Shown here: positions 1 to 47,624 of the stretch, one piece after another | Position numbering within the stretch: position 1 is the stretch's first letter | Layout: each line of letters begins with the position of its first letter | Assembly: GCA_012728975.1 (NCBI GenBank) | Contig: JAAYDZ010000030.1 | Span: forward strand, 1 to 47,624 | Direction: 5' to 3' | DNA: 47,624 nucleotides | Source of the DNA: Bacteroidales bacterium | Lineage (GTDB): Bacteria > Bacteroidota > Bacteroidia > Bacteroidales > UBA932 | The notes under the pieces: generated by a model | The model's database searches: none | Seen by the model: the letters and a program-made list of their open reading frames with translations, nothing else | What the model was told of the DNA's origin: nothing | Translations under genes and position numbers: made by a program

Positions 1-115
<115 letters not shown>

Positions 116-133
116 TTAATGTTTTTTTATTGA

Positions 134-166
134 TTTGTCCCGTTTTTGTTATAAATCTTAACTTTG
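134..166 (+). promoter_or_regulatory. Candidate Bacteroidota promoter for the gene at 294
   Basis: TTTG at 134-137 and TAACTTTG at 159-166 match the -33 and -7 boxes of the Bacteroidota housekeeping sigma factor. The gap is 21 bases, slightly longer than the usual 19. Transcription would start near 173, leaving a leader of about 120 bases. Confidence 0.5.
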
Positions 167-293
167 TGAAGGACTGTACCTTATTTGACCTATTTTTAAT
201 AACAAAACTCAAAAATATGGATTTTTTTTGGGATAAGAAAATTTAATGTCTATTTTTACTACTCAAACAAATTGCACTATCAATTTTAAGATT

Positions 294-974
294 ATGAAAC
301 GTACATTGATGATTATTCTTACCGCCTGTTTCGCGCTGAGCACCCAAGCCCAGGATATGATTCAGCACAAAAAAGGCGAAGACATGACCCAGTATTTGCT
401 TGATAGCGTCAAGTATGCCCTACCCGATTTCACGGCAGGGATTGTTGTATTCAAAGATGGACGAACCGCCAATGCCCCACTCAATATCAGTACCATCTCA
501 CAGAAACTTCTCTTTATCTCTCCTGATGGCGAGATACAGGAGGTTGTCAACCAGAACAACATTGACCGTGTATCGGTCAAAGGGCACTCGTTTGTTCAGA
601 CCCCCCAAGGATTTGTGGAACTGCTCGACATGGCTGGTGACGTAGTTCTCGGATGTGTAAAGAGAGTCAAATTCCTGGAGTCGGAGAAAAAAGGCGCTTT
701 TGGAACCTCCGCCGTAACCACATCAGTAACAACCATCAGCTCTATTTCAACTGAAGGACAAAGATATGAGCTTGCCCAACATGTAAATACCCCTTACACC
801 TACAGGGTAACTCCCTATCTGGGACGTAACGGAAAATTTAGTTATGCTACAAAAAGGTACATTATGAGGTGTTTCCCCTCAAAGAAAAACGAAATAGAAG
901 CATACCTCAAAGAAAACAAAGTGGACTTTGAGAATATGGATGATGTGAGAGCCCTATTTGAATACCTCAAATAG
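294..974 (+). CDS. Secreted protein of unknown function
   Basis: The protein has 226 residues counted from the ATG at 294. This start puts a signal peptide at the N-terminus (MKRTLMIILTACFALSTQAQ, cleavage after AQA likely); the upstream in-frame ATG at 246 would bury it. I do not recognise the family. The mature part is mixed alpha/beta with a stretch rich in Ser and Thr around residues 145-160 and a charged, lysine-rich C-terminus, and it has no lipobox or membrane segment after the signal. It probably lies in the periplasm or is exported. It is transcribed alone: a promoter lies upstream, and a terminator follows inside the 3' end of the convergent fabD. Confidence 0.7.
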   Translation: MKRTLMIILTACFALSTQAQDMIQHKKGEDMTQYLLDSVKYALPDFTAGIVVFKDGRTANAPLNISTISQKLLFISPDGEIQEVVNQNNIDRVSVKGHSFVQTPQGFVELLDMAGDVVLGCVKRVKFLESEKKGAFGTSAVTTSVTTISSISTEGQRYELAQHVNTPYTYRVTPYLGRNGKFSYATKRYIMRCFPSKKNEIEAYLKENKVDFENMDDVRALFEYLK

Positions 975-994
975 AGATCCCGCCACCACGGTAA

Positions 995-1870
995 TCAGGT
1001 GATTGAAAACAGCTCCACGTCCGGGGCTGTTTTTTTTATAAGCCCTTGAAGCACATTACCCGGGCCTATTTCGGTGAATTGAGTAGCACCATCTGCCACC
1101 ATATTTAACATTATATCCACCCATCTCACCGGAGATGTGAGCTGCATAAGCAGATTGGATTTGATCCGGTCGGGATCTGTATTGGGCAAGGCATCTACAT
1201 TCTGATAAATTGGACAAATGGGTGTAGAAAAGTGTGCTTTATCAATTGCTCCTGCCAGCTCTACACGGGCAGGCTCCATAAGCGGGGAGTGGAAGGCTCC
1301 ACCCACTTGAAGCATCACACATTTACGTATTCCGGCCTCCTTAAGAGCAGCAACTGCACTCTCTACAGCTATAGTCTCACCTGAAATTACAGTCTGTTGC
1401 TCATTGTTATAGTTAGCGGGAACTACTACACCTGAAGTTTCTCTACAGATACGCTCCAAAAGTTTCGGATCGGCAGCGATAATAGCAGCCATAGAACCCG
1501 GATTCAGATCACATGCTTTCTGCATTGCCTGTGCCCTGAGAGAAACCAGTCGTAAACCATCTTCAAAACTTAGGGCACCTGATACTACAAGAGCTGAAAA
1601 CTCGCCCAGAGAGTGTCCTGCAACCATATCGGGAGCCGGCAAGTCGCTGCAAAGTGCTGCCACTACCGAATGGAGGAACACCGCAGGCTGAGTCACTTTC
1701 GTAGCCCTTAGTGCCTCGGCATCACCCTCAAACATAATGTCGGTAATTCTAAACCCCAGTATTTCATTTGCCTGCTCAAAAAGAGCTTTTGCGCGGTCGG
1801 AACTGCTATAGAGCTCCTTCCCCATTCCGGGGTATTGCGCTCCCTGTCCGGGGAAAACGTATGCTTTCAT
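995..1870 (-). CDS. fabD: Malonyl-CoA:acyl carrier protein transacylase
   Basis: This 291-residue protein is the normal length for FabD, which moves malonyl groups from CoA to acyl carrier protein for fatty acid synthesis in the cytoplasm. The nucleophile motif GHSLGE is at residues 85-90 (Ser87). An arginine in SLRAQAM (Arg112) binds the malonyl carboxylate, and the catalytic histidine sits in GAFHSP (His194). The N-terminal FPGQGAQ motif is also present. The 56-base gap to the upstream receptor gene contains a good -7 box (CAAAGATA on the plus strand at 1896-1903), so it probably has its own promoter. No other fab gene is adjacent. Confidence 0.95.
   Translation of the reverse strand: MKAYVFPGQGAQYPGMGKELYSSSDRAKALFEQANEILGFRITDIMFEGDAEALRATKVTQPAVFLHSVVAALCSDLPAPDMVAGHSLGEFSALVVSGALSFEDGLRLVSLRAQAMQKACDLNPGSMAAIIAADPKLLERICRETSGVVVPANYNNEQQTVISGETIAVESAVAALKEAGIRKCVMLQVGGAFHSPLMEPARVELAGAIDKAHFSTPICPIYQNVDALPNTDPDRIKSNLLMQLTSPVRWVDIMLNMVADGATQFTEIGPGNVLQGLIKKTAPDVELFSIT
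1006..1037 (+). terminator. Rho-independent terminator overlapping the fabD 3' end
   Basis: An 11-base-pair stem (AAAACAGCTCC with GGGGCTGTTTT, one G-U pair) has a 6-base loop and runs into seven T residues. It serves the plus-strand gene ending at 974. The last codons of convergent fabD lie inside it, so the two transcripts overlap at their ends. Confidence 0.8.
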
Positions 1871-1895
1871 CTTAATAAGGTTTTAGTAACTGCGA

Positions 1896-1903
1896 CAAAG
1901 ATA
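1896..1903 (-). promoter_or_regulatory. -7 box (TATCTTTG) in front of fabD
   Basis: On the minus strand this reads TATCTTTG, a perfect TAnnTTTG box, 25 bases before the fabD ATG. No clear TTTG lies 19-21 bases upstream of it, so the assignment rests on one element. Confidence 0.4.
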
Positions 1904-1926
1904 GGAAAAAGTAGGAACATAAGGCT

Positions 1927-4278
1927 TTATAACCTGTTCCTCTCTCTTTCACCGGCACCCGTACCTTTGTATTTGCTCTTTGCGCTATTGAAGTTGTAAC
2001 GAATGGTAATGACAAGTTCGTTAGCATCGAGGCGCTTACTCTCAAGTATTTGATACACCCCGCTTAAGAGATGGGTGTTTTCCTCTCTGAGAGCAAAGAG
2101 ATCTATACCCCTTAGTTCCACTACAAGAGCATCATTGAAGAAAGATTTGCGCAGAGATATATCAAGTTGGTGCATTGGTCTGACCATCTCAAACGCTAAA
2201 ATATGCCCCTTCCCCTGGAAACTGTAATCTACATCGAGCATAAAACCTTTGGGAAAAGTGAAAGAGCTGCCCAAGGCAAGAAGTAAAACCGGTTTTGTCA
2301 ATTCAACAGCCTCTCCCAGATAGCTAAGCGTAAGCCACTGCTTATGAACACCAAGAGAAATACGAGGTGTCCAAACGCCAATGGTTGGGGTGGCCGATAC
2401 TCTTGCGTTAATCATAGGAAAATTTTTACCGTAGTTAATAGGACGAAGCACAATAATATTAGGCAAATTCGGTTGAGCCGTAGCTGCGTTTATAATGGCA
2501 TCCTTGAAAACCTGGTAGTTAACTGATAGTTGCATGAATTTCCAAACTGCAGACAAAGAGAGGTCTTGGCTTATTTGTGGTTTGAGTATGGGATTTCCTT
2601 TGGAAATGCCGTACCTGCCCAAATAGGAGGAGATATTGGTCAATTGGTGATAGAGGGGGCGACGGGCCTTAGCAGTGTAACTCAACTGCAACTGAACAGG
2701 CCCAGCAACTGCACTCAGCGATGCATAAGGGAAAAAATGGTTGTACTTACAGCTTCTCTCTTCATCGTACTTTCCATTTTCTTCGAAACTGAAATCCACA
2801 TGCTCATACCGCACTCCGGCAGAAAAAGAACCAAAGAGAAGCGGACGGCTATACTCCGCAAAAGCAGCAACATTATGCTCGCTTAGTATATTATCGATGG
2901 TGGGCACAAATTTTTCAGGGTTGCGATAATCTTCCTCATATTCCGTCCAGGTGTACTCACTTCCGGCAGAGAGATTTCCTCCGAGCAACGGATAGGTGAG
3001 CACGAGTTTAGAGGCCATAAGTCTGTTTGCCATACCGTTGATGGTATGCACATCACGGCTCTCCTTCATTTCACTCTGCTCCTTAAATACTATGCTATCA
3101 AGCGCACCTCCACTTTGAACATCGGCATTAAAGTCAATATTGAGCTCTCCAATGGTACCGTTGTAGTAAATATTTGCCCGCTGGGTAACACCCGCGAAAC
3201 TCTTACCATCTGCAGGTATTTGGACATTATCATCGAGGGTCCCATCTAAGTAGGTTCTTATATGAAGATCCTGCGTCGATCTGCCTCCCAAAAACGCATA
3301 GGGATAGTAGCGGAATCCGATGGAATGTTTAGGATTAACCTGATAGTTGAATCCTAAGATGGGAGTCATAGTTCGTACTTTGTTGCTATATGTCAATTTC
3401 TTTTGCAATTCCAACAGATTTTCTGAATGGAGGCTCTGAGTTATATCAGAAAAAGAGTCAGGCGCTGTTTTACTATATCCCAGAGATGCAAATATGTCCA
3501 GATTGTTGTATCTATAGTTAAGGTTTATCTGCTCCACCCAATCAAATTTGCTGTGATGGATTAGAGTAGTTGAACGGAAGTCAAAGCTGAATCCGTCGCC
3601 CTGTTTCTTAATTGTATTAATCCTGATTACAGCTTTTACATTGGCGTCATAGCGGACACCCGGGTTTGTTATTACCTCAGCCTCAAGTATCTCTTCCGAA
3701 TTGAGATGTTCCAGTTCGATGTTATCACGCACCATACTTCCGTTGATGTAAATCAAAGGTGTACCTTTGCCAAAAACTTCGAAAGTGCCGTTTTTGCGGA
3801 TAACTCCGGGAAGCCGCTGTAGTACATCATTTGCCGAACCGGCTTTGGAAAGCACACAGCCTTGTATAGGAGTAACAAAAGCATCATTGCGGAGCTCTGT
3901 TTTAGGGAGTTGACCCTTAGTTAGTGCCCCACATAGTATCTGAGAACCGGGTTGCAACTGTATAGTACCGAGATCAGCTCTCTCCACAATGCCGCATTTT
4001 ATGTCGTATCCGACAAATGATATCCGGAGCAAGTACGATTCGTTTGTCAAATCAAGGGAGAAGAGTCCGGAAGTGTCTGTTACTGTACCATTGACATAAG
4101 TGGAATCCGCTTTGAGAAGCACTACATTAGCGTAAGCCAGAGGGAGATTGTTTTCATCAACCACTCTGCCTTTAATTGTCTGAGGTAAATTCTGATTCTG
4201 CGCCTGAACTAAAAAATTAGCGAAGGAGAGCGACAGAAATATTGTCGCAAAAAGCATCTTTTTGAATAGCTGGTTCAT
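1927..4278 (-). CDS. Outer-membrane beta-barrel receptor (TonB-dependent receptor-like, OMP_b-brl family)
   Basis: The protein has 783 residues. After a signal peptide (cleavage near VQAQ, about residue 26) comes a carboxypeptidase-regulatory-like beta-sandwich, residues about 36-105 (IKGRVVDENNLPLAYANVVL). A plug-like domain follows at about 120-225 (NDVLQRLPGV, then PLIYINGSMV), and the remainder is a beta-barrel. This architecture is typical of the outer membrane beta-barrel family proteins of Bacteroidota, which are shorter than SusC (about 1,000 residues) and lack a SusD partner. No SusD-like gene is adjacent. Substrate unknown. It ends in a basic tail rather than the aromatic residue typical of barrels, so the C-terminus may have been extended. 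Confidence 0.85.
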   Translation of the reverse strand: MNQLFKKMLFATIFLSLSFANFLVQAQNQNLPQTIKGRVVDENNLPLAYANVVLLKADSTYVNGTVTDTSGLFSLDLTNESYLLRISFVGYDIKCGIVERADLGTIQLQPGSQILCGALTKGQLPKTELRNDAFVTPIQGCVLSKAGSANDVLQRLPGVIRKNGTFEVFGKGTPLIYINGSMVRDNIELEHLNSEEILEAEVITNPGVRYDANVKAVIRINTIKKQGDGFSFDFRSTTLIHHSKFDWVEQINLNYRYNNLDIFASLGYSKTAPDSFSDITQSLHSENLLELQKKLTYSNKVRTMTPILGFNYQVNPKHSIGFRYYPYAFLGGRSTQDLHIRTYLDGTLDDNVQIPADGKSFAGVTQRANIYYNGTIGELNIDFNADVQSGGALDSIVFKEQSEMKESRDVHTINGMANRLMASKLVLTYPLLGGNLSAGSEYTWTEYEEDYRNPEKFVPTIDNILSEHNVAAFAEYSRPLLFGSFSAGVRYEHVDFSFEENGKYDEERSCKYNHFFPYASLSAVAGPVQLQLSYTAKARRPLYHQLTNISSYLGRYGISKGNPILKPQISQDLSLSAVWKFMQLSVNYQVFKDAIINAATAQPNLPNIIVLRPINYGKNFPMINARVSATPTIGVWTPRISLGVHKQWLTLSYLGEAVELTKPVLLLALGSSFTFPKGFMLDVDYSFQGKGHILAFEMVRPMHQLDISLRKSFFNDALVVELRGIDLFALREENTHLLSGVYQILESKRLDANELVITIRYNFNSAKSKYKGTGAGERERNRL

Positions 4279-4385
4279 AGGTCAAAAACAGTTGCTACTA
4301 TTAAGTAAGACGTAAACCTGGAAAAAATGTTGCAAACTATTATATATAATTGTTTACAGTAACCTACAATTTAACTTGAACTACT

Positions 4386-6368
4386 CTACCTCTCTTTGAT
4401 GAGACCGTTACGATAGGCCTCAACCAAACGGAGCAGAGCGGCAATCTGGCCGCGAATTTCTTCGCCATTGTCAGTATCATTGACAAGCATTCTCTCTTTG
4501 TTGAAATCAACAAAAAGTCGTGTCCCCTTGATTTCAACACCATGTTCAATGGCCTGGCGAGTTGACGTGAAAGGCTCATGCTGCACCAGTTGCATTCCCC
4601 GTGAATTGAATATGAGTGTATAACCCGCAATACCGGTCTCCCCCTGATATGCGCGCGAAAAACCGCCGTCAATAATCAACATCTTGCCGCCTGCACGGAT
4701 TGGTGACTCGCCCTTAATGGTCTTGACCGGCACATGACCATTAATGATATGACGATTGACGCCCTTGACACCAAATTCGTCCAAAATCATATCGCAGACC
4801 GATTCATTCTCTCGAAGGATATAATAATGGCCTTTGGGCTCTTTGTGAGGCTCTTTGTCTGCAATGAAACAGCGTTCGAATGTAGTCATCTTTCCTTTGT
4901 CAAATGCTACCGAGTCGGGACCGCACCAGATATACCACATATAATCCACCGCAAAACTATGTTCCGGAGTGCCCTGCTCTCCAAAATAAGCCTTTCTGAT
5001 CAAACTATCCACTTTATCCATCAAAGCCTTTCCTGCATATGTAACTCCATCTATCTTCACACTTTTGAAACTGCCGTCAGCATTGAGAGGCATAGAGGCA
5101 TGGAACATCAAATTACCATTGCGAACCAGATAGAGACTACCGTCACTTAACAGAAATTCAATGTGTCTGCGTAGACGCTCACAATGAACAAATGAGCGGT
5201 GTAATTTGCCCACAAGTTCCTCTTCTTCAGGGGTAAGACGATAAGGATCAGCCGGGTCCACAGTAGGGAAATTGGTGTCAAGCATCGGATATTCTTTTCC
5301 GTATACCATGACTGTACCCTTCTCATAATTGACCAGGTGTAAAAGGTTGCGATCAGCCATATCAAATTCAGGTCGGCGCCTGATAATAGCCGCCTCCAAT
5401 TTGAACTGAATAATGGAAATGGCCTTCATCATCTGAGCAATCAGATGCGTGCTCTTATTGCTATGTTTATCATCTGCAAACTTGAGACGAGGCTGGAAAG
5501 CATCGCAAGGATCATTACCATAAGTTTCCATTGCAAATGTCGCCAACGGCACCAGATTTATACCATATCCGTCTTCAAGGATTCTAAGATTACCATAGCG
5601 CAAACAGATACGTATTACATTTGCTATGCAACTGATATTACCTACCGCAGCACCCATCCATAGGATGTCGTGATTGCCCCATTGTATATCCACATCGTGA
5701 TAATTCATCAAAGTTTCCATTACAATATGAGCCCCCGGACCCCTGTCATATATATCACCCACTATATGAAGAGAATCTATTACCAAACGCTGAATCACAT
5801 CACAGAGAGTGATTATGAAATCATCGGCCCTGTCAAGTTCGATAATGTTGGAAAGGATATTATTGAGATAAGCCTGCTTATTGGGGTCTGAGAGAGATTC
5901 GTGCATCAACTCCTCTATAATATAGGAATACTTTGGAGGTAACGCCTTGCGTACCTTTGAACGTGTGTACTTGACAGAGACTCTCTGGCACATTTTCACC
6001 AGCTGTATAAGGGTGACCAAGTACCATTCGTCAATATTGTCCTCCCTTGATTTGACAATCGCAAGTCTTTCTTCCGGATAACATATCAAGGTGCATAAGT
6101 CCCGTTTCACGCTCTCGCGCAACGTATCCCCGAACTCATCGTTAATCTTGCGTTCTATAGAACCTGAAGCATTCTTCAAAACATGGCGGAACGCCTCATA
6201 TTCACCGTGAATATCAGTCAAAAAGTGTTCCGTGCCCTTAGGAAGATTGAGTATTGCCTGGAGATTCATAATCTCCGTGCAGGCTTCTGCTATTGTCGGA
6301 AAACTTTTAGATAACAGTTTCAGATATCTGAGTTCATTCTCATCAAATGAGGCGTTCGGTTTCATCAT
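4386..6368 (-). CDS. fbp: Fructose-1,6-bisphosphatase, class III
   Basis: The 660-residue protein is the length of class III (Firmicutes/Bacteroidota type) FBPase, which removes the 1-phosphate of fructose 1,6-bisphosphate in gluconeogenesis. It belongs to the calcineurin-like metallophosphoesterases; the metal-binding motifs DIHGE (52-56), GDIYDRG (204-210) and GNHD (231-234) are all visible. A longer insert than in simple phosphoesterases separates the first two motifs, as usual in this class. It is the last gene of the hut run, 33 bases after ftcD with no terminator between them, so it is probably co-transcribed with histidine degradation. The protein starts Met-Met; either ATG could be used. 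Confidence 0.95.
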   Translation of the reverse strand: MMKPNASFDENELRYLKLLSKSFPTIAEACTEIMNLQAILNLPKGTEHFLTDIHGEYEAFRHVLKNASGSIERKINDEFGDTLRESVKRDLCTLICYPEERLAIVKSREDNIDEWYLVTLIQLVKMCQRVSVKYTRSKVRKALPPKYSYIIEELMHESLSDPNKQAYLNNILSNIIELDRADDFIITLCDVIQRLVIDSLHIVGDIYDRGPGAHIVMETLMNYHDVDIQWGNHDILWMGAAVGNISCIANVIRICLRYGNLRILEDGYGINLVPLATFAMETYGNDPCDAFQPRLKFADDKHSNKSTHLIAQMMKAISIIQFKLEAAIIRRRPEFDMADRNLLHLVNYEKGTVMVYGKEYPMLDTNFPTVDPADPYRLTPEEEELVGKLHRSFVHCERLRRHIEFLLSDGSLYLVRNGNLMFHASMPLNADGSFKSVKIDGVTYAGKALMDKVDSLIRKAYFGEQGTPEHSFAVDYMWYIWCGPDSVAFDKGKMTTFERCFIADKEPHKEPKGHYYILRENESVCDMILDEFGVKGVNRHIINGHVPVKTIKGESPIRAGGKMLIIDGGFSRAYQGETGIAGYTLIFNSRGMQLVQHEPFTSTRQAIEHGVEIKGTRLFVDFNKERMLVNDTDNGEEIRGQIAALLRLVEAYRNGLIKER

Positions 6369-6401
6369 TATATAATTAGGTTAAGTAAGAATAATGTGCT
6401 A

Positions 6402-8108
6402 TCAGATTTTCTCATCGCATAGGGCGATCACGCGATCGCAACGAATATCGGAATCGGCTGCAATTGAGGCAGCCTCTGCCAGGAGAGCTTCAGCCACAGC
6501 GCGATCTTTTAAGTCGGCAGCATTTATCTTGACATTAAGCCAGGCACCATGTATTGCCGACCAAACGGCCAGAGCTCCCACGCCTGCATCTGACACAGAG
6601 TTGGGATTGCCTTCAGAGGCCATAGCCTCCAGAAGATCAAAGGCAGAAAATGCTGTTTTCATTGTTTCCAAAGGTACTTGAGTAGCATACAGAGTAGCGT
6701 CCTGGATAGCAGCAGCGCGGGCAGCTTTCTCTTCATCAGAGCCCTTAGGCAGGCCGAACGCATCCATTATACGGTTGAATGAATTTGTGTCCTCATCCAC
6801 CAAATGGAGCATCTGCTCTACAATCAGCTCACCCCGCTCAGCCCAAATCGAAAACCTCTCCCAATCGGCATCCCAACCCGGCTTATGAGAAGAGAGATTG
6901 GCTACCATTGTACCCAGCGCCGCACCTAAAGCACCCATATAGGCTGAAACCGAACCGCCGCCCGGAGCAGGAGATTCACTAGCCGTCTCGAATGCAAAAC
7001 CGGCGCACGTCATATTTACCAATTTGTGGGGAGCACCCACCGCCTCCGCATCTTCCATCAGGTATTCTATCACCTTTTCGCGAGGATTAAAAGGCTTAAG
7101 GTCATCCAAACCCATCGATTTTACTGCAATCTTAATAATCTCATTCTCAGAAACACCAAGGCTACGTTTCTGTTTTTTAAGATAATACTTACCAGCATCT
7201 ATAAGTACCTTTTTAGGTATAAGGCCCACAATTTCGGATCCTGTCACACGAATGCCGCGGCTTTGTGCCGACCTGCATACTTCATCAAATGCCACGTGAA
7301 CCGGGGTCAGCGAGATATCAGTCACATTCATCGATACTTGTGCTATACCATACTCTTCGATGTACCATCCAATTGCCTTACAGCCCTTGAGAGTACCGGG
7401 GATCCAGACCTCTTTGCCGTTTTCATCTCTTACCACCTTACCCGTAATCGAGTCGCCCTCACGCTTTTTTCTTCCTTTTTCCCGCACGTCAAAAGCAATG
7501 GCATTTGCACGACGGGTAGAGGTAGTGTTGAGATTGTAGTTGATTGCCACAAGTATATTGCGCGCTCCAATCATCGTACAACCGGTGTGTGCTACTCTAT
7601 CATTGAATACGGTAGGACCAAAATCAGGTTTCCAATTAGGGTCCTTAAATTTATCGGCAATGCCCTCATATTCGCCGGCGCGACAATTGGCAAGGTTGCG
7701 CCTTTCGGGACGAAATGCCGCATTTTCATAGCAATATACAGGAATTCCAAGCTCCTCACCCACTCTTTTTGCTAAATCACGTGCCAATTGGGCACACTCT
7801 TCCATAGTAATATTTGCAATCGGTACGAGAGGGCATACGTCTGTGGCACCCATACGGGGATGTTCACCGTGGTGATGACGCATATCTATCACCTCTCCTG
7901 CCTTCTTAATAGCCTGGAAAGCCGCCTCAACAACTGCTTCAGGAGTGCCCACAAAGGTTACTACCGTACGATTTGTAGCTGCGCCCGGGTCCACATCAAG
8001 GAGATTGACTCCATCTATTTTCTCAATTTCGGCCGTAATCTGGCCAATTACCTGCATATCGCGTCCTTCGCTGAAATTGGGGACGCATTCTATGATTTTA
8101 CGTGTCAT
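6402..8108 (-). CDS. ftcD: Glutamate formimidoyltransferase-cyclodeaminase fusion
   Basis: The protein has 568 residues. The N-terminal two thirds (about 1-325, starting RKIIECVPNFSEGRD) is the formimidoyltransferase, which moves the formimino group of N-formimino-L-glutamate to tetrahydrofolate. The C-terminal part (about 355-560, with SPAPGGGSVSAYMGALGA) is the cyclodeaminase, which releases ammonia to give 5,10-methenyl-THF. The two activities are fused as in vertebrate FTCD and many Bacteroidota. It completes the hut pathway to glutamate together with hutH and hutI upstream. It lies 29 bases after the MBL hydrolase gene. Confidence 0.95.
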   Translation of the reverse strand: MTRKIIECVPNFSEGRDMQVIGQITAEIEKIDGVNLLDVDPGAATNRTVVTFVGTPEAVVEAAFQAIKKAGEVIDMRHHHGEHPRMGATDVCPLVPIANITMEECAQLARDLAKRVGEELGIPVYCYENAAFRPERRNLANCRAGEYEGIADKFKDPNWKPDFGPTVFNDRVAHTGCTMIGARNILVAINYNLNTTSTRRANAIAFDVREKGRKKREGDSITGKVVRDENGKEVWIPGTLKGCKAIGWYIEEYGIAQVSMNVTDISLTPVHVAFDEVCRSAQSRGIRVTGSEIVGLIPKKVLIDAGKYYLKKQKRSLGVSENEIIKIAVKSMGLDDLKPFNPREKVIEYLMEDAEAVGAPHKLVNMTCAGFAFETASESPAPGGGSVSAYMGALGAALGTMVANLSSHKPGWDADWERFSIWAERGELIVEQMLHLVDEDTNSFNRIMDAFGLPKGSDEEKAARAAAIQDATLYATQVPLETMKTAFSAFDLLEAMASEGNPNSVSDAGVGALAVWSAIHGAWLNVKINAADLKDRAVAEALLAEAASIAADSDIRCDRVIALCDEKI

Positions 8109-8137
8109 TCTAAGTATTTAATATTATTATCTATTCG

Positions 8138-8794
8138 TTAGTAATCATGTCCATTCATAACCATCTTGATCTGAGGATCAATTTCTGCCCTCAGTGCCTT
8201 AGGGTTGAGCTCGAAATAGTGGTAAGGATAGAGAACAGCGGGTTTTATCGTGTTGGCCGCCCTTACAAACTCAGCATCCGGCATTGTGTAGGGAAGATTT
8301 TTGGGAAGAAATGCAATGTCGATATCTTTCAGAGTTTTCATAAAAGGAATAAACTCTGTATCACCCGCAAAATAGATCTTAAAACCGCCTAAATCCAGAA
8401 TATATCCGTTGCCGACTCCTTCAGGATGGAAAGGCTGATCCTGATCATTTAGATTGTTGATATTATAGGCTGGTACAGCTGTGATTGTAACCCCATCCAG
8501 AGTACAGCTATCGCCATTCTCCAACACCTCGTAGTTATAATGTTTTCTAGGTACCACCGGAGGCACAATCAGGATAGTGTGATCTTGTACAATATGCACG
8601 AGGGCCTCCTCGTCATAGTGATCATAATGGTCATGTGTGATCAGAATGAAGTCTGCGGGAGCCTTGCCTTCAAAAGAGCAGACATCGCAGTATGGATCAA
8701 GATACCAATTCTTGCCATTAATAGTGAAATGTACTGCGGCGTGGCCGAAGAGTTCAATCTTCAACTCGCCCAATGGTGTGTTGTAGCTCTTCAT
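8138..8794 (-). CDS. MBL-fold metal-dependent hydrolase
   Basis: This 218-residue protein has the metallo-beta-lactamase fold signature THDHYDHYD (His54, His56, Asp58, His59). Further metal ligands are likely in AGDTEF and the C-terminal NGHDY. It resembles the small YtnP/UPF0173-like cytoplasmic hydrolases, and its substrate cannot be deduced. It sits inside the hut run, 23 bases after hutI and 29 before ftcD, in the place where another histidine-degradation gene might be expected. It is unlike urocanase in length and sequence and cannot replace hutU by homology. A role on a cyclic or N-formimino intermediate is only a guess from position. Confidence 0.85.
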   Translation of the reverse strand: MKSYNTPLGELKIELFGHAAVHFTINGKNWYLDPYCDVCSFEGKAPADFILITHDHYDHYDEEALVHIVQDHTILIVPPVVPRKHYNYEVLENGDSCTLDGVTITAVPAYNINNLNDQDQPFHPEGVGNGYILDLGGFKIYFAGDTEFIPFMKTLKDIDIAFLPKNLPYTMPDAEFVRAANTIKPAVLYPYHYFELNPKALRAEIDPQIKMVMNGHDY

Positions 8795-8817
8795 AATGGT
8801 ATTTTTTATATTTATTA

Positions 8818-10068
8818 TTATATAACAATCTTTCCGTCAAGTATCAGATTCTCCACCAATGGGGTGGAAAAAGCATAGGGGATGAATTCCAGCGAAGGTA
8901 TTGGTCTGGTGATTATCAGCGAAGCAGCTTTACCGATGGTGACACTGCCGTGCGTCTCTCCCAGCCCCATTGCAAATGCGCTATTGAGTGTGGCGGCATT
9001 GATTACCTCTTCCGAAGTCATCTTCATTTTCATACATGCTAAAGCCATCATAAATTTCATATCTCCACAGGGACAGGAACCCGGGTTATAATTAGTGGCA
9101 AGTGCCACCGGAATATCATAATTCAGCATTCTGCGGGCATCAGGATATTCCATATTGAGGAAAAAAGTAGCTCCCGGCAAGAGATTGGCTATGGTCTCTG
9201 ACTTCTCCAGGACTTCAAGCTGCTCATCACCTGCAAACTCAAGGTGAGAAACCGAGGCGGCGTCATATTTTACTCCAAGCTCTACACCACCTGAAACGCT
9301 CATCTGGTTGGCATGTACAGTAGCCTTAAGGCCAAACTTTCTGCCGGCTGCAAGTATCCTGTCACTCTCCTCTATCGAGAAGAATCCCTCTTCGCAAAAC
9401 ACATCTATATATTCGGCAAGATCTTCAGCAGCTACGGCAGGTATCATCTCTTCTATTATCTCTCTGACATATCCTTCGTGATTATCACGGTACCTCTCCG
9501 GGAAGGCGTGCGCTCCCATAAAAGTAGCTTTTACCGTAAGCGGAGATTCCTCGGCGATGCGCCGTATGACACGAAGCATTTTAAGCTCATCTTCAGTAGT
9601 GAGGCCATAACCGCTCTTGATCTCAATAGCACCTGTACCGAAGTGCATAACCTCCTCCACCCGCACCATTGCCTGACGGAAAAGTTCCTCTTCAGAGGTT
9701 TCATGCAACAAACGGGCAGAATTGAGGATTCCGCCACCTCGAGCTGCAATCTCCTGATAGGAAAGGCCGCGAATCTTATCTATAAACTCAATCTCTCTGC
9801 TGCCGGCATAAACCAGATGGGTATGGCAATCACAAAAAGCCGGAAGCACCATTCTCCCGGAAGCATCAATCACTTTGACAGCATTCCGAAGAAAATCCTG
9901 AGGAAGCTCCGACATAGAGCCGAAAGCAGATATCTTCCCCTGTTCGGAAAGCAAAAAAGCATTATCAATTACCGGCAGGATATCCATCTGTGCGCCTCTT
10001 AGTGGAGAGTGTGTCCGCTCCCTCACCTGTACCAACTTTCCAATATTTACAATCAACAGAGATGACAT
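8818..10068 (-). CDS. hutI: Imidazolonepropionase
   Basis: The 416-residue protein is the family length. It is an amidohydrolase-superfamily enzyme that hydrolyses 4-imidazolone-5-propionate to N-formimino-L-glutamate. The metal site begins at FCDCHTHLVYAGSR (His82, His84). Other family signatures are GTGAIEIKSGYGL, the VHANQ segment containing a metal-ligand histidine, and the C-terminal LATNYNPGS. It starts 8 bases after hutH, so the two are translationally close and surely co-transcribed. Confidence 0.96.
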   Translation of the reverse strand: MSSLLIVNIGKLVQVRERTHSPLRGAQMDILPVIDNAFLLSEQGKISAFGSMSELPQDFLRNAVKVIDASGRMVLPAFCDCHTHLVYAGSREIEFIDKIRGLSYQEIAARGGGILNSARLLHETSEEELFRQAMVRVEEVMHFGTGAIEIKSGYGLTTEDELKMLRVIRRIAEESPLTVKATFMGAHAFPERYRDNHEGYVREIIEEMIPAVAAEDLAEYIDVFCEEGFFSIEESDRILAAGRKFGLKATVHANQMSVSGGVELGVKYDAASVSHLEFAGDEQLEVLEKSETIANLLPGATFFLNMEYPDARRMLNYDIPVALATNYNPGSCPCGDMKFMMALACMKMKMTSEEVINAATLNSAFAMGLGETHGSVTIGKAASLIITRPIPSLEFIPYAFSTPLVENLILDGKIVI

Positions 10069-10076
10069 AACAGGAA

Positions 10077-11561
10077 TTATTTCTGATTTCTCAAGAAGAG
10101 AATTGAGCGTCTGATATGGTGATACATCACCTCATCTTCGTCAATGAATGGCACGGCATCACGGTATTCGGCAACGAACTCCTCCAGTATCGGTGAGGTG
10201 CGAAGCGGCCTACGAAACTCCAGCGCCTGAGCAGCATTCATCAGTTCGATGGCCAGCAGGGATTCAACATTTTGGATTACCTTAACACACTTGGTAGCAG
10301 CATTAGCTCCCATGCTCACGTGATCCTCCTGACCCTGCGAAGAGTCTATGGTATCTACGGATGCGGGAGTACAAAGTTGTTTGTTCTGACTCACGATGGA
10401 TGCAGCGGTGTAATGAGGTATCATAAACCCCGAGTTTAGGCCTGGGTGCGCGATGAGAAAAGATGGAAGTCCTCTTTTTCCGGAAATCAGTTGGTAGGTT
10501 CTCCTCTCTGAGATGCTACCCAATTCAGCCATCGCTATGGCCAGGAAGTCGAGATTGATTGCAAGTGGCTGTCCATGGAAGTTACCCGCGGAGATTATCA
10601 AATCCTCCTCTGGAAGGATGGTGGGATTATCGGTGGCTGAATTAAGCTCAGTGATAAAGACTCCTTCTATATGAGATAGCGCATCTTTAGTGGCTCCATG
10701 TACCTGGGGTACACATCTGAAAGAATAGGGATCTTGAACATGCTCCTTGGGACGATCAATGATTTCGCTACATTCCAAGTAAATGTTTATCATCTCCGCT
10801 GTTGTGATTTGTCCCGAGTGGGGTCTAATCTCGTGTACTCCCGGGGTAAATGGCTCAATCCTGCCGTCAAAAGCATCAATAGAAAGAGCGGCAATTTTGT
10901 CGGCCAGTGAAGAGAGTCTCTTTGCGTGACAGAGCGCCCAAAGTGCATGTGCCAGCATAAACTGGGTGCCGTTTAACAAAGCCAATCCTTCTTTAGATGA
11001 GAGCTTTAGCGGCTGCCAGCCGAAAATTGTTTCCAGTTCTTCGCCGGAATATCTCTCCCCTCGATAATCAAAATCTCCCATTCCAAGCAATGGGAGAGAC
11101 ATATTTGCCAGCGGCGCCAGATCACCGGAGGCACCAAGAGAGCCTTGACTATAAACTACCGGCGTTACCCCGTGGTTGAAAAAATCCACAAGGCGCTGAA
11201 CTGTCTCAAGTCTCACTCCCGAATAGCCATATGAAAGGGATTTAATCTTTAACGCCAGCATCAACCGCACAATATCTTCTTTCACTTCATCACCTGTACC
11301 GCAGGCATGCGACATAACGAGGTTTTCCTGAAGTTTCGAGAGATCTGCCGCACCTACTACCACATTACAGAGGGATCCGAAACCGGTGGTTATACCATAT
11401 ATCGGCTCAACCTGATTTTCCATCCTCTTGTCAAGGTAATCACGACACCTTGTTATGCGTTCCACAGCCTCGTGGCCCAACTCTATTCGACAGTCCGGCT
11501 CCAATAATGACTTTACATCCGAGAGACAATGAATTTTCTCATCTATATAAAAGGTATGCAT
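10077..11561 (-). CDS. hutH: Histidine ammonia-lyase
   Basis: This 494-residue member of the MIO-type ammonia-lyases converts L-histidine to urocanate. The self-cyclising Ala-Ser-Gly triad that makes the methylidene-imidazolone group is at 144-146 within GSLGASGDLAPLA. The early YGITTGFG motif (55-62) and the late SSQGQEDHVSMG motif are intact. It is the first gene of the hut run. The upstream gap holds the terminator of the SusD gene and then about 75 bases in which no convincing promoter pair is seen. Confidence 0.96.
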   Translation of the reverse strand: MHTFYIDEKIHCLSDVKSLLEPDCRIELGHEAVERITRCRDYLDKRMENQVEPIYGITTGFGSLCNVVVGAADLSKLQENLVMSHACGTGDEVKEDIVRLMLALKIKSLSYGYSGVRLETVQRLVDFFNHGVTPVVYSQGSLGASGDLAPLANMSLPLLGMGDFDYRGERYSGEELETIFGWQPLKLSSKEGLALLNGTQFMLAHALWALCHAKRLSSLADKIAALSIDAFDGRIEPFTPGVHEIRPHSGQITTAEMINIYLECSEIIDRPKEHVQDPYSFRCVPQVHGATKDALSHIEGVFITELNSATDNPTILPEEDLIISAGNFHGQPLAINLDFLAIAMAELGSISERRTYQLISGKRGLPSFLIAHPGLNSGFMIPHYTAASIVSQNKQLCTPASVDTIDSSQGQEDHVSMGANAATKCVKVIQNVESLLAIELMNAAQALEFRRPLRTSPILEEFVAEYRDAVPFIDEDEVMYHHIRRSILFLRNQK

Positions 11562-11638
11562 ATATTATGATTTGCTTTAGTTTTCTGTTCGCAAATTACA
11601 ATATTAAGCTTTTTTCCGGAATAATCTATCGTTCATTA

Positions 11639-11667
11639 AAAAAAGCCGGTAAAAAACCGGCTTTTTT
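11639..11667 (-). terminator. Terminator after the SusC/SusD pair
   Basis: Near-symmetrical hairpin: AAAAAAGCCGG pairs with CCGGCTTTTTT around a 7-base A-rich loop. On the minus strand it follows the SusD stop at 11702 by 35 bases and ends in a T run, separating the SusCD transcript from hutH. Confidence 0.85.
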
Positions 11668-11701
11668 AATTCAGGAGTCATCCCTGATCATATTACGGCT
11701 A

Positions 11702-13162
11702 TTAGTAACCGGGATTCTGATAGATATCAGGGTTAGAGTTAATCTCATCAATACCTATGGGAAGGATAGCTCTGAAGAATGTTCTGTCAATGGTCTTGTC
11801 ACGATACTGTGAAGTAGTACCGAAGCCCCATGCATCATCCTCAAATGTTACCTTCCTATTCTGGCGCATCTGCTCGAAGAAGAGTTTACCCTCTGTGAGA
11901 AGTTCTCTCCTGTACTCATTGTAAACAGCATCCTCATTTATAGTTGAAGCTGTCCACTCAGCTCTGTCGGGATCACGCTTTGAAATAGCATTGAGATAAT
12001 TTGCGGCAGCACCTTTGTCGCTCTTAAGAGCACATTCAGCTGCAAGCAGATAGATCTCCGAAAGACGGATAACCTTTATGTTGACTGCAGTATGGGTGCT
12101 CTTACCGTCACCGGCCAAGTTAGAATCACCAAGATACTTATAACAGCAGTCATCCCAGTTACTACGCTCCTCTTCGTCCTTCATGTGGTCATAAGTCATG
12201 ATACCCCAACGGATATCATTTGCACCCATGATGTTTTTCCAATATGTGCTGGCCATGAAGTAACCGTATGCATTTGAGTGTGCGTGGTTCTTGCGACTGT
12301 AGCGTACTCCGAGTGAGCTGGCACCGAGGTCTCCCTCGTTGGGATACATTGCAAACTCGAAGATGGACTCGCTACCGAACTGTGTTTTCCAAGAAGCCAC
12401 CCAATTTGCAGGAGTATAAAGTGTATAGGCCTTACTGTCAATGATATTCTTGAAACAGGTCAGTGCTGCTGAGAAGTTATCCATATACATATAGACCTTG
12501 CCGAGAATTGCCTGGTTACCATAGTAATTGAGATAACCGTTTGATTTGCTCTTTGAAAGGAATGGAGCAGCCTTCGTAAGGTCAGCTACCACCTGGTCAT
12601 ACACCTCTTTAACAGTGTTGCGCTGTAATTGAGCTGTAGCATCAACAGGAGCTGTCACAACGGGAACACCGTATGACGCGCCACCATCCATATTGTAGGG
12701 TTTGCCATAAAGACGAACAAGGTCGAAATGTATGAGAGCACGAATAGTAAGGGCTTGTCCAAGCAAATTGTCGAGACCGGTGAGACCCTCTTCTTTGAGT
12801 TTCTCGAGGTTGACTACAAGGTTGTTTGCCTGCAGGAGACAGTTATAACCGGTAGTCCAGAAACCAATTTGTGAACCACCTTCAGCCCTGTGGGCGAAAT
12901 AGTACATGTTGTCGTCGAAACCTGCAGTATAGATGGTGATATCACCCCCCTTAGCATCACCATATTGTACGAAGTTGCGGCCATAATAGCTGGAAGAGGT
13001 CATCTTTTGCATTAGACCGTTGATCATTACCTGAGCGTCAGCAGCACTTGTAATGCTGGTGGTTGAGTCTGCCTGATTGGTGGGGGTCACATCCAAAAAG
13101 CCTTCGCAGGAAGAAATCGCCAGGACGCAGATCAATGAAAGTATGATATTAATCTTTTTCAT
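11702..13162 (-). CDS. SusD-like nutrient-binding lipoprotein (pair 1)
   Basis: The protein has 486 residues from the ATG at 13162; an upstream ATG at 13174 would add four residues. The start MKKINIILSLICVLAISSC is a lipoprotein signal with the lipobox ISSC, followed by EGFLDVTPTNQ, the usual SusD N-terminus. TPR-type helices follow, and the protein ends DEINSNPDIYQNPGY, the conserved SusD C-terminal motif. Such proteins sit on the cell surface as the lid of the SusC channel and bind the incoming ligand. It follows its SusC by about 20 bases. The ligand cannot be inferred because no degradative enzyme is next to it. Confidence 0.92.
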   Translation of the reverse strand: MKKINIILSLICVLAISSCEGFLDVTPTNQADSTTSITSAADAQVMINGLMQKMTSSSYYGRNFVQYGDAKGGDITIYTAGFDDNMYYFAHRAEGGSQIGFWTTGYNCLLQANNLVVNLEKLKEEGLTGLDNLLGQALTIRALIHFDLVRLYGKPYNMDGGASYGVPVVTAPVDATAQLQRNTVKEVYDQVVADLTKAAPFLSKSKSNGYLNYYGNQAILGKVYMYMDNFSAALTCFKNIIDSKAYTLYTPANWVASWKTQFGSESIFEFAMYPNEGDLGASSLGVRYSRKNHAHSNAYGYFMASTYWKNIMGANDIRWGIMTYDHMKDEEERSNWDDCCYKYLGDSNLAGDGKSTHTAVNIKVIRLSEIYLLAAECALKSDKGAAANYLNAISKRDPDRAEWTASTINEDAVYNEYRRELLTEGKLFFEQMRQNRKVTFEDDAWGFGTTSQYRDKTIDRTFFRAILPIGIDEINSNPDIYQNPGY

Positions 13163-13183
13163 ATTCTTAAACATTTTTTTTCA

Positions 13184-16100
13184 TTAGAAACTGATTTCCA
13201 AACCGAATGTGTAGGTCTTTCCGATAGGTGTCTCCCAACCTCTTGTACCATAATGGTTGACCTCAGGGTCAGCAATCTTGTACTTAGAGAAGGTAAGAAG
13301 GTTACCACCGTTGAAATAAACACGAGCACTGCTCAAGCCAACCTTACTGACCCATTTGTTGGGGAGTCTGTAGCCCAAGTTAACGCTCTTGAGTCTTAGG
13401 AATGTCGCATCGTGGAGGTGACGGGTACTCTTTTGCATTGAGTCTGTAGGATCAGTACCGAGAATCTTGGGCTCTGTACCATCAGTATTGTAGTCAGTCC
13501 ACATGTTTTCAAAATAGAGCTGACCACGGATACGGTTCCAGTAGTAACCGTCATCGGCCATATCTTTCCAAGCACCGTCATAGAGATGTCCACCCAGTTT
13601 GTAGATAAAGTTAAGGCCAAATGTCAGACCATTCCATTCCAGGTCGGTATTGATACCGCCATATGCGAAAGGAGTAGCATCTCCAATTATGATCTCTTTT
13701 GCGTTGGAGAAGTTGTAAACCACATTGCGGCCGTTAAGCTGCGTGTCAGCATTATCGTTATTTGAATACCAGATATTGAGACCTGTTGCCTTTTCAACTC
13801 CGGCCCATTCATATCCCCAGAATGCGAGAGTGGACTCACCTTCACGATAGATGAATTTTGCACGTGAGTCACCTCCTGTAGGATCGTACCAGATGATGTC
13901 CTCACCACCATAAAGCTCGGTTACTTTTGATTTGAGGAATGAAGCATTGAGACCTGCACTCCATCTGAAATCGGAATTCCTGATGATATCACCGCTAATT
14001 TCAATTTCCCAGCCGTGGTTGTTGATTGAACCGATATTCTTGAGTGTCGAGCCAAAACCTGTCACATAAGAAATGGGAACATCCTGAAGCAGGTCTTTGG
14101 AGTCACGGTTAAAGTACTCTACAACAGCGTTCAGTCTATTTTCAAAAAGACCAAACTCCAATGCAAAGTTCATGGTGTAACTGGTCTCCCAGGAGAGGTT
14201 TGCATCAGCAGCATTTGCAAGTGCTCCACCGGGCTTTGTCATATAGGGATAACCATACGCGGCGAGAGAACGCCATCCGTAGTTGCTTGAAGGAAGTGTA
14301 CCGTTGACACCGTATGAAGCCCTGAGACGAAGGTTACTGATCACATCCTGGTCCTGCATAAAGGCCTCATTGCTGATGCGCCATGATCCGGCTACTGACC
14401 AGAAGTTACCCCAGCGTGAAGTAGCACCAAGTCTTGAAGAACCGTCGCGGCGGAATGAAGCGGAGAAATAGTATCTGTTGTCGAAGTTATATTCAGCACG
14501 TGAGAGGATGGACATCATTGAATTGCCCCAGCCATATGCGTTGGAATCCTTGGTGCCTGCAGTATAAACAGTATGGAGCGAACTAGTGGATAGGTCACTA
14601 CCGCTAGATCTCATAAAGTCCGTCCAGTTGCGCTCAGCCTCAAAGCCCACAAGTGCTGTAACATTGTGTTTGCCAAAATCCTTTGCAAAGTTAAGCGTAG
14701 ATGATGAAACCAGCTTGGTGTAGTCTGTCAACATCTCGTGAACCGAACCATTTACTGAAGAACCACTGAAGTGCTGAGCACTATAGTAAAGATGATCTCT
14801 TACCCTGGTATCATCGTATGAAAACACAGTACGGAAATTGAGCCAGTCAGTAAATTTAACAGTAGCTGTCTCGCTGATTGCAATTTTCAAAGTCTTTGAT
14901 GAGTTGTCCCATAAATCATTATAGTATAGGTTGTTCTGGGCAAGTGAAGCGTAACGGGAAGTCCAGGGCCCGCCTGTCTTATAGTCATCAGGCCAATAGA
15001 GGGGCCACAAGAGGTTGCGTGTCTGCATAAAGTAGTTGGCAGTAGTGCTTCTCGTATCGTTGTAACCGCTCATGTCGGTATGTGAAAGACTGATGTTGGT
15101 AGCCAGTTCAAAATACTTTCCTACCTTCTGATTGAGGTTAACGCGACCGCTGAGACGGTCAAACTCGTTTACGTAAACACGACCCTGATCTTTCGTGTAG
15201 GAGAATGATGTGTAATATGTACTGTTCTCGGTACCACCGCTCACACTCACATCATAAGTCTGATATACCGCAGTGCGGAAATAGGCATCATCCCAGTCAA
15301 AGAAGATGAGGTTGCCCTGATCGTCAACACGCTTTATCTGTCCGTCAGTAAGGGGTTCGATAGTAATGTTGCCATAACGCTCAGTATCGGGTTTGGTAAG
15401 TTTATAACCAAACATGTTCCATTTGCTGTTGAGCTGGCCGAGAGAGTATGAACTTGCATATTCCTGAGTTCTGCCCTGTTGCATACGATAGTCCCAGAAA
15501 ATCTGGTAGAGCATATCCACGTTGTCCTGTGGAGAAGCAGTTTCGTAGTTGTCGGTAGCCCAGCTGGGAGTGAGACCCACGGATGCTTTGAAGGTTACTG
15601 TCGGACGTCCGATCTTGCCTCTCTTGGTATTGATAAGAATTACACCGTTTGCAGCACGCGAGCCGTAAAGAGCTGATGCAGCAGCGTCTTTAAGAACGGT
15701 AATGGATTCGATATCACTCTGGTTGAGTGTTGACATCACGTTATTAGAGGTGTAGAGATAGTCACCCATTTGACCGGTAGTACCTGAAACTACGGGCACG
15801 CCGTCAATAACATAAAGAGGAGCATTAGAGGCGTTCATTGAGCCGATACCGCGGATGCGTATAGCTGAAGCTGAGCCCGCCTGTCCCGAAGTTTGGGTGA
15901 TCTGCATACCTGCAACCTTTCCGGTTAGGGCCTGCTCAAATGAAACCGTGGGCATGTCCTTGATGGCTTCTTGTCTCACAACAGAAGCGGCACCCGTATA
16001 TGTGCCTTTTTTGGCCGTACCATAAGCCACGACCATCACCTCTTCGAGGGCCTCGGCATCCGGACTAAGGACTACATCGATTCTGGTTCTGCCTCCCACC

Positions 16101-16345
16101 GGGATTTCTGCATTCACAAAACCGATTGAAGAAACAACGAGAATAGCATTTGAAGGCACATTGTCCAAAACATACTCTCCATTGTCAGAGGTGGCAACAC
16201 CGTTCATAGTACCCTTTACAATAACGCTTGCAAAAGGAATTGGTGTACCATCCTGAGAAGAAGTTACCTTACCGGTAATTCTTGTTTGAGCAAAAGCGAC
16301 ATTTACTGTAAGTATCGCCATTGCTAGAAGTAAGATTTTCTTCAT
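13184..16345 (-). CDS. SusC-like TonB-dependent transporter (pair 1)
   Basis: The protein has 1,053 residues. A signal peptide (MKKILLLAMAILTVNVAFAQ) is followed by a carboxypeptidase-regulatory-like domain (about 22-105), the SusC signature EALEEVMVVAYGTAKKG (about 105-121), a plug (about 122-235, containing SAIRIRGIG and LYVIDGVPV) and a 22-strand-type barrel ending in the aromatic LEISF. It forms the outer-membrane channel with the following SusD. The first 170 residues are clearly similar to the divergent SusC at 16667 (shared ITGKVTSSQDG and DAEALEEVMVVAYGT), so the two pairs arose by duplication or belong to one subfamily. No anti-sigma interaction domain is present at the N-terminus. 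Confidence 0.94.
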   Translation of the reverse strand: MKKILLLAMAILTVNVAFAQTRITGKVTSSQDGTPIPFASVIVKGTMNGVATSDNGEYVLDNVPSNAILVVSSIGFVNAEIPVGGRTRIDVVLSPDAEALEEVMVVAYGTAKKGTYTGAASVVRQEAIKDMPTVSFEQALTGKVAGMQITQTSGQAGSASAIRIRGIGSMNASNAPLYVIDGVPVVSGTTGQMGDYLYTSNNVMSTLNQSDIESITVLKDAAASALYGSRAANGVILINTKRGKIGRPTVTFKASVGLTPSWATDNYETASPQDNVDMLYQIFWDYRMQQGRTQEYASSYSLGQLNSKWNMFGYKLTKPDTERYGNITIEPLTDGQIKRVDDQGNLIFFDWDDAYFRTAVYQTYDVSVSGGTENSTYYTSFSYTKDQGRVYVNEFDRLSGRVNLNQKVGKYFELATNISLSHTDMSGYNDTRSTTANYFMQTRNLLWPLYWPDDYKTGGPWTSRYASLAQNNLYYNDLWDNSSKTLKIAISETATVKFTDWLNFRTVFSYDDTRVRDHLYYSAQHFSGSSVNGSVHEMLTDYTKLVSSSTLNFAKDFGKHNVTALVGFEAERNWTDFMRSSGSDLSTSSLHTVYTAGTKDSNAYGWGNSMMSILSRAEYNFDNRYYFSASFRRDGSSRLGATSRWGNFWSVAGSWRISNEAFMQDQDVISNLRLRASYGVNGTLPSSNYGWRSLAAYGYPYMTKPGGALANAADANLSWETSYTMNFALEFGLFENRLNAVVEYFNRDSKDLLQDVPISYVTGFGSTLKNIGSINNHGWEIEISGDIIRNSDFRWSAGLNASFLKSKVTELYGGEDIIWYDPTGGDSRAKFIYREGESTLAFWGYEWAGVEKATGLNIWYSNNDNADTQLNGRNVVYNFSNAKEIIIGDATPFAYGGINTDLEWNGLTFGLNFIYKLGGHLYDGAWKDMADDGYYWNRIRGQLYFENMWTDYNTDGTEPKILGTDPTDSMQKSTRHLHDATFLRLKSVNLGYRLPNKWVSKVGLSSARVYFNGGNLLTFSKYKIADPEVNHYGTRGWETPIGKTYTFGLEISF

Positions 16346-16428
16346 AGATAGTTTTTTTGTGTATTAATAATTAAATAATTAGGGTTTATTTTATTCCAAG
16401 TTCGTCTGGTTTTCCTGTATTTAAGTCA

Positions 16429-16460
16429 TAAAGTTAAGGATTAAAATTTAGAATGGCAAA
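16429..16460 (-). promoter_or_regulatory. Promoter of SusC/SusD pair 1
   Basis: Minus strand: TTTG, 20 bases, TAACTTTA. This is one base off TAnnTTTG in the -7 box. It is the best match upstream of the minus-strand SusC. Confidence 0.5.
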
Positions 16461-16547
16461 ATATTTTTTCGATCCGGCGGCCGGTTAAATAACTCAGTCT
16501 GTAAATGTCGCTTTTTTAGCATTTTGAAAAATTGCTATGGAAAGGGC

Positions 16548-16578
16548 TTTTCTTTTTAGATTTTTTTAGTTATTTTTG
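16548..16578 (+). promoter_or_regulatory. Promoter of SusC/SusD pair 2
   Basis: TATTTTTG at 16571-16578 matches the -7 box. The -33 position (16548-16551) reads TTTT instead of TTTG. The expected start of transcription is near 16585. Confidence 0.45.
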
Positions 16579-16666
16579 CGTTATAACGAAAACAAACTTT
16601 CGCATCTGTGCCAAAGTATAACCTAACTTATAAACATTCATTAACCAAACACAAAACCAAAAATCT

Positions 16667-19600
16667 ATGAAGAGATTGATGTTAATTGCGCTGTCCGCAC
16701 TGATTTGCAATGTGGCGTTCGCGCAGATTAGGGTTACAGGAAAAGTAACCTCATCTCAAGATGGCTCGCCCGTTCCGTTCGCGAGTGTTGTCGTTAAGGG
16801 CACAATGAAGGGCATAGCCACTCTTGATGACGGAACCTATATGCTTGATGGGGTTCCGGCTAATGCGACTCTTGTCTTTTCTTCCATTGGCTTTAATGAC
16901 CTGGAGGTTCCCCTAGAGGGACGTAGCGTGGTCAATGCGATCCTTACACCGGACGCAGAAGCTCTGGAGGAAGTTATGGTCGTTGCTTACGGTACTGTTA
17001 AGAAAGGATCCTACTCCGGCTCCGCTACAGTTGTCAGTCAAGAGAGCGTAAAAGATGCTCCTATCGTAAGCTTCGAACAGGTTCTCGCCGGTAAGGCTCC
17101 CGGAGTTCAGGCCGTATCAATTTCAGGCCAGCCCGGTGCCGATTCACAAATTCGTATCCGTGGCTACGGTTCATTTAATGCCGGTAATGCACCTTTGTAC
17201 GTTATCGACGGAGTCCCTGCGACAAGCGGTAACTGGTCTTCCGGTAACGCATCTGCAAGCGTTATGAACTTCTTGAACCCGAGCGACATTGAGTCTTTCA
17301 CCATTCTCAAGGATGCGGCAGCAGCTTCACTTTACGGCTCACGTGCATCCAATGGTGTTATCCTCATCACGACGAAGAGAGGTAAGTCAGGCAAGCTCAC
17401 TTCGACGTTTAAGGCAAGCGCCGGTTTCTCTTATTTTGCTTACAATCACTTACCCCTTGCAACAGACGAGCAAACCGAAACATTGCACAGGGAAGCCTGG
17501 ACCAACTATGGTAATGCCAACCCTGCCAGATGGGCAAGTTACGGTTCACTTGATGCATACGTAAATGCAAAGGTGGAAGAGAACTACCCTTCAAAAGATG
17601 AGAGTAAGTATATTTATAAGAATTGGGAGGATGTAATCTTCCGTACCGGTATCATTCAGAACTATGAGTACAGCATCTCCGGCGGTTCAGATAGATCCAA
17701 GATTTATGCCTCAGTAGGCTACACCGACCAGCAAGGTGTTGTTGTGGTTTCTTACCTCAAGCGTCTCTCAACTACTATTAACGCTGAAAGCCAGATAAGC
17801 AAATGGCTAAAAATTGGTGGTAACCTCCAGTACTCATGGCAGTATCAGCAGGGTCACCAGGAGGGTTATGTTACCAAAGCTAACCCTATCTTTATGTGGA
17901 AGATCCCCCTCAGCGAAAGATGGCCTTATGCATACAAAGAGGACGGATCACTCTATCTGGAGTGCTGGAACCCCTCAATGACTACAGTGAACCCGCTGGG
18001 TTCATGGGGTAAAGAGTATAACGACTACAACCAGAACCGTCTGCTTCTCAAAGCATATGCTGAAGTGAAATTTACCGATTGGTTAAAAGCTAAGACCATT
18101 ATCAGTAACGACTGGATCAACCAGAGAGACCGCTTTGCATGGTACTATGGTCACCCCAACTTCTATGCATATTCCGATGTAGGAGGTTTCATCTCTGACC
18201 GTAACCGTAATATCAGCCGCCTGGTAAGCTCCACCACAGTCAATTTTGACAAAACCTGGGGCAAACATCACTTGGGTGCAATGGTGGGATGGGAGGCAGA
18301 GCAGGAGACATACTTCTATCTCGGCCTTGCAAAGATTGATTTCTCACACCTGGGTGCCACAGAATCCATCCTTGCTACCGGATTTGACAACGGTCGTTCA
18401 TATTCTCAGGCTGATGCTCTGCTTTCAGCTTTGAGCAGTGTGAACTACGATTATGATGGTAGATATTACCTTACTGGCACATATCGCCGCGACGGTTCGT
18501 CAAGGCTTTCCAAGGAAACCCGCTGGGGTAATTTCTGGTCCATATCGGGATCGTGGAGATTCTCCAACGAAGAGTGGCTCAAGGCAGACTGGCTGAATGA
18601 TGCCAAATTGCGCGCATCTTATGGCACCTCGGGTACGCTTCCTTCAAACTACTACGGCTACATGGCTGTCTATGCCTACACATCTTATGGTGACTTTGGT
18701 GCAAGCTACCCTGCAAACCTGGCCAACTCCGATCTCTCATGGGAAAAGAACACCAACTGGAACGTTGCTCTCGACGCCACCATCTTCGACAGATATACCC
18801 TCACCGCTGAGTATTATAACAAACTCACCACCGACCTTCTCCTCGATGCGTCAGTGCCTACAACCACCGGTTTTTCAAGCACTCTGACCAATATCGGATC
18901 AATGGTCAACAGAGGTTGGGAGATTTCTTTGAATGTTGACATCCTCAGGACCCAGGATTGGGATGTGTCGGTAGGCGCTAACTGGTCTTATCTTCACAAC
19001 GAAATCCTCTCACTCTCCAAGGAGGGAGAGACTATAGTTAGTACCCCACACATTTGGAAAGAGGGTTACAACTTCTACCAGTTCTACACAAGGAACTATC
19101 TCGGAGTTTGTCCTGAAGATAACCACATGGGCAACTCTCGTCTGACAGCCGGTTACCCGATGTATGCAGAGGGTACCTTCTATGAGAAAGGCGCAACTGT
19201 TGACCAGACCGTAGTTCTCAAGGACGGCACGAAGATCGAGAAGGGCGGCACAATGCCTTACGATAGCTATAACTATTATCCCACCAACCGAAATAATGCA
19301 AGTTCTATGATTCTTGACGGTATGACCGCTATTCCGAAAGGATTCGGAGGATTCAATGCCAGCGTTAGATGGAAAGACCTCTCACTCTCAATGTCATGGG
19401 CTTACAGATATGGGGCATATGTTTGGAATGAGGCAATCGAGCAGATCAGTAACGACGGTTATTACACCTTCCACCGAAATATCGCTGCGCATCAGGTTGA
19501 CACCTGGTCACCCTCCAATCCTAACGGAACACAACCTCTCCGTATCGTTGGTAACAACCAGGGTGGTTACTACTACTCAAGCAGATATATTAGTAAAGCT

Positions 19601-19819
19601 GACTTCCTCAGGCTAAAAGACCTGACCCTCTCTTACAACATTCCCCGTACTCTCCTCAACAAGATCAATATGGTAAATGCACGCGTATATGTGTCTGGTA
19701 CCAACCTGATTACATTCGCCAACACAGATATCGATCCTGAGGTTACAGTAAATGGTCGCTACCGTTATGGTATGCCTGCTCTGAGGTCTGTTTCATTCGG
19801 TCTCGAAGTAAGCTTCTGA
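16667..19819 (+). CDS. SusC-like TonB-dependent transporter (pair 2)
   Basis: The protein has 1,050 residues with the same layout as its divergent neighbour: signal peptide (cut near AFAQ), carboxypeptidase-regulatory-like domain (about 22-105), EALEEVMVVAYGTVKKG, plug with SQIRIRGYG and LYVIDGVPA, then a barrel ending LEVSF. The N-terminal third is close to pair 1, whereas the barrel diverges more, which fits a paralogue adapted to another ligand. The SusD partner starts about 35 bases after its stop. No enzyme, sigma/anti-sigma pair or hybrid two-component regulator lies nearby, so this is not a full polysaccharide utilisation locus. Confidence 0.94.
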   Translation: MKRLMLIALSALICNVAFAQIRVTGKVTSSQDGSPVPFASVVVKGTMKGIATLDDGTYMLDGVPANATLVFSSIGFNDLEVPLEGRSVVNAILTPDAEALEEVMVVAYGTVKKGSYSGSATVVSQESVKDAPIVSFEQVLAGKAPGVQAVSISGQPGADSQIRIRGYGSFNAGNAPLYVIDGVPATSGNWSSGNASASVMNFLNPSDIESFTILKDAAAASLYGSRASNGVILITTKRGKSGKLTSTFKASAGFSYFAYNHLPLATDEQTETLHREAWTNYGNANPARWASYGSLDAYVNAKVEENYPSKDESKYIYKNWEDVIFRTGIIQNYEYSISGGSDRSKIYASVGYTDQQGVVVVSYLKRLSTTINAESQISKWLKIGGNLQYSWQYQQGHQEGYVTKANPIFMWKIPLSERWPYAYKEDGSLYLECWNPSMTTVNPLGSWGKEYNDYNQNRLLLKAYAEVKFTDWLKAKTIISNDWINQRDRFAWYYGHPNFYAYSDVGGFISDRNRNISRLVSSTTVNFDKTWGKHHLGAMVGWEAEQETYFYLGLAKIDFSHLGATESILATGFDNGRSYSQADALLSALSSVNYDYDGRYYLTGTYRRDGSSRLSKETRWGNFWSISGSWRFSNEEWLKADWLNDAKLRASYGTSGTLPSNYYGYMAVYAYTSYGDFGASYPANLANSDLSWEKNTNWNVALDATIFDRYTLTAEYYNKLTTDLLLDASVPTTTGFSSTLTNIGSMVNRGWEISLNVDILRTQDWDVSVGANWSYLHNEILSLSKEGETIVSTPHIWKEGYNFYQFYTRNYLGVCPEDNHMGNSRLTAGYPMYAEGTFYEKGATVDQTVVLKDGTKIEKGGTMPYDSYNYYPTNRNNASSMILDGMTAIPKGFGGFNASVRWKDLSLSMSWAYRYGAYVWNEAIEQISNDGYYTFHRNIAAHQVDTWSPSNPNGTQPLRIVGNNQGGYYYSSRYISKADFLRLKDLTLSYNIPRTLLNKINMVNARVYVSGTNLITFANTDIDPEVTVNGRYRYGMPALRSVSFGLEVSF

Positions 19820-19854
19820 TTATGAAAATCAACCCTAAATTAATATATGTACAA

Positions 19855-21330
19855 ATGAAAAAATTTATTTTTAGCATAGTAATTGCGGCCGGTATGGTGT
19901 TAGGGCTCTCTTCTTGCGAAGGCTTCCTCGACAGAATGCCTACCGACTCCGTCGTATCTGAGACTGCTATGGCAACGCTCTATGACGCAGGGGTTGTTGT
20001 TAACGGTCTTTATACACCATTAAAATACTACACTATGTATGGCTCCTGGTGGGCATACATGGGTGATATGAGAGCTGACAATATCTATCCCAGACAGGTT
20101 AGCGGCACAGGCAATATTTTCTACTGTCTTGATTATGATTCAGAGGCCAACACCTATTTCGGTTTCTGGAACAACTACTACAATGTCATTATGAGAGCCA
20201 ACTCCATTATCGAGAACATCGAGACTCTCCCTGCATCAGGTGCCGCCCAGATTGCACAGAGAAATGACTATCTCGGACAGGCTCATGCGATAAGGGCTCT
20301 CTGTTATTTTGACCTTGCCAGACTCTACGGATACCCCTACCTCAAGGATAAAGGTGCATCTCTAGGTGCAGTTATCCTTGAAACTGTGGCATCCCCTTCA
20401 GAAGCAAAGATCCCCAGAAAGACAGTCGCTGAGACCTATGCTTTGGTGCAAAAAGATCTCGAAACTGCAGTAGGACTTCTCTCCAAGCAGAAAAACACAG
20501 GTCACTTCAACTACTGGGCAGCAAGACTCCTTCAGGCCAGAGTACACCTCTACAAAGGTGAATATGCCAATGCATACACCTGTGCTACCGAAGTTATCAA
20601 TAGTTCTCCTTACAGGCTTGCCACCTACGAAGAATATCTCGACTACTGGGGAAGGGAAGGCCATGATGAGAGCGTACTCGAGCTTCTCGTGACTGTAGAT
20701 AGCGATATTGACCCGGACGGCGGTTTCTACACAATCTATCACAACATGTGGTTTGATGACAAGAATGCAGGTGGCTCGGTAATTCCTACACGTAAATGGA
20801 GAAATCTCTTTAAGGATACACCCAACGACATACGTGGTCAAATGATTGCTTATGACGATCCTGTAACGGGAGCACGTCAGAGCGGTGATTACTGGCTCAG
20901 GAAATTTATAGGCAACAAGGACAGAGTTTACACATTCCGTCGTAACAACCCCCGTGTGATGCGTATTACTGAGGCTTATCTAATCGCAGCTGAAGCCGCT
21001 TTGGAGACAAACAAGGCGACAGATGCAAACACCTACCTCAACAAAATACGCAAGAGGGCTGATCCTACAGCTTCCAATGTTACCGCAACTCTCGACCTTA
21101 TTCAGCTAGAGCGTCAGAAAGAGTTCATTGGAGAAGGCCACCGTTTCTTTGATGTTATGCGTCGTGGCGGCACCATCACCAGAGATCCCAGCGACCCTCA
21201 CGAATATGCTATAGGCAGCGGTTACAAGCAATCCTTCAGTTGGGACTACGAGAAAATTGTTCTCCCGATATCACATACCGAGAGACTCCTCTATCCCGAA
21301 CTCCAGCAGAATCCAGGCTACAAAGACTAA
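19855..21330 (+). CDS. SusD-like nutrient-binding lipoprotein (pair 2)
   Basis: The protein has 491 residues from the ATG at 19855. An in-frame ATG at 19822 adds 11 residues ahead of the signal peptide and is less likely. The lipoprotein signal ends at LSSC, followed by EGFLDRMPTDSV. The C-terminal motif YPELQQNPGYKD is conserved in SusD proteins. It pairs with the SusC ending at 19819 as a surface lipoprotein lid. It is similar in plan to the SusD of pair 1 but clearly diverged along its length. Confidence 0.92.
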   Translation: MKKFIFSIVIAAGMVLGLSSCEGFLDRMPTDSVVSETAMATLYDAGVVVNGLYTPLKYYTMYGSWWAYMGDMRADNIYPRQVSGTGNIFYCLDYDSEANTYFGFWNNYYNVIMRANSIIENIETLPASGAAQIAQRNDYLGQAHAIRALCYFDLARLYGYPYLKDKGASLGAVILETVASPSEAKIPRKTVAETYALVQKDLETAVGLLSKQKNTGHFNYWAARLLQARVHLYKGEYANAYTCATEVINSSPYRLATYEEYLDYWGREGHDESVLELLVTVDSDIDPDGGFYTIYHNMWFDDKNAGGSVIPTRKWRNLFKDTPNDIRGQMIAYDDPVTGARQSGDYWLRKFIGNKDRVYTFRRNNPRVMRITEAYLIAAEAALETNKATDANTYLNKIRKRADPTASNVTATLDLIQLERQKEFIGEGHRFFDVMRRGGTITRDPSDPHEYAIGSGYKQSFSWDYEKIVLPISHTERLLYPELQQNPGYKD

Positions 21331-21347
21331 TCTTTGCAGCACTATTT

Positions 21348-21385
21348 AACAATACAGGGTGGCCAATCGGTCACCCTGTATTGTT
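21348..21385. terminator. Bidirectional terminator between SusD and the OstA-like gene
   Basis: A 14-base-pair perfect stem (AACAATACAGGGTG with CACCCTGTATTGTT) with a 10-base loop lies between two convergent genes, 18 bases after the SusD stop and 16 from the OstA-like stop. T runs on either side are short. Confidence 0.8.
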
Positions 21386-21400
21386 ATCAACTCATCAATA

Positions 21401-24067
21401 TTATTTTTTTACTTTAGCCCGACGGAGAGCCCGCCGAAGTTCAGCCGCTTCACGACGTTCCTGACGACGTAACTTCCACTGCTCGATGCGTTCTTTCCAC
21501 CGTGCCTTACGAAGAGCCTTGCGTTCAGCACGGGCGGCAGCTTTATCTGAGTATTGAGTTCTGAGGTCCGAGTATTTAGTAGTGTCGATGAGTGGAGTTC
21601 CCAGTTCTGAGTTCTGAATATCGAGAGTATCAAGTAATAGAGAGGGCGTTTTCTCCTCCTCTACTTGCTGTTCTTCTTCCTTTCTGACAGGGATTACTGC
21701 CTGTGCGCTATCTGCCACCATAACTACTACTTCTGAAACATCCTGAGATATTTCGCGAATCAAGGTAATATCAGGTTGAAGAGTATTGAGTAGAGTATCG
21801 CGCAAGGAATGCTTAAGAAGGAGCGTATCACGTAAGAAAGTGTCAGGCAACAAAGAATCACGCAGTAGGGAATCGCGAAACAGAGCCTCGGCGTTGAGAG
21901 AGTCAAGTTCCCTGCGGGCCTCTTCTCTGGCAAGGTCAAGTTCGCGCTGTCTCTCTCGCTCAGCACGGGTATTGATATCTGTGACAACCTTTCTCATATG
22001 GCCGTCATAATACCTGTTGGAATATCTATAATTTGGTCTTGTGATATGAATATATCTATCCCTTTGGGATACAAATATCGGCTGTGAAGTGATATCGAAG
22101 CGGTCTACAGGCCGCTCCTCACCTCTCCATTCAAACCCTTTGAGACGCTGCTTTTCTATTTCAAGATCACCAACGGGGTAGGCATCACTCTTAATCTGTG
22201 TAAGATAGATCAAACGTTCGGCATTGCCATCCTTGATTACTGCCGTCATCGATTCCGCCTCCTTAACATTGACTGTAGTGATGGTCTGCTCTTCCACCAC
22301 ATAGAAGATGGCGTATACACTTCCGAGAGCATCATATCTATAAAGTTGGTTTTCTCTGAAGAAGCCCATCATCTCGGCACTTTTGATCTGGTTATAGTAG
22401 AGCGTGTCTTCCTGCGTAGTAATCATCGCATTATCGAGCATACTGCCCCTATAAAGGTTACCATCCTTTAACATCAGCTGCATTTCATCAGATGTAAGCT
22501 GGTTTTTGACCTTGTTCCAAAGTATCGGTCTGCCGAACAATTGTGCTATTGAGTCAATTTCCGAAAAGAAAAGCGAGTCACAGCGCATCTGCAAATCAGA
22601 TCTCCAAACCCTTACATTATGGTATGCTATAATATGTTTAAGCGCGGTGCTGTCCGGAAGTCCGGACAACGGTTCCTCCATATGAGTCATAGTGCTATCA
22701 GGGAGTACAGAAGGTGGCTGTTGTGTATGAGAGACAATGCTATCTTGAAGTCCTAAGGGCGGTTTAGGTATATTGACAAGGGTGTTCTCCTGATCAATAT
22801 CCTTTAGTGACTTTCGAGAGGAAATCGTATCCCTAACACGCATTGCGGCTGTATTCTTCTCTTGAAGCGCCAGGGAGTCTTGAGCGGATTGTCCGAGTGA
22901 GTCAAGTATAGGAGAAACAGCAGAAGAGTCTTTCTGGGGAATATCCGGCGGAAGTTTTCCCATTTCACGCATCTTTTTTTCTGCTGCCTTGGCGCGCTCT
23001 GCTGCCTGTTTGTTGCGAAGTTCAGTCAATGCGTCAAAGAGAATGTTCTTTTTTCTGGCCTCCGCCTCATCTATTGTCTCCTGCGGAATATAGTTGCGCT
23101 TCACCGTGTATAGATGAAGAGTGTCGGCACCAAAGAACAAACTATCTACAATATGATTTTCATTCTCACCGTAATAGGCAATAGCGGGACGGTCGGTAAC
23201 AGTAGCAACCGTATCACTGGTATAAATCAATTTATTGCCCAAAAGGGTCATATAATCCTTTTCGTTCAGAATCTGTATATTATTATACATCTCCGTGCGA
23301 CCGGTTTCCCTATGGTAATAGACTTCATCACACCACGCCTCATAATCATCGTTATTCATGTAGACGTCCAATGCAAAATGAATAATACCTCCGGCATTAT
23401 CATACCAGCCCGCATCAGACTTTATGAAACCATCCCCCCTCCAAGTGTAGGTAGCGGGACCAAAATACATCTTCTCCTCATCTGTCAGATAGCGCATCGT
23501 TGTAGATTTCATAAAAATTGTGTCAGTATAGAGCTCCACCTCCCCGTCAAATGTAAATGTTTTGATCTTGGAGTCATATGTGCCTCTACGGCTCTCTATG
23601 ACCGACCCCTCCCTGTTTTTCATCGCACCGCCGGTTTCATAAGTGGCGACACTGTCTTTGGTATTATAAGCCATTCGGTCAGAACGAAGAGTGTTACCCT
23701 CCTTGTCTACAAGTTCCACAAGGGGACCATTGAAACGCACCATATTCTGTTCAATGTGATACATAGCAGACTCGCTGGAAAGCATCGTGCCGTCCTGTAC
23801 TATCCTCACATTTCCAAAAGCTTCAACAAATTTTGCGCTGACATTCCAGATTGCAGAATCACATAGTAAAAAGGTGTTATTGTGAAGAAAACGGGCCGGA
23901 TTTCCCAGTACCCTGCGGAAATTCATTCCAAAATCTTCGAACTGTTGGGCAGAGGCTGCATCCACCAGACGAAAAACATCCTCTTCCGAGAGATTGCCCT
24001 GCGCTGCAAGAGGCAGCGCAAAAAGCACAATTACTGCAATATAAAGCGCTTTTCTAATAAAATTCAT
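21401..24067 (-). CDS. OstA-like envelope protein (LptA/LptD N-terminal type repeats)
   Basis: The protein has 888 residues with a signal peptide (cut near LAAQ). The region from about 60 to 340 and again from about 480 to 640 carries OstA-type beta-strand repeats (NTFLLCDSAIWN, MLSSESAMYHI, NTLRSDRMAYN), as in LptA and LptD, which carry lipopolysaccharide across the periplasm. Between them, about residues 430-475, is a linker of three short repeats (PPLGLQDS, PPSVLPDS, PLSGLPDS). The C-terminal 180 residues are highly charged, with a run of RDSLL/RDTLL repeats (about 729-765), and end RRALRRAKVKK. It lies 3 bases after the SurA-like gene. In Bacteroidota such proteins accompany surA-like genes, which fits a role in outer-membrane assembly. 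Confidence 0.82.
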   Translation of the reverse strand: MNFIRKALYIAVIVLFALPLAAQGNLSEEDVFRLVDAASAQQFEDFGMNFRRVLGNPARFLHNNTFLLCDSAIWNVSAKFVEAFGNVRIVQDGTMLSSESAMYHIEQNMVRFNGPLVELVDKEGNTLRSDRMAYNTKDSVATYETGGAMKNREGSVIESRRGTYDSKIKTFTFDGEVELYTDTIFMKSTTMRYLTDEEKMYFGPATYTWRGDGFIKSDAGWYDNAGGIIHFALDVYMNNDDYEAWCDEVYYHRETGRTEMYNNIQILNEKDYMTLLGNKLIYTSDTVATVTDRPAIAYYGENENHIVDSLFFGADTLHLYTVKRNYIPQETIDEAEARKKNILFDALTELRNKQAAERAKAAEKKMREMGKLPPDIPQKDSSAVSPILDSLGQSAQDSLALQEKNTAAMRVRDTISSRKSLKDIDQENTLVNIPKPPLGLQDSIVSHTQQPPSVLPDSTMTHMEEPLSGLPDSTALKHIIAYHNVRVWRSDLQMRCDSLFFSEIDSIAQLFGRPILWNKVKNQLTSDEMQLMLKDGNLYRGSMLDNAMITTQEDTLYYNQIKSAEMMGFFRENQLYRYDALGSVYAIFYVVEEQTITTVNVKEAESMTAVIKDGNAERLIYLTQIKSDAYPVGDLEIEKQRLKGFEWRGEERPVDRFDITSQPIFVSQRDRYIHITRPNYRYSNRYYDGHMRKVVTDINTRAERERQRELDLAREEARRELDSLNAEALFRDSLLRDSLLPDTFLRDTLLLKHSLRDTLLNTLQPDITLIREISQDVSEVVVMVADSAQAVIPVRKEEEQQVEEEKTPSLLLDTLDIQNSELGTPLIDTTKYSDLRTQYSDKAAARAERKALRKARWKERIEQWKLRRQERREAAELRRALRRAKVKK

Positions 24068-24070
24068 AGA

Positions 24071-25438
24071 CTACTTAACCCAACCTTCCCTAATAAAATT
24101 ACACTCCTTGAAGAGAGGGTCTATCACTATATAGGTGCTCTTTTGCTTTTCCGAAATAAATTGGTCTATAGCCGCATTGGAATTCTTCCTATTGGCATCC
24201 TCAAGCAGTACATTGAAGTCTGTCTTGTAATTTGCCACATGTGAAGGAATAATCTTTTCGAGCATAATGATTTTGTAAACAGTGTTGCCGCTGCGACCCT
24301 CGTTGTCAAGAGACTCGAAAGGCTCTGAAATATCGCCTTCCTGCATATCCTTGAGAACATTATAGTCGGCAGGCTTGAGTTGGTCTTTCTCAAAATATGA
24401 GGATCCTGTATATTCGTCTGCGAGCAGGCCACCATTAGTGGCAGTTTTACGGTCTTCAGAAAGATATCTTGCTGCATTGAAAAACGAAATTGAGTCTCCG
24501 AGGATCCTGGTTCTTATAGTATCTAAACGGTTAAATGCGTTGACTCTATCCTCTGTAGTATAATGTGGCTTAAGCAGGATATGGCGAGCATTGAACATAT
24601 CACCTTCCCTGGCGATGAGTTCGATAAGATGAAATCCATCAGGAGTTTCCACAATCTGGGATACCTGTCCCACCTTGAGTGACATCGCTGCATCGGAAAA
24701 AGCAGGCCAAAATATAGATCTGGAGGCCATTCCCAGTTCGCCTCCTTTTGCATAACTGCCGGGATCTTGCGAGTAAATCCGTGCAAGCGTGGAGAATTTC
24801 TCTCCTCCTACAATTCTCTCCCTGAGTTCAAGAAGTCTCTCTTTTACTTCAAGTTCAGCAGCCTCTTTATCCGGATAAAGCACTATCTGACGGATACGGT
24901 ACTGTGTGGATACAATGGGTAAATCCTCTTCAGGAGTCTCTTTGCAGTATTTTTCTATGTCGGAAGGTGTCAGGTTAGGAATATTGCTTGCCACTTTGCG
25001 CTGCATATCCTGCATGAGCGACTGTTCGGTAATCATCTCTTTCCACTCCTGACGAAGCTTATAGAGAGGTTTTTGGAAGTACTCTTCCATCTGTTTTTCA
25101 CCACCGAGCTGGGTCATAACTTCATCAATGCGCTGGGAAAGTGCACTCTCGACATTCGCATCGTTGATCTCAAGGGAGTCGATTCTCGCCTGATTGAGGA
25201 AAAGTTTGGAAACAAGCATCTCCTCAAGTATCTGGCAACGGGCGTTGCGATCAGCCGTGAAGCCTCTTGCACTCATCATCTGCACTTCATTTTCAAGATC
25301 CGAGAGCATTATCATATCATTGCCTATAAGCACAATTGTCTTGTCTATCAATCCTTCCTGATACCGCTGTGCGGAAATCTCTGTTCCGAAAAGTGAGATG
25401 ATGAAAAAGAGCGCAGTAGCGACAAAGATTTTTTTCAT
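24071..25438 (-). CDS. SurA-like peptidyl-prolyl isomerase with two parvulin domains
   Basis: The protein has 455 residues from the ATG at 25438; the open frame extends upstream only through a TTG. It has a signal peptide (cleavage near EISAQ), a SurA-type N-terminal helical chaperone domain (about 25-165), and two PpiC/parvulin-like domains at about 170-275 (YRIRQIVLYP ... PGSYAKGGELGM ... GFHLIELI) and 280-385 (FNARHILLKP). The role is folding of outer-membrane proteins in the periplasm. It is sandwiched between a smaller PpiC-type lipoprotein gene (5-base gap) and the OstA-like gene (3-base gap), forming an envelope-biogenesis operon. Confidence 0.9.
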   Translation of the reverse strand: MKKIFVATALFFIISLFGTEISAQRYQEGLIDKTIVLIGNDMIMLSDLENEVQMMSARGFTADRNARCQILEEMLVSKLFLNQARIDSLEINDANVESALSQRIDEVMTQLGGEKQMEEYFQKPLYKLRQEWKEMITEQSLMQDMQRKVASNIPNLTPSDIEKYCKETPEEDLPIVSTQYRIRQIVLYPDKEAAELEVKERLLELRERIVGGEKFSTLARIYSQDPGSYAKGGELGMASRSIFWPAFSDAAMSLKVGQVSQIVETPDGFHLIELIAREGDMFNARHILLKPHYTTEDRVNAFNRLDTIRTRILGDSISFFNAARYLSEDRKTATNGGLLADEYTGSSYFEKDQLKPADYNVLKDMQEGDISEPFESLDNEGRSGNTVYKIIMLEKIIPSHVANYKTDFNVLLEDANRKNSNAAIDQFISEKQKSTYIVIDPLFKECNFIREGWVK

Positions 25439-25443
25439 ATTTT

Positions 25444-26298
25444 TCAATAAATTTTTAGCGTTCCGTTGATATGAGCATCTTCAAGCAAGTCTTGTTCCAA
25501 TTTTGTCAAAAGTTCCTGTTTCCTTTTGCCAAGAATTGTTTCGCGTATCCTCGCCACATTGTATTCAAAGGGTGAAACTTCACCCGCATCCACCTTTTCC
25601 TCTATGAAAATAAGATAATTGGAGTCGTTAAACTTCATCTCACAACTTTTTTTAGGAAGAACCTCCCTGGTACAGGTTTCGATATCGGTGCCAAGCTCTT
25701 TAGCAAGTTGAGAAAGGGGTACCCAATCCCCTCCAAAATCGGTATAACGCTCAGCAGAGGAATAACACAACTCTCTAAGTTCTGCCACATCCTGCTCCGA
25801 AGTAACAGTATATGCCCCTTTAACTGTTTCATAGTAGGGCGAACTTGTAGAAATTCTGATGACTCGTGCTTTCACCAGTGGATAGGGGAAAATGCTGCTA
25901 GAGGGATGTTCCTCATAGTATAACCGTGCTTCTTCCAGAGTCACGGTTGTATCAAGTCTCTCCTCAACCCATCGCTTTTCAAATCTAAAACCCAGCAGAG
26001 CGCTGCGAAACTCCTCTACTTCGGCGGTCACATCACGTTCAGCCTTGGAGAGCTGCTCCTCAGCTTTTCGCAACATCAGGCGACCAAGAGCCCAGGTGTT
26101 GATATAGCGGCTGATCATAGCTGCGCTGTCTGCGGATGAAACGCCCTCCGGCATCAAACGCACTATATCGCTTTCATAGAGCACCTCCTGCCCTATCCTC
26201 GCAACTCTACGGTCCTGAAGACCCCTGCCTCCCTTTTCGATAAAGGAACAGCCGGAGAGCATCAGCATCGTTAGTATTGTCAGGAGAATTTTCTGCAT
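25444..26298 (-). CDS. PpiC/SurA-type lipoprotein
   Basis: The protein has 284 residues. The lipoprotein signal MQKILLTILTMLMLSGC has the lipobox LSGC. The body resembles a SurA N-terminal helical domain followed by a partial parvulin-like region (ARVIRIS ... YTDFGGDWVPLSQLAKELG ... YLIFIEEKV). The usual isomerase motifs are poorly kept, so it may act as a chaperone only. It starts 6 bases after guaB and ends 5 bases before the larger SurA-like gene. It is anchored in a membrane facing the periplasm. Confidence 0.8.
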   Translation of the reverse strand: MQKILLTILTMLMLSGCSFIEKGGRGLQDRRVARIGQEVLYESDIVRLMPEGVSSADSAAMISRYINTWALGRLMLRKAEEQLSKAERDVTAEVEEFRSALLGFRFEKRWVEERLDTTVTLEEARLYYEEHPSSSIFPYPLVKARVIRISTSSPYYETVKGAYTVTSEQDVAELRELCYSSAERYTDFGGDWVPLSQLAKELGTDIETCTREVLPKKSCEMKFNDSNYLIFIEEKVDAGEVSPFEYNVARIRETILGKRKQELLTKLEQDLLEDAHINGTLKIY

Positions 26299-26304
26299 AG
26301 TGGA

Positions 26305-27774
26305 CTATCTGGAGTAGTTAGGGGATTCGCGGGTGATCGTCACATCGTGAGGATGGCTCTCCACCATTCCAGCATGTGTAATTTTGACAAATTTTGCCTT
26401 GCGCAGAGCCTCGAGGTTGGCTGCACCACAATAGCCCATACCTGCTCTAAGACCTCCGATCAACTGATAGACAACCTCAGCCAAAGTGCCCTTGTAAGGC
26501 ACTTGGGCCACAATTCCTTCGGGTACGAGCTTCTTGATATCTTCTTCCATATCCTGGAAATATCTATCCTTGGAACCTCTCTGCATGGCTTCAAGTGAGC
26601 CCATGCCACGATAGGATTTAAATTTACGGCCATTGAGAATGATTGCCTCTCCGGGAGACTCCTCAACTCCTGCAAAGAGCGATCCTGCCATAATGGTGTT
26701 GGCTCCGGCTGCAAGTGCCTTAACAATATCACCTGAGTAGCGGATGCCACCGTCAGCAATGATTGGAATACCACTTCCTTTAAGGGCCTGCGCAGTATTC
26801 ATCACTGCTGTGAACTGAGGTACTCCAATACCGGCAATAATGCGGGTGGTGCAGATGGAACCGGGACCGATACCCACCTTAACTCCGTCAACTCCACAAT
26901 CCTTGAGAGCCAGAGCAGCCTCAGCAGTAGCAATGTTGCCGGCCACTATCTGCAGATGTGGAAATGCCTCTCGGATCTTTCTGATAGTCTGCAGCACAAA
27001 ATGGGAGTGTCCATGTGCCGTATCGAGCACCACTGCGTCAATATCCACGGAGACAAGTTTCTCCACATCTTCTAAACTATGGCTGTTGATACCCACAGCA
27101 GCCACTGCGAGCAAACGTCCACGAGAATCCTTGCTGGCGGTAGGATTTTTTCTGATCTTCATTATATCGCGATATGTAATCAGACCTACCAGGCGGTTGT
27201 TCTCATCCACCACGGGAAGTTTTTCGATGCGGTATTTGCTGAGCATCTCGGTAGCCTGAGGAATATCAATTGTCGGACCCGCCGTGATGAGATTTTCAGA
27301 GGTCATCACCTCGGATATCGGAGTCTTGTAGTTCTCCTGAAAACGAAGGTCCCTGTTGGTTACGATACCGATAAGATAATTCTGCTCATCCACCACCGGA
27401 ATACCACCAATTCGGTTTTCCGCCATCAGTTGGAGTGCATCACCCACCAAAGCATTATGCTTGATAGTGATGGGATCGTAGATCATAGCATTCTCAGCAC
27501 GTTTGACCTTACGCACATGCTCCATCTGCTGTTCGATAGACATATTTTTATGGATAACTCCGATACCACCTTCGCGTGCTATAGCGATGGCCATATTTGC
27601 ATCGGTGACCGTATCCATAGCAGCAGAGACTATAGGAATGTGAAGCGGTATCTCTCTCGAAAAATGAGTAGTTATATCAACTTCCCTGGGTAGCACTCCG
27701 GACTCAGCGGGGATCAACAATACATCATCGTACGCCAATCCTTCCATTATGATCTTGTCGGAAAATTGTTCCAT
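26305..27774 (-). CDS. guaB: Inosine-5'-monophosphate dehydrogenase
   Basis: The 489-residue protein oxidises IMP to XMP with NAD, the first committed step to GMP. A TIM barrel is interrupted by a pair of CBS domains (about 98-210, IGGIPVVDE and IEKLPVVDE). The catalytic loop [11 protein letters not shown] puts the catalytic cysteine at 308, and the flap motif YRGMGSL is present. It heads the run guaB, PpiC lipoprotein, SurA-like, OstA-like. A promoter (ATTG, 19 bases, TATATTTG) lies upstream. Confidence 0.97.
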
Positions 27775-27809
27775 ATCGCAATTATTAACAGTTATTCAAT
27801 TATAAACTA

Positions 27810-27840
27810 CAAATATAGCAAAAGTTCGTTTCAGAGCAAT
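27810..27840 (-). promoter_or_regulatory. Promoter of guaB
   Basis: On the minus strand ATTG is followed by 19 bases and TATATTTG (complement at 27810-27817). The spacing is exact and the -7 box perfect. It overlaps the last codons of the radical SAM gene. Confidence 0.65.
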
Positions 27841-28751
27841 TTGCCCTGCCAACTATCGCGCTCTTCCAATCTTTTTTCGAGCAATCGTAGTAACTCTACG
27901 TTGCGAATGAGACCCCAGGGAGTAAACCTCACAAATCTCGGAGGCACTTCTCCTGCAAATCTTTCGATGCAGATTTCCGGCCGCAGACGCTCAAGTATAT
28001 CTACAAAAAAATCAAGGTATTCGTCTAACGAAAAGGTGACGAGATCTTCCGGATGAGCCTCAAATTCCTGCTCCATGCGGGTTCCTTTGATAATCTGCAA
28101 CTGGTGAAACTTAAGCGAGGTGAGTGGCAGCGAATTGATCACTGTCGTACTCTCGAGCATCATCTCACGATCCTCACCCGGAAGTCCCAAAATAAAGTGC
28201 GCACAGACGTCAAGTCCGCGCTCGGCAGTCATCTTGACGGCATGGGCAGCCTGTTCAAATGTATGGCCACGGTTGATGCGTTCCAGTGTGGCATCATAGC
28301 AAGATTCGATACCGTACTCCACCATCACTATGTATTCTTTGGAGAGTTCCGCAAGATAATCGAGTTTATCCTCATCCACACAGTCGGGACGAGTCCCTAC
28401 CGCTATCCCCACCACATCAGGATGTGAAAGTGCCTCGGTATAGAGCTCCTTGAGACGTTCAAGCGGTGCGTATGTATTGGAATATGGTTGGAAGTAGGCG
28501 ATATAACTGCTTGCTGTTCGATATCTTCGCCGATGAAACTCCATCCCTTCCTCCATCTGCTGCATAATGCTTTTATCCGGGGTACTGTATGAGGGATGGA
28601 AAGCATTGTTGTCACAATAAGTGCACCCTCCGACGGAAACAGAGCCGTCGCGGTTGGGACAGGAAAAGCCCGCATCTATCACAATTTTCTGCAGCCTGCT
28701 GCCATATTTGCTCTTATAGTATCCGACAAGAGAGTTGTATCTTTTCTGCAT
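27831..28751 (-). CDS. Radical SAM protein, TIGR01212/YhcC-like
   Basis: The protein has 306 residues from the ATG at 28751; a GTG at 28772 is in frame but lies inside the promoter. The cluster-binding cysteines are C31, C43 and C46 in CPNRDGSVSVGGCTYC, the spacing seen in the TIGR01212 family rather than the classic CX3CX2C. HFILGLPGED (SAM-binding region) and KFHQLQIIKGT are also typical of this family. It is cytoplasmic with unknown substrate. It is divergent from the NlpC/P60 gene; their promoters share about 80 bases. Confidence 0.85.
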   Translation of the reverse strand: MQKRYNSLVGYYKSKYGSRLQKIVIDAGFSCPNRDGSVSVGGCTYCDNNAFHPSYSTPDKSIMQQMEEGMEFHRRRYRTASSYIAYFQPYSNTYAPLERLKELYTEALSHPDVVGIAVGTRPDCVDEDKLDYLAELSKEYIVMVEYGIESCYDATLERINRGHTFEQAAHAVKMTAERGLDVCAHFILGLPGEDREMMLESTTVINSLPLTSLKFHQLQIIKGTRMEQEFEAHPEDLVTFSLDEYLDFFVDILERLRPEICIERFAGEVPPRFVRFTPWGLIRNVELLRLLEKRLEERDSWQGKLL

Positions 28752-28766
28752 TTTTGCAACCAAATA

Positions 28767-28797
28767 TTGCACAAAGATAAGAAAAAGAGTATTTTTG
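28767..28797 (+). promoter_or_regulatory. Promoter of the NlpC/P60 lipoprotein gene
   Basis: TTG at 28767-28769, 20 bases, then TATTTTTG at 28790-28797. Transcription would begin near 28804, about 22 bases before the ATG at 28826. Confidence 0.6.
28772..28779 (-). promoter_or_regulatory. -7 box (TATCTTTG) of the radical SAM gene
   Basis: Perfect TAnnTTTG on the minus strand, 20 bases before the ATG at 28751. No good TTTG is seen 19-21 bases further upstream. It lies within the spacer of the divergent promoter at 28767-28797, so the two polymerases would compete. Confidence 0.45.
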
Positions 28798-28825
28798 AGT
28801 TTTGAACCAAATATTTTTAAACAGA

Positions 28826-30010
28826 ATGAAACGACTCCTGATTCCGGCTATCGCAGCCTTGATGACGATCCAATCTTGTGGATCCCCCGCAGACTCCTTC
28901 AAAGAGCAGTTTGATTCCATTTCAAATGAAATTAAAGAACAGTACGCTCCTGATCGCAGGGATAAGTGTTACGAACCGATACTCAAAGATGTAGAGGGAC
29001 AGAAGATCCTCTACGGCTCCACTACAGAGCAGGAGGCCAAGGATGCACTGCTGGCAGCTCTCTCAGAGAAGGGTCTCAATGTGCTTGACAGCATGATAGT
29101 GCTTCCGGATCCAGCTTTTGAAGGCAAAACCTGGGGAGTTATATCACACTCGGTAGCCAATGTAAGATATGATGCAAACTACTCCTCTGAAATGGCCACT
29201 CAGTTACTGATGGGCACACCGGTACAAGTGCTTGAAAAACGCAGTTACTGGTATAGGATCGTCACTCCCGAAGGTTATCACGCCTGGGTTACAGTCGGCA
29301 GCGTTCAGAGAATGGACGAGCAGGAACTCAACACCTGGAAGGCATCCGACCGTCTGATCATAACCACTTACTATACTCTCTTCCGAGAAAGGGCAGATCT
29401 CACATCACCGGTTGTAAGTGACGGAGTATGGGGCAATATAGTAGAGAAAGTCGGAGAGCAAGGGAGCTATTTTAAGGTAAAGATTCCCAATGGTAAGATT
29501 GCATTTATTCCAAAAAAGGATGCAGTACCTTTCAACAACTGGATTGCCTCACGTAACGCCACAGCAGAAAATATTATTGCCACAGGCGAGGCTTTCATGG
29601 GCTTCCCTTACCTCTGGGCCGGCACCTCCATCAAGGCTATGGACTGCAGCGGATTTGTCAAGACAGTTCTTTTCCTCAACGGAGTGATTACCCGTAGAGA
29701 TGCCAGTCAGCAGGCAAAAGTTGGTGATGATGTTAATGTCGAAGAGTTCCCCGGTGACCTACAGCCAGGTGACTTACTCTTCTTTGGCCGTAAAGCCACC
29801 GAAGAGAGGAGTGAAAGGATTACACATGTTGGAATATATCTGGGAGAGGGCAGATTCATCCATGCAGCCACCAACGTCCACACCAACTCCCTTATGCCTG
29901 ATGCGGAAGATTTCTATGACGGAACTCTGGTGCGTGCAAGGCGCATTATAAATAAGGCAGACGAGGTCCCCGGTCTGGTATCAATAGCGAAACACCCCTG
30001 GTATTTCTAA
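28826..30010 (+). CDS. NlpC/P60 cell-wall peptidase lipoprotein with SH3-type domains
   Basis: The protein has 394 residues from the ATG at 28826, chosen because it places MKRLLIPAIAALMTIQSC as a lipoprotein signal (Cys18). Two SH3-like segments lie at about 105-165 (ANVRYDANYS ... YHAWVTVGSVQ) and 175-235. The C-terminal NlpC/P60 domain carries the catalytic triad: Cys274 in MDCSGFV, His334 in THVGIYLGEG and His346 in FIHAATN. Proteins with this plan (YkfC-like) cut gamma-D-glutamyl-diamino acid bonds in peptidoglycan fragments. The next gene, a dipeptide epimerase 28 bases on, handles the L-Ala-D-Glu released, so the pair looks like murein peptide recycling. Confidence 0.9.
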   Translation: MKRLLIPAIAALMTIQSCGSPADSFKEQFDSISNEIKEQYAPDRRDKCYEPILKDVEGQKILYGSTTEQEAKDALLAALSEKGLNVLDSMIVLPDPAFEGKTWGVISHSVANVRYDANYSSEMATQLLMGTPVQVLEKRSYWYRIVTPEGYHAWVTVGSVQRMDEQELNTWKASDRLIITTYYTLFRERADLTSPVVSDGVWGNIVEKVGEQGSYFKVKIPNGKIAFIPKKDAVPFNNWIASRNATAENIIATGEAFMGFPYLWAGTSIKAMDCSGFVKTVLFLNGVITRRDASQQAKVGDDVNVEEFPGDLQPGDLLFFGRKATEERSERITHVGIYLGEGRFIHAATNVHTNSLMPDAEDFYDGTLVRARRIINKADEVPGLVSIAKHPWYF

Positions 30011-30038
30011 TGCATATAACAACGAAAAAGATACAACA

Positions 30039-31211
30039 ATGAGCGACAGAAGACAATTTTTGAAGGCTGCCGGATTGATGACCGCTGCAGCTGCACTTTG
30101 GCATCCAAGAGATCTTTTCGCTGCAAACGCAGCCAAAAGAAGCAAGGTTGCCACAAATAAGCTCGATCTCCAGTGGGAGAACTTCATGGGCAAAATGAAA
30201 TATACTTTCACCATTTCCGGATCATCCCGGACAACAACGCCCATAGTGATCAGCCGCATCACCTGGAACGGATACGCCGGATACGGTGAGGCAGCAATGC
30301 CTCCTTACCTGGGCGAGACACAGGCCTCTGTGCATGAATTCCTCAAGAAAGTGGCCGAAACAGTACTACCTAAGTTTGACAATCCGTTCCGCATCGAAGA
30401 TATAATGGTAGAAGTGGACAAACTGGCCACCAACAATACCGCAGCAAAAGCAGCAGTAGATATTGCCCTGCACGACCTGGTAGGCAATATTATGGGGCAG
30501 CCATGGTGGAAAATCTGGGGATTCAACCCCGCTGATGCTCCACACACCTGTTACACCATCGGCTATGATGCCAGCGACGATGTGGTAAATGAAAAAATAG
30601 AGGAGGCTTCCTGGACAAAAATACTAAAAGTCAAGCTTGGAATGACGGAGAAAGAGGACAAGAGAATGATCAACCTTATCCGGGCCAGGACCGACACCGT
30701 TATCTGCATTGACGCAAACCAGGGATGGAAAGATAAACACTATGCACTGGATATGGTTAACTGGCTTGCTGAGAGAAATGTCAATATGATTGAGCAACCG
30801 ATGCCCAAACTATTGATTGAAGAGACAGCCTGGCTAACTGAGCGCAGCCCTCTGCCCATCATTGCTGACGAAGCTTGCCAGCGTTTAACTGATATTCCCA
30901 ACCTAAAGGGCGCGTACCATGGCATTAACATTAAACTAATGAAGTGTACCGGTATGCGCGAAGCAAGAGAAATGGTTTCGCTGGCAAACGCTCTCCATAT
31001 GAAAATTATGGTAGGATGCATGACCGAGACCTCCGTGGCCATTTCAGCGGCAGCTCAGATCTCACCGAAGGTGCAATGGGCAGACCTTGACGGCAATTAC
31101 CTCATCGCAAATGACTGCTTCGACGGAATGAAGCTGGTGGACGGACGTATCACCCTGGAGGATAAACCCGGTCTGGGTCTTACCAAGAAGCCCGGCATCA
31201 TCTCTTTGTAG
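30039..31211 (+). CDS. Dipeptide epimerase (L-Ala-D/L-Glu epimerase-like) with Tat-type signal
   Basis: This 390-residue member of the enolase superfamily (muconate-lactonising subgroup) has catalytic bases KVK (197-199) and Lys299 in INIKLMKCTG, and metal ligands Asp225 (DANQGW), Glu252 (EQPMP) and Asp277 (ADEA). These match L-Ala-D/L-Glu epimerases, which convert the murein dipeptide to L-Ala-L-Glu. The N-terminus DRRQFLKAAG followed by an Ala-rich stretch and AAN is a twin-arginine signal, unusual because the characterised enzymes are cytoplasmic. Its location beside a surface or periplasm-facing NlpC/P60 lipoprotein suggests that both act outside the cytoplasm. Confidence 0.88.
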   Translation: MSDRRQFLKAAGLMTAAAALWHPRDLFAANAAKRSKVATNKLDLQWENFMGKMKYTFTISGSSRTTTPIVISRITWNGYAGYGEAAMPPYLGETQASVHEFLKKVAETVLPKFDNPFRIEDIMVEVDKLATNNTAAKAAVDIALHDLVGNIMGQPWWKIWGFNPADAPHTCYTIGYDASDDVVNEKIEEASWTKILKVKLGMTEKEDKRMINLIRARTDTVICIDANQGWKDKHYALDMVNWLAERNVNMIEQPMPKLLIEETAWLTERSPLPIIADEACQRLTDIPNLKGAYHGINIKLMKCTGMREAREMVSLANALHMKIMVGCMTETSVAISAAAQISPKVQWADLDGNYLIANDCFDGMKLVDGRITLEDKPGLGLTKKPGIISL

Positions 31212-31235
31212 AAAAAAATATTAATATTACCTTTG
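31205..31235 (+). promoter_or_regulatory. Consensus promoter overlapping the epimerase stop
   Basis: TTTG (31205-31208), exactly 19 bases, TACCTTTG (31228-31235): a perfect match. The epimerase stop codon lies just after the -33 box. It drives the small gene at 31262 with a leader of about 20 bases. Confidence 0.75.
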
Positions 31236-31261
31236 CGGCCAAATTAAAAAGGAATATAGAT

Positions 31262-31540
31262 ATGAATTTGAGAGTAATCAAGAAGGACATAGAGTTTCTT
31301 ATCGGAGATTTTGTTGAAGATTGTCTGCTTTTTGCTATGCTACATCCTGACAAGGACCTTACAAAGGTAGAAGAACTCATAGAGAAGGCCAGCGATCTCG
31401 CTGACGGCCTTTTTTACAGGGTGAATCATCCCGATAAAAGCAGCAAAAAGGCAATTAAAGCACATTATAAGACAATAGGTCATGACCTCATTAAAGGTCT
31501 TGACGACCTTTGTGAAGAACTATCGGCTCTTGCAAAATAG
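31262..31540 (+). CDS. Small helical protein of unknown function
   Basis: The protein has 92 residues, charged and predicted mostly helical (runs such as KVEELIEKASDLADGLF and IKGLDDLCEELSALAK), with no signal peptide or membrane segment. I do not recognise a named family. It has its own perfect promoter and its own terminator, which argues that it is a real, independently expressed gene. Two cysteines (residues 21 and 84) are not in a metal-site pattern. Confidence 0.7.
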   Translation: MNLRVIKKDIEFLIGDFVEDCLLFAMLHPDKDLTKVEELIEKASDLADGLFYRVNHPDKSSKKAIKAHYKTIGHDLIKGLDDLCEELSALAK

Positions 31541-31579
31541 GCTTTCTTATTGAAAGGTCTCTTTGGAGCCTACACTAAC

Positions 31580-31614
31580 AACAACGGGGTTGACAACCAG
31601 CCCCGTTGTTTTAT
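31580..31614 (+). terminator. Terminator after the small gene
   Basis: AACAACGGGG pairs with CCCCGTTGTT (10 base pairs, 11-base loop) and is followed by TTATT. It lies about 40 bases after the stop at 31540. Confidence 0.8.
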
Positions 31615-31671
31615 TCCAATCACAAGAATATATTGTGTTGTCCCCGAGAAGCAAATTTAGGGTTTCAAAGA

Positions 31672-32793
31672 TCATTTCCAGAATTGCCACCACCTACGGG
31701 CAGCGGACTTTAAACTTTGTTCCTCTTTCCTACCTGAATCATCCTGAACATCATCGTTTGAAACAGCCTCTTTAAGAAGAGCCTCCCTCTCCTCCATCTG
31801 CTTTTCCATTTTTTCAATTATTGGTTTGAAAAAATTGTGAATCGGATCACAGATACTTTTTTCTTCTTCAGTACGGGGATTGGTGATCCTGCCATTGATG
31901 CCGAGAATATCACCCGAATCGAAGTTGATGGTAAGGTACCAGTTACCCGTACCCTCTTTCGTTGTAGCATCCTCATAAGTGTTGTCTACTTTCATGGAGG
32001 AGACAAAGCTCCTGAGTCTCTCCATATTTTCGAGACCAAAAGCGAAAGAGTGCCCCTCCCTATTACCCTTGCTGAAGTATATAGTGGGATCCTCCGTTGT
32101 AGCATCAACATAGTAGCAAATATGGTTGATATTGTCGGGCAACCAATTAAACCTGAACCTTGTCATTTTACTCCCATTGACAGGATTCATTATTTCAACA
32201 ACGTCAGAACTAATGACATTGTAACTCCCCTGATCTTCCTCCAATGTATCGCAAATGCACTTATCTTCTACTGCATCACTGGTGCAACCATCATCAACTG
32301 TATCGTAGTTACATTCAGGTGAAATAATGCTATCTTCTTCACCCGGCATCTTTTCCCACTTCTCAAAATACTTTTTCAAAGCTTCAAAAGCAGCGGCACC
32401 ACCACGCGGATACTTCAAAACACCACTGGCACGGACAGTAAATCCATATTCGTATTTTAAATCAAAATACCAAGAATCTGCATCCAAGACCCTGATTGGA
32501 GGTTCATACCTCCCTTTGTAGGAGGTCATATTATGCTCATCAATAATTGCCTGAAGTTCGCTGAACACAGTCTCATCGGAAGTTATGATCCTTTTTTGGT
32601 CGGGAAAATCCTCGTTTATGAGAATTTCAATCCTGCCATCATCCATACGGGAAACCTGGTATGAAAAACCGGAAAACTGTCTCATTCCACCGACAACCCT
32701 ATAAGAAAAATAGTTCAAAGCGCCTCTATCATCTGCGGCAGTACCAAATAAATTTATCATAACAAACAATAATATCAGCGATAACCTCTTCAT
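31672..32793 (-). CDS. Secreted protein with two similar halves joined by an acidic Cys-containing linker
   Basis: The protein has 373 residues. A signal peptide (cut near GTAA) precedes a domain at about 25-150 and a second, weakly similar one at about 205-325. Both halves have a strand segment of the SWYFDLKYEYGF / NWYLTINFDSGD type and end with a helix leading to KKYFEKW / HNFFKPI. The linker (about 152-195) is rich in Asp and Glu and contains four cysteines in a CNYD...CTSD...CICDT arrangement. The C-terminal 50 residues are a charged helix ending in RRWWQFWK. Family unknown; periplasmic or exported. A -7 box (TATCTTTG, complement at 32808-32815) lies just upstream. Confidence 0.75.
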   Translation of the reverse strand: MKRLSLILLFVMINLFGTAADDRGALNYFSYRVVGGMRQFSGFSYQVSRMDDGRIEILINEDFPDQKRIITSDETVFSELQAIIDEHNMTSYKGRYEPPIRVLDADSWYFDLKYEYGFTVRASGVLKYPRGGAAAFEALKKYFEKWEKMPGEEDSIISPECNYDTVDDGCTSDAVEDKCICDTLEEDQGSYNVISSDVVEIMNPVNGSKMTRFRFNWLPDNINHICYYVDATTEDPTIYFSKGNREGHSFAFGLENMERLRSFVSSMKVDNTYEDATTKEGTGNWYLTINFDSGDILGINGRITNPRTEEEKSICDPIHNFFKPIIEKMEKQMEEREALLKEAVSNDDVQDDSGRKEEQSLKSAARRWWQFWK

Positions 32794-32807
32794 ACGCTTT
32801 CATCGGA

Positions 32808-32815
32808 CAAAGATA
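32808..32815 (-). promoter_or_regulatory. -7 box (TATCTTTG) upstream of the two-halves protein
   Basis: Perfect TAnnTTTG on the minus strand, 14 bases from the ATG at 32793. No matching -33 box is seen. Confidence 0.4.
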
Positions 32816-32859
32816 GGAAAAAAGTATGTAGTATGGAGTGAGTAGTATTATCGGAACTA

Positions 32860-32883
32860 AAAAACGGCCCGAGGGCCGTTTTT
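32860..32883 (-). terminator. Terminator after pnp
   Basis: AAAAACGGCCC, a 2-base loop, then GGGCCGTTTTT: symmetrical, with T runs on both strands. It begins right at the pnp stop codon (32885). Confidence 0.88.
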
Positions 32884-32884
32884 A

Positions 32885-35155
32885 CTATTTCTTTCCTTTG
32901 TTGAAATCTTTGCGAAATCCTCCTTTTCGATCGCCACGCTCACCGCGCTCCCCACTACCACCGCTGTGACCGCCGTAAGGACGGGGACCTGAAGGACGAG
33001 GCCTGCGTTTAGGCTCTATATAACCTTCAGGCTTCTCCAGAAGGGCCTTGCGTGAAAGACGCAGTTTATTGGTCTTGGGATCGATCTCAATAAGTTTGAC
33101 CTCAACCTCGTCACCTAGTTGGAAGAGATCCTCCACCTTTTCAGTCTTACCCCAGTCCATCTCTGAAATGTGGAGCAGACCATCTTTGCCGGGGAGAATT
33201 TCAATAAATGCACCGAACTCTACTATAGATACTACTTTACCTTTATAGACTTGACCAACTTCGGGTACCGTGACAATAGCTTTTATACGTGCCAGTGCAG
33301 CATCCATCTTCTCCTTATCAACTCCGAAAATGTCAACCATGCCGATAGGCTCACCCTGGTCGTCCTTGGCCTCGGTAATGGTGATACTGGTATCGGTTTG
33401 CTTCTGAATATCCTGAATAACCTCTCCACCCTTGCCTATAATTGCACCTATAAACTCGCCTGGAACCACAATCTGAATAATGCGTGGTACGTGAGGTTTG
33501 TACTCTGCACGAGGCTCAGAGATGGTTTTGAGCATTTCGCTCAAAATATGAGCACGACCTTGACGTGCCTGCTCAAGTGCCTTTTCCAGCACCTCATATG
33601 AGAGACCATCTACCTTGATGTCCATTTGAGTGGCTGTAATACCGTCTTTCGTTCCGGCTACCTTGAAATCCATATCTCCCAGATGGTCCTCGTCTCCGAG
33701 AATGTCTGAAAGAATAGCATATTTGCCCGAATCAGCATCTGAAATCAGGCCCATAGCGATACCTGAAACCGGCTTAGAAATTTTCACACCGCAATCCATA
33801 AGAGCGAGGGAACCCGCACATACAGTGGCCATTGAAGAGGAGCCGTTGGATTCGAGAATATCGGATACTATGCGCACTGCATAGGGATTATCCTCTCCTA
33901 CCGGTACAACCTCTTTAAGTGCCCTAAAAGCGAGATTACCGTGGCCCACCTCTCTGCGGCTCACACCGCGGGATGCTTTTGCTTCGCCGGTAGAGAAAGG
34001 AGGAAAATTGTAGTGAAGCACAAACTGGTCGGTGCCCTGAGTAAGTACCTCGTCTCTTTCCTTCATATCATCCTTAGTGCCAAGAGTAACCGTAGTAAGC
34101 GACTGGGTCTCACCTCTAGTGAAAATGGCTGAGCCATGAGCACCGGGGAGATAATCCACTTCGCACCATATGGTGCGAACATCAGTGGTCTTACGGCCGT
34201 CGAGACGGATACCTTCGTCGAGGATCATACGGCGCATTGCCTTCTTCTCGATTGCGTTGAAATACCTTGCTACCATGATGGCTTTCTCTTCTCTCTCCTC
34301 TTCGGGGAGAGTCTCAAGAAATTCCTGGTGAAGAGCTTCAAATTGGTCGGTACGAGTATGTTTGTCGCTACCGCTCTTTGCGATTGCGTAACATCTGTCA
34401 TAACAATATTCCCATGCAGCCTTTTCAACTGCTTCGTCATCTGTCTCGTGGCAAAATTCGCGTTTGATCTCTTTGCCTACCTCTTTCTCCAGTTCCTTCT
34501 GTACTAAGCAATGCTTTTTAATCTCTGTATGTGCAAATTTGATAGCTTCAAGCATATCTGCCTCGCTAACCTCTTTCATTTCACCTTCCACCATCATTAT
34601 GTTTTCATAAGTGGCGGCTACCATTATGTCCATATCAGCATTATTTAGCTGCTCGAACGTAGGGTTAATACAGAATTGGCCATCTATACGTGCAACACGC
34701 ACTTCTGAGATGGGGCCATCGAAGGGTATGTCACTTACTGCGAGGGCGGCTGAAGCCGCAAGTCCTGCAAGTGCGTCTGGCATATCAACTCCGTCAGCCG
34801 AGATAAGGTTAACTGTCACATAAACTTCTGCATGGAATTTTTCCGGGAATAGGGGACGAAGTGCCCTGTCGATAAGACGTGCTACAAGAATCTCATAATC
34901 TGAGGGTCTGCCCTCTCTTTTCATAAAACCACCCGGATAACGGCCCGCTGCGGCATATTTTTCTTTATATTCAACTTGAAGAGGCATAAAATCAACATCT
35001 TCTTTGGCCTCTTTTGCACATGTAACGGCAGCCAATAACATGGTCTTGCCCATTTTTACTACTACTGAGCCGTCGGCCTGCTTGGCCAGTTTACCCGTCT
35101 CAATCTCTATTGTCCTTCCATCGGACAACTGGATGGTTTTTTTAATAACATTCAT
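32885..35155 (-). CDS. pnp: Polyribonucleotide nucleotidyltransferase
   Basis: This 756-residue phosphorolytic 3'-to-5' exoribonuclease is part of RNA turnover. Two RNase PH domains (about 10-230 and 310-540) flank a helical domain. A KH domain follows (about 555-615, with GxxG as IGKGG), then an S1 domain (about 625-695, [20 protein letters not shown]). The C-terminal 50 residues are a basic Gly/Arg/Ser-rich tail, a common addition in Bacteroidota, and account for the extra length over the usual 700. It lies after rpsO, an order conserved across many bacteria, with a terminator between that probably makes expression partly attenuated. Confidence 0.97.
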
Positions 35156-35213
35156 TATTTCCGCTAAAATTATATTGTTTCCGCTTTATAAATTGTTTTT
35201 TTTAATAAAAAAA

Positions 35214-35241
35214 GAGACCGCTTCAAAAACACGGCGGTCTC
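35214..35241 (-). terminator. Terminator/attenuator between rpsO and pnp
   Basis: GAGACCGC pairs with GCGGTCTC across a 12-base loop, with an A-rich run before it that gives a run of seven Us on the minus-strand transcript. It lies about 20 bases after the rpsO stop and 60 before the pnp start. Confidence 0.82.
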
Positions 35242-35260
35242 CATTTTTTTCCTGTTTGTA

Positions 35261-35536
35261 TTATCTGCGAAGGTTTAGGGCCTTCAAAATTTCACGGTAT
35301 CTCTCAATGTCGGTCTCCTTGAGGTAATCGAGTAACTGACGTCTCTTACCTACAAGTCTGAGGAGTGAACGTTGGGTGTTGTGGTCTTTGCGGTTCCTCT
35401 TCAGATGTTCGGTAAGGTGAGCGATACGGTAGGAAAACAAAGCAACTTGACTCTCAGGTGAGCCGGTGTCAACGTTAGACTTCCCGTATTTGCTGAAGAT
35501 CTCTTGCTTTTTGTCGGCTGACAAATACTCTGACAT
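35261..35536 (-). CDS. rpsO: 30S ribosomal protein S15
   Basis: The protein has 91 residues, the standard length (89-91). The family signatures DTGSPESQVALFSYRI and HLKRNRKDHNTQRSLLRLVGKRRQLLDYLK are intact. S15 binds 16S rRNA early in assembly of the small subunit platform. It is preceded by a perfect promoter (35587-35617) and followed by a terminator and pnp. Confidence 0.98.
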   Translation of the reverse strand: MSEYLSADKKQEIFSKYGKSNVDTGSPESQVALFSYRIAHLTEHLKRNRKDHNTQRSLLRLVGKRRQLLDYLKETDIERYREILKALNLRR

Positions 35537-35586
35537 AAATGCAAAAAATTAATTGTTTAAAAAAGGTTTCTCGTTTTTCGAGTCCG

Positions 35587-35617
35587 CAAAGGTAACTAAT
35601 ATTTTTTAGTTTGCAAA
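35587..35617 (-). promoter_or_regulatory. Consensus promoter of rpsO
   Basis: On the minus strand: TTTG, exactly 19 bases, TACCTTTG. Both boxes are perfect. It overlaps the divergent tRNA promoter region; the two start sites lie about 60 bases apart, back to back. Confidence 0.78.
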
Positions 35618-35626
35618 AAATTGCCT

Positions 35627-35634
35627 TATCTTTG
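35627..35634 (+). promoter_or_regulatory. -7 box (TATCTTTG) of tRNA-Pro
   Basis: Perfect TAnnTTTG, 12 bases before the tRNA 5' end. The -33 position is TTTT rather than TTTG. Confidence 0.5.
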
Positions 35635-35646
35635 CAACCTATTATT

Positions 35647-35720
35647 CGGGAAGTGGCGCAGTTGGCTAGCGCGCTGCGTTCGGGACGCAGAGGTCGGGTG
35701 TTCGAGTCACCTCTTCCCGA
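35647..35720 (+). tRNA. tRNA-Pro (anticodon CGG)
   Basis: 74 bases. The acceptor stem CGGGAAG pairs with CTTCCCG, with discriminator A at 35720. The anticodon stem CTGCG/CGCAG encloses the loop TTCGGGA with anticodon CGG. The T arm GGGTG-TTCGAGT-CACCT has one G-U pair. The 3' CCA is not encoded. The anticodon reads CCG codons. Confidence 0.95.
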
Positions 35721-35725
35721 CTGAG

Positions 35726-35756
35726 GACAAAGGGCAACCTATGGGTGCCCTTTGTC
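35726..35756 (+). terminator. Hairpin after tRNA-Pro
   Basis: GACAAAGGGCA pairs with TGCCCTTTGTC (11 base pairs, 9-base loop) 5 bases after the tRNA. There is no U run after it, so it may be a processing or protective hairpin rather than a simple terminator. Confidence 0.6.
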
Positions 35757-35816
35757 AGTTCTGAGTTAAGAGTATGTAGTTCCGATTAAGTCTTTAGTTC
35801 TAAGTGTGTAGTTATG
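35755..35816. repeat. Degenerate GTTCTGAGT-type short repeats
   Basis: This segment is built of variants of AGTTCTGAGT, GTAGTTCCGA and TTAGTTCTAAG. The same word family occurs at 21547-21617 (inside the OstA-like gene) and 41113-41148 (after glyA). Confidence 0.5.
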
Positions 35817-35839
35817 ATTGGTGCGGGATGTCCTACCAA

Positions 35840-36436
35840 TTATTTCTTTGGTTTTTCTTCTTCCGATCTCATCACAAAGCCCCTTCCGAACGCATCTTTG
35901 ATGCGGATCTCGAACTTTGATGGTTTGGTTATACCTTCTTTGGGGTATAATTTGAGACAATAAGAATCTTTGCCACCGGGCACATAGTAGCCGAGCATAA
36001 TGTCGCCATAGCCGATCTCTGATACCGGTAGTGTAATCTCACTACGATCTCTACAGCAATAAGTGATATTAAACAGATCATTTAGTGGCTCTCCTGCAGG
36101 ATGATTTTCATCATAATCCTCCAATGCAATAATATCTATTTTCGTTATTCTCCAATCTATTGCCTCATAATCAATCCACCAATGTGTTACATGGCGACGT
36201 CCTTTGATAAGCAAACTGGTGTCGGCCGCAATGTAAAACTGTCTGCTCTCAAAATCAAATGTCCAATCCTCAGTAACATATGGGATTATTTTAATAAATG
36301 GGCGCTGATCGACATTAAGCCTTAGGCTATCTACTTTATAGATATGTTTTATTTCCTCTTCAAAATCCTCGTACCAACATCCTGATAGACAAGAAACGCA
36401 TAGTGCTGCTAAAAGTATAAATTTGATTTTCTTCAT
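35840..36436 (-). CDS. Lipoprotein of unknown function
   Basis: The protein has 198 residues with a lipoprotein signal MKKIKFILLAALCVSCLSGC (lipobox LSGC, with an earlier VSC that could also be read). The mature part is mostly beta, with many aromatic residues (WYEDFEE, HWWIDYEAIDW), two neighbouring cysteines in ITYCCRDRS and a basic C-terminus (EEEKPKK). I do not recognise the family with certainty. It is followed by tRNA-Pro on the other strand, and a hairpin separates it from the protease gene behind it. Confidence 0.75.
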   Translation of the reverse strand: MKKIKFILLAALCVSCLSGCWYEDFEEEIKHIYKVDSLRLNVDQRPFIKIIPYVTEDWTFDFESRQFYIAADTSLLIKGRRHVTHWWIDYEAIDWRITKIDIIALEDYDENHPAGEPLNDLFNITYCCRDRSEITLPVSEIGYGDIMLGYYVPGGKDSYCLKLYPKEGITKPSKFEIRIKDAFGRGFVMRSEEEKPKK

Positions 36437-36530
36437 GACATTAATGTTAAGTGATTGCTATATATCTCCTTCAGAAAAATAAACAATCCACTCTCCAACA
36501 AAATCAATGCCTTTGTACAAGAAAACTGAA

Positions 36531-36560
36531 CCCCGGAAGTTTTTTATCTAACTTTCGGGG
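36531..36560 (-). terminator. Terminator after the metalloprotease
   Basis: CCCCGGAAGT pairs with ACTTTCGGGG (one G-U) around a 10-base loop, about 55 bases after the protease stop. The U run on the minus strand is short. Confidence 0.65.
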
Positions 36561-36613
36561 CTCACGTCACTCTCGGAGCTCATCAATTATTGTGTGTCCA
36601 GATAGCTAAGCGA

Positions 36614-39115
36614 CTACTCTTTTGCTTTAACAACCGGCGCATCAAATACCTGATTGAAGGCCTTGTCGATAACCTTTATAAGATAGTCATTGTGAGCACT
36701 CTCAAGAGGGTCACTACTGTTTTTGACGGAAAGTTTATACCTGAGATTTTTCAACTGGTAGTACGCCATAGAATTGATATCTGTGTGATCTTTTGTAGTA
36801 TCTGTTGCCCTAATGGCTGTTTCTCCCGTTAGGAGGCCACATAATGCATTTACATAGGCCTTCTGTCCTATGCGCTTGTACGATCTGGCAGCCGCATCTC
36901 TAGGCATAGCACTATCCCACATATATTTATTGAGATCTGCGAAGAGGTCTGTCATGGTATATGCCTTGTTACCATACTGCAACTCGGCCTCATAGAGGTT
37001 GAGCATTACCCTTTTACTTAGCAAGTCTCCAAAAACAGCCTTATAGGCATTGTCCATGATGCTTTCAGGTTTGGTGACAACCTTGTTCATAACATCACTT
37101 GGTACCAGCCATTCCTGAGGGGTAAAAACATGCCTATTGAGGAAGGCTATCGCCTCTTTCTGTTTGGATTTTTCCACCGGAGTATAGACATTACCCTCCA
37201 TCTCCACGCGTTTAGGTGTCTCATATACCCCTCCGACCCATTTGGCAACGTGCCTGATATAGCGACGGTATTGTGTAAAAACCTGGTTGTGCATATTGCG
37301 GAGCGCTTCATAACCTTTGTTAGGTTCGGAAGTCCATTCAATGAGGTTGTTCATGATGAACTTCAGATTACGGATACCGAGTTCGTTAGTCTCCATCTGA
37401 TTGTTGCCCAGATCCTCGCTTTGATAGCGGGGGTCATTAGGACTCGACTCGGTGCCGAAGAAGCAGATGGGATCAGCTGTCTTTTCCATGATCCACTTAT
37501 TGATCATAGAAAGCTCTTTCTTAGGATCATCATATTCGTAAAATCTTCTATAACCCCATTCGATAGCCCAATTGTCATAGGTGCTTATGCGGGGAAAAAG
37601 CAGTTCGCGAGGAATGTTATCTCCCGGCTGAACCACGAAGTTGAAACGTGAATAGTCCATTATAGAGGTAGTATGGCCGTACTTCTTGAGGTACTCGGGG
37701 TCACGCAGCTGTTTTGTGGTGGCAACAGCCGAGCCAAAGAAGTTGTGGCGCAATCCAAGGGTGTGCCCCACCTCATGTGAGGAGACAAATCTGATGAGCT
37801 GTCCCATCAGTTCGTCATCGAAGTTCATTGTGCGCGCACCCTCATCCACCGGTGAGCACTGTATAAAGTACCAATCGTGCAAAAGCGACATCACATTGTG
37901 ATACCAGTTGATGTGGCTCTCTATTATTTCGCCTGAGCGGGGGTCATTGACATGAGGACCACTGGCATTTGCTATATCAGAGGGTTTGTAGACTATTGCA
38001 GAGTATCTCGCATCCTCGAGAGACCAGGTAGAGTCCTGTTCGGAAGTCGGGGCCATCTCCGCGCGAATTGCATTCTTGAAGCCTGCATTTCGGAAAACCG
38101 GTTCCCAGTCATTTACACCCTGTATAAGGTAGGGAACCCATTTGGCGGGAGTCGAAGGGTCTATATAATAGACAATAGGCTTTGCCGGCTCTACAAGCTC
38201 GCCTCTTTTGTACTTCTCAAGATCTTCCGGTCGGGGTTCGAGCCTCCAGCGGGTAATCAACTGCACTTTCTCTACACCGTGGGGATTCTTATCAAAGTCC
38301 GTATAGGATGTGGTAAAATATCCCACCCTCTCGTCATAGTAGCGGGGAGTCATCGGCACCTCGGGCAGCAGCACGAAGGAGCAGTTTAACTCGTAGGTAG
38401 CATTACCACCGGTAGTCCTTGCAAAGGTCTTCACCACTGTCACCTCAGTATTGATAGGATAAGTCCTGATACTGCTGATATAGGATTTATCTTTGTCTTG
38501 GGCGCCTAGTTTAAAAGAAGTCTTGGTGCTCTTGGAAAAATAGAGCACTTCCGAATCTGCATTGAAGAAATCGGTTACATCGATTATTGAGAGACTCTTA
38601 TCCTCATTCCAGGCCTTTATGGGGAATGAACCGATAATCGGAGTGAGGTTGGACTTGAGAATATTCTGGCTCATAATAGAGTCTTGCGAACGCTCCCTAA
38701 CCGATACTTTTCTAAGAAAAATCTTATTGTCGGGACCTTTTTCAAATTTGTAGAGACCGCTGCTTATCTGATCGCCGGCATAGCCGCTGAAACTACCCCT
38801 AATATCTGCTGCGGACTGAGAGACTCTGGAGACCATCAGGATATCCCTGCCAATGAGAGAATCCGGAATTGTGAGATAATACTTGCCATCCTGCTTGTAA
38901 ACGGTGGTCATTCCATCCATTTTCGAAGCCTCTTTTGTGATGAATTTTTCGATTGAAACGGGGCCTTGAGGGCTTTTTTTGGTTGAATCGCTCTTTGATT
39001 CAGCCCTTACTACAGGTATTCTGGAATCATTAGATTGCCTGTTGCGCTGAGCTGAGGAGGTTACGGGGCCTAAAAGTAAAGCTCCCGCCATAATGATTGT
39101 CAATAATTTTTTCAT
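36614..39115 (-). CDS. Zinc-dependent metalloprotease (DUF5117/DUF5118 type metzincin)
   Basis: The protein has 833 residues with a signal peptide (cut near TSSAQ). A Bacteroidota-type N-terminal region (FITKEASKMDGMTTVYKQDGKYY, DUF5118-like) leads into a long beta-rich domain (DUF5117-like, about 90-290). The metalloprotease domain carries the full metzincin zinc motif HEVGHTLGLRH at 447-457 (zinc ligands His447, His451, His457; catalytic Glu448), and the Met-turn is plausibly SIMDYSRFN shortly after. It is probably periplasmic or secreted. It follows trmH by 21 bases on the same strand, so it may be read from the trmH promoter. Substrate unknown. Confidence 0.9.
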   Translation of the reverse strand: MKKLLTIIMAGALLLGPVTSSAQRNRQSNDSRIPVVRAESKSDSTKKSPQGPVSIEKFITKEASKMDGMTTVYKQDGKYYLTIPDSLIGRDILMVSRVSQSAADIRGSFSGYAGDQISSGLYKFEKGPDNKIFLRKVSVRERSQDSIMSQNILKSNLTPIIGSFPIKAWNEDKSLSIIDVTDFFNADSEVLYFSKSTKTSFKLGAQDKDKSYISSIRTYPINTEVTVVKTFARTTGGNATYELNCSFVLLPEVPMTPRYYDERVGYFTTSYTDFDKNPHGVEKVQLITRWRLEPRPEDLEKYKRGELVEPAKPIVYYIDPSTPAKWVPYLIQGVNDWEPVFRNAGFKNAIRAEMAPTSEQDSTWSLEDARYSAIVYKPSDIANASGPHVNDPRSGEIIESHINWYHNVMSLLHDWYFIQCSPVDEGARTMNFDDELMGQLIRFVSSHEVGHTLGLRHNFFGSAVATTKQLRDPEYLKKYGHTTSIMDYSRFNFVVQPGDNIPRELLFPRISTYDNWAIEWGYRRFYEYDDPKKELSMINKWIMEKTADPICFFGTESSPNDPRYQSEDLGNNQMETNELGIRNLKFIMNNLIEWTSEPNKGYEALRNMHNQVFTQYRRYIRHVAKWVGGVYETPKRVEMEGNVYTPVEKSKQKEAIAFLNRHVFTPQEWLVPSDVMNKVVTKPESIMDNAYKAVFGDLLSKRVMLNLYEAELQYGNKAYTMTDLFADLNKYMWDSAMPRDAAARSYKRIGQKAYVNALCGLLTGETAIRATDTTKDHTDINSMAYYQLKNLRYKLSVKNSSDPLESAHNDYLIKVIDKAFNQVFDAPVVKAKE

Positions 39116-39136
39116 CGTATATATTGTTTTAAAAAA

Positions 39137-39667
39137 TCAGAACATTTTTGAAACCACATCCCAAAGTACTACTCCTATCGAAACCGAAACATTTAGCGAA
39201 TGCTTGGTACCGTACTGAGGAATCTCCAGACAGATATCACTCATATTCGCAACCTCCTGTTTCACTCCACGTACTTCGTTTCCAAAAACAAAAGCGTATC
39301 TAACTCCCTCCTTGGGGCGAAAATCCTGCAAGAGGGTGGAATGCTCAGTCTGCTCTACGCTCACAATCACGTACCCCTCCTCCCTGAGACAACGTACCGC
39401 TTCTGAAGTACTTTCAAAATACTCCCAATCCATACTGAACTCAGCACCGAGAGCCGATTTGTGTATCTCGGCAGTAGGAGGCACCGCACATATCCCACAT
39501 AGCAGAAGTTTCTCTACAAGGAATGCATCACAACTACGAAATGCGGAACCGATATTGTGTTGACTGCGGATATTGTCCAGTACTATGGTCACAGGCATCT
39601 TTTTCCTCAATTTGAATTCTTCAGGAGTAATACGGTTGAGCTCACTGTTCAAAAGTTTTCGGAACAT
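39137..39667 (-). CDS. TrmH-family RNA 2'-O-methyltransferase
   Basis: The protein has 176 residues from the ATG at 39667. The open frame runs on upstream to 39781, but that extension overlaps glyA and its promoter and is not SPOUT-like. SPOUT (knotted) methyltransferase motifs are visible: VTIVLDNIRSQHNIGSAFRSCDAF (motif 1, broken here for reading at NIG), FVFGNEVRGV (motif 2) and LNVSVSIGVVLWDV (motif 3). It lacks the N-terminal RNA-binding extension of TrmB/RlmB types. It methylates a ribose in tRNA or rRNA; the target is not clear. Confidence 0.88.
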   Translation of the reverse strand: MFRKLLNSELNRITPEEFKLRKKMPVTIVLDNIRSQHNIGSAFRSCDAFLVEKLLLCGICAVPPTAEIHKSALGAEFSMDWEYFESTSEAVRCLREEGYVIVSVEQTEHSTLLQDFRPKEGVRYAFVFGNEVRGVKQEVANMSDICLEIPQYGTKHSLNVSVSIGVVLWDVVSKMF

Positions 39668-39669
39668 AG

Positions 39670-39699
39670 TTGGAAGAAGCCGTAAAAAAGTTATCTTTG
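39670..39699 (+). promoter_or_regulatory. Promoter of glyA
   Basis: TTG at 39670-39672, 19 bases, then TATCTTTG at 39692-39699. The transcription start is expected near 39706, a leader of about 58 bases. On the other strand a TACTTTTG box (complement at 39728-39735) could serve trmH. Confidence 0.6.
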
Positions 39700-39763
39700 T
39701 GATTCGATTCCGCCTCGGGCGCAAGCGCAAAAGTACGAAAATAATTACACAAATAATATAACA

Positions 39764-41044
39764 ATGAAACAAGACGTTCAAATATCCGAATTACTTCGAA
39801 AAGAAGAGGAGCGCCAGGCTCAAGGTCTTGAGCTTATAGCATCCGAAAATTTTGTGAGCCACCAGGTGCTTGCAGCATTGGGCTCAGTCTGCACCAACAA
39901 ATACGCTGAAGGCTATCCGGGAGCAAGGTACTATGGTGGTTGCGAGGTAGTGGACCAGATCGAACAACTCGCAATCGATCGCCTGTGTCAGCTCTTCGAT
40001 GCCGAATATGCCAACGTACAGCCTCACTCCGGTGCACAGGCCAATATGGCTGTTTTCATGGTTTGTCTGAAGCCCGGTGACACCTTTATGGGCCTTGACC
40101 TGGATCATGGCGGACACCTCACACACGGTTCTCCTGTGAATATGTCCGGCATTCTCTATAATGCAATCGGCTACCAGCTCAACCGCGAGACCGGTATGGT
40201 GGATTATGACCAAATGGAGCGCAAAGCTCTAAAATACCGCCCCAAACTCCTAGTCGGAGGTGCCTCCGCTTACTCGAGGGAGTGGGACTGGGAGAGAATG
40301 CGTGCAATTGCTGACAAGATAGGCGCCCTCTTTATGGTGGATATGGCACATCCGGCCGGACTGATCGCTGCAGGATTGATGAATAACCCTGTGAAACATG
40401 CCCATATTGTTACCTCCACTACTCACAAGACCCTCAGAGGTCCACGTGGAGGCATAATCCTCATAGGTAAAGACTTTGATAACCCATGGGGAATTAAAAC
40501 ACGCAAAGGAGTGATCAGGAAAATGTCCTCTTTGATCAATTCAAGCGTATTCCCCGGCATTCAGGGCGGTCCACTCGAGCACTGTATTGCAGCCAAGGCA
40601 GTTTCCTTCTATGAGGCCCTCCAGCCTGAGTTCAAAACATATCAGGAGCAGGTACGCAAAAATGCTTCAGCTATGGCCAAAGCATTTATCGAGAAAGGTT
40701 ATCATGTGGTATCAGGTGGTACAGACAACCACCTCATGCTTATCGACTTCCGCTCTAAGTTCCCTGATTTGACCGGTAGGGTAGCTGAGACTGTACTCGG
40801 AAAGGCAGATATTACCGTTAACAAGAATATGGTACCCTTTGACAGTCGCTCAGCATTCCAGACCTCAGGCATGAGGGTAGGTACACCTGCTATCACTTCA
40901 CGCGGTTTGGTTGAAAAGGACATGGCTGGCATCGTTGACTTAATTGACAAGGTACTCAGCAATATCGATGACGATAATGTAATCGCACAGGTAAAAGAGC
41001 AGGTAAGAATGAAGATGAGCGGTTTGCCGCTTAATAGGTGGTAG
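39764..41044 (+). CDS. glyA: Serine hydroxymethyltransferase
   Basis: The 426-residue protein converts serine and tetrahydrofolate to glycine and 5,10-methylene-THF, using PLP. The PLP lysine is Lys222 in [15 protein letters not shown]. Other marks are ELIASENF near the N-terminus, YPGARYYGG and VDMAHPAGL. It is monocistronic, with its own promoter and a strong terminator. It marks the end of the housekeeping part of the window. Confidence 0.98.
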
Positions 41045-41058
41045 AAGCCTGATTGTTT

Positions 41059-41097
41059 AAAAAAACGCTGAAAGCAATAAACTTTCAGCGTTTTTTT
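41059..41097 (+). terminator. Terminator after glyA
   Basis: AAAAAAACGCTGAAAG pairs with CTTTCAGCGTTTTTTT (16 base pairs counting the A/T flanks) with a 7-base loop. It lies 15 bases after the glyA stop. Confidence 0.93.
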
Positions 41098-41112
41098 GTT
41101 GCGGGTTGCAGG

Positions 41113-41148
41113 TTAGTTCTGAGTTCCGAGTATTGAGTAAGGAGTATT
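41113..41148. repeat. GTTCTGAGTTCCGAG short repeats
   Basis: Consecutive variants of a seven- to eight-base word: TTAGTTCTGAG, TTCCGAGTA, TTGAGTAAGGAGTA. The same kind of sequence lies at 21547-21617 and 35755-35816. Confidence 0.5.
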
Positions 41149-41223
41149 TGGAAATTTTGGGGAGTGCGCTAAATTGACATAAACCCCCATAAGTAAGACA
41201 ACAAATTTATTGAGCTTACACGG

Positions 41224-41265
41224 CAAAAATTTAAGTGTAACTCCACAACATAAATCTAAGTGTAA
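41224..41265. repeat. Pair of 17-base direct repeats beyond the end of the minus-strand operon
   Basis: CAAAAATTTAAGTGTAA at 41224-41240 and CATAAATCTAAGTGTAA at 41249-41265 differ at two bases and start 25 bases apart. An inverted TTACAC lies just before, at about 41214-41220. It sits between the glyA terminator and the stop of the next gene; function unknown. Confidence 0.6.
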
Positions 41266-41275
41266 GTCTGCGTTA

Positions 41276-42382
41276 TCACGATGCGAAAGCATCTACATAG
41301 GTTTTGATGTCACGCGGGCGACATAGGAACTCAACGGCCTCGCCTTGAAGCATGGTGCGGCGATTGTCATTCTCGGTCCAGTCAGTAGTATGGGAGGCAT
41401 ATTTAGTCACTCTGTTAAAGAGTTCCCAAACTTTCATGCTTGCCAACGCTTCCCTAGGCTTGAATCCATGCAAACCATAACCGGAGTTTAAATAAAAGTT
41501 CAGCTCCTCTTCATAAGGAGCAATATTATTCGATGACTCCTCCCCCACAGCAAATCGATCGAGCGTTTTCGAGACACAATGGAGTTCGCTTAAAGATGCT
41601 CTGGTATTCATTGCTGTCCGGGCCATATCGGCAAATTTACCGTATGATCTACTAAGCATACGGGTGTCTTGCGGAATGCTCAAGATCCCACGTATAGATT
41701 TGTCGTCCAAAACTGTAATCTTTGCTCTGGGAATGGAGATTTTTTCAATCATTCCATTGGCACAAATAAGACGTTCATAATACCTGTTCAATTGAATCTG
41801 TCCGAGATTCCACTTTAGAACATATGAGTTTATAAGCGTCTCTTCTCCCGGCGCAAAAGCTCTGATATCAGGAGTGTTGCTTCCCATATGTAAGATTATT
41901 CCGGCAGATGCATTGCCACCAATCTCATAAGCAGTTGGAGTGAGGTTGTTGTGATCCATAAAGATTTCAGCAAAATCAAAAAAGTTTTCCGAAGTAATGA
42001 GTTCCTCTTCTACAGGAATAACATTAACGATAGTCTTGCTCTCAGGATGCGCCACAAGAGCCACTTTGGTCGGATTTGCTATTGAACTGGCAGCAGCGAG
42101 ATAGTTGCGAAAATCACGTACACCCTCTTCACCGGTTGCCTTGGCGATAAAAGCCTGCTGATCTTTGGAGAATCCGGTGTATTTGTCTAAAGCTTCTGCT
42201 ACGAAGTCTGTAGCAAGGACATTCGTACCTTGAACGGAAAAAACATTTCTTCCTAAATATTCTGTTTCAGAAAGGTCATCAACGCGACCAATATACTTGA
42301 TTGTCGCACGATTGACCACCTTATATGGAAGCTGATTATCAGTAATCCGCCTACCTAGGGCTAAAAATTCTTGTTGTGTCAT
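41276..42382 (-). CDS. Protein of unknown function, partner of the RecA-like ATPase (possibly DUF932-like)
   Basis: The protein has 368 residues and no signal or membrane segment. The middle, about residues 155-230 (AGIILHMGSNTP ... LNRYYERLICANGMIEKIS), recalls the outline of DUF932-type phage/plasmid proteins, in which a beta-rich core is followed by a conserved R(L/V)(V/I)C-x-NGM segment. This is recognition by pattern only and may be wrong. It overlaps the ATPase gene by four bases (ATGA), so the two are translationally coupled and probably act together, most likely on nucleic acid. No terminator is obvious after it. Confidence 0.65.
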   Translation of the reverse strand: MTQQEFLALGRRITDNQLPYKVVNRATIKYIGRVDDLSETEYLGRNVFSVQGTNVLATDFVAEALDKYTGFSKDQQAFIAKATGEEGVRDFRNYLAAASSIANPTKVALVAHPESKTIVNVIPVEEELITSENFFDFAEIFMDHNNLTPTAYEIGGNASAGIILHMGSNTPDIRAFAPGEETLINSYVLKWNLGQIQLNRYYERLICANGMIEKISIPRAKITVLDDKSIRGILSIPQDTRMLSRSYGKFADMARTAMNTRASLSELHCVSKTLDRFAVGEESSNNIAPYEEELNFYLNSGYGLHGFKPREALASMKVWELFNRVTKYASHTTDWTENDNRRTMLQGEAVEFLCRPRDIKTYVDAFAS

Positions 42383-43248
42383 GGCTTGTTTACTTTAATG
42401 TTTTCAAATAGGATATCAAATTTGTCGGCATAGTTGCGCATACTTTTGCCGGCCTCAGACTGGAGTTGTCGGATCTGACGGTCCTGACTAAAACGATCTT
42501 CATTGTAAAAGACATCACCGGTCACGCTCAAATCATAGTAGAGACGCACACCCACATCTCCACGTCGATGCTTTGAGAATAGGGCATAGCGATCGGAATA
42601 GATGTTTTTAGGGTTCTCAAGGCGGAGCTCCATCATTGCAGTTATAGAGTGCTTAAGGCGGTTTGAGCCAATGAATGCGCCGGTCTTTGTAACCTGCTGA
42701 ATGGTGAGGAATGTCGTGTTTACTTGGGCATTGTTATCGGCTTTATTCTGCTGCTTGATAAGAGAAAGTAGCATACTCTCGGCTTTCTTCTGAGTAATGC
42801 CTTCTTCTTCCTTGATAATTCCCTGCAGTTCGTAAAATGAATCGATAGCCACTACATCCCAGCCTTGTTGGAGGATCTCCGTCAGAGTTTGTAGATTGTG
42901 AGAATCGATGTAATCATCAAAATTTGGCTCCACGAAAAGTATATCAATGTCCTGGAACTTCGGGAAACGCTGTACATAAATGGCGAGATCAATCTCGTTC
43001 ATCTCAGCACTAACGAAAAGAACCCTTACTTCCGGATGTTGTTTCCTTATATTTGACAAAAGGTCCAAAATAATAGTAGTCTTACCTACTCCGGGATCTC
43101 CGATAACCATATAATTCACCCCCTTCGGCAGTCCCTTGTAGCTGCAAAGCAATTCATCCAGCACAGTACCGGTCATATAGTTCTCAAAGAGGGCTGGATC
43201 AAAGCGTATATCCCTCATCCGAACAATTTTATCAGAAACACTTCCCAT
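42379..43248 (-). CDS. RecA-superfamily ATPase (RadA/DnaB-like P-loop protein)
   Basis: The protein has 289 residues from the ATG at 43248, which has an AAGGTGA ribosome binding site 5 bases before it; a GTG three codons upstream is also in frame. Walker A is GDPGVGKT (50-57). The following SAEMNEIDLAIYVQR (about 80-94) matches the SxEMS..Q...R helix of DnaB and RadA. Walker B is VVAIDS (Asp136), and TTFLTIQQVTKTGAFIGSNRLKHS resembles the motif 3 region of RadA/KaiC-type proteins. There is no zinc ribbon or Lon-like tail, so it is not RadA itself. It is divergent from the nuclease-like gene, with a palindrome between them. Confidence 0.82.
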   Translation of the reverse strand: MGSVSDKIVRMRDIRFDPALFENYMTGTVLDELLCSYKGLPKGVNYMVIGDPGVGKTTIILDLLSNIRKQHPEVRVLFVSAEMNEIDLAIYVQRFPKFQDIDILFVEPNFDDYIDSHNLQTLTEILQQGWDVVAIDSFYELQGIIKEEEGITQKKAESMLLSLIKQQNKADNNAQVNTTFLTIQQVTKTGAFIGSNRLKHSITAMMELRLENPKNIYSDRYALFSKHRRGDVGVRLYYDLSVTGDVFYNEDRFSQDRQIRQLQSEAGKSMRNYADKFDILFENIKVNKP

Positions 43249-43335
43249 GATACTCACCTTTTAATATTGCAAGTATCGCCCATCAAACTGCAATTTCTAG
43301 GCAGGAGCAGAACAAAATCGTCAAAATAATTCGCA

Positions 43336-43352
43336 CTGCCACTTTTTGGCAG
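43336..43352. promoter_or_regulatory. Palindrome CTGCC-N7-GGCAG, copy 1 (candidate operator)
   Basis: CTGCCACTTTTTGGCAG, identical in all 17 bases to 47061-47077. It lies between the divergent RecA-like and PD-(D/E)XK genes, 15 bases before the -33 box of the latter (TTTG at 43367). A GCAGTA word in the right arm (43349) recurs 21 bases on (43370), as it does at copy 2. Probably the binding site of a dimeric regulator. Confidence 0.65.
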
Positions 43353-43366
43353 TAAAGACTAGTTTA

Positions 43367-43397
43367 TTTGCAGTAATGAAAGAAAGAAGTAACTTTG
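43367..43397 (+). promoter_or_regulatory. Consensus promoter of the PD-(D/E)XK gene
   Basis: TTTG (43367-43370), exactly 19 bases, TAACTTTG (43390-43397): a perfect Bacteroidota promoter. The palindrome ends 14 bases before the -33 box, so a bound regulator could touch or block polymerase. Confidence 0.8.
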
Positions 43398-43446
43398 TTA
43401 GGCAGGCATTAAAATGATAAAAGATGATAATTTAAAAAAATAACTA

Positions 43447-44604
43447 ATGGATCAAATAAAGAATTTACTTAGTCAAGTATCGATTATCAGCAAGAAAAAT
43501 GCTGAAATATTAGATGCAACAGGAGGAAGATTTAATATGTTCCGAGTTTGCGGTGTAGATCATTACGAAAATACTCATTCGGCAATTCTCGCCGAATTCT
43601 TGAATCCAAATGGAACACACGGCTTGAAATCAAAATTTCTCGAGTGTTTTATTGAAACATTAGGCGAACAATTTGCCATTGAGGACTTCAACTGTAAAAA
43701 TGCGAGAGTTCATACAGAATTTGCAATCTCCGGAGGCCGGATTGATATTTTAATAGAAGATGAACAAAGGGAAAAAGCTATCATTATTGAAAACAAAATT
43801 TTTGCAGGCGACCAATGGAAACAACTAAAAAGATATGACGAATACGCAGAAAAAACATACAAAAATGACATTTATCAACTATTATATCTGACACTGGATG
43901 GCCATGAACCTACCAAACATAGCGGCAGTGGGGTCTCTTATTTGACAATTTCATATACAGAAACCATTATTAATTGGCTTGAAAAATGTGTTGCAATTGC
44001 TTCGCGTTTTCCAATGGTTCGAGAAACCATTATTCAATATATTAATCACCTGAAACAATTAACAAATCAAGATATGGATAACAAAAATAAAGAGGAGATA
44101 ACGGATCTTTTATCAAAAGTAGAGAACCTAAGAGCTGCCAAAGTAATTTGTCAACATTATTCAAAAACTTTTGATGCTATCATAGAGAAACACTTCAATC
44201 CTGAGATGAAGAAATTTGCAGAAAAACATAATTTAGAATATCAATACAGTGGAAGCGATGAGCAATCTGTGAGGTTTAATTTGATAAAACCTGACTGGAA
44301 GGGTAAATGTGCTATTTCATTTACGTTTGAAAAGGGTCACTTTCACTATGGATTATCCAATTATCTAAAAAAGTATAAACTTTCAAAAGATAATAGAGAG
44401 ACAATTCACAAAAGGTTGGAAGAAAAAGGAATTCAATCCCGTAAGCAAAGTGACTGGTGGCCTTTCTATGCTTATATAGACAACCTGAATATCAAGATCT
44501 GGGAAAGTGATATTATTACAAGTGACAAATTTCTAAAAGCTTGTATCGAAAAAATAAAAATCATCTTAGATGTTATGGAAGGCATAAAATTTGAAAAAGA
44601 ATGA
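43447..44604 (+). CDS. PD-(D/E)XK nuclease superfamily protein (PDDEXK_4 type)
   Basis: The protein has 385 residues. The N-terminal ENTHSAILAEFLNPNGTHG is the hallmark of the PDDEXK_4 family. The nuclease core GGRIDILI (Asp100) and IIIENK (Glu115, Lys117) gives the D...ExK triad, with a Gln-containing helix GDQWKQLKRY after it. The C-terminal half is a separate alpha/beta domain ending in WWPFYAYIDNLNIKIW. Members occur in defence islands and mobile DNA, but their substrates are mostly unproven. The gene is A+T-rich compared with glyA, with its own promoter and terminator, suggesting an acquired cassette. Confidence 0.85.
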   Translation: MDQIKNLLSQVSIISKKNAEILDATGGRFNMFRVCGVDHYENTHSAILAEFLNPNGTHGLKSKFLECFIETLGEQFAIEDFNCKNARVHTEFAISGGRIDILIEDEQREKAIIIENKIFAGDQWKQLKRYDEYAEKTYKNDIYQLLYLTLDGHEPTKHSGSGVSYLTISYTETIINWLEKCVAIASRFPMVRETIIQYINHLKQLTNQDMDNKNKEEITDLLSKVENLRAAKVICQHYSKTFDAIIEKHFNPEMKKFAEKHNLEYQYSGSDEQSVRFNLIKPDWKGKCAISFTFEKGHFHYGLSNYLKKYKLSKDNRETIHKRLEEKGIQSRKQSDWWPFYAYIDNLNIKIWESDIITSDKFLKACIEKIKIILDVMEGIKFEKE

Positions 44605-44666
44605 GCAAATACTAATACTCTACTATTTAGATATTGGTCCTCGATTAACTTGTTACAGGAGTAGCA

Positions 44667-44702
44667 CAACACCCTTTGATGGCACAAAGTCAAAGGGTGT
44701 TG
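44667..44702. terminator. Hairpin with 13-base stem CAACACCCTTTGA, copy 1
   Basis: CAACACCCTTTGA and TCAAAGGGTGTTG form a perfect 13-base-pair stem around a 10-base loop. The same stem with a 7-base loop occurs at 46717-46749. It follows the nuclease gene by 62 bases; the trailing T content is modest. Confidence 0.7.
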
Positions 44703-44779
44703 CTGTATTCAAAGGCTACGGGTCGCAAACGACAACTACTTTTCTCGACACGACACAAAGATTAATTCAGAGAATCCGT

Positions 44780-45031
44780 TTACAACGCCGGTGAGTGTCT
44801 GCCTTTGTTTGCTCCGTCCGGGTGGCGTAGGCAATAGGCTGATGTTAGGGAACGAAGATTGTTGAATTGTTGACCACAAAACTTACAGGTGTATTTGCTC
44901 TTCTCAGAACCTTCGTAAAGAGTGTGTTTCCCTTTGTTTGGACCGTCCGGATGTCTGATACAATAAGCAGAAGTTAATGTGCGCACATTGCCGAACTCTT
45001 GTCCGCAGTATTTACAATAAAATTTGGCCAT
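44780..45031 (-). CDS. Small protein with two tandem zinc-finger-like repeats
   Basis: The protein has 83 residues, almost entirely two copies of one 34-residue unit 43 residues apart. Each has C-x2-C-x14-C-x2-H-x8-H: Cys6, Cys9, Cys24, His27, His36 and Cys49, Cys52, Cys67, His70, His79. Conserved words are (Y/F)CGQ(E/Q)F, (T/S)LTSAYC(I/L)RHPDG and NKG(K/R)H. It most likely binds zinc, and perhaps nucleic acid, though this fold family has no function known to me. It stands alone on the minus strand between the nuclease and TA genes. A TATATTTG box (complement at 45071-45078) lies 40 bases before the start. Confidence 0.75.
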   Translation of the reverse strand: MAKFYCKYCGQEFGNVRTLTSAYCIRHPDGPNKGKHTLYEGSEKSKYTCKFCGQQFNNLRSLTSAYCLRHPDGANKGRHSPAL

Positions 45032-45240
45032 GGATGTAATTATTCATAGTTGAACCTTGAGGCTTACAAACAAATATAGTAATTTCTTTTCAAGCTGATA
45101 CCGCAAATCTATCTATCCCGGCTGCCAAAGTCCGGCACTATTTATAATATTACAATCAATTTTTGCTTCATAAATTATTAATTTGATTCCCTTGATTATT
45201 GCTTTAGAGTGTTGATTTGAATAATAAAAAATTCAGCAAG

Positions 45241-45260
45241 AATTTGGTTATATCCGAATT
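45241..45260. promoter_or_regulatory. Candidate operator of the TA operon
   Basis: AATTTGG, 6 bases, CCGAATT: an inverted repeat with one mismatch, 45 bases before the toxin start. HTH antitoxins usually bind such sites at their own promoter. No perfect -33/-7 pair is visible here. Confidence 0.35.
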
Positions 45261-45305
45261 TTTGCTCAAATTTGGGCATAAATAAGAAGGAACTGTAGGG
45301 ATTGT

Positions 45306-45785
45306 ATGAACTTTGAGATTGTTGAAATAGAAGAATTCTCCGGTGATAAAGCAAAGATTTATTCCATAATGCTTGAGGGTGATGATGATACTTTGTTAGA
45401 CCAATTCTTTGATGAAAATCAACAATATGAGGAGGAGTTGGAAGAAATCGCTGCAAGGCTGCTGGCCATGGGCAGTTCTACCGGTTGTCGAATTCAATTT
45501 TTCAAAGAACATGAAGGTGCACCGGGAGACGGAGTTGTTGCTCTATGGTATAAAAGGATGCGACTTTATTGTCTGAGATTTGACAACACATGTATATTCA
45601 TTGGTTCAGGAGGATATAAACCACCGGATATTTCGGCATATCAAGAGAATCCTTTGTTAAACGCAAAAGCCCAACAAATGAGAACCATTGCAGCAAGTAT
45701 AAACAAAGCCATAATAGAAAAAGACCTCAAAGTCTTCGAAGACGGGACATTAGAAAAATCAGACTTTTTAAACCTTGAGATATGA
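45306..45785 (+). CDS. RelE/HigB-like toxin of a three-gene TA system
   Basis: The protein has 159 residues. The C-terminal part (about 65-140: RIQFFKEHEG ... GVVALWYKRMRLYCLRFDN ... IFIGSGGYKPP ... YQENPLL) follows the RelE/ParE fold pattern of strands with basic and aromatic residues, as in HigB-type mRNA interferases. The acidic N-terminal 60 residues are an extension. It overlaps the next gene by four bases (ATGA). Toxin-first order with an HTH antitoxin is the HigBA arrangement. Toxicity and ribosome-dependent cleavage are inferred, not shown. Confidence 0.75.
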   Translation: MNFEIVEIEEFSGDKAKIYSIMLEGDDDTLLDQFFDENQQYEEELEEIAARLLAMGSSTGCRIQFFKEHEGAPGDGVVALWYKRMRLYCLRFDNTCIFIGSGGYKPPDISAYQENPLLNAKAQQMRTIAASINKAIIEKDLKVFEDGTLEKSDFLNLEI

Positions 45786-46216
45786 CAACAAGAAGAAAAC
45801 CATCCAAAGTATTAACAAAGATTCTTGCGTCAATAGATGAAGATAAACTTCGTCGCACAAGAGAAAGAATGCTTGTTGCCTGCAAAATAGCAGACACGTT
45901 AGAAGTTAAAGGACTTACACAGAAGGAATTTGCTAAGATGCTCGGCAAAAGCGAATCAGAAATTTCCGAGTTACTTTCCGGAAACAGAAATTTCACATTT
46001 GACACGCTTTCAGATATGGCCCATTGCTTGGGCATAGATCTCTTTCCATTGTCATTTATTCCAACGAAGAGAGTCACAAAGGAAGATACTGAAATCAAGT
46101 TGTCTAAAACAAGGAAGTCTGGCATCTATGATATGGGAGAAGTTTACACCATATCACAGTCATTTGGAGCTTGGCGAACATATCCGACATCATCTTGTTT
46201 GTCATTAGCAATTTAA
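45782..46216 (+). CDS. HTH (XRE-type) antitoxin, HigA-like, with C-terminal extension
   Basis: The protein has 144 residues. A helix-turn-helix lies at about 45-86 (LTQKEFAKMLGKSESEISELLSG), the core of HigA-type antitoxins that bind the toxin and the operon promoter. After it comes a tail of about 50 residues, with aromatic and hydrophobic residues near the end (IYDMGEVYTISQSFGAWRTY). In TAC systems the antitoxin carries just such a chaperone-addiction tail, recognised by the SecB-like partner. The start overlaps the toxin stop, and the stop is 11 bases before the SecB-like ATG. Confidence 0.82.
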   Translation: MTTRRKPSKVLTKILASIDEDKLRRTRERMLVACKIADTLEVKGLTQKEFAKMLGKSESEISELLSGNRNFTFDTLSDMAHCLGIDLFPLSFIPTKRVTKEDTEIKLSKTRKSGIYDMGEVYTISQSFGAWRTYPTSSCLSLAI

Positions 46217-46227
46217 AACTTTGGAGT

Positions 46228-46653
46228 ATGGAAATAAAATATAAACTACAATCGATTGCCGAAACAGAGTTTAAGATTAACTATGAGTTCGACTACTCGG
46301 GCTTAAAACGTGACAAATTACAAATCCAAGTGGGGCACGAAATAACCCCCGTTATGGATGGTGATAAAATTGTCATTAAAGCAAAAGTCACCATTTTATA
46401 CGAGGATGGCTGGATAATACTTGCCACAAACACGATTCTAATGACCTTCGGCCTTTCTCCTATCAAGGATGTGATTACAGTAAAAGGAGATGGAACATTT
46501 ATAGCTAAAAACCATTTAATAATTGACACATTCCTCGGTGCTGCAATAGGTGCTCTACGCGGTATTTTTATGAAGAACCTCAAGGGTTCTCCACTCGAAA
46601 ATTGTTATATTCCGCTTATACCCCTTGAGAGTGTCCGTCCAAAAAAGAAATAA
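46228..46653 (+). CDS. SecB-like chaperone, third member of a toxin-antitoxin-chaperone operon
   Basis: The protein has 141 residues from the ATG at 46228; an in-frame ATG at 46171 would overlap the antitoxin by 46 bases and adds an unlikely hydrophobic stretch. The layout matches SecB: strands at about 1-60 (VKVTILYEDG-like segment at KAKVTILYEDGW), a hydrophobic strand and a loop, then helices with GAAIGALRGIFMKNLKGSPLE and the terminal IPLIPLESV, which lines up with the helix and LAPVNFDAL end of E. coli SecB. Sequence identity with SecB is low, as usual for TA-linked SecB proteins. Its place right after a HigBA pair is the strongest support. Confidence 0.7.
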   Translation: MEIKYKLQSIAETEFKINYEFDYSGLKRDKLQIQVGHEITPVMDGDKIVIKAKVTILYEDGWIILATNTILMTFGLSPIKDVITVKGDGTFIAKNHLIIDTFLGAAIGALRGIFMKNLKGSPLENCYIPLIPLESVRPKKK

Positions 46654-46716
46654 ATGCATGCAGCATTTGTCATAAGGTTATGCTTTGCTATAGCCCTCCT
46701 CTTGATAATATATGCA

Positions 46717-46749
46717 CAACACCCTTTGACTGCAAATCAAAGGGTGTTG
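46717..46749. terminator. Hairpin with 13-base stem CAACACCCTTTGA, copy 2
   Basis: Same 13-base-pair stem as at 44667-44702, 7-base loop, followed by TTATATT. Both copies also share GCA before the stem and a TATTC a few bases after it. It follows the SecB-like gene by 63 bases. Confidence 0.72.
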
Positions 46750-46786
46750 TTATATTCCGGAGTTAATTTTCTTAACTGAGGTTCCA

Positions 46787-46945
46787 TTACATACTAAAAG
46801 TTGCTATTGAAGCAAAATAATCAAACGCCTCGCGTGCCTCATTGAGTTCTTTTTCAGATGCGGGCACAACCTCTTGTGCAGCTTGTTCAAAACGAGTTGC
46901 ATCTTCGCCGGTAAGGACCGGGGTTTCTTTAATTGGTTTTGCCAT
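46787..46945 (-). CDS. Very short MAKPIKETP-type protein
   Basis: The protein has 52 residues from the ATG at 46945; the frame upstream is lysine-rich and less likely. The opening MAKPIKETPVLTGEDATRF is a start I associate with short Bacteroidota proteins found next to TA-like or mobile genes, but I cannot name the family. The rest is a Glu- and Ala-rich helix. A TATCTTTG box (complement at 46975-46982) lies 29 bases before the start. No partner gene is seen on its own strand, so it could be an orphan antitoxin or a small regulator. Confidence 0.6.
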   Translation of the reverse strand: MAKPIKETPVLTGEDATRFEQAAQEVVPASEKELNEAREAFDYFASIATFSM

Positions 46946-47058
46946 AATCTTTTTCTTTTTTATCAATGTCTCCACAAAGATATGAAACAAATATCAATGA
47001 GATATGCAGAAAAGACAATTTTGAACACCAAATTCAAAAAATAACCAAAATTCCTGAA

Positions 47059-47190
47059 TACTGCCACTTTTTGGCAGCGTGATTTATTTTCTTTGCATTA
47101 ATAAAAAGATAATCATTGCAGTAATGAGAGAAGAATATTTGCAGTAGTGAAAAAAGAGTTCATGCAGTAGTTAATAAAATCCTGGCAGTA
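47059..47190. promoter_or_regulatory. Palindrome copy 2 plus array of GCAGTA half-sites (candidate operator array)
   Basis: The palindrome CTGCCACTTTTTGGCAG (47061-47077) begins the array; its left arm in context reads TACTGC (GCAGTA on the minus strand). Plus-strand half-sites then start at 47074 (GCAGCG), 47095 (GCATTA), 47118, 47141, 47164 and 47185 (all GCAGTA). Steps are 21, 23, 23, 23 and 21 bases, about two helical turns each, so all face the same way. Flanks are partly conserved too: TTGCAGTARTGA followed by A/G-rich sequence. The last site is 20 bases before the ribosome binding site of the next gene. Confidence 0.7.
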
Positions 47191-47203
47191 CCAGAAATAA
47201 AAA

Positions 47204-47208
47204 AGGAG
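47204..47208 (+). promoter_or_regulatory. Strong ribosome binding site (AGGAG)
   Basis: AGGAG lies 7 bases before the ATG at 47216. This is notable because most genes in the window lack a clear Shine-Dalgarno sequence, as usual in Bacteroidota. It fixes the start of the terminal gene. Confidence 0.6.
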
Positions 47209-47215
47209 CACAGTT

Positions 47216-47624
47216 ATGGAAAAGAAAAAATCTACAAGAGAAATTCTCGCGAGTATGCTTGAGTGTGAAAATTTGATTGATGATTTGGGACTTGAGTTGA
47301 AAAAGAAAAGTCTGTTGGAGTGTTTTGAGGAGGTAATTGAGAGGGCGCGAAAGAATAGGGAGTTTGGTCGGGAGTATGATGAGTACTTCTGTCTCAACGA
47401 TAAACTAATTGCTGCTAAACGCTTCGAGTTGGAGACGATTGCAGAAGAATATGGAATCAGCGAGTGGCAGGCGGCTTTGTTTGCTATTGTGATTGAGCTA
47501 TGTAAGGGAGATGATGTGAATCAGAGGAGACTTGCCGAACAGCTCAAAACAAGTTTCGTCTCATTTCTCTCATTAGAGAAGGATCTGCTTGAGCTTGAGA
47601 AGCTGCGTTTAATTAAAAGAAACA
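47216..47624 (+). CDS. N-terminal part of a probable AAA-type ATPase with winged-helix domain (runs off the end)
   Basis: 136 codons are open from the ATG at 47216 to the window end with no stop. The start MEKKKSTREILASMLE leads into acidic helices (NLIDDLGLELKKKSLLECFEE), followed at about 75-135 by a winged-helix-like region (GISEWQAALFAIVIELCKGD, RRLAEQLKTSF, LLELEKLRLIKR). This N-terminus resembles that of large Bacteroidales ATP-binding proteins with an AAA domain further on. The P-loop is not within the window, so the ATPase part is inference. It is preceded by the palindrome/GCAGTA array and a strong ribosome binding site. The gene is divergent from the 52-residue gene. Confidence 0.6.
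   Translation, partial: MEKKKSTREILASMLECENLIDDLGLELKKKSLLECFEEVIERARKNREFGREYDEYFCLNDKLIAAKRFELETIAEEYGISEWQAALFAIVIELCKGDDVNQRRLAEQLKTSFVSFLSLEKDLLELEKLRLIKRN

Follow-up and report, generated by a model that had tools for sequence, protein, structure and literature searches.

A repeated palindrome before defence-like genes of Bacteroidales as the putative operator of a WYL-family regulator

The window analysed here is a whole stretch of DNA of 47,624 nucleotides, which makes up the entire contig C19 of a Bacteroidales genome and ends within an AAA ATPase gene. It carries the palindrome CTGCCACTTTTTGGCAG in two exact copies, at 43336-43352(+) and 47061-47077(+), just as the first-pass annotation had claimed, one before a PD-(D/E)XK nuclease gene and the other before the AAA gene. 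This arrangement raises the question of whether the two copies place separate genes under one regulator, and of which protein would bind them. Comparison with related genomes points to an answer: a WYL-family regulator most likely binds the repeated palindrome and controls several phage-defence-like genes in Bacteroidales. The features of the window are as follows.

41276..42382, minus strand: 368-aa partner gene, overlapping the end of the RecA-like gene; no family in Pfam or NCBIfam
42379..43248, minus strand: RadA/RecA/KaiC-like ATPase gene, 289 aa from ATG; Pfam AAA_25 1.6e-06
43270-43277, minus strand: −7-like element GATACTTG of the RecA-like gene; 4/6
43288..43304, minus strand: putative weak operator CTGCCTAGAAATTGCAG of the RecA-like gene; 10/17, 56 bases before ATG
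43336..43352, plus strand: putative WYL-type operator CTGCCACTTTTTGGCAG of the PD-(D/E)XK gene; exact 17-mer
43363..43370, plus strand: −7 box TTTATTTG of the PD-(D/E)XK gene; 5/6 to TAnnTTTG, 10 bases past the operator
43447..44604, plus strand: PD-(D/E)XK nuclease gene, 385 aa; Pfam PDDEXK_4 3.2e-39, PADLOC PDC-S26 1.9e-104
44780..45031, minus strand: gene for a small zinc-finger-like protein, 83 aa; 107 bases downstream of the GTGCCGGACTTTGGCAG operator
45104-45111, minus strand: −7 box TAGATTTG of the zinc-finger gene's operator
45122..45138, minus strand: putative weaker operator GTGCCGGACTTTGGCAG of the zinc-finger gene; composite motif with 0 mismatches, 12/17 to the reference palindrome
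47061..47077, plus strand: putative WYL-type operator CTGCCACTTTTTGGCAG of the AAA ATPase gene; exact 17-mer
47088..47095, plus strand: −7 box TTTCTTTG of the AAA gene; 5/6, 10 bases past the operator
47216..47624, plus strand: AAA ATPase gene, first 136 codons, the rest cut off by the contig end; residues 1-136 are 95% identical to the 600-aa AAA protein of G019

The palindrome and its neighbourhood

The two copies in the window compare with an expectation of 0.10 from dinucleotide shuffles, and none of 100 shuffles reaches two. A third match is absent from the window even when up to three mismatches are allowed. The genome-wide motif search proposed earlier, run on the assembly of this genome (1.83 Mb, 76 contigs, 90.55% complete), returns the same two exact copies, both upstream of genes, and no further match with up to two mismatches; the reversed-pattern control gives 0. 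Taken alone, the looser form CTGCCAN5TGGCAG is a weak signal. With two mismatches it has 74 occurrences in this genome (control, 34), and a search of 100 genomes finds it in 24 of them, at 33 places, where the reversed control has 11. Eleven of these 33 places were traced to the WYL-AAA module described below, and two (L103, L104) lie inside long open frames.

A scan of 84,980 species for the exact palindrome yields 57 stretches. In ten of them, all from Bacteroidota, the gene behind the palindrome encodes a WYL regulator or an AAA ATPase; one of these (L059) has the AAA N-terminus only, 40% identical to that of G039. The remaining 47, taken without gene-by-gene annotation, come from many phyla; some are copies repeated locally within a single Elusimicrobia genome or a single Spirochaeta genome, and the Bacteroidota stretch L046 also has TTTG at +31 but a different gene downstream. 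Within the genus, the exact palindrome is present in G016, G019, G037, G038, G039, and G005, and both G019 and G038 carry two copies on the same strand, approximately 1.9 kb apart.

The sites of the window are kept in these relatives. The operator of the nuclease gene recurs at the orthologues with two mismatches in G016 and one in G005, while that of the AAA gene is identical in six aligned genomes (this one included), with diverged DNA immediately upstream in G019. The weaker operator GTGCCGGACTTTGGCAG is kept in G038 with the same gene downstream. The 83-aa protein encoded there has Pfam zinc-finger matches, every one below cutoff. An element resembling this operator is located in G005 before a different, 247-aa gene (L102 4780(-)).

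NCBIfam assigns no family to the PD-(D/E)XK nuclease. In two orthologues the nuclease starts eleven codons earlier (window 43414-43446); in the window an in-frame stop follows that earlier start, which would put the beginning of the gene at 43447. Degenerate repeats of about 23 bases resembling TTGCAGTAATGA are present in the AAA gene's leader (window 47095-47190) and are more numerous in G037 (L098 5123-5230); the insert is missing from four other aligned relatives. For this leader, Tandem Repeats Finder reports an array in G037 and none in the window. In addition, three overlapping genes at 45306-46653 correspond to the PADLOC candidate PDC-M64 (B 2.5e-36, C 1.3e-21, C 7.6e-08), a trio that we take to resemble a toxin-antitoxin-chaperone set and for which no operator of its own was found.

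Promoter geometry

TTTGCA starts 31 bases from the palindrome start at both sites, as had been noted before. The shared TTTG had been taken for a −33 box; offsets and alignments point instead to a −7 box, TAnnTTTG. The geometry was assessed on 31 sites from 16 WYL-linked stretches, chosen by the palindrome alone (at most two mismatches). The set includes orthologues from close relatives, with L042, L051, L060, L065, L066, and L067 counted once with G005, G016, G019, G038, G037, and G039, and the sites are not mutually independent because many are such orthologues. A −7 box (at least 5/6 to TAnnTTTG) is located at offset exactly +27, that is 10 bases past the palindrome, in 27 of the 31 sites, and at any other offset in at most three; TTTG stands at +31 in 25. 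The spacers between palindrome and −7 box comprise 26 distinct sequences with a mean pairwise identity of 0.32. Among 38 control palindromes, from other loci of the species-wide scan, two have a −7 box at +27.

With the last base of the box set at −7, the palindrome spans about −41 to −25, which is the −33 region. A TTG at a gap of 19-21 before TAnnTTTG is present in 18 of 58 ordinary promoters vs none of 14 operator promoters (p 0.015, on small numbers). We assign the TTTG at +31 to the −7 box because the +27 offset is fixed and the −33 TTG at the usual gap is absent. In ten of the 14 operator promoters a TTTG precedes the −7 box at a gap of 14; it belongs to the palindrome, so that an oddly spaced −33-like element is possible. 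The main −7 boxes of the window are imperfect, matching 5/6 at the nuclease and AAA genes and 4/6 at the RecA-like gene. Four of the 31 sites lie inside open frames of at least 150 codons, which, judged by coordinates, are taken to be antisense or upstream extensions of target genes.

Two promoter assignments of the first-pass annotation stand in part. The "perfect" nuclease promoter TTTG-N19-TAACTTTG is indeed present at 43367-43397 and kept in G005, but in G016 the −7 half is disrupted (TACCTTGG); this promoter may serve as an additional start. TTTnTTTG at +27 of the nuclease site is kept in this genome and in both orthologues (G016, G005). It is also true that the divergent RecA-like gene has the palindrome at 43336 on its 5' side. 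The right geometry for this gene, however, belongs to the weaker site at 43304-43288(-), and the gene most likely uses this site of its own, 56 bases from the ATG, and not that of the nuclease. The weak site CTGCCTAGAAATTGCAG is missed by the composite-motif search (see below) with up to two mismatches. It is kept in G005 (L102 1756-), and a clearer site, CTGCTGTTTTTTGGCAT..TATCTTTG, is found in G039, 70 bases before a 77% identical RecA-like gene (L198 9585+) that is followed by a 44% identical partner gene beside WYL-AAA. The RadA/RecA/KaiC-like protein itself matches NCBIfam RadA at 3.7e-08, under that family's cutoff.

WYL genes and the extent of the probable regulon

In relatives, the same or a near-same palindrome precedes genes for WYL/WCX regulators, AAA ATPases, PD-(D/E)XK nucleases, and DEDDh exonucleases. 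In G019, G037, and G038 these form a module with the order site, AAA ATPase (594-600 aa), site, WYL/WCX regulator (301 aa), DEDDh exonuclease (164 aa), the exonuclease gene of G038 being truncated at the contig end; G016 has AAA and WYL genes with no adjoining exonuclease. Variants occur in Rikenellaceae (L063; site-WYL-GmrSD-GmrSD-exonuclease) and Lentimicrobiaceae (L082; site-WYL-site-AAA-exonuclease), with the exonuclease assigned by eye in both. The 600-aa AAA protein of G019 matches Pfam AAA at 1.1e-22 and PADLOC IetA at 1.8e-32, and we do not file the AAA proteins as IetA because they score far under the NCBIfam cutoff (102.8 of 510 bits). Directly 5' of the WYL gene's own site, G019, G037, and G038 carry a second, inverted palindrome with two mismatches (L098 3235, L099 1365, L100 6318), which suggests a double autoregulatory site at the WYL gene.

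This genome holds a single WYL match of this kind (E 0.001 or better), at C44:3-755, which encodes residues 51-301 and is 98% identical to that of G019. The exonuclease gene that follows it on C44 is 90% identical to its G019 counterpart. On the strength of this G019-like gene order, we take C44 as the continuation of C19, and the rest of the AAA gene, a third site predicted some 58 bases ahead of the WYL start, and the start of the WYL gene itself would fall in the assembly gap.

The extent of the regulon was assessed with the composite motif TGCYRN3TTTGGCAN11TANNTTTG and its reversed pattern as control. With up to two mismatches, 40 genomes of the genus contain 54 matches against 3 for the control. 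The 31 matches with at most one mismatch comprise 25 on a WYL contig, three in the window, one in G005, on a contig that, like the window, is cut off within the AAA gene, and two elsewhere; they occur in 11 of 19 WYL-positive genomes vs none of 21 WYL-negative ones (p 3e-5). This genome has three matches with up to two mismatches, all in the window: at the nuclease gene, at the AAA gene and, with 0 mismatches, at the zinc-finger gene.

The association extends across the order. Among 393 Bacteroidales genomes, matches with at most one mismatch are present in 31 of 69 WYL-positive genomes vs 28 of 324 others (p 1e-11), compared with 4 of 69 and 17 of 324 for the reversed control (p 0.77). WYL-positive here means E 1e-50 or better, with weaker WYL genes counted as negative, and the 28 WYL-negative genomes with a match exceed the control's 17. 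Of the 52 matches in WYL-positive genomes (this one excluded), 24 have a WYL gene no more than 15 kb away, where a rough estimate of the expected number gives about 0.7, and 28 do not. The strict pattern occurs in 6 of the 393 genomes against 1 for the control, and on the WYL-gene contig in G231 and G209 alone besides this genome.

Sites also precede the WYL genes themselves. Upstream of 22 of 42 WYL genes there is a site, for each of which none of 100 shuffles is as good, and the other 20 genes of this wider family are without one. The count includes L086, L082, and L063, which were found via the palindrome (19 of 39 without them), and excludes L121, which has just 30 bases upstream. Its order-wide loci are the best 30 WYL matches, with 29 used, less L173 (this genome's, cut), L177, L179, L187, L190, L192, and L193; the upstream DNA of the last six has no clear site. 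At the 22 genes the distance between palindrome start and start codon is 44-64 bases, apart from two genes with 78 and 93. The closer a WYL protein is to the reference in identity, the higher its upstream motif scores (Spearman 0.67, 42 genes, kinship uncorrected). On a tree of 43 WYL proteins, motif presence (42 rows) needs 6 changes vs 14.4 with shuffled labels (0/500 as low), a clustering that close relatives alone would also give.

Moreover, in relatives the motif is followed by genes for GmrSD, MoxR-type AAA, and DUF6140 proteins (0-1 mismatch) and for GyrB-like and FtsZ-like proteins (2 mismatches). In G209 there are three CTGCCAN5TGGCAG copies with AGGTC downstream (L200 9882, 11043, 15129), one of them before an FtsZ-like gene; these may represent a related but different site. 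The earlier idea of one regulon agrees well with these results: in relatives, the same genes as well as WYL genes are preceded by the site, which keeps a fixed distance to a promoter element and is statistically associated with WYL genes. Judged from these comparisons, a regulon shared through the palindrome is very probable.

Proposed regulator and mechanism, and known WYL systems

The WYL protein matches Pfam WYL (6.5e-14) and WCX (1.3e-08), with no Pfam HTH matched and no NCBIfam family assigned. Its AlphaFold2 model (mean pLDDT 83) has a helical N-terminus, and the alignments to DriD and PafBC cover 294-341 columns. The protein thus belongs to class A (HTH-WYL-WCX), with WYL and WCX after an N-terminal DNA-binding domain. 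The available parts of an earlier paper describe this class as prominent in Bacteroidetes (PMC6789036). A profile of 43 WYL proteins matches PafBC best (1.3e-18), followed by DriD (3.7e-16), with two CapW entries at 6e-4 and 1e-3 and no BrxR row at 0.001. In the fold search DriD occupies ranks 1-8 (6.8e-13 down), PafBC rank 9, CapW rank 16, and BrxR rank 20, in a comparison based on a monomer model with TM-scores near 0.54 and large rmsd.

Promoter geometry, sites before WYL genes, and fold together fit a DriD-type WYL activator. We consider it reasonably likely that a WYL/WCX regulator encoded beyond the contig end binds the palindrome and activates the nuclease and ATPase genes in the manner of DriD. 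A WYL/WCX homodimer would sit around the place of sigma domain 4 and recruit polymerase to promoters that lack a −33 box, the palindrome taking over the position of this box exactly 10 bases from TAnnTTTG. The regulator would thereby switch on its own gene together with a set of nuclease and ATPase genes. The probable trigger would be single-stranded DNA arising during DNA damage or phage attack, a signal that we infer by analogy with DriD, PafBC, and SiwR; the defence role is likewise a putative one.

The same regulon and regulator could also work in the opposite sense, with the WYL protein covering the −33 region until a ligand releases it. CapW and BrxR, WYL regulators of phage-defence genes, are described as repressors in the accessible text of the reports (PMC9122588, PMC9122601); the site here overlaps the promoter region, a second inverted site precedes the WYL gene's site in G019, G037, and G038 as in some autoregulated genes, and the fixed spacing would also suit a repressor lying over the polymerase site. 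However, there is one exact spacing here, and the −33 box at the usual gap is not kept. Activation is favoured because DriD and PafBC, both activators, lead the fold and profile ranks, and because, as far as the accessible text goes, CapW sites overlap the −10 element and BrxR repeats follow the predicted −10, whereas the present site is upstream of the −7 box. Repression is thus unlikely, though a reading to be kept in mind.

Fixed spacing between an upstream element and the −7 box would also be given by an alternative sigma factor (ECF or sigma54-like) acting at these promoters in place of a WYL site, and TTTGGCAc resembles a sigma54 −24 element. This is improbable, since the upstream element is an inverted repeat, site occurrence tracks WYL genes, and the −7 box TAnnTTTG belongs to the housekeeping sigma according to the portion available of PMC7366714. 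We give still less credence to promoters copied within a mobile cassette, whose identity would reflect recent origin and not regulation: the genes do lie in a variable island, several in differing combinations, but the spacers differ among sites (mean identity 0.32), and the palindrome and −7 box are kept despite diverged upstream DNA in G016 (nuclease) and G019 (AAA). Chance or a dispersed repeat (REP, MITE) is hardly credible; exact 17-mers do occur in unrelated phyla too, but this genome has just two copies, both 5' of genes, the control counts (shuffles, reversed motifs) are low, and the association of motif and WYL genes holds genus- and order-wide. The chance, REP/MITE, and promoter-copy readings were set aside on shuffles, own-genome counts, reversed controls, spacers, and orthologue alignments.

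What appears new here is the putative grouping of several defence-like genes of Bacteroidales in one WYL regulon whose promoters resemble those of DriD in geometry. In the accessible open-access literature searched, we found no description of a comparable regulon from Bacteroidetes. A regulon of this kind would bear on the joint switching of the genes in a defence island, BrxR and CapW being WYL repressors as far as their accessible reports go. The motif TGCYR-N3-TTTGGCA-N11-TAnnTTTG predicts regulon members across Bacteroidales, including unknown genes, and the DriD-type activation preferred here predicts that a WYL protein activates promoters without a −33 box. More tentatively, with somewhat less than even confidence, Bacteroidales may possess a LexA-independent regulon triggered by single-stranded DNA, in which a DriD-type WYL activator would replace −33 recognition by the unusual Bacteroidota sigma and switch on nucleases, AAA ATPases, a RadA-like pair, GmrSD, and even a GyrB-like protein together upon phage attack or damage.

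Three groups of WYL regulators, known to us from the accessible parts of the sources, invite comparison. BrxR and CapW resemble the present system in being encoded beside phage-defence genes and in having palindromic or inverted-repeat binding sites within the promoter region. Both differ from it in being repressors with sites over or downstream of the −10 element, whereas here 10 bases separate the end of the site from the −7 box downstream, and in their weaker fold and profile match to the WYL protein. In the part of the BrxR report available, 338 of 347 BrxR homologues are from Proteobacteria, and Bacteroidetes are not mentioned (PMC9122601). The mycobacterial PafBC and SiwR are WYL activators that act near the −26 or −35 region by sigma adaptation (PMC11804915, PMC10693628). 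PafBC is a PafB-PafC heterodimer, whereas here there is one gene and a symmetric site; in L097-L100 a single WYL gene follows the AAA gene, with no tandem or fused pafB-pafC pair.

DriD of Caulobacter crescentus is a WYL activator of a LexA-independent DNA-damage response (PMC12340889, preprint). Its site, ATACGAC-N7-GTCGTAT, differs from the CTGCCA-N5-TGGCAG found here, and because of this different consensus we do not file the WYL protein as a DriD orthologue. The present system also belongs to another phylum, uses the −7 box TAnnTTTG, and has its targets grouped in an island of defence-like genes. The likeness lies in the WYL/WCX-type protein, for which DriD is the best PDB match by fold, and in the promoter. 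DriD binds a pseudo-palindrome over the −35 region at one distance from −10, with a poor −35 element (PMC12340889), in line with the 27 of 31 sites at +27 and the 0 of 14 operator promoters with TTG. Moreover, DriD has a site before its own gene, as do 22 of the 42 WYL genes here, and its targets include endonuclease and exonuclease genes (PMC12340889).
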